A DNA stretch of 59,100 bases from Bacilli bacterium (lineage in GTDB: Bacteria; Bacillota_I; Bacilli_A; RFN20; CAG-826), in assembly GCA_024408505.1 (NCBI GenBank), contig JAKSUZ010000007.1, positions 1-59,100 of the forward strand. The letters are read 5' to 3'. This document shows, one piece after another, positions 1-59,100 of this stretch (its first letter is position 1; every line of letters starts with the position of its first letter). The translations under genes were made by a program, and so were the position numbers. The notes under the pieces were generated by a model. That model made no database searches. It was not told the origin of the DNA and saw nothing but the letters and a program-made list of their open reading frames with translations.

Positions 1-338
1 AAGATTTGTTCAAATCCTAAGAATTTAATAATGCCTGGATAAACATTTGGTTGGAATCTTAGACCACCTTTATAAGGGCCTAAGGCACCATTGAATTGAC
101 AACGATAGCCAGTATTAGTGTGATAATGACCTTTATCATCCATCCAGACGACTCTAAAGGTAAACATTCTTTCTGGTTCCACTAATCGGTTGAGTAAATC
201 AACCTTCTCGTATTCGGGGTGTTGATCAACGATTGGTGAGATGCTAGAAAGCACCTCTTCTACCGTTTGACAAAATTCCGGTTCATGAGCGTGTTTCTTT
301 TTAACATTCTCAATAACCGATTTTACATATTTGTTCAT
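1..338 (-). CDS. gdhA: NADP-type glutamate dehydrogenase, N-terminal part (cut by window edge)
   Basis: Reading the minus strand from the ATG at 338 gives about 112 residues of the N-terminal domain of a hexameric glutamate dehydrogenase. Recognisable blocks are HPEYEK, RLVEPERMFTFRV, and the substrate-site stretch QFNGALGPYKGGLRF followed by KFLGFEQ. The enzyme interconverts 2-oxoglutarate plus ammonia and glutamate in the cytosol; the full family length is near 450 residues, so about three quarters lies outside the window. A good ribosome site (AAGGAGA, complement of 347-353) precedes the ATG and decides the start. It is divergent from the aminotransferase operon. Confidence 0.93.
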   Translation of the reverse strand, partial: MNKYVKSVIENVKKKHAHEPEFCQTVEEVLSSISPIVDQHPEYEKVDLLNRLVEPERMFTFRVVWMDDKGHYHTNTGYRCQFNGALGPYKGGLRFQPNVYPGIIKFLGFEQI

Positions 339-361
339 GTATATGTATCTCCTTTATTTAT

Positions 362-367
362 ATTATA
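362..367 (-). promoter_or_regulatory. Likely -10 box of gdhA
   Basis: On the minus strand TATAAT lies 23 nt upstream of the gdhA ATG, with the ribosome site in between. No convincing -35 is seen 17 nt further upstream. Confidence 0.45.
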
Positions 368-442
368 CATTAATATAACTTTCTTAATACGAAAAAAATA
401 CGTTAAAAATTATATACATGTGTTGATATTTTTCATAAATAA

Positions 443-471
443 TTGTTAATTTGGCCATTTAAATATATAAT
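443..471 (+). promoter_or_regulatory. Promoter of the aminotransferase-aldolase-kinase operon
   Basis: TTGTTA (443-448) and TATAAT (466-471) are separated by exactly 17 nt. Transcription would begin near 478, so the mRNA would start almost at the Shine-Dalgarno sequence. Confidence 0.6.
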
Positions 472-480
472 ATTTAACAT

Positions 481-515
481 AGGAGGGTACTAGAAAATCT
501 AGTACTTAATAGATT
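481..515 (+). promoter_or_regulatory. Ribosome site separated from its start codon by a perfect hairpin
   Basis: AGGAGGG (481-487) is 28 nt before the ATG at 516, too far for normal initiation. Between them GTACTAGA (487-494) and TCTAGTAC (498-505) form an 8-bp stem with an AAA loop. Folding it leaves about 10 nt between Shine-Dalgarno and ATG. An in-frame TAG at 510-512 excludes an earlier start. The structure could loop out the spacer or regulate initiation. Confidence 0.7.
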
Positions 516-2015
516 ATGGCTTATAACGGATATGCAATTGACGAATACTTAGACGCCAATGCAGTTATTAAACAACTTGATGAATTAATTAAAAAACCGA
601 TTTACTCGGTTAAACCAGAAGCATTAAAGAATTATGTTGATAATTATTTCAACACTAAATGCTTAAAAAGTAAGGAAATGATTGAACAAGCTAAAACGGT
701 TATTCCGGGCGGAGTTCAACATAACTTAGCCTTTAACTACCCTTTTCCGATTGTGATTACTAAGGCGAAAGGCGCAAAACTATATGATATTGATGGTAAT
801 GAATATTTTGATTTACTCCAAGCCGGTGGTCCTACAATTTTAGGAAGTAATGATGATGTGGTTAAAGATAAAGTCATTGAATTACTTACTACTTGCGGTC
901 CATCCACAGGTTTATTCCATGAATATGAATATAAATTAGCGCAGAAGATTAAAGAATGCGTTCCAAGTGTTGATAAATTTAGAATGCTTGGTAGCGGAAC
1001 CGAAGCGTGTATGTGCGCGCTTCGCATTGCGCGTTTAAAAACCAAACATAAAAATGTTCTTAAAATGGGCGGAGCATATCATGGTTGGTCTGATCAAATG
1101 GCATATGGTATGAGAATACCGGGCACTAAGTTTATTAAAAGTGAAGGAATCCCAAGATTCGTCTTTAAACACACGCAAGAATTCTTCCCAGGTGATTTAA
1201 AGGACCTAGAGAGAAAGTTACGCTGGAACCGTCTTAGAGGTGGAACCGCAGCGGTTTATATTGAACCAATCGGTCCTGAATCTGGAACTCGTCCAGTGAC
1301 TAAAGAATTCGTTCAAGGTTGTGAACGCTTAGCGCATAAATATGGTGCATTACTTGTATGCGACGAAGTCGTGAGTGGTTTCCGTATTGGTTTAGGCGGT
1401 GCACAAGGTTATTATGGAATTAATCCAGATTTAACTATATTTGGAAAAATTATCGCTGGTGGCTATCCAGGCGCTGGTGGTGTTGGTGGTCATGCGGATT
1501 GTATGGCACACTTAGGCGCTGGTCTTGATAGTAGTGGTAAAAAGATTAAGAAAGCACTTTGTGGTGGAACTATGGCGGCTACTCCAATTAGCTGCGTAGC
1601 TGGTTATACCGCCATTTGTGAAATTCAAAAACGTAATGCTTGTGAAGTTGCAGGCAGAATGGGTGATCGTTTAACTAAGGGCTTACAAGAATTAATTAAG
1701 AAATATAATTTACCATTTGTGGCTTTTAATATTGGTAGCGTATGTCACCTTGATAGTGTTGGTACGATGCACTTTGCGATTGATTGGAAGAAGTTATGGA
1801 CTCTTCCTCATATCTTAAAAGAAACGAGTAAACGTCAAAAAGAAATGGAACATATGGGCGCAGCTTATATGGCAGAAGGTCTTGTGACCTTAGCGGGTTC
1901 TCGTTTATACACTTCCGCTGCTTATACTGAAGAAATGATTGATGAAGTTTTAGCAAGATTTGAAAGAGTATTCCAAAATTGTGCACAAATCGAATTCCCT
2001 GAGGAAAAGAAATAA
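516..2015 (+). CDS. Class III aminotransferase, glutamate-1-semialdehyde aminomutase-like
   Basis: This 499-residue protein is a PLP-dependent class III aminotransferase closest in pattern to glutamate-1-semialdehyde 2,1-aminomutase (HemL). A short helical extension (about 1-60) precedes the core, which includes GGAYHGWSDQM, IEPIGPESGTRP, LVCDEVVSGFR and FGKIIAGGYPGAG, where Lys311 should bind PLP. At 499 residues it is longer than typical HemL (about 430). No haem genes are nearby; instead it overlaps a class II aldolase by one base and is followed by a sugar kinase. I infer that it acts on an amino or keto sugar-like metabolite rather than in haem synthesis. The true substrate is unknown. 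Confidence 0.82.
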   Translation: MAYNGYAIDEYLDANAVIKQLDELIKKPIYSVKPEALKNYVDNYFNTKCLKSKEMIEQAKTVIPGGVQHNLAFNYPFPIVITKAKGAKLYDIDGNEYFDLLQAGGPTILGSNDDVVKDKVIELLTTCGPSTGLFHEYEYKLAQKIKECVPSVDKFRMLGSGTEACMCALRIARLKTKHKNVLKMGGAYHGWSDQMAYGMRIPGTKFIKSEGIPRFVFKHTQEFFPGDLKDLERKLRWNRLRGGTAAVYIEPIGPESGTRPVTKEFVQGCERLAHKYGALLVCDEVVSGFRIGLGGAQGYYGINPDLTIFGKIIAGGYPGAGGVGGHADCMAHLGAGLDSSGKKIKKALCGGTMAATPISCVAGYTAICEIQKRNACEVAGRMGDRLTKGLQELIKKYNLPFVAFNIGSVCHLDSVGTMHFAIDWKKLWTLPHILKETSKRQKEMEHMGAAYMAEGLVTLAGSRLYTSAAYTEEMIDEVLARFERVFQNCAQIEFPEEKK

Positions 2016-2794
2016 TGGCTTATTCTTTAGAAGAAGCAAAAAAACTTATTATTAAAGCTGGTTTAGAACTGGTTAAGGAAAAATTAATTGCTAGAACCTG
2101 GGGTAATATTTCCGCTCGTTTAAGCGATGAAGAATTTTTAATTACTCCTAGTGGAGTGCCTTATGATCAAATAAATGAGAATAATTTAGTAGTGGTTAAG
2201 ATTAGTGATTGCTCTTACACAGGTAACATTAAACCAAGCGGAGAAAAGAAAGTACACGCAGCCATTTACGAAATAAGAAAAGATGTAAATTTCATTTTAC
2301 ACACGCATCAAAATTATGCGACCGCGATTAGTGTGGATGGCATTCATAAAGATTTCGCACCGGTTGCAGATTATGCGCTTCCGGGCACTAAACAATTAGT
2401 GAAAAATGTTAGGCATGTAGTTGAGACTTATACTAATCTTGATACCTTCTTAATGGCACGTCATGGTGCGTTAATTGTAAGTAGTAATTATGAAGATGCT
2501 TTTACTAAAGCAATCATTTTAGAAGATCGCGCTAAGAAACTTTATGAATCAACTAAAACAGATAAGACTCCTAAAGAAGAGAGCAAACCATACCTTGATG
2601 ACTACGCTCAAATGTTTGGATTTGGTAAAACCGCTGTCGAAGAAGATGAGGAAGCAATTAAATTAATCAAAGAGAAAAATACTTTAGCCGCGCGTTATCA
2701 AAAGAAACTTAAACCGATGGGTTGTTTTGATGTTTTTATTCAACATCTTGTTTATAAAAAGAAATACGCAAAATTAAAAGATAGTAATAAATAA
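2015..2794 (+). CDS. Class II aldolase/adducin family protein (FucA/AraD-like)
   Basis: A 259-residue zinc-dependent class II aldolase, the fold of L-fuculose-1-phosphate aldolase and ribulose-5-phosphate 4-epimerase. Visible landmarks are the GNISAR phosphate-binding turn, Glu77 (PSGEKK) in the position of the catalytic glutamate, and the metal ligands His96/His98 (HTHQ) and His150 (RHGAL). Such enzymes cleave a ketose- or hydroxyacid-phosphate into dihydroxyacetone phosphate or a similar fragment and an aldehyde. The ATG overlaps the upstream TAA by one base, with GAGGA at 2001-2005, so translation is probably coupled. The C-terminal 50 residues are longer than in FucA. Substrate not predictable from sequence. 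Confidence 0.85.
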   Translation: MAYSLEEAKKLIIKAGLELVKEKLIARTWGNISARLSDEEFLITPSGVPYDQINENNLVVVKISDCSYTGNIKPSGEKKVHAAIYEIRKDVNFILHTHQNYATAISVDGIHKDFAPVADYALPGTKQLVKNVRHVVETYTNLDTFLMARHGALIVSSNYEDAFTKAIILEDRAKKLYESTKTDKTPKEESKPYLDDYAQMFGFGKTAVEEDEEAIKLIKEKNTLAARYQKKLKPMGCFDVFIQHLVYKKKYAKLKDSNK

Positions 2795-2805
2795 GGAGAT
2801 TACTT

Positions 2806-4896
2806 ATGAAGAAATACATTTTAGCTTATGACACTGGTACTACTGGTGTTAAAACTTGCATTTTTTCCATTGATCGGAAGATTGAATTAGTGGCTGGAGC
2901 TTCTAGCTCTTATCCGCTTTACACCTTTGCTAATGGGGCGGCGGAACAAGAACCAGATGACTGGTGGAATGGGATGTGCATAACCACTAAGGAAGTATTA
3001 AAAAAAGCTAAAATTAAGCCAACAGAAATTTCGGGTATTTCATTTTGTTCACAAGCACAAGGTTTAGTGCTCGTTGATAAAAATGGAAAAGCGTTACGTA
3101 GAGCCATGTCCTATATGGATCAACGCGCTACGGAAGAAATTAAGAAAGGCATGTCGTATGGTTTACAAATTGCTGGTGCGAATATTTTTAAATTAATTCC
3201 AAGTTTAAGAATTACGGGTGCGGTTTCTAGTTCAGTTAAAGATCCAGTTTGGAAATATAAATGGGTTGAAGCGCATGAACCACAAATATTTAGTCGCGTT
3301 TATAAATGGTTAGATGTTAAAGATTATTTAATTATGCGTTGCACGGATGTAGCTACGATGACTATTGATAGTGCATATTCAACTTTCTTATTTGATAATC
3401 GTCCTAAGAAAATGAAGTGGAGTAAAAAGCTCTGCAAAATGCTCGGTGTTAATATGGAGCATTTACCACGGGTTATTAAATCAACTGAATGTGCAGGTCG
3501 TTTAACTAAGAAGGCGGCGAATGAATTAGGCTTAGTTCCCGGAATTCAAGTCTTTGGCGGTGGCTCTGATGCTAGCTTAATTGGGATTGGTGCTGGTTCA
3601 ACTGATGTTGGTGATACTCATATTTATTGTGGAACTTCTGGTTGGGTTAATACCGTTGTTGATCATCGTTTAGTAGACACTAAAGCTATGATTGCTGCGA
3701 TTGCAGGTGCGGATGAAACTTCACTTAATTATTTCGCCGAAATGGAAACGGCGGGTAAATGTACTGAATGGGCAAAGAATCATTTAGCGCGTGATGAAAT
3801 TATTCTTTTCTTACATGCTCATCGTGAATATAAAACATTTGAAGAAAAGCAAACCGCTTTATTTAAATATTTAAACGAAAAAGTTAAAGATGTACCACCG
3901 GGTGCAAACGGGGTTTTATTTACTCCTTGGTTACATGGTAACCGTTGTCCGTTTGAAGATTCAAAAGCGACTGGTATGTTCTTTGGTATTACCATTGAAA
4001 CCGGTAAGACTGAATTAGTAAGAGCGATGCTTGAAGGCATTTACTATCATGTTCGTTGGATGCTTGAATGCCATGAAAAGAAATTAAAGATTAAAGATAC
4101 GATTCGTTTCGTGGGTGGTGGTGCATTGTCCCCAATATCTTGTCAATTATTATCTGATATTACAGGTAAAAAGATTGAAACTATTGCCGCTCCACAAAAC
4201 GTGGGCGCGATGGGTGCAGCCGCCGTTGTCGCGGTTGGTTTAAGACTCATTCCTAACCTTAAATCGGTTAAGAAATTTGTTCCAGTTGTTCGTTCCTATA
4301 GTCCTGATTTCAAGAAACACAATTTATTTGATCCTCACTATTTAGTGTTTAAGAATTTATATCCATCAAATAAGAAAAACTTTACGGAACTTCATGATAA
4401 GAGTGCGAAGGATAAAGAAAAATCGCACGCTGAAAAAATGAGAGCGTTAAAATTTTTCCTCTTCTCGGTAAGCGCAGGCGTTATTCAATTATTGGTGACT
4501 ACCTTGTTAGGTATTCCAAATGTAATTCCAGCTTCAGCGGTTTATCTAGTAGGATTAGTTGCTTCTGTTATTTGGAACTTTACCTTTAATAGAAAGTTTA
4601 CCTTTAAGAGTGCGAGCAATGTTCCTAAGTCAATGGCGTTAGCCTTCCTCTTTTATGTATTCTTCGCTCCCGCATCTACCTTTTTGACCGCCTATCTCAC
4701 TAATGGTGATGTACTTAGCTTAATGACTATTCCTCATGTGGGAATTTTAGGTTCAATGGATGTAACAACTGCGGATATGCCACTAGCAGCCACTTTAGTG
4801 ACAACTTTGATTTGTATGGTGTTTAATTTCACCCTTGAATTCCTCTGGCAAAGATTTGTGGTCTTTAAAGATTCAATTGATACAAATAAGAAATAA
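2806..4896 (+). CDS. FGGY-family carbohydrate kinase fused to a GtrA-like membrane domain
   Basis: 696 residues, far longer than FGGY kinases (about 500). Residues 1 to about 515 carry the kinase: the DTGTTGVKT phosphate loop near the N-terminus, the GGGSDASLIGIGAG region, and FVGGGALSPISCQLLSD of the ATP-binding half, like xylulokinase or glycerol kinase. From about residue 545 the protein changes to four hydrophobic segments with the NFTFNRKFTFK motif typical of GtrA-like proteins, which act in polyprenyl-linked sugar translocation. AAGGAG precedes the ATG. As third gene of the operon it should phosphorylate the aldolase substrate. The fusion would place the kinase at the membrane; its function is inference. 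It ends 1 bp from the convergent MATE gene. Confidence 0.85.
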   Translation: MKKYILAYDTGTTGVKTCIFSIDRKIELVAGASSSYPLYTFANGAAEQEPDDWWNGMCITTKEVLKKAKIKPTEISGISFCSQAQGLVLVDKNGKALRRAMSYMDQRATEEIKKGMSYGLQIAGANIFKLIPSLRITGAVSSSVKDPVWKYKWVEAHEPQIFSRVYKWLDVKDYLIMRCTDVATMTIDSAYSTFLFDNRPKKMKWSKKLCKMLGVNMEHLPRVIKSTECAGRLTKKAANELGLVPGIQVFGGGSDASLIGIGAGSTDVGDTHIYCGTSGWVNTVVDHRLVDTKAMIAAIAGADETSLNYFAEMETAGKCTEWAKNHLARDEIILFLHAHREYKTFEEKQTALFKYLNEKVKDVPPGANGVLFTPWLHGNRCPFEDSKATGMFFGITIETGKTELVRAMLEGIYYHVRWMLECHEKKLKIKDTIRFVGGGALSPISCQLLSDITGKKIETIAAPQNVGAMGAAAVVAVGLRLIPNLKSVKKFVPVVRSYSPDFKKHNLFDPHYLVFKNLYPSNKKNFTELHDKSAKDKEKSHAEKMRALKFFLFSVSAGVIQLLVTTLLGIPNVIPASAVYLVGLVASVIWNFTFNRKFTFKSASNVPKSMALAFLFYVFFAPASTFLTAYLTNGDVLSLMTIPHVGILGSMDVTTADMPLAATLVTTLICMVFNFTLEFLWQRFVVFKDSIDTNKK

Positions 4897-4897
4897 A

Positions 4898-6796
4898 CTA
4901 TATCTTCACATATAGGTTATTTGTTTTAAGCAAATTAGAATATTGTATTTCTTTTACTGACTTATAAACAATTCGCATAGAAACATTAGCTACTGGATCA
5001 TTTTTTAACGAAAGACGTGTGGCGCGATCTTCGATGTTATATTTACTGCAGTCATCACGAATTCGTAAAATAATATCATCGTTTTTATAAACTATTCTAA
5101 TTTCAATAGTGTGTTTGCGTTTCGGTTCGGTAGGGAAACCTGAAACAATAATTGATTTCGCAAGTTCTTCGGTGCATGCAGCAATGTGATATGTTCTTCG
5201 CGAATCAATTTGGTGTTTTTTGCAAAAATCAATAATTTTTTCAGGAAGCGGGAAGACATCAGTAATTCCTCTTACAACGAAAGTTAGTTGATTATCGATA
5301 GGGCAACCAAAATCTTTTGGTAAAAAGAATAACGAACGAACGTCTATTCTAAATCTTTGCTTATGCGCGAGCGCATAGAAGAGTGCGAAAATTAGGTGAA
5401 TGAAAGTGTAACTAACAAAACCGAACGAGATTCCTGCCCACACGTCTCCATTGAAACTGGCTAAAAAGATAAAGATGGCAACCGATGCAAGAGGCAATAC
5501 TAGACTTTGCAAACAAGTAACAATATAGGCATATTTAGTTTTTCTTGTTCCTTGAAAGAAAGCTAGGAAAGAAGCGTTTAATGTTACAAACGGCGTAGCT
5601 AATGCATCGCAAATAAGAGCAATCCGCGATTGTTCAATCATAGCTTTTGCTAAATCTGGTTCTTCTTCAGTAGTTTCACCAACACCATATAACCACACTA
5701 ACGGGCCAGATAACAGAGCGTAGATAACAGAAAATATAGTTACAACAATTAATGATGATTTAATAACAAGTTTCAGTAGTTCGTTTAAGGAGTCTTCGTC
5801 TTCCTCTGCATAAAAAATACTACTAAGAGAAAGACTGGTTGCAATCAAGCCACCAGTAATACTTTCCACAAATGGGGTAATGTGACTTTGAGCGCTCAAA
5901 GCGGTAAAAAGTACACGAGGATCATATTGCATTTGATTCGTTAAAGAAGCAGCATTGCTAAATAAAATGTTAATTGTAGAAGTTCTTAGAAAGATAAACA
6001 AAACTTTTATTCCGGCAGGTAATCCGATTAGCGATACTTTACCAGCAGTGTCAAGCGAAATGCTCTTAAAAGAAAATTTTAGTGTAGATTTTTTATTAAA
6101 AAACGCAAACGAAAGAATTATTGTGCCAACCACAAATGATAATGATGTTGCGATTGCTATGCCAAATATCGCCCATTTGCCAAAATCAATATCAGTCGCG
6201 TGAGGACCATATTTAAAAAGTACGCCACTCACTACATCTCCGATTACATTGACAAATAAAACAGCAAAGATGGAAATGGTTGATATTTTTTTACCATTCA
6301 CTAAATTTGTTAGCGGCAATAAAACATTATATGCAATATAAAAAGGTACGCCAATAAAGAAACCTACGACATACCAAAAAGCATATTTAAAAGAAAAAGA
6401 ATCAGCTCCTAATAACCAAAGCATATTTCCGTTGCTACAAATTGGGATTACAATTATGGATAATATTACTCCGCTTAATGCGCTCATTGCAATCGAAGTT
6501 GAAAAAGTTTTCTTTGCACCTTTAAAATCTCCTTTTGCCAATTGTCTAGAAACATAAATCTGAGCGCCGATTTGAATGATGTTATTAATAATCGATACAA
6601 AAGTAATTAGCGGTGAAACAACGGCTAATCCTGCAGATGCAGCATCATTAACAAAACGTGAAGCGCAAATTCCATCCGTAAAATTAGTAATAGCGCCAAC
6701 GAGATTTGATAGTATTAAAACAAAAATAACGTTATAGAACAATTTTTTAACAATAGCCGAATTGTGGAATTTGTTATTTATTTGTTTTGAAGACAT
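4898..6796 (-). CDS. MATE-family transporter with C-terminal histidine-kinase-type ATPase-like domain
   Basis: Residues 1 to about 470 form a MATE (multidrug and toxin extrusion) transporter with about 12 hydrophobic segments; family members export drugs, metabolites or peptides using Na+ or H+. The last 150 residues are soluble and resemble a GHKL/HATPase fold of the anti-sigma RsbW type: AACTEELAKSI sits where the N-box would be and IRDDCSKYN where DxGxG would be. Both motifs are degenerate, so ATP binding is doubtful. Ordinary MATE proteins are about 450-490 residues. There is no ribosome site; TATAAT (807-812 region, 6807-6812) lies 10 nt upstream of the ATG. It is divergent from the repeat peptide gene. 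Confidence 0.8.
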   Translation of the reverse strand: MSSKQINNKFHNSAIVKKLFYNVIFVLILSNLVGAITNFTDGICASRFVNDAASAGLAVVSPLITFVSIINNIIQIGAQIYVSRQLAKGDFKGAKKTFSTSIAMSALSGVILSIIVIPICSNGNMLWLLGADSFSFKYAFWYVVGFFIGVPFYIAYNVLLPLTNLVNGKKISTISIFAVLFVNVIGDVVSGVLFKYGPHATDIDFGKWAIFGIAIATSLSFVVGTIILSFAFFNKKSTLKFSFKSISLDTAGKVSLIGLPAGIKVLFIFLRTSTINILFSNAASLTNQMQYDPRVLFTALSAQSHITPFVESITGGLIATSLSLSSIFYAEEDEDSLNELLKLVIKSSLIVVTIFSVIYALLSGPLVWLYGVGETTEEEPDLAKAMIEQSRIALICDALATPFVTLNASFLAFFQGTRKTKYAYIVTCLQSLVLPLASVAIFIFLASFNGDVWAGISFGFVSYTFIHLIFALFYALAHKQRFRIDVRSLFFLPKDFGCPIDNQLTFVVRGITDVFPLPEKIIDFCKKHQIDSRRTYHIAACTEELAKSIIVSGFPTEPKRKHTIEIRIVYKNDDIILRIRDDCSKYNIEDRATRLSLKNDPVANVSMRIVYKSVKEIQYSNLLKTNNLYVKI

Positions 6797-6928
6797 AGCA
6801 AAAAGTATTATAAACTTTTTTGATGATTTTTAAAATCGCAATTTTAAGGAACGTTTCTAATAATTAATGTTTAAATGATTTATTGCTAGTAAGCTACGCT
6901 TTAAGAAAAAATGTATTCAAATATAAAT

Positions 6929-6955
6929 TTGATTTATTAGGAATAATTATATAGT
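6929..6955 (+). promoter_or_regulatory. Likely promoter of the repeat-peptide gene
   Basis: TTGATT (6929-6934) and TATAGT (6950-6955), spaced 15 nt, precede the gene. The perfect Shine-Dalgarno AAGGAGG (6966-6972) sits 8 nt before the ATG at 6981, one of the strongest ribosome sites in the window. Confidence 0.45.
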
Positions 6956-6980
6956 ATTAAAGCATAAGGAGGTTCTTTAT

Positions 6981-7268
6981 ATGAAAACATTTAATAGAAC
7001 TGAATTAAAAAGATTCAACGAATCTTTTAATAATGGCACTAAAAAGCTTGCAACGGATGTGGGAAGTACTACTAAAAAATTCACTCCTAAGAGTGTTAGT
7101 AGTTATGACAAAAGAAACGCTTTCACTCCAATGAGTGTTAGTGGTTGCAGCAAAAGAGATGCTTTCACTCCAATGAGTGTCAGCAGTTACAACAAAAGAA
7201 ACGCTTTCACTCCAATGAGTGTCAGCATGTATCAAAAGAAATCATCTTTTGTTCCTAAAAACGCTTAA
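6981..7268 (+). CDS. Small tandem-repeat protein; candidate precursor peptide of a YcaO-modified product
   Basis: 95 residues. Residues 1-33 form a hydrophilic leader-like stretch rich in N, K, T. Residues 34-89 are four copies of a 14-residue unit, F-T-P-[MK]-S-V-S-x-x-x-K-[RK]-x-[AS], and residues 90-95 (FVPKNA) are a partial fifth. The units are rich in Ser and Thr, one has Cys (GCS), and each is separated by a dibasic KR or KK. There is no signal peptide or membrane segment. The gene lies 49 bp upstream of a YcaO gene on the same strand and has a perfect ribosome site. Repeat structure plus YcaO neighbour suggest a RiPP precursor with several core peptides; this is inference. It might instead be a structural repeat protein. 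Confidence 0.75.
   Translation: MKTFNRTELKRFNESFNNGTKKLATDVGSTTKKFTPKSVSSYDKRNAFTPMSVSGCSKRDAFTPMSVSSYNKRNAFTPMSVSMYQKKSSFVPKNA
7080..7265 (+). repeat. 42-bp in-frame tandem repeats coding for FTPMSVS units
   Basis: Four consecutive 42-bp units and a partial fifth. The middle copies share the block GCTTTCACTCCAATGAGTGT almost unchanged, while the codons for the three variable residues between VS and K[RK] differ (SYD, GCS, SYN, MYQ). High DNA identity suggests recent expansion or gene conversion of the array. Confidence 0.9.
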
Positions 7269-7300
7269 TTAAGTTGTTTTAAAAGCATTTGTTTTAAACA

Positions 7301-7317
7301 TAAGCGGCGAACGCTTA
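7301..7317 (+). promoter_or_regulatory. Hairpin abutting the YcaO start codon
   Basis: TAAGCG (7301-7306) and CGCTTA (7312-7317) pair around GCGAA, ending one base before the ATG at 7318. No T-tract follows, so it is not a classic terminator. It could lower transcription or translation of the enzyme relative to the repeat peptide. Confidence 0.5.
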
Positions 7318-8940
7318 ATGTTTAGGCTCGTTTTTAGTATGGTATATTATAAAGATAGAAACCCAGTTGACACTATCAACCTAATTAAAACTATTCTTAA
7401 GAAATTAGGAATTGTTATGGTCGAAAAAGAATATAATTCAGGTGTCGCTGGGGTTTTTTCTTTCCGCATAGCAATGAAAAACGCTCCTAGTATCGGGTCT
7501 AATGGTAAAGGAACATCTCGTATCTATGCCTTGGCAAGCGCTTATGCGGAATTTATTGAAAGATTAGCCAATAATATGCTTTTTGCTATCGATTTGTCGA
7601 TGGTGCATAAGGCGTACTATGATTCAATACCTGTAAAATTATCATCTTACGTTAATAGTCCTTTTCTTGGCCCAAAGAAAAATGATCATAAATTTTTACG
7701 TAATTTTAAGGATATTTATAATCATGGTTCTAATGACTGTTACGCAATTCCCTATGAGAGAATTGATAGTAAACAAAAAGAAACATTATTATTTCCCTAC
7801 CCATTTTCTACTCTTTATGGTTCAAATGGTATGGCAGCGGGAAATTCTTTTTATGAAATGAGCGTTCAAGCTATTTCTGAAATATTCGAACGTTATGCTC
7901 TCGATGAGATATTAACAAATAGAAAAAAAGCTTTACTTTATGATAATAAGAAAGTTCTTAAAATTTTTCCTAATCTTAAAACTATATTTAATAGTTTATA
8001 TAAGCGAAAATATCATATTAAAATCTATGATTGTTCAATCGGTTTAGATTTACCCGTTTTTGCGGTAATTGTTTTTGATGAAAATAAAGAAAATTATTCG
8101 GTTTCTTTTGGTGGACACCCAAATGCTGAATTTGCCATTACACGTTGCTTTACCGAAATGTTTCAGGGACTAGAGAATGGTGAACTAAAAAACAACATTC
8201 ATCAAAAAGCTAACAAAATATCTAATTTTAATTTACAGCAAATTTTACATAATGGTTATGGTGTATTTAGTCACTCTTTCTTAAATGTCAAGAAACCGTC
8301 AAAGAATTATAAGTTATTAACTAAAGAATACTCTTCTAACAAAAGTATGTTTAATTACTATTTATCTATTTGCCATAAAAACCGTTTTCCTCTTTATTAT
8401 CGTGATGCATCGTATCTTGGACTTTCAGCCGGCCATTATATCATTCCTGGTTTAAGCATTATGTATCTTCCCGATGATTTTCAATTTCGTTTTTATAAGA
8501 CGTTTGAGAAATATTATCCACTAATCGAAAATTTTATTAATTTAAAAAGAAATGATCAATTAACAATTAACGAATTCTACGAATTCTATTATCGTTCTTC
8601 TCAAGCAGAAGAAGATTCCATATATTCTTCTACTTATGTTGATGATTATCAGGCTAATTTTGCTCTTCTTTTTGCTTTAACTAATGCCATATGCGGTGAT
8701 TATAATCGATCTCATGACTTTCTTTCTTTAGCTTATCAATGTTTACAAATTTCTAAAAAAGATATTAAATCCATTAAGCAAATAGAAAAAATTATTGATA
8801 CCCACAATCAAAATAAAATTAGACAGGCTTTTATCAAAGGGCAATTTAAAAGAGTTAAATTAACTGATAACATTGCAAATATTTATTTTCCTAAATTGTT
8901 AAAAGCGCAAAAAAATTACTATTTAAAAAATAAGCGCTAG
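7318..8940 (+). CDS. YcaO-domain ATP-dependent peptide-modifying enzyme, E. coli YcaO type
   Basis: A 540-residue YcaO protein of the E. coli YcaO architecture. Residues 61-83 (SNGKGTSR, AYAEFIERL) and 170-193 (SNGMAAGNS, ISEIFERY) carry the ATP/Mg-binding glutamates; SFGGHPNAEFAITRCFTEM and the SAGHYIIPGLS block follow. The last 110 residues are helical and TPR-like, as in E. coli YcaO (586 residues). YcaO enzymes use ATP to activate a peptide backbone amide, giving azolines, thioamides or amidines; the E. coli-type branch is linked to S12 methylthiolation. Here the adjacent repeat peptide is the obvious candidate substrate. No dehydrogenase, TfuA or E1-like partner is nearby. There is no ribosome site for 7318; ATG 7339 (MVYYKDRNP) is an equally plausible start. 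Confidence 0.88.
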   Translation: MFRLVFSMVYYKDRNPVDTINLIKTILKKLGIVMVEKEYNSGVAGVFSFRIAMKNAPSIGSNGKGTSRIYALASAYAEFIERLANNMLFAIDLSMVHKAYYDSIPVKLSSYVNSPFLGPKKNDHKFLRNFKDIYNHGSNDCYAIPYERIDSKQKETLLFPYPFSTLYGSNGMAAGNSFYEMSVQAISEIFERYALDEILTNRKKALLYDNKKVLKIFPNLKTIFNSLYKRKYHIKIYDCSIGLDLPVFAVIVFDENKENYSVSFGGHPNAEFAITRCFTEMFQGLENGELKNNIHQKANKISNFNLQQILHNGYGVFSHSFLNVKKPSKNYKLLTKEYSSNKSMFNYYLSICHKNRFPLYYRDASYLGLSAGHYIIPGLSIMYLPDDFQFRFYKTFEKYYPLIENFINLKRNDQLTINEFYEFYYRSSQAEEDSIYSSTYVDDYQANFALLFALTNAICGDYNRSHDFLSLAYQCLQISKKDIKSIKQIEKIIDTHNQNKIRQAFIKGQFKRVKLTDNIANIYFPKLLKAQKNYYLKNKR

Positions 8941-8950
8941 CATTCATTAG

Positions 8951-8978
8951 TTGCGAATTTTAAATTTTCTTTTATACT
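8951..8978 (+). promoter_or_regulatory. Promoter of tRNA-Val
   Basis: TTGCGA (8951-8956) and TATACT (8973-8978) are 16 nt apart and end 15 nt before the tRNA. Confidence 0.6.
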
Positions 8979-8993
8979 ATTCATTAGCGCTCT

Positions 8994-9069
8994 GGGTGTT
9001 TAGCTCAGCTGGGAGAGCATCTGTTTGACGTACAGAAGGTCGGGGGTTCGATCCCCTCAGCACCCACCA
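8994..9069 (+). tRNA. tRNA-Val (anticodon GAC)
   Basis: A 76-nt cloverleaf with acceptor stem GGGTGTT/AGCACCC, D-arm GCTC/GAGC, anticodon stem TCTGT/ACAGA around TTGACGT (anticodon GAC), T-arm GGGGG-TTCGATC-CCCTC, discriminator A and an encoded CCA. Confidence 0.95.
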
Positions 9070-9093
9070 GAAGTAAAAAGAAAATTGGTAATT

Positions 9094-9117
9094 AAAAAAT
9101 TGTCAATTTTTTATTTT
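9094..9117 (+). terminator. AT-only hairpin after tRNA-Val
   Basis: AAAAAATT (9094-9101), loop GTC and AATTTTTT (9105-9112) form an A/T stem with a U-rich tail. Stability is modest, so some read-through to tRNA-Gly is likely. Confidence 0.45.
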
Positions 9118-9144
9118 ATTCGTGTGTATAATATATAAGCGACT

Positions 9145-9218
9145 GCAAGCGTAGTTCAGTGGCAGAACATCAGCTTCCCAAGCTGACTATGCGGGTTCGA
9201 TTCCCGTCGCTTGCTCCA
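9145..9218 (+). tRNA. tRNA-Gly (anticodon CCC)
   Basis: A 74-nt cloverleaf: acceptor GCAAGCG/CGCTTGC, D-arm GTTC/GAAC, anticodon stem TCAGC/GCTGA around TTCCCAA (anticodon CCC), T-loop TTCGATT, discriminator T as usual for bacterial tRNA-Gly, and encoded CCA. TATAAT at 9127-9132 is its -10 box. CCC reads only GGG, a rare codon in AT-rich genomes. Confidence 0.93.
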
Positions 9219-9227
9219 ATTAACTTT

Positions 9228-10661
9228 ATGGACAAAGTAAAAAGAAAATACGGATTATTTACCGGAATTGTACTAGTAGTTGGTACAGTTATTGGGTGCG
9301 GCGTTTTTATTAAGTCTGGCGCAGTACTTAAAGTAACCGGAGGATCTTTACCACTTTCTTTAGTGGCGTGGTTAATTGGTGGACTTATTATGATTGCCGG
9401 TGGCTTTTGCTTTGCGGTGTATGCAACTCGAGTGGAGAAGTTTAACGGGTGCGTAGATTATATTGAATATGCATCTAATCGCTCGGTTGGTTATTACTTT
9501 GGTTATTTTCTAGGAATGATTAATTTTCCCATTGTAACCGCACACGTGGCGTTTGTGGGTGGAAGTTATATCATGGGAGCGTTCTCGGATGATCCTAGTT
9601 TATATAATCTTGACTCGTGGCCGGTTCTAATTATTGCATTGAGTTTGATTACGATTTTCTTTTTGCTTAATTATTTTGCTCCAAAGATTGCTCATAAGTT
9701 CCAGGTTTCGGTTTTATTTGTTAAAGTCGCACCGCTTATTATGGTGGTGATTGCGGGATTATTCGCTAAATTCTTTATTAACGGCGGAGGAATTGGTCAA
9801 GCTTTTATTAATCCGGCTAATCCAGAAGATGTAGTTGTTAATTTCGGTGAAGCTATTAAGATTACTTCTTTTGCCTATGATGGTTGGATTTGCGTGGCTG
9901 CTTTTAATGCTGAATTTAAAGATAGTAAAAAGACTTTACCAAAAGCGATTATTTTAGGTACAGCAGCGGTTGTAGTTTTCTATATGCTCTATTTTATTGG
10001 TGCTTCAAGTATTGCCACTAATCAAAGTTTAGTGGAGGCCGCAAGCGGGAACTTAGGGATATTTGCCGCAGCCACCGTGTTTAATAAAATGATGGGTCAA
10101 GCGGGTGTAATTATTTCATTAGTTTTAATTTTTGGCTCTTGTATGGGTAGTACCAATGTTATGATATTAACCACTTCTAGAACTTTAATTGCATTAGGTT
10201 ATCGTGGCGAAGGTTTTATTCCTAAGAGAATGGCGAAACCTAGAGGCGATGATTTCACCTTAACTCCATATATGTCTACTTTTATAATTACGATGTTTTT
10301 CGCGATTGTTTGGTATTTAGCATTTAGAGGCGATATTCCATTCTTTAATTATCTAATTGATATGGATACGATTGTATGTTCATTAGTGTATGGCGGATAT
10401 GTTGTAGTTTATATCTATATCATCAAAAACTTTAAAAATGAAAATGTGTTAAAACGCTATATAATGCCGATTATTTCAATTTTAGGATCATTCTTCTTTG
10501 TCTTTTGTGGAACCGGTTTATACCAATTAGTGGTTGATGGCGATGTTAATCCATTGATTAACTTTAGTTGTTTCCTAGCGTTATCAGTTGCGGTATACGC
10601 TCCAGGAATTTACGTATATTACAAGAACGGTCAAAATAAATTGCCGGCAAATGTTATATAA
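9228..10661 (+). CDS. APC-family amino acid permease
   Basis: 477 residues from the ATG at 9228 (the open frame extends back into the tRNA, which cannot be coding). The N-terminus GIVLVVGTVIGCGVFIKSG is the consensus first segment of APC superfamily permeases, and about 12 hydrophobic segments follow, with SFAYDGW in the middle, typical of LAT/AGT-type amino acid exchangers or cation symporters. It should bring amino acids across the cytoplasmic membrane. The ATG is only 9 nt after the tRNA-Gly CCA end, with no ribosome site, so the mRNA probably arises by processing of a tRNA-mRNA transcript. The substrate cannot be assigned. Confidence 0.88.
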   Translation: MDKVKRKYGLFTGIVLVVGTVIGCGVFIKSGAVLKVTGGSLPLSLVAWLIGGLIMIAGGFCFAVYATRVEKFNGCVDYIEYASNRSVGYYFGYFLGMINFPIVTAHVAFVGGSYIMGAFSDDPSLYNLDSWPVLIIALSLITIFFLLNYFAPKIAHKFQVSVLFVKVAPLIMVVIAGLFAKFFINGGGIGQAFINPANPEDVVVNFGEAIKITSFAYDGWICVAAFNAEFKDSKKTLPKAIILGTAAVVVFYMLYFIGASSIATNQSLVEAASGNLGIFAAATVFNKMMGQAGVIISLVLIFGSCMGSTNVMILTTSRTLIALGYRGEGFIPKRMAKPRGDDFTLTPYMSTFIITMFFAIVWYLAFRGDIPFFNYLIDMDTIVCSLVYGGYVVVYIYIIKNFKNENVLKRYIMPIISILGSFFFVFCGTGLYQLVVDGDVNPLINFSCFLALSVAVYAPGIYVYYKNGQNKLPANVI

Positions 10662-10670
10662 TATATAGGT
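10657..10670 (+). promoter_or_regulatory. -10 box for a leaderless PAP2 gene
   Basis: TATAAT (10657-10662) overlaps the stop codon of the permease and lies 8 nt before the ATG at 10671, so transcription would start at the first codon. No Shine-Dalgarno is present and no good -35 is visible. Confidence 0.5.
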
Positions 10671-11546
10671 ATGAAAAATCGTTATTTATTTATTCCAGCA
10701 GGTGTGGTTGTTTTAACTCTACTCATTGTTGGTAGTTTATGCGATTTAACGATTGCTCGAGGTATATATTGGGCGGATAATGGCTTCTCACACTTTATGG
10801 CTGGGTTTGCCATGTTACCACTCGCGGAATGTTCAGGTTTCATTCTAGGAACTTTGTTTAAAATGGTTACTAATCATGAATACAAAAAGAAATGGCAAAA
10901 CATTCTTTTAACTGTTATTAGTTTTGCCGCCTTAATTGGCGGAGGTTTCTTCTTTGGAACTCATTTTACTAGTTACCATGCATATAATTTAAGTAAATGG
11001 TATGCGATTATCTTCGGTGCGATTATGATAGTACCTGGTTATATTGCGGGTTATTTCTTATATGATAAGATGGATCATAAGAATTTAATTAAGACTTATA
11101 TATTAATCGGTGTATCAATTCTATTTATGGTAGCCTTTATTGAAGTAACTAAAATCATTTTCCCGCGTCTCCGTTATACTTCAATTGTAAAAATCGGCGA
11201 TGATAGTTTATTTCGTCCTTGGTATTTAACTGATTTTTCGCTTAACAAAGAATTCGTAAAAGCCCACGATTTAGTTGATAACGAAGAAATTAAATCTTTT
11301 CCAAGTGGGCATTCTCAAGCAGCGTTTGCTACTGCTTTTGCGGTGATGTTCATTCCTAAATTATTCCCTAAATTTAAAGGTAAAGAAGTTTACTTCTTTT
11401 ACGGAGGATTTGTTTACTTCTTAATTATCGCCTTATCGCGTATGTTAATAGGCGCGCACTATTTGTCGGACACAATGTTTGCGGGAACAATTGCTCTACT
11501 TGTATATTTCATCAGTAATGAGATATACTTAAGAAAGATATTATAG
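10671..11546 (+). CDS. PAP2-superfamily membrane phosphatase
   Basis: A 291-residue integral membrane protein with about seven hydrophobic segments and the three phosphatase motifs of the PAP2 family: K-x6-R (KIIFPRLR), PSGH (SFPSGHSQAA) and SRx5HxxxD (SRMLIGAHYLSD). These dephosphorylate phosphatidic acid, phosphatidylglycerol phosphate or undecaprenyl pyrophosphate on the outer face of the membrane. In the first motif the usual final proline is replaced by tyrosine. It follows the permease and precedes a small membrane protein with an AGGAGG site, suggesting an envelope-related operon. The lipid substrate is not known. Confidence 0.87.
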   Translation: MKNRYLFIPAGVVVLTLLIVGSLCDLTIARGIYWADNGFSHFMAGFAMLPLAECSGFILGTLFKMVTNHEYKKKWQNILLTVISFAALIGGGFFFGTHFTSYHAYNLSKWYAIIFGAIMIVPGYIAGYFLYDKMDHKNLIKTYILIGVSILFMVAFIEVTKIIFPRLRYTSIVKIGDDSLFRPWYLTDFSLNKEFVKAHDLVDNEEIKSFPSGHSQAAFATAFAVMFIPKLFPKFKGKEVYFFYGGFVYFLIIALSRMLIGAHYLSDTMFAGTIALLVYFISNEIYLRKIL

Positions 11547-11556
11547 GAGGTCTTTT

Positions 11557-11922
11557 ATGATTAGAGGTCTTGGTCGAATCATGCTTATAGGCGTTGGCGC
11601 CTTTATGCTAGTCACCGGTATTTTATTCATGCTAGATATCACATTTAGCATCGACAATCTTAGCAATATCCTTTATGGTATTGTTCTTATTTTGGCTGGT
11701 TTATCCGCTGCCTTTGCTGGTATAAAAGGAGAAGGTGGATTCTGGTTTACGATTTTTAGCTTAGTAATGATTGGTTTAGTAATTTACTATGCCGTTGCTA
11801 ATAAAGATCATTTCTCACCATTTACTTGGGAATATTTAGGTAAATTTATCCTTAGCTTAATCTGCCAAATTCTCTATGCATTAGGCTTCATCTTCTTAAA
11901 GATCGGCAAGAAGAAAAAGTAA
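11557..11922 (+). CDS. Small four-helix membrane protein of unknown function
   Basis: 121 residues, almost entirely hydrophobic, with four predicted membrane segments (about 7-26, 34-56, 61-80 and 92-115) and a basic tail KIGKKKK. A strong AGGAGG lies 7-12 nt before the ATG. It is 10 bp downstream of the PAP2 phosphatase and probably co-transcribed. I recognise no family; the short size and composition resemble small membrane-integrity proteins, but no function can be given. Confidence 0.75.
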   Translation: MIRGLGRIMLIGVGAFMLVTGILFMLDITFSIDNLSNILYGIVLILAGLSAAFAGIKGEGGFWFTIFSLVMIGLVIYYAVANKDHFSPFTWEYLGKFILSLICQILYALGFIFLKIGKKKK

Positions 11923-11935
11923 TTAATAATTAATT

Positions 11936-12742
11936 ATGAAATATATTCACATCAATCTAAAATCTTTTTATGCTGGAATTCTTTCTAGTGATGTTTATTT
12001 AAATGGTTTTATTTATGATGGTAGTTTTGAATATCCGAACACAAGAAGAAATGGAATATTAATTCTTCCTGGTGGTGGATATGAATTTGTTAGTTACCGC
12101 GAGAAAGATCCAGTGATGCATCGTTTTAGTAGTCTAGGATACAATTCTTTTAGCTTAGACTATAGTTGTCATACGATGTATCCAGTGCCTCACTTAGAAT
12201 TAATGTGTGCACTTCATTATTTAAATACTCACGCTGATGAATTAGGAATCATTCCTAAAAAGATTAGCTTAGTCGGATTTAGTGCAGGTGGTCATTTAGC
12301 GTGTTCGTATGCTGGTATATATAAAGAACTTAATAAATTTGATGACATTAGTTTAATTAAACCATTCGCATTAGTGCTTGCTTATCCAGTAGTTTCATTA
12401 ATTAAAACCGATAACCCACAGTGTGTAAAAAATATTTCTGAGTTTGATGATAAATTAATGCATCTATTAAGCGCTGATGAGCACATTAGTAAAGATTATC
12501 CACCCACATTTATGTGGACAACCGCGAATGATGAATTAGTTAATCCAAATAATACCATTTGGTTACGTGATGCATTAAGAAAGAAAAAAGTTAAGAATAA
12601 GTGTATGATTTATAGTAGTGGTCCCCATGGATTAGCTTTAGCTAATGAAGCAACTAGCAACCATGATCCAAAATTTGAAAACGAAAAAATTAGTCAATGG
12701 CCACTTCTAGCGCACAAATTTATTAAATCGATTAAGGAGTAA
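11936..12742 (+). CDS. Alpha/beta hydrolase, acetyl-esterase-like
   Basis: 268 residues with the fold of small carboxyl/acetyl-xylan esterases. The oxyanion-hole block LILPGGGY replaces HGGG, the nucleophile elbow is GFSAGGH, the acid is probably the Asp in TTANDELV, and the His is in GPHGLAL near the C-terminus. It has no signal peptide, so it should deacetylate imported sugars or small esters in the cytosol. There is no ribosome site before the ATG and only an AT-rich 13-bp gap to the previous gene. The substrate is unknown, but the sugar-rich window supports a role with acetylated sugars. Confidence 0.82.
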   Translation: MKYIHINLKSFYAGILSSDVYLNGFIYDGSFEYPNTRRNGILILPGGGYEFVSYREKDPVMHRFSSLGYNSFSLDYSCHTMYPVPHLELMCALHYLNTHADELGIIPKKISLVGFSAGGHLACSYAGIYKELNKFDDISLIKPFALVLAYPVVSLIKTDNPQCVKNISEFDDKLMHLLSADEHISKDYPPTFMWTTANDELVNPNNTIWLRDALRKKKVKNKCMIYSSGPHGLALANEATSNHDPKFENEKISQWPLLAHKFIKSIKE

Positions 12743-12744
12743 TT

Positions 12745-12996
12745 ATGGAATTTAAATATGATACCCAATGCCTAATAGAAGGTAAAAATCTTCCTAGCGA
12801 AGATGTTATTAATGAATACATTAAAACACATATTAAAGGTGATTCTTTACTTGCGGTCGGTGATGAAACTTTAATTAAGATTCATTATCACACGAATGAA
12901 CCATGGCAAGTAATTGCCTATGCCGCTAGTCTTGGCGAGGTTTATGATGTTGTTATTGAAAACATGGAACGCCAAGCAAAAGGTCTTAAAGGCTAA
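12745..12996 (+). CDS. Free-standing FakA middle-domain-like protein
   Basis: 83 residues that match the domain joining kinase and C-terminal parts of FakA (fatty acid kinase, YloV/DAK-like). Recognisable are YDTQCLIEG (FakA: Y-C-T-E-F-L-I-x-G), GDSLLAVGDETLIKIHYHTNEPWQVI and the closing VIENMERQ. In FakA this domain contacts the FakB fatty-acid carrier. Here it stands alone, with neither the kinase domain nor the C-terminal domain. The start has AAGGAG upstream and the gene overlaps the next by one base. It may be a stray domain or a regulator that binds FakB; function is inference. Confidence 0.7.
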   Translation: MEFKYDTQCLIEGKNLPSEDVINEYIKTHIKGDSLLAVGDETLIKIHYHTNEPWQVIAYAASLGEVYDVVIENMERQAKGLKG

Positions 12997-13910
12997 TGGA
13001 TTTAAAGAAACTATTAAACGAACATAAATATAGTGAAATTCTTTCGTTAACGAATAATAAGGAAGATGCGGATTCTATTTCTTATCGTATATCTGCTTAT
13101 ATTGGTCTAAGTAATTATAAAGAAGCGCTTAAAGAAATTAAGATTCATAATGATCTTCTTTATAAGAAGAATCCACTCGCAACGATGAATCTTCATCTAG
13201 AGCTTCTTCTTGAATTAAAGATGTATGCGGAAGCAATTAGCATGCATCACGAATATAGTGAAAGGCCTTATATCTCTCAACAAGTAGAAGAATTTTTACG
13301 AGAAGTTCCCAATAAAATAATTAAAAGTCAAAAAAGGAACGAGGCTCAAGATTTATTCTTAGATGAAGAAAAAGTAAATGAATTATTTATTAAGAGTAAA
13401 GACGAAGCTTTACTCACTAATGCAATTTATCATTTAAAGAAATTAGAATTATCACCATATCTAAATTCACTTGCGAATTTACTTAAACGAGTAGATGTTA
13501 GTGATGATATTAAAACTCTTGCCTTACTTATTATGGTAATGAAGAAAGTGAATAAAGATATCGTGATTATAAAGAATAAAAAGGAATTTAAGATTAATCC
13601 AGTTAAACTCGAGGCGCCTTATGCGATGAAACAATATAAGGAAATCATGGAATTAATTGTTAAATTAAGTAAAGATCCTACCATTGAAAGCGTAGCGAGT
13701 AATTTATTTAATCAATATGTATTAATTTCCTTTCCTGGTTTAATATTTAACGATACATCTAAAAAGATGTCAGTCGCATTTATCGCTTTAGCGAAACGGT
13801 ACTTAAAAGAAGAAAACGCGGTGAATGAAGTAATAAAAGATCATAACGAAAGTGTAAGCGAAATAAATGCGCTAATGAATCTTTATCAAAACAAAATTGA
13901 ACACAAATAA
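12996..13910 (+). CDS. Helical repeat protein of unknown function
   Basis: 304 residues, hydrophilic, predicted almost wholly helical, with TPR-like pairs such as DADSISYRISAYIGLSNYKEA and MNLHLELLLELKMYAEAISMH in the first 90 residues. No signal peptide, membrane segment or catalytic motif. Its ATG overlaps the stop codon of the FakA-like gene, so the two are translationally coupled and may work together. I do not recognise the family; a scaffold or adaptor role is a guess from TPR-like helices. It ends just before the tig promoter. Confidence 0.65.
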   Translation: MDLKKLLNEHKYSEILSLTNNKEDADSISYRISAYIGLSNYKEALKEIKIHNDLLYKKNPLATMNLHLELLLELKMYAEAISMHHEYSERPYISQQVEEFLREVPNKIIKSQKRNEAQDLFLDEEKVNELFIKSKDEALLTNAIYHLKKLELSPYLNSLANLLKRVDVSDDIKTLALLIMVMKKVNKDIVIIKNKKEFKINPVKLEAPYAMKQYKEIMELIVKLSKDPTIESVASNLFNQYVLISFPGLIFNDTSKKMSVAFIALAKRYLKEENAVNEVIKDHNESVSEINALMNLYQNKIEHK

Positions 13911-13917
13911 AAAGATT

Positions 13918-13944
13918 TTGGCACTTTTCTCTTGACAGTGCTAA
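13918..13944 (+). promoter_or_regulatory. CIRCE operator (HrcA binding site)
   Basis: TTGGCACTT (13918-13926), a 9-nt spacer and CAGTGCTAA (13936-13944) match the CIRCE consensus TTAGCACTC-N9-GAGTGCTAA at 7/9 and 8/9 positions. It overlaps the -35 hexamer of the tig promoter, the right place for repression by HrcA until heat shock. Confidence 0.85.
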
Positions 13945-13960
13945 AAGTTACTCATATAAT
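13932..13960 (+). promoter_or_regulatory. Promoter of the tig-lon operon
   Basis: Consensus TTGACA (13932-13937) and TATAAT (13955-13960) with a 17-nt spacer: the best sigma-A promoter in the window. The 5' leader of about 113 nt holds a TTGGCA/TGCCAA hairpin (about 13965-13992) and an AAAGGAG ribosome site. Confidence 0.9.
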
Positions 13961-14079
13961 GTTATTGGCAATCTTAAAGAAGGACTGCCAAAGTAATAAG
14001 TTTATATTATATATAACTTGAAACTAAATTAAGAGTAATATATAGTTTAATAACTTGACTATTCATAAAGGAGAATAAT

Positions 14080-15354
14080 ATGAAATCAACCGTAAAAAGC
14101 ATCAATGAAACTAAGTTTGAAGTAACTTGTGAAGTTGAAGAAAAAGCATGGAAAGATGCTCAAGAAAAAGCCAGAAAGAAGCTTTATGAAAAATTAGAAA
14201 TCAAAGGATTCCGCAAGGGACATGTGCCTGAGAATATCGCTAAGAAATATGTAAATGAAGGCGAAGTTTTTAATGAAGCGATTAATATTGTCCTTCCTGA
14301 TACATTCGCTCATGCGATGGAAGATAATAAGTTACGTCCATTAATTCAACCTCAAGTAAATGTTGAGAAGTTTTCAACTTCTTCATTAACTTTAAAGTTT
14401 ACTGTGATCACTGCTCCAAAAGTTACATTAGGTAACTATAAAGGCATTAAGATTAGCAAGAAAGAAGTTAAAGTTACTGACAAAGATGTTGATGATGAGA
14501 TTAAACAATTATTGGATCAAAATGCTGAATTAGTCCTAAAAGAAGGCGCGGCCAAGAAAGGCGACACCGTAATTTTAGACTTTGAAGGTTTCGTAGATGG
14601 CAAACCATTCGAAGGTGGTAAAGCCGAAAATTATGAACTTGCTTTAGGTAGTGGTCAATTTATTCCAGGCTTTGAAGATCAACTCATCGGTCTAAAGAAA
14701 GATGATAAGAAAGATGTTAAAGTGACTTTCCCTAAAGATTATGTAGAAAATTTAAAAGGTAAAGACGCTACTTTTAAATGCGTTATTCACGAAGTGAAAG
14801 AAAAGAAAGTTCCCGCACTTAATGATGACACCGTTAAAGAACTTAAGCTTCCAAACGTGAAAACGGTTGCGGAACTTAAAGCCAGTAAACACAATGAAAT
14901 TGAAAGACGCAAGAAAGGTGAAGTTGAAAGTGCCTATTATAATGATTTAGTGGATGCGATTGTCAAGAATGCAAAAGTAGCAGTTGCTGACGAAATCATT
15001 AATGAAGAAGTTAAGAATATGAAGAATAACTTAACCCAGCGTATTGAGCAAAACGGCTTAAAATTTGATCAATATTTACAAATTACTGGTCAAAAACTTG
15101 AAGATCTTGAAAAGAAGATGAAAGTTGATGCCGAAAAGAATATTAAAGCTTATCTTGTTTTAGAAGAAATTAGTGCGAAAGAAAAGATTACCGTGACGGA
15201 TAGTGACTTACAAGCTGAATATAAACACTTCGCTGATTTATATAAGATGGAAGTGAAGAAAGTGGAAGAAATCTTTAGTAAAGATATCAATTCACTTAAG
15301 AACCAAATCGCAAGTCGCAAGTTACACGATAAGTTAGTTGAATTAAATAAATAA
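14080..15354 (+). CDS. tig: Trigger factor, ribosome-associated peptidyl-prolyl isomerase chaperone
   Basis: 424 residues, the normal length. The N-terminal ribosome-binding domain contains the signature GFRKGHVPENIAKKY (G-F-R-x-G-x-x-P). The FKBP-type isomerase domain begins near residue 160 (GDTVILDFEGFVDGKPFEGGKAENYELALGSG), and the C-terminal half is the helical chaperone part. It binds at the nascent-chain exit tunnel and shields new proteins. It is first in an operon with lon (11-bp gap, AAGGAG for lon) behind a CIRCE-controlled promoter, so it is likely heat-inducible and repressed by HrcA. Confidence 0.96.
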   Translation: MKSTVKSINETKFEVTCEVEEKAWKDAQEKARKKLYEKLEIKGFRKGHVPENIAKKYVNEGEVFNEAINIVLPDTFAHAMEDNKLRPLIQPQVNVEKFSTSSLTLKFTVITAPKVTLGNYKGIKISKKEVKVTDKDVDDEIKQLLDQNAELVLKEGAAKKGDTVILDFEGFVDGKPFEGGKAENYELALGSGQFIPGFEDQLIGLKKDDKKDVKVTFPKDYVENLKGKDATFKCVIHEVKEKKVPALNDDTVKELKLPNVKTVAELKASKHNEIERRKKGEVESAYYNDLVDAIVKNAKVAVADEIINEEVKNMKNNLTQRIEQNGLKFDQYLQITGQKLEDLEKKMKVDAEKNIKAYLVLEEISAKEKITVTDSDLQAEYKHFADLYKMEVKKVEEIFSKDINSLKNQIASRKLHDKLVELNK

Positions 15355-15365
15355 GGAGCGCGTTT

Positions 15366-17687
15366 ATGGTAGAGAAAGGCGATAAAATTACTCTTCCTGT
15401 TTTAGTCACCCGTGGGTTAGTGGTATTTCCTTATAATCCATGTTCAATTGAGGCGGCGCGTGATTTTAGCATGCGCGCAATTGAAGCAAGTCGTAAAGAA
15501 ACCGATTCCCTTATTTTAATCGTGGTTCAAAAAAATCCCGCAACGGATAAACCAAATAAAGAAGATGTGTATGATGTTGGATCTTTGTGCCGCATTCAAG
15601 CTTTTATCGATCAAAAGAAATTTTATCGAATTAAAGTGAATTGCACTCGTCGAGTGAAAATATTAGACCTTCAATTATCAAATGGCATGTATGTCGCTAG
15701 TGCAGAACCACTAGATGATATTCGTGGTGATAACAAAGAAGAAATGGTGTTAGTGAGAGACATGCTTAATGAAATTCAACGTTCACCTGAACTAAGAATG
15801 GCAATTCCTCCGCAACTCATTCCTACTTTAAGTAAACCAATGGATGCGATTGAATTCGCTAATATTTTAGCGAGTACTTTACCAATGCCGACTGAGAAAC
15901 GCCAAGAATTACTTGCGACCGATAATGTGAATGATCGCTTAATGAAAATTTATAAACTCATTAATAAAGAAAAAGAAATTGCTTCGATTGATCAAAAGAT
16001 TCAAAAAGAAGTAAGAGACTCGATGGATAAATCCCAAAAGGATTACATCCTTCGTGAGAAGTTAAAACAGATTCATAAAGAACTTGGTGATACTGAAGAA
16101 GGCGATCAAACCTTACTCGATAAACTTGAAAAGAATCCTTATCCAGAACACATTAAAAAGAAAGTTAAGAGCGAATATAAGCGTTACGAGATGATGCCTC
16201 AAGCGTCGCTTGAAAGTAGTCTTATTAAACAATACATTGATACACTTATGGAAATTCCGTGGTATCAAAAAACTAACGATAACGACGATCTTAAAAACGC
16301 GCAAAAGATTTTAGATGAAGATCATTACGGATTAACTAAAGTTAAAGAAAGAATTATTGAATATTTAGCGGTTAAGAAAATGACTGGTAATTTAAAAGCG
16401 CCGATTCTTTGCTTCTATGGCGCACCTGGTGTTGGTAAAACTTCACTTGGTAAATCAATCGCTCGTGCTTTAGGACGTAAATTCTTTAAAGCAAGTTTAG
16501 GCGGCATCTCCGATGAAGCCGAGATTCGTGGACATAGAAGAACCTATGTTGGTTCTATGCCAGGAAGAATTATCGCGGGTATGAAACGCTGCGGGGTTCG
16601 TAACCCAGTATTCTTACTTGATGAAGTTGATAAGATTTCTCAAACCTTTAAAGGTGATCCAGCAAGTGCGTTACTTGAAGTCCTTGATCCTGAACAAAAC
16701 TTCGCCTTTAATGATAACTATATTGAAGAACCTTATGATTTAAGTGATGTTTTGTTTATCGCAACGGCGAACTACATTGAAAATGTACCTGCGCCACTTC
16801 GTGATCGCTTAGAAATCATTGAACTTAATTCTTATACTGAACTTGAGAAGATTCAAATCGCTAAGCATTTCTTAGTGAAGAAAGAATTAAAAGCAAACGG
16901 TATGAAAGAAAACCAAGTGGAATTTAAAGATGATGCGATTAAATACATTATCAATCATTACACAATGGAAGCTGGTGTCCGTAACTTAGAAAGAAATATC
17001 GCTAAGATTATTAGAAAGATTATTGTTGAATTATTTACCAATGGTAAAAAGAAAGCGACTAAGAAAGTTGTTGAGATTAAAGATGTTCAAAAATATTTAG
17101 GCGTTGAACGTTTCCAAGTTAATCAAAAAGAAAAGAAAAACCAAATTGGTGTAATTACCGGTTTAGCCTATACCGAATATGGTGGATCTACTTTACCGAT
17201 TGAAGTAAATTATTTCCCTGGTAAAGGTAACTTAGTATTAACTGGTAAATTAGGCGATGTGATGAAAGAGTCTGCTAGTATTGCGCTTGACTATGTCAAA
17301 GCAAATGCGAAACGTTATAAAATTGACTTTAAATTATTTAAAGAGAATGACATTCATATTCACTTCCCAGAAGGCGCGATTCCTAAAGATGGTCCAAGTG
17401 CAGGTATAGCAATTACTTTAGCAATTATTTCCTGTTTCTCTAATACACCTGCAAATTGTGATGTAGCGATGACGGGCGAAGTTAATCTTCGTGGTAGCGC
17501 ACTCCCAATCGGAGGTTTACGTGAAAAATCACTCGCAGCGCTAAGAAGCGGAATTAAGAAGATTATTGTTCCAAGAGAAAATAAACGTGATGTTGCTGAA
17601 CTTCCAAAAGAAGTAAAAGATAATCTTGAAATTATCCTTATGGATAATGTTGATGATGCGATGAAAGTTGCTTTATTAAAGAAATGA
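15366..17687 (+). CDS. lon: ATP-dependent Lon protease
   Basis: 773 residues, LonA type. The N-terminal substrate domain starts at LPVLVTRGLVVFPYN; the AAA+ module has Walker A GAPGVGKTS (352-360) and Walker B VFLLDEVDK; the protease domain carries Ser678 (KDGPSAG) and Lys721 (GGLREKS), the catalytic dyad. It degrades misfolded and regulatory proteins in the cytosol. Its placement behind tig and a CIRCE element puts it in the HrcA regulon, as in Mycoplasma-type lineages, rather than the CtsR control usual in Bacillus. The engB start codon overlaps its stop by four bases. Confidence 0.97.
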   Translation: MVEKGDKITLPVLVTRGLVVFPYNPCSIEAARDFSMRAIEASRKETDSLILIVVQKNPATDKPNKEDVYDVGSLCRIQAFIDQKKFYRIKVNCTRRVKILDLQLSNGMYVASAEPLDDIRGDNKEEMVLVRDMLNEIQRSPELRMAIPPQLIPTLSKPMDAIEFANILASTLPMPTEKRQELLATDNVNDRLMKIYKLINKEKEIASIDQKIQKEVRDSMDKSQKDYILREKLKQIHKELGDTEEGDQTLLDKLEKNPYPEHIKKKVKSEYKRYEMMPQASLESSLIKQYIDTLMEIPWYQKTNDNDDLKNAQKILDEDHYGLTKVKERIIEYLAVKKMTGNLKAPILCFYGAPGVGKTSLGKSIARALGRKFFKASLGGISDEAEIRGHRRTYVGSMPGRIIAGMKRCGVRNPVFLLDEVDKISQTFKGDPASALLEVLDPEQNFAFNDNYIEEPYDLSDVLFIATANYIENVPAPLRDRLEIIELNSYTELEKIQIAKHFLVKKELKANGMKENQVEFKDDAIKYIINHYTMEAGVRNLERNIAKIIRKIIVELFTNGKKKATKKVVEIKDVQKYLGVERFQVNQKEKKNQIGVITGLAYTEYGGSTLPIEVNYFPGKGNLVLTGKLGDVMKESASIALDYVKANAKRYKIDFKLFKENDIHIHFPEGAIPKDGPSAGIAITLAIISCFSNTPANCDVAMTGEVNLRGSALPIGGLREKSLAALRSGIKKIIVPRENKRDVAELPKEVKDNLEIILMDNVDDAMKVALLKK

Positions 17688-18265
17688 TAAATTTTCGAAA
17701 TACTAAATTCATCAAAAGCGCACCGGATTATTCCTTTGCGCCTAAAGATCGCTTATTGCCCGAAATTTTATTTGTGGGTAAAAGTAATGTTGGTAAATCA
17801 ACTTTACTTAATTTAATGAGCGAAAATAAAAGTTTAGCGAAAGTCTCTTCTACTCCGGGCGCAACTAAGTATTTAAATTATTTTTTACTCGATGATAAAT
17901 ATTATTTAATTGATGCTCCTGGATATGGATTTGTAAGCGACAAAAACTTTGTTTTTACTAAAACGATGGATTCGATGTTTACCAGCAAAAAGCTTAAAGG
18001 AGTTATCTTCCTACTAGATAGTAGAAGAACTTTAACTGATGATGATAAAGTTTTTTATAATTTCTTAATCGATAAGAATTTACCATTTGTAATTGCGCTT
18101 ACTAAGACCGACAAACTTAATCAATCAGAGCGCGCAAAGATTATTAAAGATATCCATCAGCATTTTGTGATTGTCAAAGATAATGAAATTGTCTTTATTT
18201 CCAATAAAGATAAAAAAAGTATAAATAAATTAAAAGATAAGGTCGAATATTTGCTAAAATTATAA
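17684..18265 (+). CDS. engB: Ribosome biogenesis GTP-binding protein EngB/YsxC
   Basis: 193 residues, standard for the family. G1 is GKSNVGKST, G3 is DAPGYGF and G4 is TKTD, followed by the SNKDKKS segment near the end. This essential GTPase assists late assembly of the large ribosomal subunit. Its ATG overlaps the lon stop (ATGATAA), the same lon-engB order seen in Bacillus. No separate ribosome site is needed because of coupling. Confidence 0.95.
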   Translation: MINFRNTKFIKSAPDYSFAPKDRLLPEILFVGKSNVGKSTLLNLMSENKSLAKVSSTPGATKYLNYFLLDDKYYLIDAPGYGFVSDKNFVFTKTMDSMFTSKKLKGVIFLLDSRRTLTDDDKVFYNFLIDKNLPFVIALTKTDKLNQSERAKIIKDIHQHFVIVKDNEIVFISNKDKKSINKLKDKVEYLLKL

Positions 18266-18268
18266 AGT

Positions 18269-19453
18269 ATGGATACAAATAGAGTTGAATTATTAGTTAA
18301 AGAATATCAAAAACGTTTTAAGTCAAAACCCACGCATGCGGTTAAATCATGCGGGCGTTTAGAGGTTATCGGTAATCACGTTGATTATCAAAACGGTTAT
18401 TTAATTAACTCTTCAATCGAAAATATGTGCATCATTGGCGTATGCGCTAAGCGAAACGATAACGTTGTTCATATCGAATCTATTGGTTATCCAGTAATTG
18501 AATTTAAAACTAACGAAATTAAACTTAATAAAAAGAAAGACTATGAAACTAGTAAAGGATTAGCGAAGGGAGTCTTTAAATATTTTGAAAAACATGGTTA
18601 TAAAAAAGGTGGATTTAATTTAGTAATGAATTCTACCTTACCAAGCGGCGTAGGTGTTTCTAGTAGTGCGGCCTTTAGCATGACCGTCTCCAAAACTTTA
18701 GCGATGCTTTATAACGAAAATAAAAATATTGATAAAGTGACTTTAGCCTTGGCTAGTCAATGGGCAGAGAATACTTACTTTGGTAAGAAATGTGGTCTTC
18801 AAGATCAATTAGGTAGTTGTTCAGACGGAATGGAAATCTTAGATTTTGAAAATGTTGAGAAACCGACCATTCATCATTTCATACCATCACTTGGTAATTA
18901 CCAAATAATATTAGTAAAGAGCCAAACTAGCCACGCAAACGCTAGTGATGCATTCAACAGCATTCCTGAAGATTACATTAAGATTTGTAAGAAATATCAT
19001 ACTAAAAATTTGCGTACTTTAAATTGGAATAAATTTTTGACCGATTTCGAAAAGAAAGAAAACAAGAGCAAGCGCGAATACATGCGTGCATATCATTTCG
19101 GAAGTGAATTGCTTCGCGTTGGTCGTGCATATCGGGCTTTACAAGAATTTGATATTTATGAATTCAAGCTATGTATTGCTGAGTCCGGCCATTCTAATAA
19201 AAATTATTTACAAAATATATTAATTCCTGGACAAAAAACATCTAATTTATTAGATGTATATGATACGAGTGTAAGAATCATTAAAAATGGTGCGATAAGA
19301 ATCCATGGTGGTGGTTTCGGCGGAGCGTGTTTCGTTATTATAGATAAGCGTGAATTATTAGATTACGAAAAAAGAATAGCCAAATTAGTCGGCAAAGAAA
19401 ATATTTATCATATTGATATCTCTATGCATGCATTAGAGTGGGTTAAACTTTAA
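18269..19453 (+). CDS. galK: Galactokinase
   Basis: 394 residues with the GHMP-kinase plan: the galactokinase signature GRLEVIGNHVDYQNG (29-43), the ATP loop PSGVGVSSSAAFS (125-137) and the third motif GGGFGGACFV near 350. It phosphorylates galactose to galactose-1-phosphate for the Leloir pathway; galM and galT lie 4-6 kb downstream. The usual H in the signature is kept (NHVDY for EHxDY, with Asn replacing Glu). There is no Shine-Dalgarno: an extended -10 TGCTAAAAT (18252-18260) lies 8 nt upstream of the ATG. The 3' end overlaps the convergent methyltransferase-like gene by 11 bp. Confidence 0.93.
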   Translation: MDTNRVELLVKEYQKRFKSKPTHAVKSCGRLEVIGNHVDYQNGYLINSSIENMCIIGVCAKRNDNVVHIESIGYPVIEFKTNEIKLNKKKDYETSKGLAKGVFKYFEKHGYKKGGFNLVMNSTLPSGVGVSSSAAFSMTVSKTLAMLYNENKNIDKVTLALASQWAENTYFGKKCGLQDQLGSCSDGMEILDFENVEKPTIHHFIPSLGNYQIILVKSQTSHANASDAFNSIPEDYIKICKKYHTKNLRTLNWNKFLTDFEKKENKSKREYMRAYHFGSELLRVGRAYRALQEFDIYEFKLCIAESGHSNKNYLQNILIPGQKTSNLLDVYDTSVRIIKNGAIRIHGGGFGGACFVIIDKRELLDYEKRIAKLVGKENIYHIDISMHALEWVKL

Positions 19454-20411
19454 GCATTAATTCTTTTAAAGAACGATTAGACAATAACTCTTTAATCTCT
19501 AGGTAACTAGAGATTTTCTTTTCTTTTAACAAGGAATGCAAATTGTTAGTGATTCTATCAATCTCATTATCAGCTTTTGCATAATCAATCTGATCTTTTG
19601 AATTCAATTCTTCGTTAATTAAATTAATAACGATATTACGGAACGCAGTTAACAATGAATCATTAATCCAATAAATAACATTAGAATAGTCTTTTAACTT
19701 TTTATTCAACGAATAGTAAGTCATAAATCCATCACTTACGTTATGCCATAGATCAATAAAGATGGAATCTTTTTTGCTGATCTTATCAAGATAGGTAAGA
19801 GCGTCATCGTGAATGATTTCAAATTTCTCTTTATTTATAAAGAAAGGAAAAATGTGTTTTTTAAATAGAGAAATAATCTTCTCATCTTTTTCAATGATGG
19901 TGATTTTATCAACTTTAGAAGCGATTAAATATGGGAAGTAGGCTAGTCCTAGTCCAAGAACGTAAACGTGCTTAGATAAATTGTTAGCGCATTTTTTCAT
20001 GGTGTTAATCTCATGAGGAATGACGCTCATCCAAATCACATTGTCTTTTTGAATAGTGAGATATTTAAATTCATTTTTAAAGTAGCCAATTTTATTTTTT
20101 ACTAAATAGTAATCATCTTCGTTTACTTCAATGTCATCATATAAAAAGCATTGATATGGGCGATATTTCTCATACTTAATTTGATAGCTGCCTTCTTTAA
20201 CTTCTTGCGGCTTAACATTTTGATAATATTTATCTTTTAAATAATCATTTATATCCAACTCTTGGATATCATAATCATCAATTGCTTCTTCAACTAGATC
20301 TTCGTTAATAATATTCGCGTTTAAAAAATTAGCCACCTCATCGTTATATTGATAAGTGTCGATTAATTTATTAATTTTTTCTTTTTCTTGTTTATCTAAT
20401 AAAAAAATCAT
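19443..20411 (-). CDS. Predicted class I SAM-dependent methyltransferase-like protein
   Basis: 322 residues. The first 130 residues are acidic and unassigned. From about residue 145 a Rossmann methyltransferase fold appears: KHVYVLGLGLAYFPYLIA as the nucleotide-binding loop, TIIEKDEKIISLF as the acidic strand, IIHDDALTYL, then SIFIDLWHNVSDG, like spermidine-synthase-type folds. The substrate is unknown. On the minus strand the ATG lies 9 nt after a TATAAT that is shared with the divergent kinase gene only 24 bp away, so it is probably leaderless. Confidence 0.7.
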   Translation of the reverse strand: MIFLLDKQEKEKINKLIDTYQYNDEVANFLNANIINEDLVEEAIDDYDIQELDINDYLKDKYYQNVKPQEVKEGSYQIKYEKYRPYQCFLYDDIEVNEDDYYLVKNKIGYFKNEFKYLTIQKDNVIWMSVIPHEINTMKKCANNLSKHVYVLGLGLAYFPYLIASKVDKITIIEKDEKIISLFKKHIFPFFINKEKFEIIHDDALTYLDKISKKDSIFIDLWHNVSDGFMTYYSLNKKLKDYSNVIYWINDSLLTAFRNIVINLINEELNSKDQIDYAKADNEIDRITNNLHSLLKEKKISSYLEIKELLSNRSLKELMLKV

Positions 20412-20420
20412 CCTAAATAT

Positions 20421-20428
20421 ATTATAAT
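20421..20428. promoter_or_regulatory. Palindromic -10 element shared by two divergent leaderless genes
   Basis: ATTATAAT is its own reverse complement. On the plus strand TATAAT (20423-20428) is 7 nt before the ATG at 20436; on the minus strand TATAAT (20426-20421) is 9 nt before the ATG at 20411. The whole intergenic gap is 24 bp. Confidence 0.65.
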
Positions 20429-20435
20429 ACTTCTT

Positions 20436-20906
20436 ATGAAAACCCTGATTGTTATGTCAGCGTTGCCTGGAAGTGGAAAATCCACATGGGCAAATGATTA
20501 TGCTAATAAGCATAAGAATGTTTTTGTTTTATCCATTGATGAGATTCGTTTTGAAGTCACAAATAGTTATAGCGATTTTTCTAAGCAAAAGAAAGTATGG
20601 AAGATCTTTAATCATCGTTTAAAAAGATTAAGCAAAGCGAAGGACGCTACGATTATTCTTGATGCGCTTAATGACACTAATGAAGCGCGCCTTAATTATG
20701 TACGTGATTATCCTAACTTCGACGAATACATTCTTGTTTATATGAAAAAAGAAAAGACCCAATTACAATACTTTAATCGTCAAAGACCAAAGAATCGTTG
20801 GGTGCCAGAAGATTCACTAAAAAAACTTTATGACCGCTTTGAAGATATTAGTGATGAAGTTAAAAAAGCGTATAACAAAATAATTGTGATTAAGAGTTAT
20901 TCTTAA
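20436..20906 (+). CDS. Small P-loop kinase, polynucleotide-kinase/zeta-toxin-like
   Basis: 156 residues. Walker A is LPGSGKST (10-17); SIDEIRFE supplies the Asp of the phosphate acceptor site and the lid region is near RQRPKNRWVPEDSLKKLYDRFE, all as in T4 polynucleotide kinase-like and zeta-type AAA_33 proteins. It should transfer phosphate from ATP to a nucleic acid end or small metabolite; which one is unknown. Leaderless arrangement on a shared promoter. The last 17 bp overlap the convergent rarA gene. Confidence 0.8.
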   Translation: MKTLIVMSALPGSGKSTWANDYANKHKNVFVLSIDEIRFEVTNSYSDFSKQKKVWKIFNHRLKRLSKAKDATIILDALNDTNEARLNYVRDYPNFDEYILVYMKKEKTQLQYFNRQRPKNRWVPEDSLKKLYDRFEDISDEVKKAYNKIIVIKSYS

Positions 20907-22125
20907 TCTTCTTTAAATATTCAGCATAACTTTGTTCGGTTTTATTATCAGCGGGTTCATAATATTTTGCATCTTTAATATCATCAGGCAAATATTGTTG
21001 TTTCACCCAATGATTTTTAAATTCATGTGGATATTGATAATTTTGTCCTTTTACTTTTGCGTCTTTGCCATCATAGTGCTTATTTTGTACTGCACGAGGA
21101 TATCCAACGCCTTTGCCCGCACGAACATCGGCTAGAGCAGAATCGATGCTTAATGCACTATTACTTTTTGGCGAACTAGCTAAAAGAATAGTGATATTAC
21201 TTAAAGGTAATCTTCCTTCAGGTAATCCAAGCATAAGCGCACTATCAACCGCATCTTTAACTAAAGAGATTACTTGTGGATTCGCTAAACCAATATCTTC
21301 ATTCGCGACACAAAGTAATCTTCGGCATGCAGCAATAAGGTCTCCATTATCAAGTAGCTTTGCTAAATAAAATAAAGCAGCATTCACATCGCTACCTCTA
21401 ATTGATTTATGGAATGCGCTTAAGGTATCGTAATGAGCATCGCCAGCGCGGTCATAATTAATGTTTGCTTTGTTAACAATCTCTTCGCAGCGCTTTAATG
21501 TAATATCTTCTTTACTTTGATATAGAAATTCTAGATAGTTAATGGCTTTACGCATATCGCCATTACTTGCGATACTTAAGAAATCTAATGATTCATCATT
21601 AATTTTAATTTTTAATTCTTTGCTTATTTGAGATAGTCTCTTTTTAATGTCTTCTTTTTTAAGTGCCTTAAATTCAAATACCATACAGCGCGATAATAAC
21701 GCTGGATAAATATAAAACATTGGATTCTCAGTAGTAGAAGCGATTAAAGTAATTGATCCATTTTCAATGAAATCTAATAAAGTCTGTTGTTGTTTCTTAT
21801 TAAAATATTGAATTTCATCTAGATATAAGAGAATCTTATTTGTAGTTAATAATGAATTAAGTTCATCGGTAATTGCTTTAACATCATCGAGCTTAGCGGT
21901 GGTTCCATTAAGTTTATATAATTTCATGTCGGTATTATGTGCGATAATTTCCGCGACCGTAGTCTTACCAATTCCGGGCGGACCGTAGAAAATCATATTA
22001 GGAACCTTTTTACTATTAATGGTTTGATAAAAAACTGCATCCTTATTTAAAAGATGAGATTGACCCACTACATCCTCTAATTTTTTAGGGCGATAGAAGT
22101 TCGCAAATGGTTCGTTAATTTCCAT
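20890..22125 (-). CDS. rarA: Replication-associated recombination protein A (RarA/MgsA AAA+ ATPase)
   Basis: 411 residues. The opening FANFYRPKKLEDVVGQSHLL is diagnostic of RarA/MgsA; Walker A is GPPGIGKTT (48-56), Walker B LYLDEIQ, sensor 1 ASTTENP. The C-terminal tetramerisation part includes KSIRGSDVNAALFYLAKLL and YPHEFKNHWVKQQYLPD. It acts at stalled replication forks with SSB. The ATG is 6 nt after a TATAAT (22137-22132, minus strand), so it is probably leaderless. Confidence 0.95.
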   Translation of the reverse strand: MEINEPFANFYRPKKLEDVVGQSHLLNKDAVFYQTINSKKVPNMIFYGPPGIGKTTVAEIIAHNTDMKLYKLNGTTAKLDDVKAITDELNSLLTTNKILLYLDEIQYFNKKQQQTLLDFIENGSITLIASTTENPMFYIYPALLSRCMVFEFKALKKEDIKKRLSQISKELKIKINDESLDFLSIASNGDMRKAINYLEFLYQSKEDITLKRCEEIVNKANINYDRAGDAHYDTLSAFHKSIRGSDVNAALFYLAKLLDNGDLIAACRRLLCVANEDIGLANPQVISLVKDAVDSALMLGLPEGRLPLSNITILLASSPKSNSALSIDSALADVRAGKGVGYPRAVQNKHYDGKDAKVKGQNYQYPHEFKNHWVKQQYLPDDIKDAKYYEPADNKTEQSYAEYLKKIKNNS

Positions 22126-22171
22126 AGCAATATTATAACATAATATTATTTAACAAAAACTGTCGCTAAAG

Positions 22172-22200
22172 TTGGTAATAATATTAAAGTCAGTTATAAT
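22172..22200 (+). promoter_or_regulatory. Promoter of the membrane protein/DJ-1 pair
   Basis: TTGGTA (22172-22177) and TATAAT (22195-22200) are exactly 17 nt apart; the ATG at 22208 is 7 nt after the -10, so the transcript would be leaderless. Confidence 0.65.
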
Positions 22201-22207
22201 ATTTCAT

Positions 22208-22738
22208 ATGGCAGTTAAATTCAAAAGTGAAGAACAAAGAAAATTAGATAAACAGGCGAAGAAGCCTAAAACTAAAATAGAAAAAGCTAGAAAAACGATG
22301 TTTATATTTACCATCATTTTTTCTGCTTTTAGTTTTACTTATTTCTTTGTCGGATTTAATCCGGCTATCGTAATTTTACCTATTTTATTCCTTTGGATAG
22401 TGGTGGTTATATTGCCAACCGTAATCTCTGTTGGCTTTATATGGACAATTGAAGGATATCGTAATTTCGCTCAAAAGGTTACTGATTGGCTTGGCTCATC
22501 TACTCAAGCACTAGGTGATACCATCAGATCATTACAAATTGGACTACCCTATGTTGGTAGCATTGCTTTAGCAACTATTCTTTCCTACGGCATTTTAAGT
22601 TTCTTAATCGTTAAGAAAGATAAAGAAAACAAAAAGAATTATGCCCATTTAATCGTGTCGATGGTTTTACTCACGCTAGTAACTTTATTCTTCGTTTTAT
22701 CGTTTATTTTCTATAATAGGGTGTTACAAGATTTATGA
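22208..22738 (+). CDS. Four-helix membrane protein of unknown function
   Basis: 176 residues from the ATG at 22208; an upstream TTG at 22172 lies in the promoter and is rejected. The first 35 residues are highly charged (EEQRKLDKQAKKPKTKIEKARK), then two membrane segments, a loop with an amphipathic stretch, and two more segments. No family is recognised. The stop codon overlaps the start of the DJ-1 gene by four bases, so the two are co-translated. Confidence 0.72.
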   Translation: MAVKFKSEEQRKLDKQAKKPKTKIEKARKTMFIFTIIFSAFSFTYFFVGFNPAIVILPILFLWIVVVILPTVISVGFIWTIEGYRNFAQKVTDWLGSSTQALGDTIRSLQIGLPYVGSIALATILSYGILSFLIVKKDKENKKNYAHLIVSMVLLTLVTLFFVLSFIFYNRVLQDL

Positions 22739-23280
22739 AAGGTTTAATTATTTTTGCCGATGGCTTTGAAGACACAGAAGGTATTACCACCCGTGATATT
22801 TTATTACGTGGTAAGGTTGAAGTAGTTAGTGCTTCAATTACTGACACACTTGATGTCATTACATCTCATAATCTAAAGATTAAGACTGACATCTTACTTA
22901 AAGATGCAAAGCTTGAGGATTATGGTTTTATTATTCTTCCTGGTGGGCTTAAAGGCACTAACAATATTGCTAGTTCATCTTTAGCGATTAACGCGATTAA
23001 ATATTTCCATGACAATAATAAAGATATTTATGCAATTTGTGCAGCGCCCTCAATTTTAGGTAAGTTAGGTTATTTAGATAATAAAGACTTTACTTGTTTC
23101 AAAGGATTTGAAAACGGTATTAAAGGAAATTACACAGCCGCGCCTGCGACTCAAACAAGTGAACATATTATTACGGGCAAAAGTATGGCGTATTCCGTTG
23201 ACTTCGCATTAATGATTCTTAAAAAGTTAGTGGATGATGCAACATATAATCATGTTGTAAGTAGTATAAAAAGTTTATAA
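22735..23280 (+). CDS. DJ-1/PfpI family protein (YajL-like)
   Basis: 181 residues, normal for DJ-1. GLIIFADGFEDTE provides the conserved Glu, IILPGGLKG the central strand, and AICAAPSILGKLG holds the nucleophilic Cys at the elbow. Members are implicated in protection from reactive carbonyls and oxidative stress; the precise reaction is debated. It overlaps the upstream membrane-protein gene by four bases. Confidence 0.87.
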   Translation: MKGLIIFADGFEDTEGITTRDILLRGKVEVVSASITDTLDVITSHNLKIKTDILLKDAKLEDYGFIILPGGLKGTNNIASSSLAINAIKYFHDNNKDIYAICAAPSILGKLGYLDNKDFTCFKGFENGIKGNYTAAPATQTSEHIITGKSMAYSVDFALMILKKLVDDATYNHVVSSIKSL

Positions 23281-23319
23281 AAAACTGATTTGTGCTTATA
23301 ATATATAGGCACTCAATAT

Positions 23320-23396
23320 GGCGGATGTGGTGAAGTGGTTAACACAACCGGCTGTGAACCGGTCATTCGTGGGTTCGATCCCCATCATCCGCCCCA
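23320..23396 (+). tRNA. tRNA-His (anticodon GTG)
   Basis: A complete cloverleaf with the extra 5' G at 23320 (G-1), acceptor GCGGATG/CATCCGC, anticodon loop CTGTGAA, T-loop TTCGATC, discriminator C and encoded CCA. G-1:C73 is the histidine identity pair. TATAAT at 23297-23302 is its -10 box. Confidence 0.96.
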
Positions 23397-23404
23397 TTAA
23401 GTAA

Positions 23405-23431
23405 GATAGGTTATCCTATCTTTTTATTTTT
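23405..23431 (+). terminator. Rho-independent terminator after tRNA-His
   Basis: GATAGG (23405-23410), loop TTAT, CCTATC (23415-23420), then TTTTTATTTTT. Confidence 0.85.
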
Positions 23432-23456
23432 AAAAAGATATCGTTATAATATAAAT

Positions 23457-24437
23457 ATGGGAATTAAAAAAGAAAATTATCAAAAACATACCTTCTATAC
23501 CGTTAAAAATCAAAGTGGTTTAGAAATTACTTTTTGTAATTATGGCGCTTCAATTTATGCCATTAAATATAAAGGCCAATATGTTACTTATCATGAAGAA
23601 GACTATGATGCTTTTTTAAATAGTAAAAAATTTGCTGGTAAAACTTTAGGTCGCGTAGCGGGCCGCATTAAGAACGGTATTTTAAAAATTAATCGCGATG
23701 TATATCAGTTAGAAAGAAATGATAATAACAATACTATGCATAGTGGAGTTCATAGCATTTCATTTAAGGATTTTGATGCGAGTTTAAGTGAAAGTGATGA
23801 ATTAATTAATGTGGTTTTTAAATACACTAGTCCTTCTAATGAAGCTGGTCTGCCTCACGAAGTGAGATTTATTGTTGTGTACTCAATAATGAAGAAAGAA
23901 AATAAGTTCTCCATTCATTATCGAGCAAACGCAACTGGTTTAACTCCGGTTAGCATGGCGCCACATATCTATTGGCGGTTAGGCGATAAAGATGTTCTTA
24001 ATCATCGATTAACGATTAACGCTGATAATATGACTAAACTTGATCAAGAACTAATTATTTTAGGTAAAGAGAAAGTAAAACCGATTTATGATTTTCGAAA
24101 CGAAAAGCGAATTGGGCAAGATATCCTAGCGGTTGCAAAAGATAATCCAACTGCCGGTGGATATGATTGTGGTTTTATTTTTAATAAAAGTGATAAGCCT
24201 CAAGTTATACTAAAAAATGCTGGTATTAAATTAAGTATTAAAACTGATATGGAAATGGCAATTGTTTACACTAACTGCACGCCCGGTCAAAATAAAATAA
24301 ATGGCTATGGCAAAGATATTAAGTATGGCGGTGTAGCGATTGAACCACAAATGAGAGAACCATTAAGTAAAGCAAAGCTAATTGATCCAAAACATCCTTT
24401 TGATCATTATATTTCATTTCACTTGGAGGATTATTAA
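23457..24437 (+). CDS. galM: Aldose 1-epimerase (galactose mutarotase)
   Basis: 326 residues of the mutarotase beta-sandwich fold. LGRVAGRIKNG carries the sugar-binding Arg, THSG-like MHSGVHS the first His region, APHIYWRL the catalytic His, and VYTNCTPGQN plus AIEPQMREP the C-terminal motifs with the catalytic Glu. It converts beta- to alpha-galactose for GalK. No Shine-Dalgarno: TATAAT (23445-23450) is 6 nt before the ATG. The stop overlaps the galT start codon by one base, forming a galM-galT operon. Confidence 0.9.
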   Translation: MGIKKENYQKHTFYTVKNQSGLEITFCNYGASIYAIKYKGQYVTYHEEDYDAFLNSKKFAGKTLGRVAGRIKNGILKINRDVYQLERNDNNNTMHSGVHSISFKDFDASLSESDELINVVFKYTSPSNEAGLPHEVRFIVVYSIMKKENKFSIHYRANATGLTPVSMAPHIYWRLGDKDVLNHRLTINADNMTKLDQELIILGKEKVKPIYDFRNEKRIGQDILAVAKDNPTAGGYDCGFIFNKSDKPQVILKNAGIKLSIKTDMEMAIVYTNCTPGQNKINGYGKDIKYGGVAIEPQMREPLSKAKLIDPKHPFDHYISFHLEDY

Positions 24438-25903
24438 TGGACTATATTCAACTTGTGGAAGATTTTATCTTCTTTGCCCATAATCATCTTGATTTAGATG
24501 AACTAGATATGGTGTACGCTCGTAATCGTCTTTATGATGAATTAAATGCTTATCCTAAAGGAGAGTTCCCAACACCGATTAAACGCGATGTTAATTATTT
24601 TGTGTCACGTTTTACTGCGCATTATAAGAAATTAAAAAAAGACAGTACAACTATTAACATTAATATCGCTCGTTTATTTGATATTGTTTCACCCCGTCCT
24701 AATGAAGTCGCTAAAAAATTTAATGAACTATTAAAAAAGAATCCAAAAGCCGCTACAAGTTATTTACATAACTTAGGAATTAATAATTACTATATTCATA
24801 AAAAGGATATTGAAAAAAATAAAGTATGGGAAGCGCATTTTAAAAAAGGTCCCGCATTAGAAGTTTCAATTAATTTATCAAAACCAGAAAAGAATAATAA
24901 AGATATCGCTAAATTAGTAGGTGCTAAAGATGTTAACTATCCAAAGTGTGTAATTTGTGAAGAGAATCTTGGTTTTGCAGGGAATGCAAAAAAAGCGCCT
25001 CGTCACAACATTAGAATCGCTCCATTAAAACTTAATCGCGAAAATTGGTTTATGCAATATTCACCATATGGTTACTTTAATGAACATATGATTTTAGTAA
25101 GTGAAAAACATACACCGATGGAAATATCACCTCGTATCTTTAAGATTATGTTCAGCGCACTTAATACTTTCCCACATTACACAATTACTAGTAATTCAGA
25201 TCTACCAATCGTAGGAGGTTCAATTCTTAATCACGAACACTTCCAAGGCGGCGGCTATCTTTTCCCATTACAAAAAGCAAAGGATTTATTTGTAATTAAA
25301 TCAAGTAAATATAAGAAAACAAAAATTTCATTTTTAAATTTCTATAACACCGCTTTCCGTTTAAAAGGAAAAGATGAAGAACAAATTATTACCATTGCTT
25401 CTTTAATCTTAAAGAAGTGGAAGAGTTTTACTGATTATGATTTAAGTATTTCTCCTCGCCATAACACAATTACTCCGTTAGTAAGAATTAATCCAAATGG
25501 AGAATATGAAATGATTTTGATTTTGCGTTGTAACGCAACTAGTAAAGAATATCCTGATGGTATATACCATGTTCATCCTGAATATTTCGCTATTAAACAA
25601 GAAGGGATTGGTGTAATTGAAGCATGTGGTCGATTTATTTTACCAGCGCGCTTAATTCGTCAAATTAGCGAAGTTGAGTATGTTCGTGATCATAAATTAA
25701 ATAAAAAAGAATATTTAAAGAAGTATCCTGATTTAATTAATTTCTCACATATGATTAATACGCTTAAAACTCATCCGAAAATGAGCAGTAAAGAATATAT
25801 CAATGAAGTAGGAAGAAATATTCTTCTTAATACTTCTGTCTTTAAAAAAGACAAGCGCGGTTTTACTCATTTAAAACGTTTCATCAAAAGTTTAAATTTA
25901 TAG
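24437..25903 (+). CDS. galT: UDP-glucose-hexose-1-phosphate uridylyltransferase, Firmicutes GalT2 type
   Basis: 488 residues, the long Gram-positive GalT form. The active site is GGSILNHEHFQGG with His266, His268 and Gln270, the nucleotidylated His within H-x-H-x-Q-like order; KCVICEENLGFAG lies upstream. It exchanges galactose-1-phosphate with UDP-glucose in the Leloir pathway. The galM stop overlaps its start, and GGAGG sits 8 nt upstream. It ends 6 bp inside the convergent SpoU-like gene. The epimerase galE is not in the window. Confidence 0.92.
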   Translation: MDYIQLVEDFIFFAHNHLDLDELDMVYARNRLYDELNAYPKGEFPTPIKRDVNYFVSRFTAHYKKLKKDSTTININIARLFDIVSPRPNEVAKKFNELLKKNPKAATSYLHNLGINNYYIHKKDIEKNKVWEAHFKKGPALEVSINLSKPEKNNKDIAKLVGAKDVNYPKCVICEENLGFAGNAKKAPRHNIRIAPLKLNRENWFMQYSPYGYFNEHMILVSEKHTPMEISPRIFKIMFSALNTFPHYTITSNSDLPIVGGSILNHEHFQGGGYLFPLQKAKDLFVIKSSKYKKTKISFLNFYNTAFRLKGKDEEQIITIASLILKKWKSFTDYDLSISPRHNTITPLVRINPNGEYEMILILRCNATSKEYPDGIYHVHPEYFAIKQEGIGVIEACGRFILPARLIRQISEVEYVRDHKLNKKEYLKKYPDLINFSHMINTLKTHPKMSSKEYINEVGRNILLNTSVFKKDKRGFTHLKRFIKSLNL

Positions 25904-26410
25904 TTTTGATAAACTCGCTCCAACTTCAAGTGAAAGTGGAGCGTTTTTATTTATAAACTCAATAGTTTTAGTTTTAAATTTCTTTAGATATTCGTTTTTA
26001 TTTTTAAACGATTCAACGTTCATCATAAAAATTGCGCCAGTAGAAGCTCTAATTAATTTATTAGAAAATAAATCAACCTTACAATTAATTAAAGCAATAT
26101 CAAAATAAGAAAATGCTACTGCGGTTCTTAATATAGTTCCTAATTCGCCTTCATCATCTAAATCATTTATTAAGATATGGGTTTTATTTTTATTAAGCAT
26201 CATATTAAACGGAGTGAATTCCGCTAAGGCATAAATGTCTTCTTTTTTAACAAGATGATTAATTATTTTTTCGTCAACAAAAATAGGTACTTGATACTTC
26301 GTATATTTTCTCTTTTCTATGTTCGATTTAACAATAACTTTAATGACGCTTTTAGGATGATGCTTTAATAATTCAGTGACCGCGAATTCACCGATAGCTA
26401 ACTTATTCAT
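25898..26410 (-). CDS. Shortened SpoU/TrmH-family RNA methyltransferase-like protein
   Basis: 170 residues from the ATG at 26410 (AAAGGA 9 nt upstream; a TTG at 26419 is less likely). N-terminal strands precede the SpoU motif 1, NDLDDEGELGTILRTAVAF, and the RASTGAIF block, and the tail PLSLEVGASLS resembles motif 3 (S-L-N-V-x-x-A). The middle of the catalytic domain, including the G-N-E-x-x-G motif 2 of the SAM-binding knot, is missing, making it about 70 residues shorter than usual. SAM binding is therefore doubtful. It starts inside the end of the MATE gene. Confidence 0.7.
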   Translation of the reverse strand: MNKLAIGEFAVTELLKHHPKSVIKVIVKSNIEKRKYTKYQVPIFVDEKIINHLVKKEDIYALAEFTPFNMMLNKNKTHILINDLDDEGELGTILRTAVAFSYFDIALINCKVDLFSNKLIRASTGAIFMMNVESFKNKNEYLKKFKTKTIEFINKNAPLSLEVGASLSKL

Positions 26411-27785
26411 TAAAGACAATTCCTTTCTTCTTAGTGATGTTAAATGCCCATTTCTTTTGTTTATAACGAATTACATTTACCGGGAATTTAAATATTTCTT
26501 CGAATTGTAATAATGCATAAATTATTAATGGATCCCAATTAAAATGTAATCCGATATAGCAAAGCGGAACCACGGTTACCCAAGCGCAAAGTCCATCAAC
26601 AAGCATGATATACAAGGTATCACCACCAGCATTGAATAATCCATTAATATAGGCTGAATTATAAGAACGGGGGATCATTACAATTAATTGAATTAGAAAA
26701 ACTTTCCACACATAATCTCCAGCCGCTTGTAATGTATCCGGTGCAGTAGTAAACATTACGATTGGTAAAAATATAATTAAGAAAGCCATTTCGACAAAAC
26801 TCATTAAAAATAAAAAGCGAGAAAAATCACTAGCGTGATCTTTAGCTTTTTGTATTCTATTTGCTCCAAGTTCTCGTCCGATTAAAACTGCAAGAACAGA
26901 TGCGACCGTGTTACTCATACACGAAACGATATTTTCATAATTAATCATTAAACTATGAGCGGTCGTAATGTCGTTAGTTAAATATAGACTTGTGAAGATG
27001 GTAATGAAAAGAAAACCAATGCCCCAACTAATTTTAGCGATTACTACTGGTGTCCCGTAATAAGCAATACTTTTAAGATGCTCTATATCAGGTTTAATGA
27101 AATCTTTAAATTTGAATTTAACGACGCATTTTTTCTCGATTACTACAAAGACAAAAATAAATTCAATTAGACGTGCGAGCACCATTGAACCTGCAGCAAA
27201 CTCTAAGGCTAAACCATAATGAGCCTCGTCAAGAGTACAAATAGATACTGATTCGAAAGTTAAAACTAATGCAAAGGTAATAATCGATGAAATAGTACAA
27301 AACTTTTCTAGTCTTGTATTCTTCATCATCGTGTAATTAATCATCAAAGGACCGACTAATAAGAAAATTGGAGAGAACCAACGTAAATATTCAGCGCCGT
27401 ATATTTGCGATTGGGCATCGGCAAAAAAGAGAAGTTTATCAGGGATAGCTAAAACTAGAATGAAGAAAATAACTCCAATAGCTAGAGCTATTTTTAATAA
27501 GACATAATAGTCACGTTGGACATCGTCAATTGCGCCACGACCATAATGCTGTGACATAAATAAATTTGCGATATAACAAACACTTGCTTCAATAATGTTA
27601 TAAAGAAAGAAAATCTGGAAAGCGAAGGCAATTCCGGTAGTCACCGCTTTGCCACATTGCCATAAATTAAGGACGAGATTACTCATCAAAGTCGTTAAGA
27701 CCACAACAAGTTCTTGTAGAAAAAAAGGAACAAATAATCTAAGTATTTGTTTCTTCAATTTTGGATCTTTAAAGACAATTCCCAT
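26403..27785 (-). CDS. MATE-family efflux transporter
   Basis: 460 residues from the ATG at 27785; the open frame reaches back into tRNA-Gln, so the upstream ATG is rejected. About 12 membrane segments in two halves, with KKQILRLFVPFFLQELV at the start and YNSAYINGLFNAGGDT in the second half, characteristic of MATE proteins. It exports an unknown cationic compound or metabolite with Na+ or H+. The length is the family standard, unlike the extended MATE at 4898-6796. It is followed by the SpoU-like gene, overlapping by 8 bp. Confidence 0.9.
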   Translation of the reverse strand: MGIVFKDPKLKKQILRLFVPFFLQELVVVLTTLMSNLVLNLWQCGKAVTTGIAFAFQIFFLYNIIEASVCYIANLFMSQHYGRGAIDDVQRDYYVLLKIALAIGVIFFILVLAIPDKLLFFADAQSQIYGAEYLRWFSPIFLLVGPLMINYTMMKNTRLEKFCTISSIITFALVLTFESVSICTLDEAHYGLALEFAAGSMVLARLIEFIFVFVVIEKKCVVKFKFKDFIKPDIEHLKSIAYYGTPVVIAKISWGIGFLFITIFTSLYLTNDITTAHSLMINYENIVSCMSNTVASVLAVLIGRELGANRIQKAKDHASDFSRFLFLMSFVEMAFLIIFLPIVMFTTAPDTLQAAGDYVWKVFLIQLIVMIPRSYNSAYINGLFNAGGDTLYIMLVDGLCAWVTVVPLCYIGLHFNWDPLIIYALLQFEEIFKFPVNVIRYKQKKWAFNITKKKGIVFNE

Positions 27786-27840
27786 GTGAATAATTAAAAC
27801 ACAACCAATTATAAAAACAAGTTTATAATTATAAATACCT

Positions 27841-27915
27841 TGGGGTGTAGCCAAGCGGTAAGGCATGGGACTCTGAATCCTATATGCACTGGTTCGAACC
27901 CAGTCACCCCAACCA
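27841..27915 (+). tRNA. tRNA-Gln (anticodon CTG)
   Basis: A 75-nt cloverleaf with acceptor TGGGGTG/CACCCCA, anticodon stem TGGGA/TCCTA around CTCTGAA (anticodon CTG), T-arm CTGGTTCGAACCCAG, discriminator A and encoded CCA. The U1 start is typical of tRNA-Gln. Confidence 0.94.
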
Positions 27916-27935
27916 ATTTAGTGTATAATTAAATT

Positions 27936-28349
27936 ATGAGTGAAATTAAAATTGAAGACGCAAAGCGTCTACTTAAAGCCATTAAGGCTAATAAACAAAA
28001 GTATTTAACATGTGAAATTTTAAGTAAGGATGTTGGTATTTATGCTGATATCATTGCTGGTATGCTTTCTACTTTTGATCCGATTATTTCAATGGATCCT
28101 AATTATGATGTAAGAAATATTACTGCACAATTAAGCGCTTTTGTTCGTGAACACAGCGAACGCCATCCAGCACACAAGGTAAATAAACTAGCTGATACTC
28201 AATATAAATCAGTGAATGATTTTGTATTCTCTAAATACGTAGTAGCGGGTGGTCTTATGGATCGAAGCATTGAACTTACTGATGCTGATCTTAAGGAACT
28301 TAAGAAAGTAGTTACTAACGAAATAAAATTAAGAAAGAAGAAAAGATAA
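27936..28349 (+). CDS. Conserved-looking small protein of unknown function
   Basis: 137 residues, soluble, mostly helical, with no signal or membrane segment and a basic tail (KLRKKKR). A segment such as YLTCEILSKDVGIYADIIAGMLSTF looks like a helix-turn-helix pair, so DNA or RNA binding is possible, but I recognise no family. It starts 20 bp after tRNA-Gln with TATAAT (27924-27929) 6 nt before the ATG, again a leaderless arrangement. Confidence 0.7.
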   Translation: MSEIKIEDAKRLLKAIKANKQKYLTCEILSKDVGIYADIIAGMLSTFDPIISMDPNYDVRNITAQLSAFVREHSERHPAHKVNKLADTQYKSVNDFVFSKYVVAGGLMDRSIELTDADLKELKKVVTNEIKLRKKKR

Positions 28350-28358
28350 AATATAACA

Positions 28359-28390
28359 AAGTGTGGTAGATGGGCGCCACACTTTTTATT
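28359..28390 (+). terminator. Rho-independent terminator
   Basis: AAGTGTGG (28359-28366) and CCACACTT (28377-28384) form an 8-bp stem with a 10-nt loop, followed by TTTATTTT. It closes the 27936 gene. Confidence 0.85.
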
Positions 28391-28391
28391 T

Positions 28392-28400
28392 TGCTATACT
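28392..28400 (+). promoter_or_regulatory. Extended -10 promoter of the lipoprotein gene
   Basis: TGCTATACT (28392-28400), an extended -10, is followed by GGGAGG and the ATG at 28422. Confidence 0.6.
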
Positions 28401-28421
28401 ATTAAGTAGGGAGGTAATTTT

Positions 28422-29363
28422 ATGAAAAGAAATTATGTTTTTGTGTGTTTATTGTCTATTCCGTTTTTGTTTAACTGCGGGAGCGGTAATAGAACTTTTG
28501 TCTTTAAAAGCGACTATTGTACTTTAGATAATAATGACAGTTATCAAAATAATACAAAAGTCGATTTGACCTTAAAGATTGTAGATGAATATAAAGATGC
28601 TTATGTAATGCCTGATGACATTGAAGTATTACTTGGTAATAAGACCGGCATTTTAAATGAAGATTATCAATACACTATCGGTAGTGACAAAATATCCGCG
28701 ACCTTATCTTTAACAATAAGTGATAATGTGGTAGTTCGTGTAATGTATAGCGATAGTGATAATGTTCACCGAGTTACAGAAGAACAATTTAATAAAGCGA
28801 TGGCAATGGAAAATATTCCTTATATCCAGCATGAATATGAATTTTATAGATATTACTATAGAGGCGCTACGACAATTAATCTTAATAGAATCGATTACAT
28901 TTCTCCTAATGTTAATTATCAATTTGTCTCTAACATAATAGATAGTGGTGGTATAGAACAAGTCGAAACAGAGCCTAAATATTATTCAAAAGATAACGAA
29001 GGAAAGAAATGCCAATATAACTACGATAAAAATACTAAAACGTGGTCTAAATATGAAACTGAACAAGAACAAATTCCGTTTTATGTTTCTAATGATGTAT
29101 CTCCTAGAAAAGATGAAACCATTAGTTCTTATCTTACCTATGATAAATTAAAAGATAATTATAACTACGAGACTTCGCTATATAGTTATGAAGCAATTGA
29201 ACAAAGAACTAGTCAAAAATATACCATTACATTATCTTTCGATAAAAATCGTTTGATGTCATTAAGTTATGAAACCTTCGCTGATGAAGGCTATCTATGT
29301 TATGTAACTTATAGTTACTTACCGATTGTGCCAGAATTACCGACACCTGTATCAGAATTATAA
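28422..29363 (+). CDS. Putative lipoprotein of unknown function
   Basis: 313 residues. A short lipoprotein signal (KRNYVFVCLLSIPFLFNCGSG) places the modified Cys at residue 19; Asn at -1 is unusual but tolerated. The rest is hydrophilic and beta-rich, with many Tyr and Asp and a VETEPKYY/YNYDKNTKTW middle that looks like repeated beta strands. No enzyme motif. It would be anchored on the outer face of the membrane. It has its own promoter and GGGAGG ribosome site. Confidence 0.78.
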   Translation: MKRNYVFVCLLSIPFLFNCGSGNRTFVFKSDYCTLDNNDSYQNNTKVDLTLKIVDEYKDAYVMPDDIEVLLGNKTGILNEDYQYTIGSDKISATLSLTISDNVVVRVMYSDSDNVHRVTEEQFNKAMAMENIPYIQHEYEFYRYYYRGATTINLNRIDYISPNVNYQFVSNIIDSGGIEQVETEPKYYSKDNEGKKCQYNYDKNTKTWSKYETEQEQIPFYVSNDVSPRKDETISSYLTYDKLKDNYNYETSLYSYEAIEQRTSQKYTITLSFDKNRLMSLSYETFADEGYLCYVTYSYLPIVPELPTPVSEL

Positions 29364-29373
29364 TTTTTAATAC

Positions 29374-29464
29374 TGGCGGAGACGCAGGGATTTGAACCCC
29401 GGCGAGGCTTGCACCTCCTATTAGTTTTCGAAACTAACCCCTTCAACCACTTGGGTACGTCTCC
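29374..29464 (-). tRNA. tRNA-Ser (anticodon CGA)
   Basis: On the minus strand, acceptor GGAGACG/CGTCTCC, anticodon stem TTAGT/ACTAA around TTCGAAA (anticodon CGA), a long variable arm typical of tRNA-Ser, T-loop TTCAAAT, discriminator G and encoded CCA; 91 nt. Confidence 0.95.
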
Positions 29465-29548
29465 GTGAGTAAAAATTATAGCACAAGTACAACTATTCTA
29501 ATACTTTAAGAAAAATACACTTTAGTGTATAATAGGTAAAGGTTTTAT

Positions 29549-31219
29549 ATGTCGACTACTGGAATTATTATTTCTGTCATATGTATCGTTCTTGTTTTGT
29601 TTTTAATTGTCTTTTGGATTGTGACTCAATATTCTAACCGTCGTTACGCTAGTTTTATCAAAAATAGTGTTAACTCAGTTCGTTCCGTGGTAATTGATTT
29701 AAATAAGCAACAAGCAAGTTTCTTTAACCGCACTAAGCTTCGTTATGTTAGAACTGTTCCGCTAGAAAGATATTATTGGCAATTCTCAAAGCGTGATGCA
29801 AAGAAGTTAAATGATTGGTTTAATGAACTAATGAAAAAGAACACCCAAGTTGAAAATTCCTGTGATGTAGAAGTAAGACTTCATCGTGCGCGTCGCTATT
29901 ATCGTTCGCTTCTTCAAGTGGTCAATATCGATTACAATAAAAAGATTATCAATCTTGATAGTTATCTTTTCTTAAAATTATCCCGCCATCGGTTATCACT
30001 TTTAGGCGAAGATAGTAATAACAAGATTAAATTAACGGTTGGTAATCGTGGCTATACTGCTAACTTTCACTTTACCGCTATTTCTTTAGCGGGTAATAAA
30101 GGAAAGATTTCTCGCCTACTTTATTTACAACTAAAAGAAATTGCTGCGGGTATGTTATCAAGCGGCCATCGTGTAAAAGAAATGATTGATACTGGCGAAA
30201 ATGAATTTGCTATTATCGATTTCCGTTCCATTGATCGTAACGAAGGTCTTAATTATATCCATAAAGTAAATAACCAAATGAGAAAGTTCTTAGAGATTAA
30301 TGGTAATCTTAATCGCGTTAATATTTCAGTAGGACTAGTTAGTAATTCTTACTATAGACATAATTTAAAAAAGATTATAGAGAAAGCAAAAGCAATGAGC
30401 GAAATTGCTTATCAAAAGAATACGTTAATCATTACCTATAGTAAAAACATGAAGAATGATTTAGAAGAAGATAAGTTTGATAGTGAAATTGAACAAATTA
30501 TTAAGAAGAAACAAATCGCTTATAACTTTGAATCAGTTTATGGAATTAAACGTGAAAGAATAATTGGTTATATTTCTTTACCCACTCCTATCGACACTAG
30601 CGCTAAAACTATGTCTGAACTATATACGCGCTCCGTGAAGACGGGTGAAAATAAACAATTATTAAATGTTGTTTTAAAAGATAGCATTACTGCTTTTAGT
30701 AGCGGTGAACATCACGATACTGTATTGTTCCGTCATTTAAGATTTAATGAAACCGAAAACTTCCTTAACGCTATGCGTAATGTTGCCAAGAATATTAATC
30801 AAGCGGTCATCTTTGATGAATACGATATTTCTTATTCTGCTAATGAAGACAAAGAATTTGTAACTAAGATTAAAAAATATCAAGAAAGAAAAATTGATGT
30901 CTGCCTTGCATTATCCGATAAGTCACTTATTCTTGATCATAAAATATATGCACTCTTTGATTACTTCTTTGTCTATACAAACGAAGTTGGTCATAAGCGC
31001 GATGAATCGACTAACTTAGCAATTCGTGCCATTATTGAAAAGTTATTAAAATATGGTAAACCTATTATCTTAGCTAACGTTGATTCTTGGAGCACGATTG
31101 AATTATTCATTCGTAGCGGAGTAGAATATATCGCTAGCCCAGTTATTACTCCAATTAGTGATAAATTATTAGAACCAGCGAGTAAGACCAAGGCGAAGAT
31201 AAAGAGAATGATTGATTAA
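29549..31219 (+). CDS. Membrane protein with degenerate GGDEF/EAL-like domains
   Basis: 556 residues. One N-terminal membrane segment (about 5-26) is followed by a basic region, then a segment near 215-300 resembling the end of a GGDEF fold (FAIIDFRSIDRNEGLNYIHKV, then VNISVGLVSN and IIEKAKAMSEIAYQ), and a C-terminal TIM-barrel-like part near 370-545 resembling EAL (AVIFDEYDIS, ANVDSWSTIELFIRSGVEYIASPVI). The GGDEF and EAL signatures are absent, so neither cyclic-di-GMP synthesis nor hydrolysis is expected; binding or signalling without catalysis is possible. AAAGG precedes the ATG, and proS follows with a 10-bp gap. The fold assignment is from pattern only. Confidence 0.6.
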   Translation: MSTTGIIISVICIVLVLFLIVFWIVTQYSNRRYASFIKNSVNSVRSVVIDLNKQQASFFNRTKLRYVRTVPLERYYWQFSKRDAKKLNDWFNELMKKNTQVENSCDVEVRLHRARRYYRSLLQVVNIDYNKKIINLDSYLFLKLSRHRLSLLGEDSNNKIKLTVGNRGYTANFHFTAISLAGNKGKISRLLYLQLKEIAAGMLSSGHRVKEMIDTGENEFAIIDFRSIDRNEGLNYIHKVNNQMRKFLEINGNLNRVNISVGLVSNSYYRHNLKKIIEKAKAMSEIAYQKNTLIITYSKNMKNDLEEDKFDSEIEQIIKKKQIAYNFESVYGIKRERIIGYISLPTPIDTSAKTMSELYTRSVKTGENKQLLNVVLKDSITAFSSGEHHDTVLFRHLRFNETENFLNAMRNVAKNINQAVIFDEYDISYSANEDKEFVTKIKKYQERKIDVCLALSDKSLILDHKIYALFDYFFVYTNEVGHKRDESTNLAIRAIIEKLLKYGKPIILANVDSWSTIELFIRSGVEYIASPVITPISDKLLEPASKTKAKIKRMID

Positions 31220-31229
31220 GGAGCGGATT

Positions 31230-32654
31230 ATGGATATTAAAAATGAAAAGATTACTGGTCGCGATGTTAATTTCGCCCAATGGTATACCGATGTTTGTAA
31301 GAAAGCCGAATTAATGGATTATAGTTCTACGAAGGGCTTTATTATTTACCGTCCTTATGGTTATGCGATTTGGGAAGAAATCCAAAAATATCTTGATAAT
31401 AAATTTAAAGAATGTGGTCATGAAAATGTGTATATGCCACTCGTGATTCCTGAGTCTCTCTTTAACAAAGAGAAAGCGCATGTTAAAGGTTTTGCGCCTG
31501 AAACATTAATTGCGACTATCGGCGGGAAAGAAGAAATCGTTGATAAGTTAATTATTCGTCCTACTAGTGAATGTGTATTTACCGATTTTTATTCTCGGAT
31601 TATTTCCTCTTATCGTGATTTACCAAAACTATATAACCAATGGTGCAGTGTAGTGCGTTGGGAAAAGACCACTCGTCCATTCCTTCGCGGTAGCGAATTC
31701 CTTTGGCAAGAAGGACATACTATGCACGCAAGCGAGAAGGAAGCACAAGAGGAAACAACTAGAATGCTTGAGATCTATTACAAGATGGGCCAAGAGTTAC
31801 TTGCAATTCCATTTATGAAAGGACAGAAGAGCGAAAAAGAAAAGTTTGCGGGCGCAATTTCTACTTATTCAATTGAAGCCCTAATGCATGATGGAAAAGC
31901 GCTCCAATGTGGTACTAGCCATTATTTTGGCCAAGGTTTCTCTAAAGCATTCAATGTTAAATACTTAGATAAAGATAATCAAACTAAATTCCCTTATCAA
32001 ACAAGTTGGGGAGTATCTACGCGTCTAATTGGTGCGCTTATCATGGTGCATGGTGACGATAATGGTTTAGTACTTCCACCGATGGTGGCGCCTATCCAAG
32101 TAGTAATAGTTCCAATTAAAGGTGATCAAAAAATTGTTCAAGATAAAGTTAAACTTTATGAAGAATCATTAAAGAAGAATGGTGTTAGAGTTAAAGTTGA
32201 TAACACTGATCACACCCCTGGTTGGAAATTCGCGGAATGGGAAATGAAGGGTGTTCCACTTCGTTTAGAAGTTGGTCCTAAAGATATTGAAAAAGGTTTA
32301 GTCATGTTAGCAAAGCGTAATGACATGAAAAAGCTTCAAGTAAAAGAAAGCGATGTTGTTAACGAAGTTAAGAAGACTTTAAAGGCTATTCAAGATGAAA
32401 TGTACGAGCACGCTCTTAAACATTTAAAAGCGAATATTAAAGAAGCACATAGTCTAGATGAAATTAAAAAGATTGTGGATCAAGGCGGATACGCTAAAGC
32501 GATTTGGTGTGGTGAAGAAGAGTGTGAAAACAAAGTTAAAGAATTAACTACCGCAACTTTACGTTGTATTGGTACTGAAGAGGTTAAATCTGGTACATGC
32601 GCGATTTGTGGCAAAAAAGGTAAATACGTCGCCTATTTTGCAAAAGCTTATTAA
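31230..32654 (+). CDS. proS: Prolyl-tRNA synthetase, archaeal/eukaryotic-like class (no editing insertion)
   Basis: 474 residues from the ATG at 31230, chosen because AAGGAG lies 7 nt upstream. Class II motifs are visible: motif 2 RPFLRGSEFLWQEGHTMHAS, motif 3 GVSTRLIGALIMVHGDDNGLVLPP. The C-terminal zinc-binding tail ends with CAICGKKGKYVAYFAKAY, the mark of this class, and the 180-residue editing insertion of typical bacterial ProRS is missing. It charges tRNA-Pro. Confidence 0.96.
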   Translation: MDIKNEKITGRDVNFAQWYTDVCKKAELMDYSSTKGFIIYRPYGYAIWEEIQKYLDNKFKECGHENVYMPLVIPESLFNKEKAHVKGFAPETLIATIGGKEEIVDKLIIRPTSECVFTDFYSRIISSYRDLPKLYNQWCSVVRWEKTTRPFLRGSEFLWQEGHTMHASEKEAQEETTRMLEIYYKMGQELLAIPFMKGQKSEKEKFAGAISTYSIEALMHDGKALQCGTSHYFGQGFSKAFNVKYLDKDNQTKFPYQTSWGVSTRLIGALIMVHGDDNGLVLPPMVAPIQVVIVPIKGDQKIVQDKVKLYEESLKKNGVRVKVDNTDHTPGWKFAEWEMKGVPLRLEVGPKDIEKGLVMLAKRNDMKKLQVKESDVVNEVKKTLKAIQDEMYEHALKHLKANIKEAHSLDEIKKIVDQGGYAKAIWCGEEECENKVKELTTATLRCIGTEEVKSGTCAICGKKGKYVAYFAKAY

Positions 32655-32691
32655 ACTTATTTCTTTTGTGATAATATATTTAAGCACTTAC

Positions 32692-32782
32692 GGAGTAGTA
32701 CCCAAGAGGCTGAAGGGGAAGGATTGCTAATCCTTTAGATCGGGCAACCGGTGCAAGGGTTCAAATCCCTTCTACTCCGCCA
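32692..32782 (+). tRNA. tRNA-Ser (anticodon GCT)
   Basis: A 91-nt class II tRNA: acceptor GGAGTAG/CTACTCC, anticodon stem AAGGA/TCCTT around TTGCTAA (anticodon GCT), long variable arm, T-loop TTCAAAT, discriminator G and encoded CCA. Its 3' side borders the defence island, a common site for island insertion, though no integrase is seen. Confidence 0.95.
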
Positions 32783-32794
32783 GAAGAGAAAACA

Positions 32795-32823
32795 AGAGTG
32801 AGGCAGATCCTTGCTCTTTTTTT
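32795..32823 (+). terminator. Terminator after tRNA-Ser
   Basis: AGAGTGAGG (32795-32803), loop CAGAT and CCTTGCTCT (32809-32817) pair over 9 bp with two G-U wobbles, followed by a T-tract. Confidence 0.8.
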
Positions 32824-33221
32824 GTTAGGATTTATCGTGCTTTTAGGGGTAGAGTAAAAATTTAGGCAAAAATCGAAGGCTCCAAAATGTGCCTTTTTTC
32901 ACGAAAATATCGAGGGAAACGAAACAAAAAGGCAATAATGGGAGAACCTCGTTGCCTAGGTGTTTTCTCTCCCTTCGTGTGTAAAAATGATACATAGGCA
33001 AAACTATAAAAATTCTTCTTGTATATCCTTGTGCCTAGGTATGTTTTCTCTACTGAAAATTGCTTGAGACTAAAACAAAACCTAGGCAGGAGTACAAACC
33101 CCTATATTATGTTAACCAAACGAGTATTTTAAAAATTTTTTAATTACTTTAGTAATTAACCATTAAAGCGTGAGAAAAATGGGGTATTTTTTCCGTAATT
33201 ATATATTAGGAGGGCTTTTTT
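32824..33221. other. Noncoding island margin with repeated TGCCTAGG motifs
   Basis: About 400 bp without a convincing gene. It contains two related blocks, TTGCCTAGGTGTTTTCTCT (32952-32970) and TGTGCCTAGGTATGTTTTCT with a following CT (33031-33052), an inverted CCTAGGCA (33081-33088), weaker TAGGCA copies (32862-32868, 32994-32999), an AAGGC/GCCTT hairpin with T-run (32876-32899), and a GGGAGA/TCTCCC inverted repeat spanning 32941-32973. The role is unknown; remnants of a mobile element or a regulatory region for the R-M operon are possible. Confidence 0.6.
32952..33052 (+). repeat. Two copies of a GCCTAGGT-N-GTTTTCTCT motif
   Basis: The two blocks share GCCTAGGT, a short variable gap, then GTTTTCTCT. 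A related block, TTGCCTAAATAAGGTTTTCT (36757-36776), sits at the far end of the protease gene, so related motifs flank the R-M block. Confidence 0.6.
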
Positions 33222-33407
33222 ATGAAAAATGTAAATTCAAGCAAAATTGAGATTGAACTAATTTCAAATATTGCAAATGAATCTAAAGTAAATAAGTCAA
33301 TTATTATTTTAGATGATAAAGGCAATAATAGAAATTTTGATTTCAATGTAAGTGTACCAAAAAAAGTTCGAAAAGTATTCGAGGTTAAAAATGATTACAA
33401 CTTCTAA
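33222..33407 (+). CDS. Small protein upstream of the methyltransferase, unknown function
   Basis: 61 residues, with a clear AGGAGGG ribosome site 9 nt before the ATG. It is hydrophilic, with a lysine-rich middle, [18 protein letters not shown] at the end, and no recognisable helix-turn-helix. Its 3' end overlaps the start of the methyltransferase by 17 bases, so the two are coupled. Many R-M operons begin with a short controller gene, but this one does not look like a typical C protein. Function unassigned. Confidence 0.6.
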
Positions 33408-34425
33408 TAATTTTTATAGTAAAATTATTGAGATGAAATTAATAAGTCTCTTTAGTGGTTGCGGCGGATTAGATTTAGGCTTTGAAAAAGCCGGTTTTTC
33501 TATTCCTATCGCCAATGAATTTGATAAAGAAATATGGGATACATACATTGCAAATCATCCAAAAACAAAACTACTTAAGGGTGATATTAGAAAAATTTCC
33601 GAAAACGATTTCCCTTCGAATGTTGATGGAATAATCGGTGGACCTCCCTGCCAGTCATGGTCCGAAGCAGGAAATTTAAAAGGTATCGAGGATGAAAGAG
33701 GTCAACTTTTTTATGAATATATTAGAATTCTTAGAAAAGTTAAACCAAAGTTTTTCCTTGCTGAGAATGTAAGTGGAATGATGGCAGATCGGCATTCAGA
33801 AGCTGTTAAAAATATACTCAAATTATTTGAAGAATCTGGTTACGATGTATCTTTAACTGAGGTAAACGCTAAAGATTATGGTGTAGCACAAGAAAGAAAA
33901 AGAATTTTTTATATCGGTTTTAGAAAAGATTTAAATATTAAATTTAAATTTCCGCTTGGTTCTACATCGGATGATGAAGATAAAATTACTCTTAAAGATG
34001 TTATATGGGATTTGCAAAAAACCGCTGTTCCAGCTTTAAACAAAAATCATAAAAACCCCAAGGCGATTAATAACAATGAATATTTTGTGGGAGACTATTC
34101 AACCATATTCATGAGTAGAAATAGAGTGAAGTCGTGGGATGAACAAGCTTTCACCGTGCAAGCTTCTGGCAGACAATGTCAACTTCACCCATCCGCTCCC
34201 AAAATGGAAAAGGTAAGTACTAATTTATATCGTTTTGTTAAAAATAAAGAAAATAAATACAGAAGGATGACTGTTAGAGAAGTGGCAAGAATTCAAGGCT
34301 TTGATGATAGTTTTAAATTCATTTATGAAAATGTAAATACTGGATATAAAATGATTGGCAATGCTGTCCCAGTAAATTTAGCGTACGAAGTGGCAATTTC
34401 TATTAAGAAGGTATTAAAAAAATGA
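33391..34425 (+). CDS. DNA (cytosine-5) methyltransferase, M.HaeIII-like (GGCC)
   Basis: 344 residues from the ATG at 33391, chosen for its GAGG ribosome site; the frame also opens earlier at 33352 and an internal ATG begins MKLISLFSG. Motif I is [12 protein letters not shown], motif [19 protein letters not shown] with catalytic Cys87, motif VI AENVSG, motif [16 protein letters not shown], and target domain to motif X include [16 protein letters not shown] and [16 protein letters not shown]. These blocks closely match M.HaeIII, which methylates GGCC. It overlaps the restriction enzyme gene by four bases. Confidence 0.94.
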
Positions 34426-35375
34426 GTAATCAAAGTAACAATCACGGAAGAGCCTTTGAGTATATTTGCTTAATAACTTTAGAAAAAGAAATATCTAAGT
34501 TTAGAAAGGCAAGCATTGAGATAAATTCAAGTTATGATGCATCACTCAATGCATGGAATTCTATTGATGCTAAATTGCAGAGAACTTTAGAAAAAAGTTC
34601 TTTAGCTGCTGTTAATAAAATTTTTGAACTAGAACCGCTAATTAAGGAAGATGGAAATGATGAATTGATTCTAAAAATCCAACTAGATGCCGAGGGAGAA
34701 AACGGCGATGTTAGGGATATTCTTCTTATCAGAAGAAGCATACACTGGGAAATCGGTTTAAGTGTCAAACACAACCATTTTGCTGTTAAACATAGCAGAA
34801 TAAGTAAAGGATTAGATTTTGGCTTAAAGTGGTTTGGTATAAAATGCTCCAAACAATATTGGGAAAATGTTAATGAAGTATTTTCTTATCTTGAAAAATG
34901 TAAATCAAAAAATATGAAATGGAGCGAAATCACCGACAAAGATACAAAGGTGTATGTTCCGCTTTTAGAATCTTTTATTAATGAAATCAATAGTTCTTAT
35001 AAAAAGGATTCTTTGTTGCCGCAAAAAATGGTTGAATACTTACTAGGTAAGTATGATTTTTATAAATTAATTAGTATTGATCATAAATCCGTTACTCAAA
35101 TACAAGGATTTAATCTTCATGGTCAATTAAACAAAAAATCAAGCTCAATAAATCCAACTATAAATGTTCCTATCGTTTCTCTACCAACAAGAATTGTTAA
35201 ACTTGAATTTAAACCAAATAGTACTAATACCGTCGAATTATATATGAATAATGGATGGCAGTTCAGTTTTAGAATTCATAACGCATCAACGAAAGTTGAG
35301 ACTAGTCTAAAATTTGATGTACAAATAGTTGGGATGCCTGCTAATATTCTTATAATTGATTGTCCGTGGAGATAA
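34422..35375 (+). CDS. HaeIII-family type II restriction endonuclease
   Basis: 317 residues, HaeIII-like length. The start [24 protein letters not shown], the block [14 protein letters not shown], the catalytic region [35 protein letters not shown] (D-x-n-E-x-K type, with Glu before GLS-x-K), and the C-terminal [30 protein letters not shown] match the HaeIII family, which cuts GG^CC. ATGA overlap with the methyltransferase fits a type II R-M operon. The catalytic set appears intact. Confidence 0.9.
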
Positions 35376-35392
35376 TATTTAAGGGGTATTTT

Positions 35393-35866
35393 ATGAAAAG
35401 CGAAGAAGAAAGATTTGCAGCCGGTTATAAATATTTCGGAAAGATATATGAAAAAAACAAAAAACAATATAAAGAAGAATACTATTTAAATACTGGCATT
35501 TGGTGGTTCGTGAAAAATTCTACTGTTATCGTTTTTACATCCAATATATCTTCAACAAAGTATTTGTATCAAGTGTTTAAGAAAGATGCTAAGGATGTTT
35601 GCATTTATTATTTTAAGACAGATGTAGATATTAATTTACTGAATGAATATTATAAAAATTCAAATGTACATTTTAAGAAAATATCGAAAAATCCTTATAT
35701 TGAATTCAAACATAATACTATTGTCTTTTGTGGGAATGATACTATCGTTTTTGATAGGAATGAACTTGGCGACAATGGTTATTTCACCAAAACGAGAGAA
35801 GTTTATAGGGATAAATCTATTGAACACTATAATTTATATTATTCTCGAGCGAAAAAAATAATCTAA
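35393..35866 (+). CDS. Unknown protein in the restriction-modification island
   Basis: 157 residues from the ATG at 35393, preceded by AAGGGG; an earlier in-frame ATG (35360) lies inside the endonuclease gene and is less likely. The first 35 residues are charged with FAAGYKYFGKIYEKNKKQYK, followed by alternating short hydrophobic strands (VIVFTSNIS, VCIYYFKT, TIVFCGNDTIVF) suggesting an alpha/beta fold. No family recognised and no catalytic motif. Its position 17 bp after the endonuclease and 15 bp before the protease suggests an operon in defence. Confidence 0.6.
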   Translation: MKSEEERFAAGYKYFGKIYEKNKKQYKEEYYLNTGIWWFVKNSTVIVFTSNISSTKYLYQVFKKDAKDVCIYYFKTDVDINLLNEYYKNSNVHFKKISKNPYIEFKHNTIVFCGNDTIVFDRNELGDNGYFTKTREVYRDKSIEHYNLYYSRAKKII

Positions 35867-35881
35867 TTTTGAAATGTAAAA

Positions 35882-36718
35882 ATGAAAATTGATGAGCAGC
35901 TTATACATACAACAATTAGAATAGTTTCCAAATCCATAAATAATCAATTTAGTACGGGAACTGGTTTTTTCTTTAGATTTATTTTTGAAAATAATGCGAA
36001 TGTGCCAACTATAGTTACTAATAAACATGTTTTAAAAGATTCGGCAACAATTAATTTAAGATTTAGTCTAGATAACAATGGGTCTTTTGTGCCAGGTAAA
36101 TTTTTTGAATTTAATTATGAAACAAAAAACTTATTGATAATAGATCACCCAGATGATTCTGTCGATTTATGTTTAATTTGCATTGCGCCGCTTTTGAATA
36201 ATATTGAACAAAAATTGCATATTGTTTATTTGACTAAAGATAACCTTATAACAAAAGAGTATATAAATGAAAACATTTCTAATATAGAGGAAATTACATT
36301 TATCGGTTATCCAGATGCTATCATAGATGATTATAATAATCTTCCTGTTGTAAGGAGGGGTATTACTGCTACTTCTATTAAATATGACTTTAACAATAGA
36401 AAAGAATTTTTAATAGATTCGGCAATTTATGGCGGGTCAAGTGGTTCTCCTGTTTTCATCTTTAATCAAGGCTCTTATTCAATAGGAAATAGGTTGTTTG
36501 CTGGTAGTCGTCTACTTTTAGTGGGAATAGTTTTTGCGGTTGCACAACATAGAGTTAATGGCGAACTAAAAATTATTGAAATTCCTACATCATCGAAACC
36601 TATATCTGAGACTTTAATTCCTAACAATATTGGTTTTGTTATAAAGGCAGAAAGATTATTAGATTTTTTTGACATTTTAAAAGAAAAAATAAAATCGGAA
36701 CAAACAAAGAATCTTTAG
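35882..36718 (+). CDS. Trypsin-like serine protease in a defence island
   Basis: 278 residues with a chymotrypsin-like fold: GTGFFFRF opens the barrel, His49 lies in VTNKHVLKD, Asp95 in DSVDLCLI and Ser187 in GGSSGSPVF, giving a complete catalytic triad. There is no signal peptide or membrane segment, so it is probably cytosolic. No Shine-Dalgarno precedes the ATG. Cytosolic trypsin-like domains occur as effectors or cofactors in several prokaryotic defence systems; the role here is inference. Confidence 0.82.
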   Translation: MKIDEQLIHTTIRIVSKSINNQFSTGTGFFFRFIFENNANVPTIVTNKHVLKDSATINLRFSLDNNGSFVPGKFFEFNYETKNLLIIDHPDDSVDLCLICIAPLLNNIEQKLHIVYLTKDNLITKEYINENISNIEEITFIGYPDAIIDDYNNLPVVRRGITATSIKYDFNNRKEFLIDSAIYGGSSGSPVFIFNQGSYSIGNRLFAGSRLLLVGIVFAVAQHRVNGELKIIEIPTSSKPISETLIPNNIGFVIKAERLLDFFDILKEKIKSEQTKNL

Positions 36719-36868
36719 ATTTTGTTATCTCACGAATCCATGCCTCCCATTATTTTTGCCTAAATAAGGTTTTCTCACCTATGGTTTTTGGGGGTGTTGC
36801 CTAATTTATGCAGTACACTCCCAGTAAATAAATTACGATTATAAAGTAATCGTTATATATAAAAAGAT

Positions 36869-36912
36869 AAAAAAGACACAAGAAAATCAAAAATATTTTT
36901 GTGTCTTTTTTT
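36869..36912 (+). terminator. Long-stem terminator before the AbiE genes
   Basis: AAAAAAGACACAA (36869-36881) and TTGTGTCTTTTTT (36899-36911) form a 13-bp stem with a 17-nt loop and T-tract. The A- and T-rich ends allow it to act in both directions. Confidence 0.8.
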
Positions 36913-36957
36913 GATTTATTGTAAAAAAATGTTGTTTTACTCCAGAAACTGCTATAT

Positions 36958-36963
36958 TATAAT
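36958..36963 (+). promoter_or_regulatory. -10 box of the AbiE operon
   Basis: TATAAT (36958-36963) with a weak -35 (TTTTAC, 36935-36940, 17 nt upstream), followed by AAAGGAGG and the ATG at 36984. Confidence 0.5.
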
Positions 36964-36983
36964 AATAGTTAAAGGAGGCAAAT

Positions 36984-37592
36984 ATGGTATTTTCGAATAA
37001 TGATTTTCGTATTTATTTTCGCAATATATCAAATATCAATCAAAAGATAAGGAACGAAGTAAATAAGAATAGATTTGTTAGAATAGTTAGAGGTATTTAC
37101 TCTAGCGATCCAAATAACGATTATTTGTATATTGCTAATAGAATTAATAATAATTCCTATATATCTTTTGATTATGCTCTTTATTATTATGGGCTAATAC
37201 CTGAACGGGTAAACGCTATTACATCTGCTACAAGAAATACCAATAAGAAGCGTGCGTTTGTTGGTGGCATGCGTAAGTATATTTATCGTGATGTTAATTC
37301 ACGCGCTTACTCAGAAGATATAAATTGCATTGTTGATGTCAATAATAATAACATTAGGATAGCATCGAGAGAAAAGGCTATTTGTGATAAGTTATCGACC
37401 ATACCTCATATAAGAACTATGAAGGGTATTAAGAACACACTTTTTTATGATTTAAGAATAGACGAGGAAGTTTTATTTAATTTAAATATTGATAGAATGA
37501 TTAGTTTATCTAAGATGTATAATAAGCCAACTCTAAATATTTTTGCTAAGTTTTTAGAAAAGAGAAGATTATATGAATCAGGAAGTCGTTGA
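36984..37592 (+). CDS. abiEi: AbiEi-family antitoxin of a type IV toxin-antitoxin system
   Basis: 202 residues. An N-terminal helical part that could be winged-helix precedes RIVRGIYSSDP, the typical R-G-x-Y-x-x start of the conserved domain, then NNNSYISFDYALYYYGLIPE and IASREKAICDKLS. AbiEi represses its operon and neutralises AbiEii without direct binding. Strong AAAGGAGG ribosome site. It overlaps abiEii by 20 bases, the usual arrangement. Confidence 0.83.
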   Translation: MVFSNNDFRIYFRNISNINQKIRNEVNKNRFVRIVRGIYSSDPNNDYLYIANRINNNSYISFDYALYYYGLIPERVNAITSATRNTNKKRAFVGGMRKYIYRDVNSRAYSEDINCIVDVNNNNIRIASREKAICDKLSTIPHIRTMKGIKNTLFYDLRIDEEVLFNLNIDRMISLSKMYNKPTLNIFAKFLEKRRLYESGSR

Positions 37593-38454
37593 AGAAGTAA
37601 ATAAGCTACATCCTAAGAATAGCGATGATTATGGAAATGCTATAAAAGAAATATTGCAAAACATTGTTTTGATAGGACTTTCAAAAACAGATTTTTTCAA
37701 AAAAACTTGTTTTTATGGCGGCACTTGTTTACGAATTTTTTATAATCTAGATCGATTTTCTGAGGATTTAGATTTCACGTTAAATGCTGTAGATAGTGAA
37801 TTTGGTTTTAAACCATTTTTTAATGAAATTATTGCCACTTGTAAATATTATGGATTTGATGTTGAAATAAAAGAAAAGCCAAAAGACATTGAACATAAGA
37901 ATATTGTAACTGCCTATTTAAATACAAACAAAAGAGATGCTTTTATTAATTGCAACGCCCCTAGACTATATATTGATCATATTCGACCAGAAGAAAAAAT
38001 AAAAATTAAATTAGAAGCAGATGTCGAACCACCGCTCGGATACAAAATCAAAGAAAGAATATTAAGTTTTGGTGGCAATCATACTATTATTACCGCAGAC
38101 GAACAGTCTTTGTTAGCAGGGAAAATTCATGCCATTTTATATAGAAATTTTCCTAATCGAGTAAAAGGTAGAGATTACTATGACTTTATTTTTTTAGTTA
38201 ATATGAATGTTTCAGTTAATCTTACTTATTTAGCAAACAAAATAGCAAAATCTAATGATAAGTTTAATAAAAAAACATTCGATATAATTGAACTAAAACG
38301 AATGCTCAAAAAACGAATAGATTCTATAAATTTAAATCAAGCGAATGATGATTTAGACCCTTTAATATCAAATCCTTCTAATAATCCATTTTTAACAAGA
38401 GATGTACTTTATAAATGCATAAACAATCTAAAGATTGGCCAGAATAATTATTGA
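37573..38454 (+). CDS. abiEii: AbiEii-family nucleotidyltransferase toxin
   Basis: 293 residues. The DNA polymerase-beta-like nucleotidyltransferase motif is FYGGTCLRIFYNLDRFSEDLDFTLN (G-G-T-x-L and S-E-D-L-D-F), and the later KGRDYYDFIFLV motif is typical of AbiEii. The toxin uses NTPs to arrest growth during phage infection. It is paired with the AbiEi-like gene upstream and appears intact. Confidence 0.92.
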   Translation: MNQEVVEEVNKLHPKNSDDYGNAIKEILQNIVLIGLSKTDFFKKTCFYGGTCLRIFYNLDRFSEDLDFTLNAVDSEFGFKPFFNEIIATCKYYGFDVEIKEKPKDIEHKNIVTAYLNTNKRDAFINCNAPRLYIDHIRPEEKIKIKLEADVEPPLGYKIKERILSFGGNHTIITADEQSLLAGKIHAILYRNFPNRVKGRDYYDFIFLVNMNVSVNLTYLANKIAKSNDKFNKKTFDIIELKRMLKKRIDSINLNQANDDLDPLISNPSNNPFLTRDVLYKCINNLKIGQNNY

Positions 38455-38475
38455 CTAAAAAAACATCGCAATGTT
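38455..38475 (-). terminator. Terminator of the 38495-40285 gene
   Basis: On the minus strand AACAT-TGCG-ATGTT (38475-38462) is followed by TTTTTTTAG. A second inverted repeat, TGTGAAC (38478-38484) with GTTCACA (38493-38499), overlaps the stop codon. Confidence 0.65.
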
Positions 38476-38494
38476 GATGTGAACCCCATTTAGT

Positions 38495-40285
38495 TCACAT
38501 AAAAGCCGGTTTTTTTATTGACCGGGATGAGGGTGATTGATAAGTGTAGCTTAATGCGAATCGTTCATTTTCTTTTCCTAAATTTTCTATATTAGGTACC
38601 ATTTGTTCTTCAACATTAACAAGCAAAGTATGTATCTCATTTTTATAAGGCAAATTAGGCACTAATAAATCGATATCAACTTCAAAGTGTCCATTATTGT
38701 ATCTAAAAAAATCATTAAGCGAAGATGGAATTAATTCAATAATCTGTTTTTGCAATTCAGAGTCGGTTATATGTAATTTACCGAAATAAATGTCCTTTAA
38801 TTCAAATGTTATATTACCAATTTTATTATTATCATCGCTGAGTTCAAAATCTATATGATCGCTACTAATAACAGCAGTCACAGGAGCGCCTGCAATATTA
38901 AGTCTGAGGTATACGACAAATTGATATCTAGATTCCTTGGGAATATCTTCTCCAAGATCCTCAAACCCTACATAGATGTTATCAACAGTTATATAATCAA
39001 AATACCATTTATCTTCATCCATAAATGTAATTTGTATTGTGTTGCCAATTGCTTCGGTTACTTTATCTGCTAATAATTGGTTAAATTCATTGGTCGGCAA
39101 ATAAAACGTAACAGAAGTAGGGGATTCTTGTACATCAACATTTACTATTTTCTCCTGTTCTATTTGACTGAGACAATAATCGCCAAATTGCCCTTTGCCA
39201 GTTGTCAACCCGCCTCTATATTCTGTTAACGCAATTTCATTGCTTTCTACATTTTTAACATAAGAAGCTAATGCTCGCCCTAAGTCAGTTTCTTCAATAC
39301 TATCAATGTAACCTTGAATTGTATAATCAGATTTATCATATCCACGCACTAAATATTTAAATACTTTAGAAGCATCTAATTCTGGAAGAAGTTGATTACC
39401 TGCGCCATCCTTAGCATTTAATAAAGTAATAACTTCTTCTTTATGATTTTCTAAATCGGTAAATTCAAGCGGAGCCTTTTTGTAGTAAGGACTTGGATCT
39501 TCTGGATTATCAGAAATTTGTAAATTTCTTAAATCAAAAGTAGCGGTTACGCCATTATCGTAATGCGGTTTTAAAACCGTATCATCACCCATAGCGCTTA
39601 ATAAAACATCAAGATAAGGATTTTCACCTAACTTACTTAAGTAAACACCAACATCTTCTTGGAATTGCGAACGAGTATAAGTCAATAATCCATTAGCGAT
39701 GTCACTTTTAATATGGAAACCAGATTTAGCGAAAGCGTCATCTAGTGTTTGGTTATTAATAAACTTACCTAAGATACTGGTCACTAAATTCTTTGGTATT
39801 GGTAAACGACCAAGAGTTACACCATTAATAGTAAAGACTAACTTTCTTACATCACTATCCCCTTCTGCGTTTAAACTAGTGTGCATTAACGCTCTAGTTT
39901 TAAAGAACGATGCAGTAATATCCATAACGAAGGTATAGTTATTGCCGTTGATGTAACAATACATCTTAGGGATATAAGTTTTTTGATTGATTTCATCACA
40001 AGCAGACATCATGATTCCATCGATCATCTTTTCATCAACAACAAAGTCTAGTTGTGGATTCTCTTTATCCATCTTCTTAATTCCGTTATGGAAAGACTCA
40101 CTAACAAAGTTTTGATAGGTTATTTCACTATCAGATACTTCTTTAGAAGTAGTATCAAAGAATGAGATAAAGACAAAGCTTACTGGGAATACTACTAAAA
40201 TACCAAAAATAATTAGGAAAATTTTTAGCCCCTTGTGCTTCTTCTTTTTCGGCTGTTTATTAGCCACTTCTTGTTTCTTATCCAT
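38495..40285 (-). CDS. Large membrane-anchored extracytoplasmic protein of unknown function
   Basis: 596 residues. A basic head rich in K and Q (1-25) and one membrane segment (about 26-48, LKIFLIIFGILVVFPVSFVF) indicate an N-in signal anchor with about 545 residues outside. The ectodomain looks beta-rich with repeated patterns such as YNNGVTATFDLRNLQI and DDNNKIGNITFELKDIYFG, suggesting tandem beta domains. No catalytic motif recognised. TATATT (40297-40292) is 6 nt before the ATG, so probably leaderless. Seems chromosomal background rather than part of the island. Confidence 0.75.
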   Translation of the reverse strand: MDKKQEVANKQPKKKKHKGLKIFLIIFGILVVFPVSFVFISFFDTTSKEVSDSEITYQNFVSESFHNGIKKMDKENPQLDFVVDEKMIDGIMMSACDEINQKTYIPKMYCYINGNNYTFVMDITASFFKTRALMHTSLNAEGDSDVRKLVFTINGVTLGRLPIPKNLVTSILGKFINNQTLDDAFAKSGFHIKSDIANGLLTYTRSQFQEDVGVYLSKLGENPYLDVLLSAMGDDTVLKPHYDNGVTATFDLRNLQISDNPEDPSPYYKKAPLEFTDLENHKEEVITLLNAKDGAGNQLLPELDASKVFKYLVRGYDKSDYTIQGYIDSIEETDLGRALASYVKNVESNEIALTEYRGGLTTGKGQFGDYCLSQIEQEKIVNVDVQESPTSVTFYLPTNEFNQLLADKVTEAIGNTIQITFMDEDKWYFDYITVDNIYVGFEDLGEDIPKESRYQFVVYLRLNIAGAPVTAVISSDHIDFELSDDNNKIGNITFELKDIYFGKLHITDSELQKQIIELIPSSLNDFFRYNNGHFEVDIDLLVPNLPYKNEIHTLLVNVEEQMVPNIENLGKENERFALSYTYQSPSSRSIKKPAFM

Positions 40286-40343
40286 ATTTACAATATATCA
40301 CATTTCTCCATTTTATTATAATTAAGATATAATAAAGGTAGTT

Positions 40344-41258
40344 ATGCTAACACCACTTTATAAAATTACTTATAAGTATCAAGGTCGTGAAAAGATCATT
40401 TTTGTTAAGGATGAAAGTAAGAACATTACTGGTTCTATTAAGTACCGTCCGGCTAAATATATGATCGATATGGCCTACAATCTTCATCAACTAGATAAAG
40501 ATACACCAATCATTGAAGTTACTAGCGGTAACATGGGTATTGCTTTAGCGCGTGTTGGTAAGAGTTATGGCAATAAAGTTATTATCTACATGCCAAAAGA
40601 CATGAGCAAAGAAAGACAAGAGATGATTAAGAAAGAAGGCGCGGAATTAGTTTTAACTAAAGATTTCCCAGAAGCCTTTAAATTAGCAACCATGGCAAAA
40701 GGATTTAAAACTAAACAGTTTGCTAATCCACATAATGCAGATTCATATGTATCACTTGCTCAAGAAATCGAAATGAAATTAAAGAAAGAAGATATCGTTG
40801 GATTTATTGCTGGTGTTGGTACTTCGGGAACCTTATCAGGTACTGGTAGTTACTTTAAACGTAAAAATCCTAAATTTAAAATGATCGCCTTAGAGCCTAA
40901 AGAAACTTCTTTACTTACTACTAGAATAAGAAACGGAGCGACTCATGAAATTCAAGGAATAAGTGATGGCTTCATTCCTAAACTTTATTACTATAAAAGA
41001 CAATTAGTGGATCAAATTATCACCGTTACTAGTGTTGACTCAATTGTCATGGCACAAAAGTTAATGGAAAAATTTAATTTAGATATTGGTATATCTAGCG
41101 GCGCGAATTTCTTAGGCGCAGTTACTAGTAAAGTAAATAAAATCATTACCGTATTCCCTGATAGCGCAGATCGTTATAAGACTACTCGTTTAATGGATAA
41201 ATCATTAAAGAGCGATTTAGTAAATCAAATTGAATTAATTAAAATCGAAACACTATGA
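40344..41258 (+). CDS. PLP-dependent cysteine-synthase-family enzyme
   Basis: 304 residues, fold type II. The PLP lysine is in ESKNITGSIKYRPA (K-D-E-x-x-N-x-T-G-S-x-K), the Asn loop is TSGNMGIALA, and GVGTSGTLSGTGSY binds the phosphate. It resembles O-acetylserine sulfhydrylase (CysK), which makes cysteine from O-acetylserine and sulfide, but CysK-like proteins can have other reactions. No sulfur genes are nearby. AAAGG lies close to the ATG, with TATAAT (40328-40333) 10 nt upstream. It overlaps the next gene by four bases. Confidence 0.85.
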   Translation: MLTPLYKITYKYQGREKIIFVKDESKNITGSIKYRPAKYMIDMAYNLHQLDKDTPIIEVTSGNMGIALARVGKSYGNKVIIYMPKDMSKERQEMIKKEGAELVLTKDFPEAFKLATMAKGFKTKQFANPHNADSYVSLAQEIEMKLKKEDIVGFIAGVGTSGTLSGTGSYFKRKNPKFKMIALEPKETSLLTTRIRNGATHEIQGISDGFIPKLYYYKRQLVDQIITVTSVDSIVMAQKLMEKFNLDIGISSGANFLGAVTSKVNKIITVFPDSADRYKTTRLMDKSLKSDLVNQIELIKIETL

Positions 41259-42244
41259 AACCGGTCGCAATTGTTTTAATTGTCATTGTTTCTTTATTTG
41301 CGCTTTTAATTATCTTAATGCTAGTCATTAATCATTTTATTTCGAAAATATTTAGTAAAAGAAATGAACCTAATCTACATTTTAAATTTTTAAGCTTAAA
41401 AGATTATCCTAATCTAACGATGAAGGATGCGTATGTTAGTAGTGTGTATAAGGTTAAGTTACATGGTGGGATTTTTTCTTATAAAAAAGAAAAATATCAT
41501 GGAGTAATTATTTTTTACCACGGATTCCTTAGTGGTTATATCAATTATCTTAATGTGATTGATTATTTTGCAAAAGCAGGTTTTATTGTGGTGGCTTTTG
41601 ATATGTATGGTAATTACACCAGTGAAGGCAAAAGTATGAAAGGTTTTCCAGTCGCAGATAAAGATAATAAACAAATTATTAACTTTGTTAAAAATAATCC
41701 TGAATTAAATAAATATCCACTATTCACATTAGGTCATTCTTGGGGTGGTCACACCGCTTTAACAAGTTTAATTCATGAAGATTTAGCGATTAAAAAAGCA
41801 TGTGCATTATCTCCTTTTAATTCCAATACCGATGTTACTTATTCAACTAATAAAAATTTAAGATTAATTGGACCATTAATTTATTTAATTAACCTATTTA
41901 AGTTTGGACATGAATCAACCTATAGCGCAGTTAGCGCTCTTAAATATACCACCGCGGATGTTTTGATAATCTCAGGTGATCAAGATTCTAATATTAAACC
42001 GGAATACTCTTACCATAAATATCAAAAAGCAATTAAAGATAATCAATTAGATAATGTAACCATAAAATATTATCCAAATCGTAAGCACTTCTTATATTTA
42101 AGTGAGAGAAGCGAAGCTTATTTCACCAAAGAAATTTCTTTTCCAAGAACTGATCCGATTGACTTTGATCATTTAGATTATTCACTTGTGAATGAACTTG
42201 ATGAAAAAATCTTACAGGAAATTGTTGATTTCTTTTTAAGATAA
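41255..42244 (+). CDS. Membrane-anchored alpha/beta hydrolase, lysophospholipase-like
   Basis: 329 residues. An N-terminal membrane segment (4-27) is followed by an alpha/beta hydrolase: IIFYHGFLSGYINYL as oxyanion strand, TLGHSWGGHTAL with the nucleophilic Ser, ILISGDQDSNIKPE-like VLIISGDQDSNIK as acid, and NRKHFLYLSE with the His. It could hydrolyse lipids or esters at the membrane. Translationally coupled to the CysK-like gene (ATGA overlap). It ends 1 bp before the convergent trmD. Confidence 0.8.
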   Translation: MKPVAIVLIVIVSLFALLIILMLVINHFISKIFSKRNEPNLHFKFLSLKDYPNLTMKDAYVSSVYKVKLHGGIFSYKKEKYHGVIIFYHGFLSGYINYLNVIDYFAKAGFIVVAFDMYGNYTSEGKSMKGFPVADKDNKQIINFVKNNPELNKYPLFTLGHSWGGHTALTSLIHEDLAIKKACALSPFNSNTDVTYSTNKNLRLIGPLIYLINLFKFGHESTYSAVSALKYTTADVLIISGDQDSNIKPEYSYHKYQKAIKDNQLDNVTIKYYPNRKHFLYLSERSEAYFTKEISFPRTDPIDFDHLDYSLVNELDEKILQEIVDFFLR

Positions 42245-42245
42245 T

Positions 42246-43004
42246 TTATTTATTAGGAATATATTTCTTGCCTTTCTTGATGGCATCTAGTTCAAGCTTA
42301 GTGTAATCTTTTTCGTTTAATAATTTGATATCTTCTTTGCTTAACTTTATTTTCTTAAATAAATCTGGTCGATATTTTTTAGTGAGTTGTAATTGTTTCT
42401 TTTTGTTATAACGATCAATTACCTTATGGTTCCCGCTATAAAGAACATCTGGAACTTTATCACCCTTATAGATATAAGGTTCAGTATATTGAGGATACTC
42501 TAATAAATCATCATTAAACGATTCATGGTCAAGCGAAGTGTTAGTAATTGCACCTTTAAGTAAACGAATGACGCTATCAGCGATAGCCATGCTAGCGACT
42601 TCTCCACCGGTTAAAACATAATCACCAATGGATACTAATTCATCAACATATTTATTAACACGTTCATCAACGCCTTCATAATGACCGCATACAATAGTTA
42701 ATTCTTTTAGTTTACTAAATTCTTTAGCTTTCGCCTCGTTATAAGTTTTACCGCGTGGCGATAAAAGAATCTTATGACCATTTACTTTCTTTAAGGCATC
42801 AACGATTGGTTGGCATTTCATTACTAGACCCGCTCCACCAGAGACCGGAGGAGTATCAACACGCCCATATTTATCTTTCGTATAATCACGAATATTAATG
42901 ATATTAATCGTAACTACTTTTTTACCAATTGCGCGTTTAATAATCGAATTAGTTAAAAAGCCATCAAACATACTAGGAAATAAAGTAAGAATATTTATTT
43001 TCAT
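42246..43004 (-). CDS. trmD: tRNA (guanine-37-N1) methyltransferase
   Basis: 252 residues. NILTLFPSMFDGFL at the start, LLSPRGKTYNEAKA, VCGHYEGVDERV and SIGDYVLTGGE form the SPOUT trefoil-knot SAM site of TrmD, with RYNKKKQLQLTKKYRPDL the tRNA-binding tail. It methylates G37 in tRNAs reading CUN, CCN and CGG. Last gene in rpsP-KH-rimM-trmD; ATG overlaps the rimM stop by four bases. Confidence 0.96.
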   Translation of the reverse strand: MKINILTLFPSMFDGFLTNSIIKRAIGKKVVTINIINIRDYTKDKYGRVDTPPVSGGAGLVMKCQPIVDALKKVNGHKILLSPRGKTYNEAKAKEFSKLKELTIVCGHYEGVDERVNKYVDELVSIGDYVLTGGEVASMAIADSVIRLLKGAITNTSLDHESFNDDLLEYPQYTEPYIYKGDKVPDVLYSGNHKVIDRYNKKKQLQLTKKYRPDLFKKIKLSKEDIKLLNEKDYTKLELDAIKKGKKYIPNK

Positions 43005-43501
43005 AAAATCCCTTCAATTAATTTTACCTTAATTTCTTTTTTATCTAAATTAACTGAAATAATAAATTCGCTCACGAAAGGAATATCAAATTTTTTATGA
43101 TCAGATGTTTCGCATCTTAAAATATCATTCGCTGGAGCGTGAATCACGCTTTTAACTATTCCAATAGTTTTATTATCACTAATAACATTAAGATTCACTA
43201 AGTCACTATAGTGATAATGATTATTAGGCAAAGTCGCATCTTCTTTTTTAATATAAAGATTCTTACCTAATAAATCATTGATCAGATTAATGTCTAAATG
43301 ATTTTCAAATGACACTACATCGTATTCTTTATATTTATAAAAGGAATAAACTTTTAATGGCAAATACTTATTATCAGATAAAAGAAAAACCACATTACCT
43401 TTTTGATAACGGAGGCGAGCAAAATCAGTATTAGAAAAGATTTTAACTTCGCCTTTTAGGCCATGTGGTTTACTTATTTTACCTAATAAAAGATATTCCA
43501 T
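43001..43501 (-). CDS. rimM: 16S rRNA processing protein RimM
   Basis: 166 residues. The N-terminus LLGKISKPHGLKGEVKIF is diagnostic, and the C-terminal PRC-barrel contains LRCETSDHKKFDIPFVSEFI. RimM helps assemble the 30S head, with S19. It lies between the KH-domain gene and trmD with one-base and four-base overlaps. Confidence 0.94.
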   Translation of the reverse strand: MEYLLLGKISKPHGLKGEVKIFSNTDFARLRYQKGNVVFLLSDNKYLPLKVYSFYKYKEYDVVSFENHLDINLINDLLGKNLYIKKEDATLPNNHYHYSDLVNLNVISDNKTIGIVKSVIHAPANDILRCETSDHKKFDIPFVSEFIISVNLDKKEIKVKLIEGIL

Positions 43502-43785
43502 TACTTAGTTTCAGTAGTGGGGGTTTCTGGTGTTTGACCTTTCTTCGCTTTGTCTTCAAAGTGGAGATGGATAAACTTATTATCTTCTTTACCAGCGATG
43601 TTAATGGCTTCACGTAAGGCGTTAGCAATAATGCCGTGCTTGCCAATTAAACGTGAAACGTTTTCATTATCAGCGTAGATAAAGATGGTAATATCTCTTT
43701 CTTCTTCCTTAATATCGATTTCAACTTCTTCAGGTTTAGTGACAATTGTATCAATAAAGGAATGGATAATGGTCTTGTAGTCCAT
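43501..43785 (-). CDS. khpA: KH-domain RNA-binding protein (KhpA-like)
   Basis: 94 residues with a single KH domain: VSRLIGKHGIIANALREAI contains the GxxG loop (GKHG). Small KhpA proteins bind RNA and, with KhpB/Jag, affect growth and division in Firmicutes. Its position between rpsP and rimM is the conserved one. The C-terminus is a short Thr/Pro-rich tail. Confidence 0.9.
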   Translation of the reverse strand: MDYKTIIHSFIDTIVTKPEEVEIDIKEEERDITIFIYADNENVSRLIGKHGIIANALREAINIAGKEDNKFIHLHFEDKAKKGQTPETPTTETK

Positions 43786-43787
43786 AA

Positions 43788-44255
43788 TTACTTAGTCTCC
43801 TTTTTCTCTTCGGCCTTTGGGGCTTCCGCTGGTTTTGCTTCTGTTTTAGGAGCAGGTTTAGCTTCCGCCTTGGGCGCTTCTTTAATATCTTCTTTCTTAA
43901 CGGTTGGAACTGGTTTCACTGGCGCCTTCTTCACTTTTGGTTTGGCGGGACGGTCAAATTTATTCTTTTTAACGGTCTTGCTCTTCTTATGTGAAGGAGA
44001 CTTAGTAGCATTAAATTTTGCGATTAAGCCCATTTCGGTTAATAAAGTCTTAATAGAATCAGAAGGCGTCGCGCCGGCTTTTAACCATTTCATTACTAAC
44101 TCTTCGTTAATATCTGCTTTACCAGTTTCTGGATCAAAAGTTCCGATTTGTTCGGAATAACGTCCATCACGGGCAAAACGAGAATCGGCCGCAACAATTC
44201 TAAAGAATGGATCTTTATGGCGACCAAATTTAGTCATTCTTAATTTTACTGACAT
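43788..44255 (-). CDS. rpsP: 30S ribosomal protein S16 with a long low-complexity tail
   Basis: 155 residues against about 80-90 in most bacteria. Residues 1 to about 85 are normal S16 (SVKLRMTKFGRHKDPFFRIVAADSR, GTFDPETG, WLKAGATPSDSIKTLL). From about 90 a Lys/Pro/Ala/Glu-rich tail follows (VKKAPVKPVPTVKKEDIKEAPKAEAKPAPK repeated in type). Such tails occur in some Mollicutes-like ribosomal proteins. GAGAGG precedes the ATG on the minus strand; TTGACA (44308-44303) upstream may be the -35. Confidence 0.95.
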   Translation of the reverse strand: MSVKLRMTKFGRHKDPFFRIVAADSRFARDGRYSEQIGTFDPETGKADINEELVMKWLKAGATPSDSIKTLLTEMGLIAKFNATKSPSHKKSKTVKKNKFDRPAKPKVKKAPVKPVPTVKKEDIKEAPKAEAKPAPKTEAKPAEAPKAEEKKETK

Positions 44256-44381
44256 AATTTTTCCTCTCTTATCGTAGATATCTTGCCATGAAAACTATAT
44301 GGTGTCAAGTAAAACTACTTAACAGATAAAAAGTTTTCTCTTTCTTTAAATTTAGTGTTAATATAACTAAGCACGTTTCGT

Positions 44382-44457
44382 GGGGCTGTAGCTCATCTGG
44401 AAGAGCGCATCGTTCGCAACGATGAGGTAGCGGGTTCGATCCCCGTCAGCTCCACCA
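44382..44457 (+). tRNA. tRNA-Ala (anticodon CGC)
   Basis: A 76-nt cloverleaf: acceptor GGGGCTG/CAGCTCC with the G3-U70 wobble that defines alanine identity, anticodon stem CATCG/CGATG around TTCGCAA (anticodon CGC), T-loop TTCGATC, discriminator A and encoded CCA. Confidence 0.95.
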
Positions 44458-44486
44458 TTTTTAGTAAAATGGTGTATAATGAGTTT

Positions 44487-46304
44487 ATGGAAAAAAATAT
44501 TGACGTAACTATTAATCATAAGAAACGTAATCAAGTTTTGATTTTAATCGGATCAGCTCTTGCTTTATCCGCAATTGTTGCAACTTCTACTTACTTTATT
44601 GCTAAACACTTATCTAGTCAAAGTAAGGACATTACCATTTTATATACAAACGATGTTCATGGTCGCTTTGGCGGTTCGATTAGTTATAAAAATGTCAGTA
44701 AAATGAAAAAGGATCTTCAAAGTGCTGGACGAGATGTTTTGTTAGTTGATTCAGGTGACCATTTATCTGGTTCATTATATGCTGTTTATGATGAGGGCTA
44801 TACTGTTAAAGGCTTGATGGGAGAAGCTCAATATGATGTTTGTGCGCTCGGTAATCACGAATTTGATTATAACTTTCCTCGTTTAAATGAATTAATTAGC
44901 TCTGCTAAATATAGTTATATATGTTCTAACCTTTATCATATGGAAAATGGTGTTCCAACAACCCGTTTTATTGAACCTAGTAAAATTTTCAATATTGCTA
45001 ATACCAAGATTGGATTTATCGGTGTGACCACTCCTTCTACTATCGGCGATGCTTCGCCAGCGTATTTTAAAGATGATGATGGTAATTATATTTATACATT
45101 CTTAGCCGGGAATAATGGTCAAGATTTATATGATAATGTTCAGGAAGAAGTTAACAATTTAAAACGTCAAGGCTGCCGCTATGTAATTGCATTATCTCAT
45201 TTAGGCGATGATGAAAAAACTAAATATTCTGATCCGTTTTCTTCTACTTCATTAGCGATGAATACAAATAATATTGATGCAATTATTGACGGTCACTCTC
45301 ATCAAACTATCACTCATGATATCGCTAAAAATAAAGATGGCAAAGATGTAGTTATTACTCAAACTGGTTCTTATTTTAATCATATTGGTTGCTTAACAAT
45401 TTCTCCTAGTGGAGAGATTTCAACTTCCCTAATTGATTCATATGGCGGTGAAGATCCTTTAATGGCAGAACAGGAGAAAGCCTATATTGATATAATCAAT
45501 AAGGAATTTGATACAGAAGTTGCTGAATGTGAATTTAAATTTACTAAACGATCTGATGGTGATCATAATTATGCTGAATTATGCGCTGATTCTTTCTATT
45601 ATGCAGGCACTAATCCAGAACGAGTTGGTGGAGAGGAGAATGTTTGCGATTGTGCGTTTGTTAATAATGGTGGTATTCGCTTAAATTCGGTTAACCCTGG
45701 CAAATGGACGAAGAAAACTTGTTACGAAACATTTTCTTTCAATAATCATCTTGTTATTCGCGAAGTGAAAGGCGATACTTTAAAAAAGGCGCTTGAATAT
45801 AGTGTCCGTAATTTGCCTAATTATACTTCCGGATTTTTAATTCCATGTGGATTAAAATATACGATAGACGAAACTGTAACTAGCAATATCGAAACTGATG
45901 ATAATGGTAATTATCGTAGTGGTCCCACTGCGGGTGGAGAACGTATTAAAGATCTTAAAGTCTTTAATCGTGGCAAGGATATTTGGGAAGATTTTGATGT
46001 CAATAAAAGATATAAAATTGCAGGTGCTGATTATATTTTTGAAGCCGGCGGTGATGGCTTATCAATGTTTGATGATGAATTCCCTGGTACAGAAAATGTA
46101 ACACTATATAAGGACGATGAAACGATTGCGGATTATACCATTCTTGAAGATTACATTAAAAGTTTTGATAAAAAAGGCGGAGAATTGCCTGTAATTGATC
46201 AGGGCAATACGCCATTAGTTAAGCATAAGTTCGGAACATGGTACATTAACTATAACTACCAATATCTACTTAAGCATCGTATATCGTATACAACCGAAAA
46301 CTAA
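44487..46304 (+). CDS. Surface-anchored 5'-nucleotidase/metallophosphatase (UshA-like)
   Basis: 605 residues from the ATG at 44487; an ATG at 44469 lies in the promoter. A membrane anchor (about 20-45) precedes the calcineurin-like domain with ITILYTNDVHGRFGG (D-x-H), LLVDSGDHLSG, GNHEFDYNF and GHSHQT, all metal-ligand motifs. The C-terminal 5'-nucleotidase domain includes FVNNGGIRLN and IAGADYIFEAGGDG. It would hydrolyse extracellular nucleotides for uptake. TATAAT (44475-44480) sits 6 nt before the ATG: leaderless. Confidence 0.93.
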   Translation: MEKNIDVTINHKKRNQVLILIGSALALSAIVATSTYFIAKHLSSQSKDITILYTNDVHGRFGGSISYKNVSKMKKDLQSAGRDVLLVDSGDHLSGSLYAVYDEGYTVKGLMGEAQYDVCALGNHEFDYNFPRLNELISSAKYSYICSNLYHMENGVPTTRFIEPSKIFNIANTKIGFIGVTTPSTIGDASPAYFKDDDGNYIYTFLAGNNGQDLYDNVQEEVNNLKRQGCRYVIALSHLGDDEKTKYSDPFSSTSLAMNTNNIDAIIDGHSHQTITHDIAKNKDGKDVVITQTGSYFNHIGCLTISPSGEISTSLIDSYGGEDPLMAEQEKAYIDIINKEFDTEVAECEFKFTKRSDGDHNYAELCADSFYYAGTNPERVGGEENVCDCAFVNNGGIRLNSVNPGKWTKKTCYETFSFNNHLVIREVKGDTLKKALEYSVRNLPNYTSGFLIPCGLKYTIDETVTSNIETDDNGNYRSGPTAGGERIKDLKVFNRGKDIWEDFDVNKRYKIAGADYIFEAGGDGLSMFDDEFPGTENVTLYKDDETIADYTILEDYIKSFDKKGGELPVIDQGNTPLVKHKFGTWYINYNYQYLLKHRISYTTEN

Positions 46305-46326
46305 TTGTTTATATCATAATTTTTAT

Positions 46327-46354
46327 TTGACAAGATAAATTAGGGTGTTATGAT
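46327..46354 (+). promoter_or_regulatory. Promoter of the str operon
   Basis: TTGACA (46327-46332) and TATGAT (46349-46354) spaced 16 nt. The leader of about 65 nt contains TGCTCA/TGAGCA (about 46365-46379) and GTGT/ACAC (about 46391-46403) hairpins and the AGGAGG site, possibly involved in ribosomal-protein feedback. Confidence 0.75.
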
Positions 46355-46428
46355 ATTACCCGCTGCTCAGTTTGAGCATCTTAAAATTAGTGTTTGATAC
46401 ACTTGGAATTGTGTACATAGGAGGAAAT

Positions 46429-46848
46429 ATGCCAACAATTAACCAATTAGTGAGACAAAGTAGAACTCGTTCTACTTATAAAAGTAAAGCACCAGCTTTA
46501 AATAAGCGTTGGAATTCGTTAAAGAAAATTACGAAAGACCAAAATAGTGCCCAAAAAAGAGGTGTGTGTACCCGTGTCGGTACTATGACACCAAAGAAAC
46601 CTAACTCAGCGTTACGTAAGTACGCTCGTGTTCGTTTAAGTAATGGATACGAAGTCACTGCGTATATCGGTGGTGAAGGTCATAACCTACAAGAACACTC
46701 AACCGTCATGATTCGTGGTGGTCGTGTCAAGGATTTACCTGGTGTTAGATACCACATTATCCGTGGTACGCTTGACTGCGCTGGTATTGAAGCGCGCCGT
46801 CAAGGTCGTAGCCAATATGGTACTAAGAAACCAAAGAAAGCGAACTAA
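46429..46848 (+). CDS. rpsL: 30S ribosomal protein S12
   Basis: 139 residues from the ATG at 46429, chosen for AGGAGG and the universal start [10 protein letters not shown]; an upstream in-frame ATG adds nonsense residues. Contains the streptomycin loop [11 protein letters not shown] and [10 protein letters not shown]. The PNS loop keeps Lys, so streptomycin sensitivity is expected. The conserved Asp targeted by RimO-type methylthiolation lies in the LPGV region. First gene of the str operon. Confidence 0.98.
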
Positions 46849-46861
46849 GGAGGAATAATAT

Positions 46862-47332
46862 ATGCCACGTAAAGGAAGTGTCGCAAAGCGCGACGTATTA
46901 CCTGATCCAGTTTATAATTCAAAATTAGTGACTCGGTTAATTAACCGCATCATGATTGATGGTAAACGCGGAACAGCTCAAACCATTTTATATAATGCTT
47001 TTAAAATTGTAGAAAAGAAAAGTGAAAAACCAGCCATGGATGTTTTTGGCACCGCCTTAAATAACATTATGCCTGAAGTTGAATTAAAAGTGAGACGTAT
47101 TGGTGCGGCTAACTATCAAGTACCAATTGAGGTTACTCCCGAAAGAAAGATTGCATTAGGTCTTCGCTGGTTAGTGCAATATGCTCGTTTAAGAAACGAA
47201 AAGACCATGGAAGATAAACTTGCAGCGGAAATTATTGATGCCGCGAATGGTACTGGTGCATCCGTGAAGAAAAGAGACGATGTCCATAAGATGGCAGAAG
47301 CTAATAAAGCTTATGCTCATTATCGTTGGTAA
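46862..47332 (+). CDS. rpsG: 30S ribosomal protein S7
   Basis: 156 residues, standard length, with [36 protein letters not shown]-like [11 protein letters not shown] and [19 protein letters not shown]. It binds the 3' domain of 16S rRNA and usually represses its own operon. AGGAGG lies 9 nt upstream; the gap to rpsL is 13 bp. Confidence 0.98.
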
Positions 47333-47341
47333 GGAGAGTTT

Positions 47342-49423
47342 ATGGCACGTGAATTTGATTTAGCGCATACTCGTAACATCGGCATCATGGCGCACATCGA
47401 TGCTGGTAAAACGACTACAACGGAAAGAATTCTTTATTTCACTGGTAAAATCCATAAGATTGGTGAAGTGCACGATGGTGCAGCCACCATGGACTGGATG
47501 GAACAGGAACAAGAAAGAGGTATTACCATTACCTCAGCCGCCACAACTGCTACTTGGAATGGTAACCGTATTAACATTATTGATACTCCTGGGCACGTTG
47601 ACTTCACGGTTGAAGTTGAACGTTCACTCCGTGTTCTTGATGGTGCGGTCACAGTTCTTGATGGTAAGAATGGTGTTGAACCACAAACTGAAACAGTTTG
47701 GAGACAAGGAACTAAATATGGTGTTCCTAGAATCGTCTTTGTTAATAAGATGGATGCGATTGGTGCAGACTTTGAAATGTGCTTAGCATCCCTTCATGAA
47801 CGTCTAGCTGCGAACGCGGAAGCAGTTCAATATCCAATCGGAGCCGAGTCTAGTTTTGTTGGCGCGGTTGATATTATTGAACGTAAAGCTTATTACTATG
47901 AAGGCGATAAGAATGAGAAGCCGGTTGAAAAACCAATCCCTGAAGAATTAAAAGAAAAGACTGAACAACTCCGTCAAAAGCTTCTCGAAGCTTTAGCGGC
48001 CTTTGATGATGAATTTATGATGTTAGTTCTTGATGGTAAGGAACCAGATATTCCAATGATCAAGAAAACCATTCGTAAGGCGGTTTTAACTGGTACATTC
48101 TTCCCAGTATTCTGCGGTTCTGCTTATAAGAATAAGAATATTCAACTACTCTTAAATGGTGTTATTGATTATTTACCAAGTCCAATTGATATTCCACCGG
48201 CGAAAGGTATTAATCAAGCCGATGATAAAGAATATCATTGTAAACCGGATGATAATGAACCATTAGCGGCTTTGGCTTTTAAGATCGCTACTGACCCATT
48301 CATTGGTCGATTAGCATATGTTCGTGTTTATAGTGGAACACTTAAAAGTGGTAGCTATGTTATGAACACTACTAAAGGCGTAAAAGAAAGAATCGCTCGT
48401 GTCGTGTTAATGCACTCTAATCATCGTCAAGAAGTAGATGCATTACACGCTGGTGATATTGGTGCGGTCGTTGGTTTAAAAGGTACCACTACTGGTGATA
48501 CTTTAGCCGATGAAAAGCTTGATGTCGTTCTTGAGAAGATGGAATTCCCGGAACCAGTTATTGAACAAGCGGTTGAACCAAAAACTAAAGCGGACCAAGA
48601 TAAGATGGCAATTGCCTTAACTAAGTTAGCCGAAGAAGATCCAACCTTTAAAGTTCATACCAATGCGGAAACTGGTCAAACCATTATCGCTGGTGTTGGT
48701 GAACTTCACCTCGATATTATCGTTGATCGTATGAAACGTGAATTTGGTGTTCAAGTTAATGTTGGCGCGCCACAAGTCGGATATCGTGAAACGATTCGTG
48801 TACCTGCGGATTGCGAAGGCAAGTACATTAAGCAATCTGGTGGTCGTGGTCAATATGGTCACGTATGGATTAAGTTTGAACCAAATCCGGGTAAAGGCTT
48901 TGAATTCGTTGATAACGTAGTTGGTGGATCTGTTCCACGCGAATACATTAAGCCAACGCAACAAGGTTTAGTCGATGCGATGAACCGTGGTTTAATTGCG
49001 GGTTATCCAGTAATTGACGTAAAAGCGACTCTATTCGATGGTTCTAGCCACGAAGTTGATAGTAGTGAAGCTGCGTATAAGATTGCTGCTTCTCTCGCTT
49101 TAAAAGAAGCCGCTAAGAAATGTTCGCCGGTAATTCTTGAACCAATCATGAAGGTTGAAGTAACCGTTCCTGAACAATATTATGGTGACGTTATTGGCGA
49201 TATCTCACGTAGACGTGGTCAAATGACTGGTGAGTCTCAACGTGGTAACGCAAAGATTGTTGAAGCAGAAGTACCTTTAGCAGAAATGTTTGGTTACGTT
49301 ACTGATTTACGTAGCTTTACACAAGGCCGTGGTAACTACACCATGCAATTCTTACGCTATGGTGAATGCCCAAGATTCGTCCAAGACGAAATCATTAAGA
49401 AAAGCGGCATGTCTCCTCGCTAA
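47342..49423 (+). CDS. fusA: Translation elongation factor G
   Basis: 693 residues with all GTPase motifs: [16 protein letters not shown] (G1), [11 protein letters not shown] (switch I), DTPGHVDF (G3), NKMDAIGAD (G4) and SAYKNKN (G5), followed by domains II-V ending KKSGMSPR. It drives translocation. AAGGAG precedes the ATG. The usual tuf gene does not follow; a terminator does. Confidence 0.98.
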
Positions 49424-49441
49424 TTAAAGTGAAAAATAAAG

Positions 49442-49463
49442 AAGTGCGGAAACGCACTTTTTT
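49442..49463 (+). terminator. Terminator of the str operon
   Basis: AAGTGCG (49442-49448), a GAAA tetraloop and CGCACTT (49453-49459), then T-tract. Perfect 7-bp GC-rich stem. Confidence 0.92.
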
Positions 49464-49520
49464 ATAATGTTTCTTCCTATTCAGTTATTTATAATGTAAA
49501 ATCAAATTGATTTTAATATT

Positions 49521-50834
49521 ATGAAAAGATTTAAAGGCAAAATCTTTGTAGAATTTACTAAAGATAAATTTCGCACTAGAAAACATATTTTAAAAAAGCG
49601 TGATAAAGCACTTCGTAATATTATTAGATACGCTTTTGAAAATTCTAAATATTATCACAACTCATTTTCGAAGGCTGGATTAACTTTAGATAATATTGAT
49701 AGTTTCCCACTTGAAAAACTTCCTTTTATTAACAAAAAAATCTTACTAGATAATTACGATGATATTCTTACCGATAAAAATTTATCATTTGATAAAATCG
49801 TTAATCATCAAGATCAAATTGATTCTAAATATCATATCGTTCGTTCATCCGGAAGTAGTCAAAAAGTTGGTTATTTTGTCTACACGCAGAAAGCATGGAA
49901 TAAATTAGTTATTGGAACCGTACGTGAATTTATTAAATCAATCGGTCTACGCAAAACTCTGAGAATGCTATTTAAAAAAACTCGCGTTTTATATGTGGCG
50001 ATTACTAAAGGTCAACATGGTGGATATTTATTATTCTCTTCTTGCACCGATCAATTAAATTTTGAAATTAAACTATTAGATATTAATAGTCCTTTGCAAG
50101 AATGGATCAAAGCTATTGAAACATTTAATCCTGATTATTTAGCCGGTTATCCTACTGCGATTTGTTTATTAACAAAAGAAATCATTAATACTCGTAACAA
50201 AAAGATGAAAATAAAAGGTATTATTTCTTGCGGCGAAGCTTTATCGAAACCGAAACGCGAATATTTAAAGAGCGTTTATCGTTGCCCAATTTTAAATCTT
50301 TACGATGCTAGTGAATCGCTTTTAATTGGTAGCGCAACCGAAAATAGTTTCTACTTATTTGATGACTATAATTATATTGAAATAATTAATGATCAATTAT
50401 ATCTCACTAATTTATATAACTATGTTCAACCATTAATTCGCTACCGAATGAGCGATTACATAAAACTCATTTACGATAAAAAAGCGAAATACACTAAATG
50501 TCAAATCGGCACTGGGCGTGAAGAAGATATTTTATGGTTTACCAATAAAGATGGAACTAAAGAATATTTACATCCGTTAATGTTTGAAGATTTTTGCCAT
50601 CAAGGGTTACTTGATTATCAATTAGTGCAGGATAAGGGGGATCATTTTATTTTAAATTACGTTATTGATAAAAAGACTGACAAAAAAATAATTGTCTCTT
50701 TCTTAAATAAAGAGATAAAAGCGATTTTAGATGGACATAAACTCTCGTTTATTTCGTTTGACACTAAACAAGTAAATAAAATTTTGCCTGATAAGCGAAC
50801 TGGTAAAAAACGTTTAACGGTAGGGTTAAAATAA
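49521..50834 (+). CDS. PaaK/CapK-like adenylate-forming enzyme
   Basis: 437 residues. The pattern NIIRYAFENSKYYHNSFSKAGL, LPFINKKILLDNYDDI, and VRSSGSSQKVGYFVY (the phosphate loop S-S-G-S-x-x-x-x) is that of phenylacetate-CoA ligase and CapK proteins, which activate carboxylic acids by adenylation. PTAICLL and LYDASESLLIGS match later motifs. It may modify a capsule or other polymer, or make an acyl-CoA. No ribosome site; TATAAT is 25 nt before the ATG. The GNAT-like gene follows with one base between. Confidence 0.8.
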   Translation: MKRFKGKIFVEFTKDKFRTRKHILKKRDKALRNIIRYAFENSKYYHNSFSKAGLTLDNIDSFPLEKLPFINKKILLDNYDDILTDKNLSFDKIVNHQDQIDSKYHIVRSSGSSQKVGYFVYTQKAWNKLVIGTVREFIKSIGLRKTLRMLFKKTRVLYVAITKGQHGGYLLFSSCTDQLNFEIKLLDINSPLQEWIKAIETFNPDYLAGYPTAICLLTKEIINTRNKKMKIKGIISCGEALSKPKREYLKSVYRCPILNLYDASESLLIGSATENSFYLFDDYNYIEIINDQLYLTNLYNYVQPLIRYRMSDYIKLIYDKKAKYTKCQIGTGREEDILWFTNKDGTKEYLHPLMFEDFCHQGLLDYQLVQDKGDHFILNYVIDKKTDKKIIVSFLNKEIKAILDGHKLSFISFDTKQVNKILPDKRTGKKRLTVGLK

Positions 50835-50835
50835 A

Positions 50836-51441
50836 ATGTATCGTTTAATTGAGAAAAATGAAATTAAAAAAGCGGCAAAATTAATGGCGGACGCTTTTAT
50901 TGATTATCCACTTTATAAAGAACTTTTTCCGAATGAAAAAAAGATGAAGAAAGGCATTTACTATTTTTGTTGGTACCGGATATATGCACGAAGAAGTTAT
51001 ACACGTGTGTCTCCCGACTTTGCTAAATTGTTTTCACTTAAAACACCTAGCGATAAAGAAAAAACGCCACTAGGTTTATTATTTAATCCAAAGTTTTTCT
51101 TTGGACTAATTAGTTCACTTACTCGTTTCTCGATTAAGAGATTAAAAGAATTTTCAAAGCTGGAAGAAAAATATCAAAAACAATATTATGATCCTAACAA
51201 AGACAATTACTTGCAAGTAATTTGCATTGATAAAAAAGTTAGAAACGGAATGGATGAGATCATGGATTTGTTAAAAGAAGTTAATGCTTTCTTAGGAAAG
51301 AGAAACACTTATTCTGAAACTCATACTATTTTGCATGAAAGATTATATAGAATGTTTGGCGCTAAAACTTTAGCGAAAGAAGATTTCCATGGTTGCACTC
51401 ATATTGTTATGATTAAAAACCAAAGCGATTCAATCCAATAA
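50836..51441 (+). CDS. GNAT-like acyltransferase protein
   Basis: 201 residues. RLIEKNEIKKAAKLMADAFIDYPLYKELFPNEKKM matches the start of GNAT N-acetyltransferases of the puromycin-acetyltransferase-like group, the region LQVICIDKKVRNGMDEIMDLLKEV fits the acetyl-CoA binding strand-helix, and SETHTILHERLYRMFGA the C-terminal strands. The R/Q-x-x-G-x-G/A loop is weak (KKVRNG). Partner of the upstream adenylating enzyme, so acyl transfer is a plausible joint role. No ribosome site visible. Confidence 0.72.
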   Translation: MYRLIEKNEIKKAAKLMADAFIDYPLYKELFPNEKKMKKGIYYFCWYRIYARRSYTRVSPDFAKLFSLKTPSDKEKTPLGLLFNPKFFFGLISSLTRFSIKRLKEFSKLEEKYQKQYYDPNKDNYLQVICIDKKVRNGMDEIMDLLKEVNAFLGKRNTYSETHTILHERLYRMFGAKTLAKEDFHGCTHIVMIKNQSDSIQ

Positions 51442-51452
51442 AAATTAAAAAG

Positions 51453-51474
51453 CACCCCTTTTGGGGTGTTTTTG
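51453..51474 (+). terminator. Terminator after the GNAT-like gene
   Basis: CACCCC (51453-51458), loop TTTT, GGGGTG (51463-51468) and TTTTTT. Confidence 0.9.
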
Positions 51475-51481
51475 CTATAAT
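51473..51481 (+). promoter_or_regulatory. Extended -10 of the GPH symporter gene
   Basis: TGCTATAAT (51473-51481) directly follows the terminator T-tract and lies 8 nt before the ATG at 51490, so the transcript would be leaderless. Confidence 0.6.
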
Positions 51482-51489
51482 GAACGAGT

Positions 51490-53103
51490 ATGGCATTTAC
51501 AAAATTAAATAGTATTTATCAAAGAACAATCGGTAGAGTATCAGAAACTTATACTGGTCAGACTATTCCAAAGCGCACAAAATGGACATATTCTATTTCG
51601 GGAGGCTTTCGTGACGCTTCCTATGCTTTAATTTCAACTTTGTTATTAATATTTATTAATGAAAGCGGCTGTTGTATTGGTGTTCATGGTGATTACACCA
51701 CGATGTTTGCGGTTATCTCCGCTTTGTTAATTGGCTTCCGTATTTTTGATGGCGTTAACGATCCGATTATGGGCGTCTTCATTGAAAAAGTTCATTTTAA
51801 AACTGGTAAATTTAAGCCTTGGATCTTTCTAGGTGGTTTTGTTTCAGCAATATCCTATATTGCGCTGTTTTGTGGACCGATTGCATTTAGCTGGTGTTGT
51901 GACTGGGTTTATGTAGGTTGGTTTGCGGTTTTCTATTTATTATGGGATGTTGGTTTTACCATGAACGATATTGCTTATTGGAGTATGTTACCTAGTATGT
52001 CGAGTAAAGAAAAAGAAAGAGCGCAAGTCACATCAATTGTCTTAGTAGCATGTAACGTTGGTGAGTTAGCGACTACCGCTACCTTCCCATTTTTAAACAC
52101 TTTAATCGGTGTAAAACAATCTGGTTTAATTTATTGTTTAGTGATTAGCGGTCTATTTTTAGTAAGCCAGACCGCCATCTTCTTTTTGTGTAAGGAACGA
52201 AGTCGAAAAGTGCTAGATAATAATTCAGAAGAACCAGCAAAGTTTAGAGATTTATTTAGAGTTTTAAAAAATAATTCACAAGCGCGAACCATGATTTTTG
52301 TGGTCTTGTTTTACTATATTTCAACTATGGTTACTAATGGATTGTTATCCAATTTATTTTATGTAACCATCGGTTACACTACCGGTAAGGAAGTGGAATC
52401 AATATATACAACCGCCACCGCTATTGCGGTTTTAATTCCACCGATTTTTATGCCGCGTTTGATTAAGAAATTTTCTCTACTTAAAGTATTTAATATTAGT
52501 TTAATTACTATGTTTGCTTCGCGTTTAATTTTCTTATTCTTCAACATGCCGTTTGGTGATGTTAGAAGTGCACCAATACCAATAATCAATGGTAATTTAA
52601 ACGCGTGGTTCGTGGTTTGTTCGTGTCTTGTTGGTGTGATTATGGTGTTAACCCAAACTGCGGTTTATAACACCATTTTAATTATGATGAGCAATACGAT
52701 TGAATATAATGACTATAAATTTGGTAAGCGTGAAGATGCAGTTATTTTCTCTCTACGTCCATTTTCTACTAAGATGGCATCTAGTTTAAAACAAGTGGTT
52801 CAATTAGCGGCTTTAAACGTAACTGGATTAGTAGGTGTAATGGATGAAATTAACAGGATAAACGGTCTTGATTTACCAAAAGAAGAAAAAGCCTCAGAAA
52901 TTGCTGCGGTGCTAGCGACCGTTACTTCTGCTCAGATTTGGGGATTAAAACTCTTTATGATTGTGATTCCAATGATTTTCTTAGCATTAACTATGTTCCT
53001 AGTGAAAAAATATTACATTATTGATGAAAAATACTATGCTCATATTTGTAGCGAAATTGAAAAGCGAAACAATAAAGCTTTAAAAACTAAGAAGGCTAAA
53101 TAA
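51490..53103 (+). CDS. GPH-family sugar:cation symporter (copy 1)
   Basis: 537 residues with 12 membrane segments in MFS style. SGGFRDASYALISTLL, FDGVNDPIMG, TGKFKPWIFLGG and YSMLPS-like YWSMLPSMSSKEKERA are hallmarks of the glycoside-pentoside-hexuronide (melibiose permease-like) family, which imports glycosides with Na+ or H+. A second copy lies at 56455-58026. It is followed directly by the ROK kinase (no gap), so the two may be co-transcribed. Confidence 0.9.
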   Translation: MAFTKLNSIYQRTIGRVSETYTGQTIPKRTKWTYSISGGFRDASYALISTLLLIFINESGCCIGVHGDYTTMFAVISALLIGFRIFDGVNDPIMGVFIEKVHFKTGKFKPWIFLGGFVSAISYIALFCGPIAFSWCCDWVYVGWFAVFYLLWDVGFTMNDIAYWSMLPSMSSKEKERAQVTSIVLVACNVGELATTATFPFLNTLIGVKQSGLIYCLVISGLFLVSQTAIFFLCKERSRKVLDNNSEEPAKFRDLFRVLKNNSQARTMIFVVLFYYISTMVTNGLLSNLFYVTIGYTTGKEVESIYTTATAIAVLIPPIFMPRLIKKFSLLKVFNISLITMFASRLIFLFFNMPFGDVRSAPIPIINGNLNAWFVVCSCLVGVIMVLTQTAVYNTILIMMSNTIEYNDYKFGKREDAVIFSLRPFSTKMASSLKQVVQLAALNVTGLVGVMDEINRINGLDLPKEEKASEIAAVLATVTSAQIWGLKLFMIVIPMIFLALTMFLVKKYYIIDEKYYAHICSEIEKRNNKALKTKKAK

Positions 53104-53997
53104 ATGAACGCAATTGGAATCGATGTTGGCGGTACCAATGTAAAGATTGGTGTTGTTTCTAAACAAGGCAAAGTTCTAAAAAAAGAAGTAATTAAGGTTA
53201 ATTCTAAAGAACCTGGATTAAGCGCTTTAAAAAGAATTGCTAAAATTATTAACCGATTTAAAAAGGAATATAGCTTAAAAGGAATCGGAATGGGAATGCC
53301 AGGCATTCTTGATCTTTCAAAAGGCGAATTATTATATTCATCTACTACTTTAAATTCGTGGCGACATATCAATCTTATTGATACATTAACTAAATTAACC
53401 AATTTAAAAGTAAAAATTAGTAATGATGCTAATGTAGCTACCTTAGCGGAATCACGCTTTGGTAAATATAAAAAAGCAAATTCATTGATTCTACTTACTC
53501 TAGGCACTGGAGTTGGTGGTGGAATTATCGTTGATAAACATTTAATTGAAGGCAATAATGGACAGGGCGCTGAACTAGGTCATATGTCTATTAATCATGA
53601 AGGTAGAAAATGCGGTTGTGGTCGTGTTGGTTGTCTTGAAGCCTATGTAAGTGCAGTCGCATTAGAAAAGGATGCTTATAAAGCATTTAAAAAGAAAATA
53701 GATGCCAAAACAGTTTTCTCTTTATATAAGAAAGGAAATTCAACTGCGAAAAAAGTTATTAATGATTACATTGCTTATTTAGGTGAAGGTCTTTTAAATT
53801 ACTGCATCATCTTTCGCCCTGAAGTGATTTTATTATCAGGTGGAGTTGCTAATGCTGGTAATTTATTAATTAAGCCATTAAATGGATATTTAAAAAAGCA
53901 TCAATATGGAATCAAAGGCACTGCGAAAGTAATCGTAGATATTGCTTCTTTAAAGTATGATAGCGGCATTATTGGTGCGGCTAGTTTAATTCTATAA
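53104..53997 (+). CDS. ROK-family sugar kinase
   Basis: 297 residues. DVGGTNVKIGVV is the phosphate loop, GIGMGMPGILD and SNDANVATLAE are the sugar site, and His160 (GHMS) with Cys170, Cys172 and Cys177 (CGCGRVGCLE) are the zinc ligands. It phosphorylates glucose, N-acetylmannosamine or a similar hexose. It starts immediately after the symporter stop with no ribosome site, so coupling is needed. It ends 6 bp into the convergent oxidoreductase gene. Confidence 0.92.
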   Translation: MNAIGIDVGGTNVKIGVVSKQGKVLKKEVIKVNSKEPGLSALKRIAKIINRFKKEYSLKGIGMGMPGILDLSKGELLYSSTTLNSWRHINLIDTLTKLTNLKVKISNDANVATLAESRFGKYKKANSLILLTLGTGVGGGIIVDKHLIEGNNGQGAELGHMSINHEGRKCGCGRVGCLEAYVSAVALEKDAYKAFKKKIDAKTVFSLYKKGNSTAKKVINDYIAYLGEGLLNYCIIFRPEVILLSGGVANAGNLLIKPLNGYLKKHQYGIKGTAKVIVDIASLKYDSGIIGAASLIL

Positions 53998-55260
53998 TTG
54001 TTTGTGTAAGAAAATCATTTGGCCATTTTTAAGACGGCTTTCTTCCGCGGCAAAACACATTAAGTGACTTTCAATGGAAGATGCTAAAGTGGTCGCCGCG
54101 TCATTTTTATTAGTAATAATGTTATAAAGCGCATCAACAAGTCCTTCATCGCCACCGCCATGGCCGAAGCTACACTTTTTCATAATTTTAGCAAATGGTT
54201 CAACAATCTCTTTTTCGCCAAAGCGTTTAATCACAACTTCTTGTCTCTCTTCATTTAAATCGATTTCACCATAGGTGCCGTGGAATTTATAAATTCGTCC
54301 GCCCTTACCCGTAAAACCGGTCATACATAAATTAGCAGTGACTCCGTTTTCAAAGGTCATAATGGTTTGTTGGTGATCGACTACATCATTTTTACAGGTA
54401 AACACACATTGACCATATTCATTATTTTCATATGCTTTCTTTAAATTCTTCTCGGTCAATGGATAAGTGGTGCAAGTGACATTAAATGGCCATGCATTTT
54501 TTGGCGAACCTTTTTCTTTCCAAAGTTTAAGGTAAATGTTTTTGGCGCTATAAGCACAACTATCAATGTATTTACAAGTCGCGCAACGATTGCTCGCTCC
54601 TTTGGGTTGATGTTTTTTGTTAAAGAAATCAAGCGAACCCATGGACGATAAACATTTGCAACGACTCTTTGCATAATATTGGAGTAAATCCATATCGTGG
54701 CAACATTTCGCAAGAATCATTGGTGAAGTTTCTTTACTACTATGCCAATTACCACGGACAAAAGAATGCGCTTGGTGCCAATAGTGAACTTGTTCAAGCG
54801 CATCGATATCCATTAATTGACCAATGGTTCCTTTATCGATTAATTTAGCAACTTCTAGATATGCAGGAGCGTAACGAAGGACGTGACAAACGATTACTTT
54901 CTTTTTGTATTTTTTTTGCGCATCTAATAAACGGAGACATTCTTTTTTGCTCGGAGTGATGGGTTTTTCAAGTAAGATATCGTAGCCAAGACTCATTGCT
55001 TTAATTGCGTGACGAACGTGATCTTGATCTTGAGTGGCGATTACACAAATATCTGCTAATTTCTTTTTAAAGAAATCTTTTTCATTTTTGAACAATAAAT
55101 GATTAGGAATATTAAATTCTTTTTTAGCAAGTGCTAGACGGACATCGCGGTAGTCGCAAATGCTAACCACCTTATATTTATCGGATTGACTCATCAATGT
55201 AGCGTAAGCATCGATTCCTCGACTCCCGCCACCGATAATTGCTACTGTTAATCTTTTCAT
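53992..55260 (-). CDS. Gfo/Idh/MocA-family oxidoreductase
   Basis: 422 residues. The NAD(P) loop is IIGGGSRGIDAY, the second motif LLEKPITPSKKEC (E-K-P), and the catalytic-like block CHDMDLLQYY. An inserted cysteine cluster, CATCKYIDSCAY (about 225-240), could hold a metal. Such proteins oxidise or hydrolyse sugars and glycosides. AAGGAG precedes the ATG. Followed on the same strand, upstream, by the NahK-like kinase, so the pair probably forms an operon. Substrate unknown. Confidence 0.87.
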   Translation of the reverse strand: MKRLTVAIIGGGSRGIDAYATLMSQSDKYKVVSICDYRDVRLALAKKEFNIPNHLLFKNEKDFFKKKLADICVIATQDQDHVRHAIKAMSLGYDILLEKPITPSKKECLRLLDAQKKYKKKVIVCHVLRYAPAYLEVAKLIDKGTIGQLMDIDALEQVHYWHQAHSFVRGNWHSSKETSPMILAKCCHDMDLLQYYAKSRCKCLSSMGSLDFFNKKHQPKGASNRCATCKYIDSCAYSAKNIYLKLWKEKGSPKNAWPFNVTCTTYPLTEKNLKKAYENNEYGQCVFTCKNDVVDHQQTIMTFENGVTANLCMTGFTGKGGRIYKFHGTYGEIDLNEERQEVVIKRFGEKEIVEPFAKIMKKCSFGHGGGDEGLVDALYNIITNKNDAATTLASSIESHLMCFAAEESRLKNGQMIFLHKQL

Positions 55261-55272
55261 ATTTTTTCTCCT

Positions 55273-56367
55273 TTAATATTTTTTAACTAATTTATTCATT
55301 TCATTATATCCTTTTTCCATTCCTTCAACTAATTTTAGTTGAGTGCGACATCTTACTAAATTATGGGTTGAATATTTTGTATGGAAGTAATGACCACCAT
55401 CAAGATAGTCAGTCAAGAAACGCATTCCGCATTCAAGTGTCATCATTATACTACCTAGTGCTAAATTTTCTTTTTCTTTCTTGGTGATTATTTTTCCAAG
55501 TGTCATTAAGAAACCTTTTAAAAATACTTCGTATAAGTCTATACGGAAACGCACTTTTGATAAATCTTTTTCATCTTCGTTAGCAGAGTTACAACCGAAA
55601 CGAATTGCATCGCCAAAATCATAGCAAAGTGAACCTGGCATGATGGTATCTAAATCAATTACCGCAATTGGGCGATGAGTCTTAATATCAAATAATACAT
55701 TATTTAATTTTGTATCGTTATGGGTTACCCGTAGAGGAATTTGTTTCTTTTTTAACATATCAACAATTAATGGATAGTAATGTGCACGATCTTTTATAAA
55801 TTTAATTTCCTTCTTACAAGTTTTTGCACGTTTAACTTTATCTTCTTTAACCACTTTTAAGAAAGTTTGATAACGTTTCTTGGTGTCATGGAAATTAGGT
55901 ATAATTTCGTATAACTTACTAGCATCAAATTTTGCTAACATCTTATAAAAATTAGCAAATGCTAAAGAAGCATAATAAAAGTCTTGAGGCTTTTTAATAA
56001 TTTGTAAGGCAATAGTGTTATCAATAAACTCTAAAACCCGGTAATATCGGTTTTGATATTGGACATAAGATTTTTTCTTCTTGCTAAAAATTACATTAAT
56101 GGTCTCACGATGGGGATCGCCTTTTCTTTTTTTGATTTCCTGATGACAAAATTTTGTTACAGACACATAATTTTCCATTAATTTATTAACTGGATGAAAA
56201 ATTGCATCATTAATTAATTGGAGAATGTATTTCTTTTTGTTTGATAAAGTAACTAGATAAGTCTCGTTAATATGGCCTTCACCATAAGGCGCTATTTTAC
56301 TAACCTCACCCTTTAGCGGATATAAATTCATAATGCTTTTAGCATCACGTATATTTAAAACTTTCAT
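55273..56367 (-). CDS. NahK-like N-acetylhexosamine kinase (aminoglycoside-phosphotransferase fold)
   Basis: 364 residues. PYGEGHINETYLV, KKYILQLINDAIF, VTHNDTKLNNVLFD (catalytic H-N-D) and VIDLDTIMPGSLCYDFGDAIRFG match N-acetylhexosamine 1-kinase (NahK) of bifidobacteria, which phosphorylates GlcNAc and GalNAc at the anomeric carbon in the lacto-/galacto-N-biose pathway. TATAAT (56379-56374) is 6 nt before the ATG: leaderless. Its partners lnpA (phosphorylase) and galE are not in the window, though galT is elsewhere. Confidence 0.85.
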   Translation of the reverse strand: MKVLNIRDAKSIMNLYPLKGEVSKIAPYGEGHINETYLVTLSNKKKYILQLINDAIFHPVNKLMENYVSVTKFCHQEIKKRKGDPHRETINVIFSKKKKSYVQYQNRYYRVLEFIDNTIALQIIKKPQDFYYASLAFANFYKMLAKFDASKLYEIIPNFHDTKKRYQTFLKVVKEDKVKRAKTCKKEIKFIKDRAHYYPLIVDMLKKKQIPLRVTHNDTKLNNVLFDIKTHRPIAVIDLDTIMPGSLCYDFGDAIRFGCNSANEDEKDLSKVRFRIDLYEVFLKGFLMTLGKIITKKEKENLALGSIMMTLECGMRFLTDYLDGGHYFHTKYSTHNLVRCRTQLKLVEGMEKGYNEMNKLVKKY

Positions 56368-56454
56368 ATGGATATTATATATCTTTATGAATAGTTATTT
56401 CTATATTTGTGATTATTCCTTATTTATATTAATATAAATACTAAAGGAGCGATT

Positions 56455-58026
56455 ATGTTTAATATTGGTAAGACTTATAAAGACGAAATAATACCTCGTC
56501 GCACGAAGTGGATTTATACCGTTAGTGGTTTAGGCCGTGATGCGGTCTATGCGATGGTATCGGTTTTCTTGTTAACTTTCATTACTGAAGCGGGATATTT
56601 AGCCGGAGATAACTTTGGCGCAATGTTTGGTGTTATCTCAGGATTAATCATCGGCTATCGTGTTTTTGATGCGATTAATGATCCGTTTATGGGTGTCATT
56701 ATTGAAAAAGCTCACATGAAGACTGGTAAATATAAACCATGGATATTCCTAGGCGCTCTAACTAATACAGCCGTTGTATTAGCCTTGTTCTTAACACCAG
56801 AATTTTGTGATTGGTGTCATGGTTGGGGCTTTGTGGCGTGGTTCGCGGTCTTCTATCTCCTTTGGGGCATGACATTTACTATGAATGATATTGCGTTCTG
56901 CTCAATGCTTCCAAGCTTAAGTAGTAACGAGCAGCAACGCGCAAAGATTACATCTTTATTAATGATATTTGAGAATGGTGGTTCATTCTTAGTTTCCTTA
57001 TTAATTCCAATGATGGCCAAACCCGAAAATTTATATACTGATGCCTATTGGGTTGCTGCCATAATTATTGGCGCATTATTTGTTATTGGCCAGGGCGCAT
57101 TGTTCTTATTCTGCCATGAGCACGAAAGAGATTTAAAGGCCGAAAAGAAAGCTGATCCACCTAAATTTAAGGATATGATTAATATTCTTGTTAAGAATAA
57201 ATTAGTACGTTTAATGGCGATAGTAGTCTTTGTGTGGTTTATTTCACTATTTATAATGGATGGATTATTACAAAACGTTTTCTATTTATCAGTTGGTTAC
57301 TCCGCGGGCAAAGATTTGATGAGTTATTTCTCGTTTGTCAAAGTTGGTGCGATTGTCCTACCGATGATTTTTATGCCTCGTATTTTAGAAAAAGTCCCAA
57401 AGATGAAAGTATTTAAAGTTTCAATCATAACGATGATTGCTTCTTATTTATTATTCTTTATCTATGGCGCCCCATATGCTGGACAAGGTGCTGCAATTGC
57501 TCCTGGTGTTCATTTTGGCGATCCAACCTTAAATACCAACAGTGCAGCTTATGCGACAATCCTCTTCTTAATCGCGTTTATTATGTATGTCGCAAATAGT
57601 TGTACCTATAACGTTATTTATCTATTTATGGAAAATACGGTTGAATATAACGAATATCATTTCGGTCAAAGAAAAGAAGCGGTTATTTTCTCACTAAGAC
57701 CATTTGCCACTAAGATGGCAAGCAGTATTCAAATCTTAGTTGCAGATGCTGCATTATTCTCTACTGGATTTATTAATGTCTCTAACGCTATTAGTGAAAT
57801 TAATGATAAATATAAAGATAACCCGCAAGCTGCTGCGCCGTTACTTGAAGAAGAAATTAGTAAAGCTTCTAATAATTTAGGCATGATTTATGGAATGCGT
57901 ATTTGGTGTATGGTTATTCCTGCAATATTGTTGATTCTTACAATGTTCTTACTTGTTAAGTTCTACGACTTAAGTGATGCGGATTACCGCAAAATGTGTA
58001 AAGAAATTAAAAAGAGAAGAGCATGA
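56455..58026 (+). CDS. GPH-family sugar:cation symporter (copy 2)
   Basis: 523 residues with the same plan and motifs as the copy at 51490 (VSGLGRDAVYAMVSV, FDAINDPFMGV, TGKYKPWIFLG, FCSMLPSLSSNEQQRAK), so the two are paralogues that probably differ in substrate. AAAGGAG precedes the ATG. The downstream gene overlaps its stop by four bases. It is divergent from the NahK-like kinase. Confidence 0.92.
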   Translation: MFNIGKTYKDEIIPRRTKWIYTVSGLGRDAVYAMVSVFLLTFITEAGYLAGDNFGAMFGVISGLIIGYRVFDAINDPFMGVIIEKAHMKTGKYKPWIFLGALTNTAVVLALFLTPEFCDWCHGWGFVAWFAVFYLLWGMTFTMNDIAFCSMLPSLSSNEQQRAKITSLLMIFENGGSFLVSLLIPMMAKPENLYTDAYWVAAIIIGALFVIGQGALFLFCHEHERDLKAEKKADPPKFKDMINILVKNKLVRLMAIVVFVWFISLFIMDGLLQNVFYLSVGYSAGKDLMSYFSFVKVGAIVLPMIFMPRILEKVPKMKVFKVSIITMIASYLLFFIYGAPYAGQGAAIAPGVHFGDPTLNTNSAAYATILFLIAFIMYVANSCTYNVIYLFMENTVEYNEYHFGQRKEAVIFSLRPFATKMASSIQILVADAALFSTGFINVSNAISEINDKYKDNPQAAAPLLEEEISKASNNLGMIYGMRIWCMVIPAILLILTMFLLVKFYDLSDADYRKMCKEIKKRRA

Positions 58027-58889
58027 ATTATTTAAATAAAATTCTTTCTGATTTATCATTTGATAGAGAAGCTCAAAAAGAAGTAATAAAAGCGTATTCT
58101 TTAATTAAAGATAAAAATGATATTAAGAAAATCTTAAATTTGTATAAAAATGAAAATGTTGATTTTCCTAAATTAATCAATACTTGGCAAATAGTGCTAA
58201 AAAAATATCACGTAGGTATTGAGATTGGTGACTTAATGTTTTGTTTATTACTTTGCGAAAAATTAGAGAAGTTATACAAAAAGCATAAATTACCGCACAA
58301 ATTATTTATTGAAACTATGACAGATCTTCGCTATAAAGCAATTGAATGCAAATTAGTTAAAAAGAAATGGGGGTTATTTGTTACCCCGTGGTATGGTAGT
58401 TTCTTCAAACTAAAATTATTTTCCCTTGGGCGCCTTCAATTTGAAGTCTATACTTTTTTAGTCGACTATCATGATAAAAATATAACTTTAAAGAAGGGGC
58501 AACCTTGCCTTAATGTTCATATTCCTAGAAACGGTGAACGTCTAGATATTAAGGAAGTAAAGAAATCTATCGCAAGAGCGAAGAAATTCTTCAAACCATA
58601 TTTTAAAAATTATATTTTATTTAGTTGTGATTCATGGTTCTTGTATAAGAAAACACTTGAATTCGCGGGTAAAGATTCAAATATTTATCGTTTCTCTCAG
58701 TTATTTCATTTAATCGATACTATTGAAGTTCCTCACCAAGAAGAGGAGATGTGGCGATTATTTGATGCGGATACTAAAGATCTTAATAAATTAAAGGCTG
58801 ATACCACGCTAAGAAAGAAATATTTAAAATACTTAAAGTCGGGTGGCAAAATCGGTCTTGGTGTTGGCTACTTCATTTATCGCTTCTAA
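58023..58889 (+). CDS. GNAT-like C-terminal domain protein (acyltransferase-like)
   Basis: 288 residues. LINTWQIVLKKYHVGIEIGDLMFCLLLCEKL and FIETMTDLRYKAIECK form a helical first half; LFSLGRLQFEVY opens the second, which holds NVHIPRNGERLDIKEVKKSIARAKKFF, FSCDSWFLYKKT and SNIYRFSQLF, characteristic of the paired NAT-N/GNAT-C domains found beside glycan-use genes. It is co-translated with the symporter (ATGA overlap). Its acceptor is unknown. Confidence 0.75.
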   Translation: MNYLNKILSDLSFDREAQKEVIKAYSLIKDKNDIKKILNLYKNENVDFPKLINTWQIVLKKYHVGIEIGDLMFCLLLCEKLEKLYKKHKLPHKLFIETMTDLRYKAIECKLVKKKWGLFVTPWYGSFFKLKLFSLGRLQFEVYTFLVDYHDKNITLKKGQPCLNVHIPRNGERLDIKEVKKSIARAKKFFKPYFKNYILFSCDSWFLYKKTLEFAGKDSNIYRFSQLFHLIDTIEVPHQEEEMWRLFDADTKDLNKLKADTTLRKKYLKYLKSGGKIGLGVGYFIYRF

Positions 58890-59011
58890 AATAACGAATT
58901 TTATTTTAGAAAATAACAAAAATTGCTGTTTTATCAAAACTTTTTATTGCCAAATTTATTCGATAAAATCTAATAAATTTAGGAATTTAAAAAAATATTT
59001 AAAAAAAACAC

Positions 59012-59043
59012 TTGCATATATGTGTATATACGTGTAATATAAT
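59012..59043 (+). promoter_or_regulatory. Promoter of the gene beyond the window
   Basis: TTGCAT (59012-59017) with TAATAT (59035-59040, 17-nt spacing) or the overlapping TATAAT (59038-59043, 20-nt spacing). Confidence 0.55.
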
Positions 59044-59050
59044 ATTCACG

Positions 59051-59100
59051 CAGCCGAAAAGAATCGCCTACGGACAAGAACTGGTGGCTGGGTAGAAAGG
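59051..59100 (+). ncRNA. Start of a structured leader RNA, unidentified
   Basis: After the promoter, CAGCC (59051-59055) can pair with GGCTG (59086-59090), and the enclosed GCCTACGGACAAGAAC is GC-rich for this genome. A ribosomal-protein leader is possible, but the RNA is cut off and cannot be classified. Confidence 0.35.

Follow-up and report, generated by a model that had tools for sequence, protein, structure and literature searches.

E. coli YcaO (EcYcaO) was recently shown to be a backbone thioamidase of ribosomal protein uL16 that acts without TfuA; in co-expression, an E202A variant served for comparison with the active enzyme (PMC13063428). EcYcaO needs folded uL16, and GluC peptides of the protein stayed unmodified; McrA is a further whole protein modified by a YcaO (PMC13063428). 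The uL16-modifying YcaOs are acidic and conserved, while non-acidic members of the EcYcaO group have been reported in RiPP contexts (PMC13063428). Repeated cores within one precursor are known from the thiovarsolins, in which the repeat precursor VarA is accompanied by the YcaO VarY and the TfuA protein VarT, and TfuA is required (PMC6511847). Standalone-YcaO RiPPs have also been described, e.g., streptamidine, and YcaOs form azolines or amidines in many RiPPs (PMC8442711).

Here, we describe a repeat peptide gene followed by a YcaO gene of the E. coli type in a 59,100-nucleotide stretch of DNA from a Bacilli bacterium, called the window below. The features of the two genes are as follows:

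6966..6972, + strand: AAGGAGG, read from the sequence as the ribosome-binding site for the peptide, with 8 nt separating it from the ATG
6981..7268, + strand: repeat peptide gene, 95 aa, from the open reading frame and its translation
7080..7222, + strand: tandem array of 42-nt, FTP(M/K)SVS units with KR/KK spacers, Tandem Repeats Finder (TRF) score 209
7293..7326, + strand: weak intergenic hairpin over ATG 7318, fold -12.9 kcal/mol, z -1.9
7318..8940, + strand: YcaO of the E. coli type, 540 aa (533 aa from ATG 7339), full-length PF02624 match, E 4e-37

The array has a period of 42 nt, 3.4 copies and 84% matches, and is the strongest in the window, where Tandem Repeats Finder gives the second-best array a score of 68. 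It encodes four units of 14 residues each (TTKKFTPKSVSSYD, KRNAFTPMSVSGCS, KRDAFTPMSVSSYN and KRNAFTPMSVSMYQ), followed by a degenerate tail, KKSSFVPKNA. The core stretches read FTPKSVSSYD, FTPMSVSGCS, FTPMSVSSYN and FTPMSVSMYQ, and the units are joined by KR(N/D)A, with KK ahead of the first unit and behind the last. Thus, the four 14-residue repeats announced by a sequence-only reading of this DNA are confirmed, as is its consensus ribosome site, yet the FTPMSVS motif that it gave to each repeat is exact in three of the four units only, with K replacing M in the first. Every unit has Thr and several Ser, and Cys occurs a single time, in agreement with the Thr, Ser and one Cys of that reading. 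The N-terminal part, MKTFNRTELKRFNESFNNGTKKLATDVGS, is a possible leader; the translation contains no GG site, and the 95-aa peptide gave no Pfam or NCBIfam match above cut-off. Synonymous and nonsynonymous changes from unit to unit come from four copies, too few to show selection.

The YcaO gene follows codirectionally, and the + strand of the intergenic gap shows no terminator-like site. The full-length YcaO and the gap of 49 bp given earlier both stand if translation starts at ATG 7318, but the true start may be ATG 7339 (533 aa), which widens the gap to 70 bp, because ATG 7318 lies inside the weak hairpin (10 of 200 shuffles fold equally well) and residues 1-9 of the structural model are disordered. 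By sequence (E 4e-27) and by fold, the closest solved structures are those of E. coli YcaO (4Q84-4Q86), in line with the earlier assignment to the E. coli type; overall identity to E. coli YcaO is about 23%. The AlphaFold model (mean pLDDT 81, pTM 0.83) has 4Q86 as its nearest fold, with a TM-score of about 0.6, i.e., a clear match whose domains are not identically arranged in the model, and it shows a helical domain after residue 387, where EcYcaO carries a TPR-type domain. All eleven residues compared (E. coli K9, S71, E75, E78, N187, E191, E199, E202, R203, R286 and E290) are identical, and in structure 4Q85 these positions line the ATP/Mg site; E. coli E202 corresponds to Glu191 of the window enzyme. 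The enzyme is basic, with a pI of 9.36, as against 4.4 for the acidic, uL16-modifying EcYcaO, and it scores 182 bits with the NF040716 model, far below the cut-off of 700. The SagD model (TIGR03604) gives 44 bits versus a cut-off of 219, and the PxPxP C-terminus, which has a role in azoline formation, is absent. Neither the insert described below nor the 30 other window ORFs scanned encode TfuA, ThiF/E1-like or nitroreductase-type domains, which agrees with the earlier remark that no dehydrogenase, TfuA or E1-like protein is found here.

Both genes sit in a stretch that is missing from sister genomes:

6789..8950, + strand: accessory insert of ~2.16 kb between the MATE gene and tRNA-Val, defined by the homology break against sister genome G001
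8994..9069, + strand: tRNA-Val bordering the insert (ARAGORN), in the same place in the sister genomes

Homology to G001, the nearest of the sister genomes, ends at window position 6788 and restarts at 8951, and 58 bp lie between these points in G001. The insert carries the peptide and YcaO genes only, with no protease, exporter or immunity gene. Around it, the order aminotransferase-aldolase-kinase-MATE-tRNA-Val-tRNA-Gly-permease-PAP2 is kept in four same-genus genomes (G001-G004) within the stretches compared, that of G002 spanning kinase to PAP2 without MATE. Neither gene is found at this locus in the four sister genomes, which are 66-90% complete, and the empty site is directly visible in G001, G003 and G004. 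Of the 279 genomes of the order, this one included, 3 have YcaO matches, and no credible peptide homologue was found in the 278 others, nor any in plasmids, phages or the PDB, so that the peptide is known in a single copy. The best other peptide matches in the order (E 0.001-0.002) were rejected for internal stops or because they lie inside long frames; a 22-residue match in a viral contig (L080) was taken as chance, and no relatives of the YcaO appeared among viral contigs. The rarity of the pair in the order favours gain of the insert over its loss, and the best reading is that peptide and YcaO form one accessory module. Two patterns named beforehand as speaking against the pairing, repeat peptides widespread without YcaO and YcaO orthologues kept by relatives without the peptide, were not encountered, as the order yielded no credible homologue and the four sister genomes lack both genes.

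Elsewhere in the window, a small defence island (33352-38451) lies right behind tRNA-Ser (32692-32782). Its genes encode a C5 cytosine methylase and a HaeIII-type endonuclease, a protein with a trypsin-like domain (35882-36715) and a nucleotidyltransferase of the AbiEii type (37573-38451).

A second YcaO, 58% identical to that of the window and likewise basic (pI 9.04), is encoded on another contig of the same genome (C10), near genes that read by eye as ribosomal proteins L11, L1, L10 and L7/L12. Two small GG peptide genes lie directly upstream of it, with another such pair close by, and the neighbours include a C39-peptidase ABC transporter, a second ABC transporter and a short HlyD-like protein, for which NHLP bacteriocin export models are the best matches (815, 624 and 28 bits, all under the curated cut-offs). 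Because of these GG peptides and the NHLP-like peptidase/exporter, the C10 neighbourhood places both YcaOs of the genome in a peptide-modification setting. The N-terminal likeness of the window peptide to the C10 leaders is only suggestive: 2.8% of shuffles align equally well, and a MAFFT alignment did not place it.

The C10 peptides have a peculiarity of their own. One of them, 66 aa long and with a GG leader of the bacteriocin type (L004:2954-3154, on C10), matches the SusC/RagA receptor signature TIGR04057 (E 1.6e-13, 50.2 bits versus a cut-off of 46.2), so that its core resembles the plug signature found in nutrient receptors of Bacteroidota. Small peptides of this type were found in this genome only, among 274 searched; matches in two other genomes (G174 and G075) fall within much longer open frames (about 880-1125 aa) that have the look of complete receptors, perhaps on contaminant contigs. 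A literature search found no paper on SusC/RagA-signature mimicry by such peptides. The peptide types are duplicated as a pair (L004:2743-2949 with 8109-8315, and 2954-3154 with 8320-8511) with nearly identical upstream DNA, and the other three peptides end NGV(I/V)IVT.KK- or DGIAIIT-like, resembling a degenerate TIGR04057-type signature.

Further YcaOs of the branch came from searches of Bacilli-type and Clostridia-type genomes. A scan of genome contigs with a two-row alignment gave only two distant relatives, and scans at class and phylum level, centred on the window, picked up many close relatives. Three of the further YcaOs, from genomes G326, G284 and G808, form one supported clade (99/98), which is nearest to the window YcaO among outside rows by path length, the deeper branching being unresolved. 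Each is convergent with an adjoining Met-rich tandem-repeat (MxxM) peptide gene:

L013:5917-6468, convergent with YcaO: Met-rich repeat peptide of G326
L014:10814-11071, convergent with YcaO: Met-rich repeat peptide of G284
L039 about 7053-7366, convergent with YcaO: Met-rich repeat peptide of G808

These peptides, of which QCMTPKQPVQSMDCMQPM is an example, start nearly at once in repeats, without a leader or dibasic spacers; ribosome sites precede those of G326 and G808, and a common YDEE end is found in G326 and G284. The G326 peptide lies near a gene that reads by eye like a CotA-type laccase, and no paper was found in the literature that joins YcaO and a methionine-rich peptide with copper. 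Across the 345 kb of DNA examined, four arrays reach a score of 100 or more, and each of them lies no further than 1 kb from a YcaO; zones of this kind cover 17% of the sequence. As the window was picked for its repeat and the other three arrays come from one clade, the coincidence lends support but falls short of a clean test.

The remaining relatives have more varied neighbours. Weakly Nif11-like precursors and an exporter lie alongside the YcaO of G921, and a small peptide, PqqD and a radical-SAM-like gene alongside that of G915. In a Clostridiales genome, two small peptides rich in Cys and related to each other, both with the ending PNYGACGTRSI(Y/H)R (L006:7233-7436 and 7473-7706), lie upstream of an ABC transporter and a same-branch YcaO, which is likely a separate RiPP locus. 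No obvious peptide is seen near the YcaOs of G1026, G807 (L042), G972 and G1052; that of G1026 (L041) follows genes reading like a molybdopterin-type oxidoreductase. Because relatives adjoin such diverse peptide genes, the branch is not tied to a housekeeping substrate in these bacteria. Hence, the statement in the sequence-only reading that the E. coli-type branch is not normally paired with a dedicated precursor was too strong, given both the Clostridia relatives beside Nif11-like, Cys-rich or PqqD/radical-SAM peptide genes and the non-acidic members in RiPP contexts (PMC13063428).

Taken as sequence evidence, the two-gene insert missing from four sisters, the context of the paralogue and the repeat peptides beside the nearest outside YcaOs bear out the proposed pairing, and peptide and YcaO are very probably a dedicated enzyme-substrate pair. 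The fuller reading, that a four-core substrate peptide and its modifying YcaO make up one accessory module, is probable. In its favour, the strongest array of the window lies directly upstream of the YcaO on the same strand, with no terminator-like site between; against it count the lack of a protease, exporter or immunity gene in the module and the branch relatives without an obvious peptide. In the proposed mechanism, the YcaO would use ATP to activate a backbone amide oxygen in the FTP(M/K)SVS units, a sulfur source would replace the activated oxygen to give a backbone thioamide (+16 Da per modified unit), and the repeats would let one precursor carry several modified units. That the product is a thioamide rather than an azoline or amidine is an evenly balanced judgement by analogy, thioamidation being favoured since the window YcaO is of the E. 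coli type and EcYcaO, its nearest relative of known function, thioamidates without TfuA. Substrate recognition must differ here, because EcYcaO reads folded uL16, not a linear peptide. A trypsin-like protease from outside the module could cut at KR/KK and free the units, and their release as short peptides is a serious possibility just short of even; trypsin is reported to take part in maturing ruminococcin C and some gut lanthipeptides. Export via the C10 transporter in trans would be speculation because the window peptide has no GG site.

The chemistry could also be different, with the YcaO acting as a cyclodehydratase on the Ser/Thr/Cys residues of each unit and forming azolines, as happens in linear azoline peptides, or an amidine. 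The Thr and several Ser of each unit and the Cys of one would suit this reaction, and azoline or amidine formation is what YcaOs do in many RiPPs (PMC8442711); the missing E1-like/ThiF-like partner and dehydrogenase in the window ORFs scanned, the missing PxPxP C-terminus and the low SagD score make the reading unlikely, though these counterpoints bear on azolines and are compatible with amidine formation. The repeat protein may also be modified and left uncut, the whole protein being the product (e.g., surface or metal-binding) and KR/KK mere linkers. An insert without protease or exporter fits such a product, as do the Met-repeat peptides without leader or dibasic spacers, one of them near a CotA-like laccase, and the precedent of McrA and uL16, modified as whole proteins (PMC13063428). 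The regular KR/KK at each unit boundary fits processing instead, and the peptides of the paralogue have GG-type leaders plus an exporter, so we regard an uncut product as rather improbable. Far less credible is a uL16-like role, with a ribosomal protein as the target of the window YcaO and no functional tie to the repeat peptide next to it. The E. coli type of the enzyme, by sequence and fold, would allow it, but its pI is 9.36 and not about 4.4, it reaches 182 of 700 bits with NF040716, YcaO is rare in the order and uL16 universal, peptide and YcaO make up one insert, and each of the two paralogues lies downstream of small peptide genes.

Returning to the dedicated pair, Met is common to the uL16 site, three of the four peptide units and the Met-repeat peptides, and this shared Met is a lead only as to the modification. 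It could be speculated, with the odds clearly against it, that Bacillota E. coli-type YcaOs include an unrecognised class of repeat-protein modifiers, each with a tandem-repeat partner (FTPMSVS here; MxxM in G326, G284 and G808) whose units are thioamidated on the backbone, perhaps on or beside Met as happens in uL16. If so, ribosome thioamidation and peptide natural products would be linked through one enzyme branch. The pair also points to an unmined group of repeat peptides adjoining this YcaO branch. With just two genes and a substrate of short repeats, the module lends itself to reconstitution, which would tell whether the TfuA-free branch makes peptide products and which sequence its YcaOs read.

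Among solved relatives, E. coli YcaO (uL16 Met82 thioamidase; 4Q84-4Q86; NF040716) is closest by sequence and fold; the window enzyme shares its active-site residues, the helical C-terminal domain and the lack of a nearby TfuA, whereas it is basic, accessory, placed beside a repeat peptide and below the NF040716 cut-off, and so has neither the model score nor the acidic pI of the uL16-modifying group. The thiovarsolin system likewise has repeated cores in one precursor beside a YcaO and no dedicated protease in the cluster, but belongs to Actinobacteria, has APR/GPR cores, requires TfuA and includes several further genes; the window pair has the repeating cores of YcaO-TfuA RiPPs (4 x 14 residues) and no TfuA in the insert or the 30 window ORFs. 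Streptamidine-type systems share a YcaO unfused to an E1-like domain and a precursor of its own, and differ in precursor family, single core, amidine product and other tailoring genes. Linear azoline (TOMM/SagD) systems differ in their E1-like partner, which the ORFs scanned lack, and in the TIGR03604 score (44 of 219 bits here). The Met-repeat pairs also combine a same-branch YcaO with an adjoining tandem-repeat peptide, but in convergent orientation, with MxxM-type repeats, no dibasic spacers and a YcaO pI of about 6. The C10 NHLP-like locus shares small peptide genes directly upstream of a YcaO 58% identical, but its peptides are non-repetitive and carry GG, and its C39 ABC exporter, second ABC transporter and short HlyD-like protein have no counterpart in the insert. 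Intact ATP-binding residues and a linked short precursor gene are what the window pair shares with YcaO-dependent RiPPs in general. The candidate multi-core RiPP made by a lone YcaO is supported in part, and multi-core YcaO RiPPs as such were already described in the thiovarsolins, with TfuA. A two-gene module of a TfuA-free E. coli-type YcaO and a repeat substrate was not found in the literature searched, mostly outside subscription journals.
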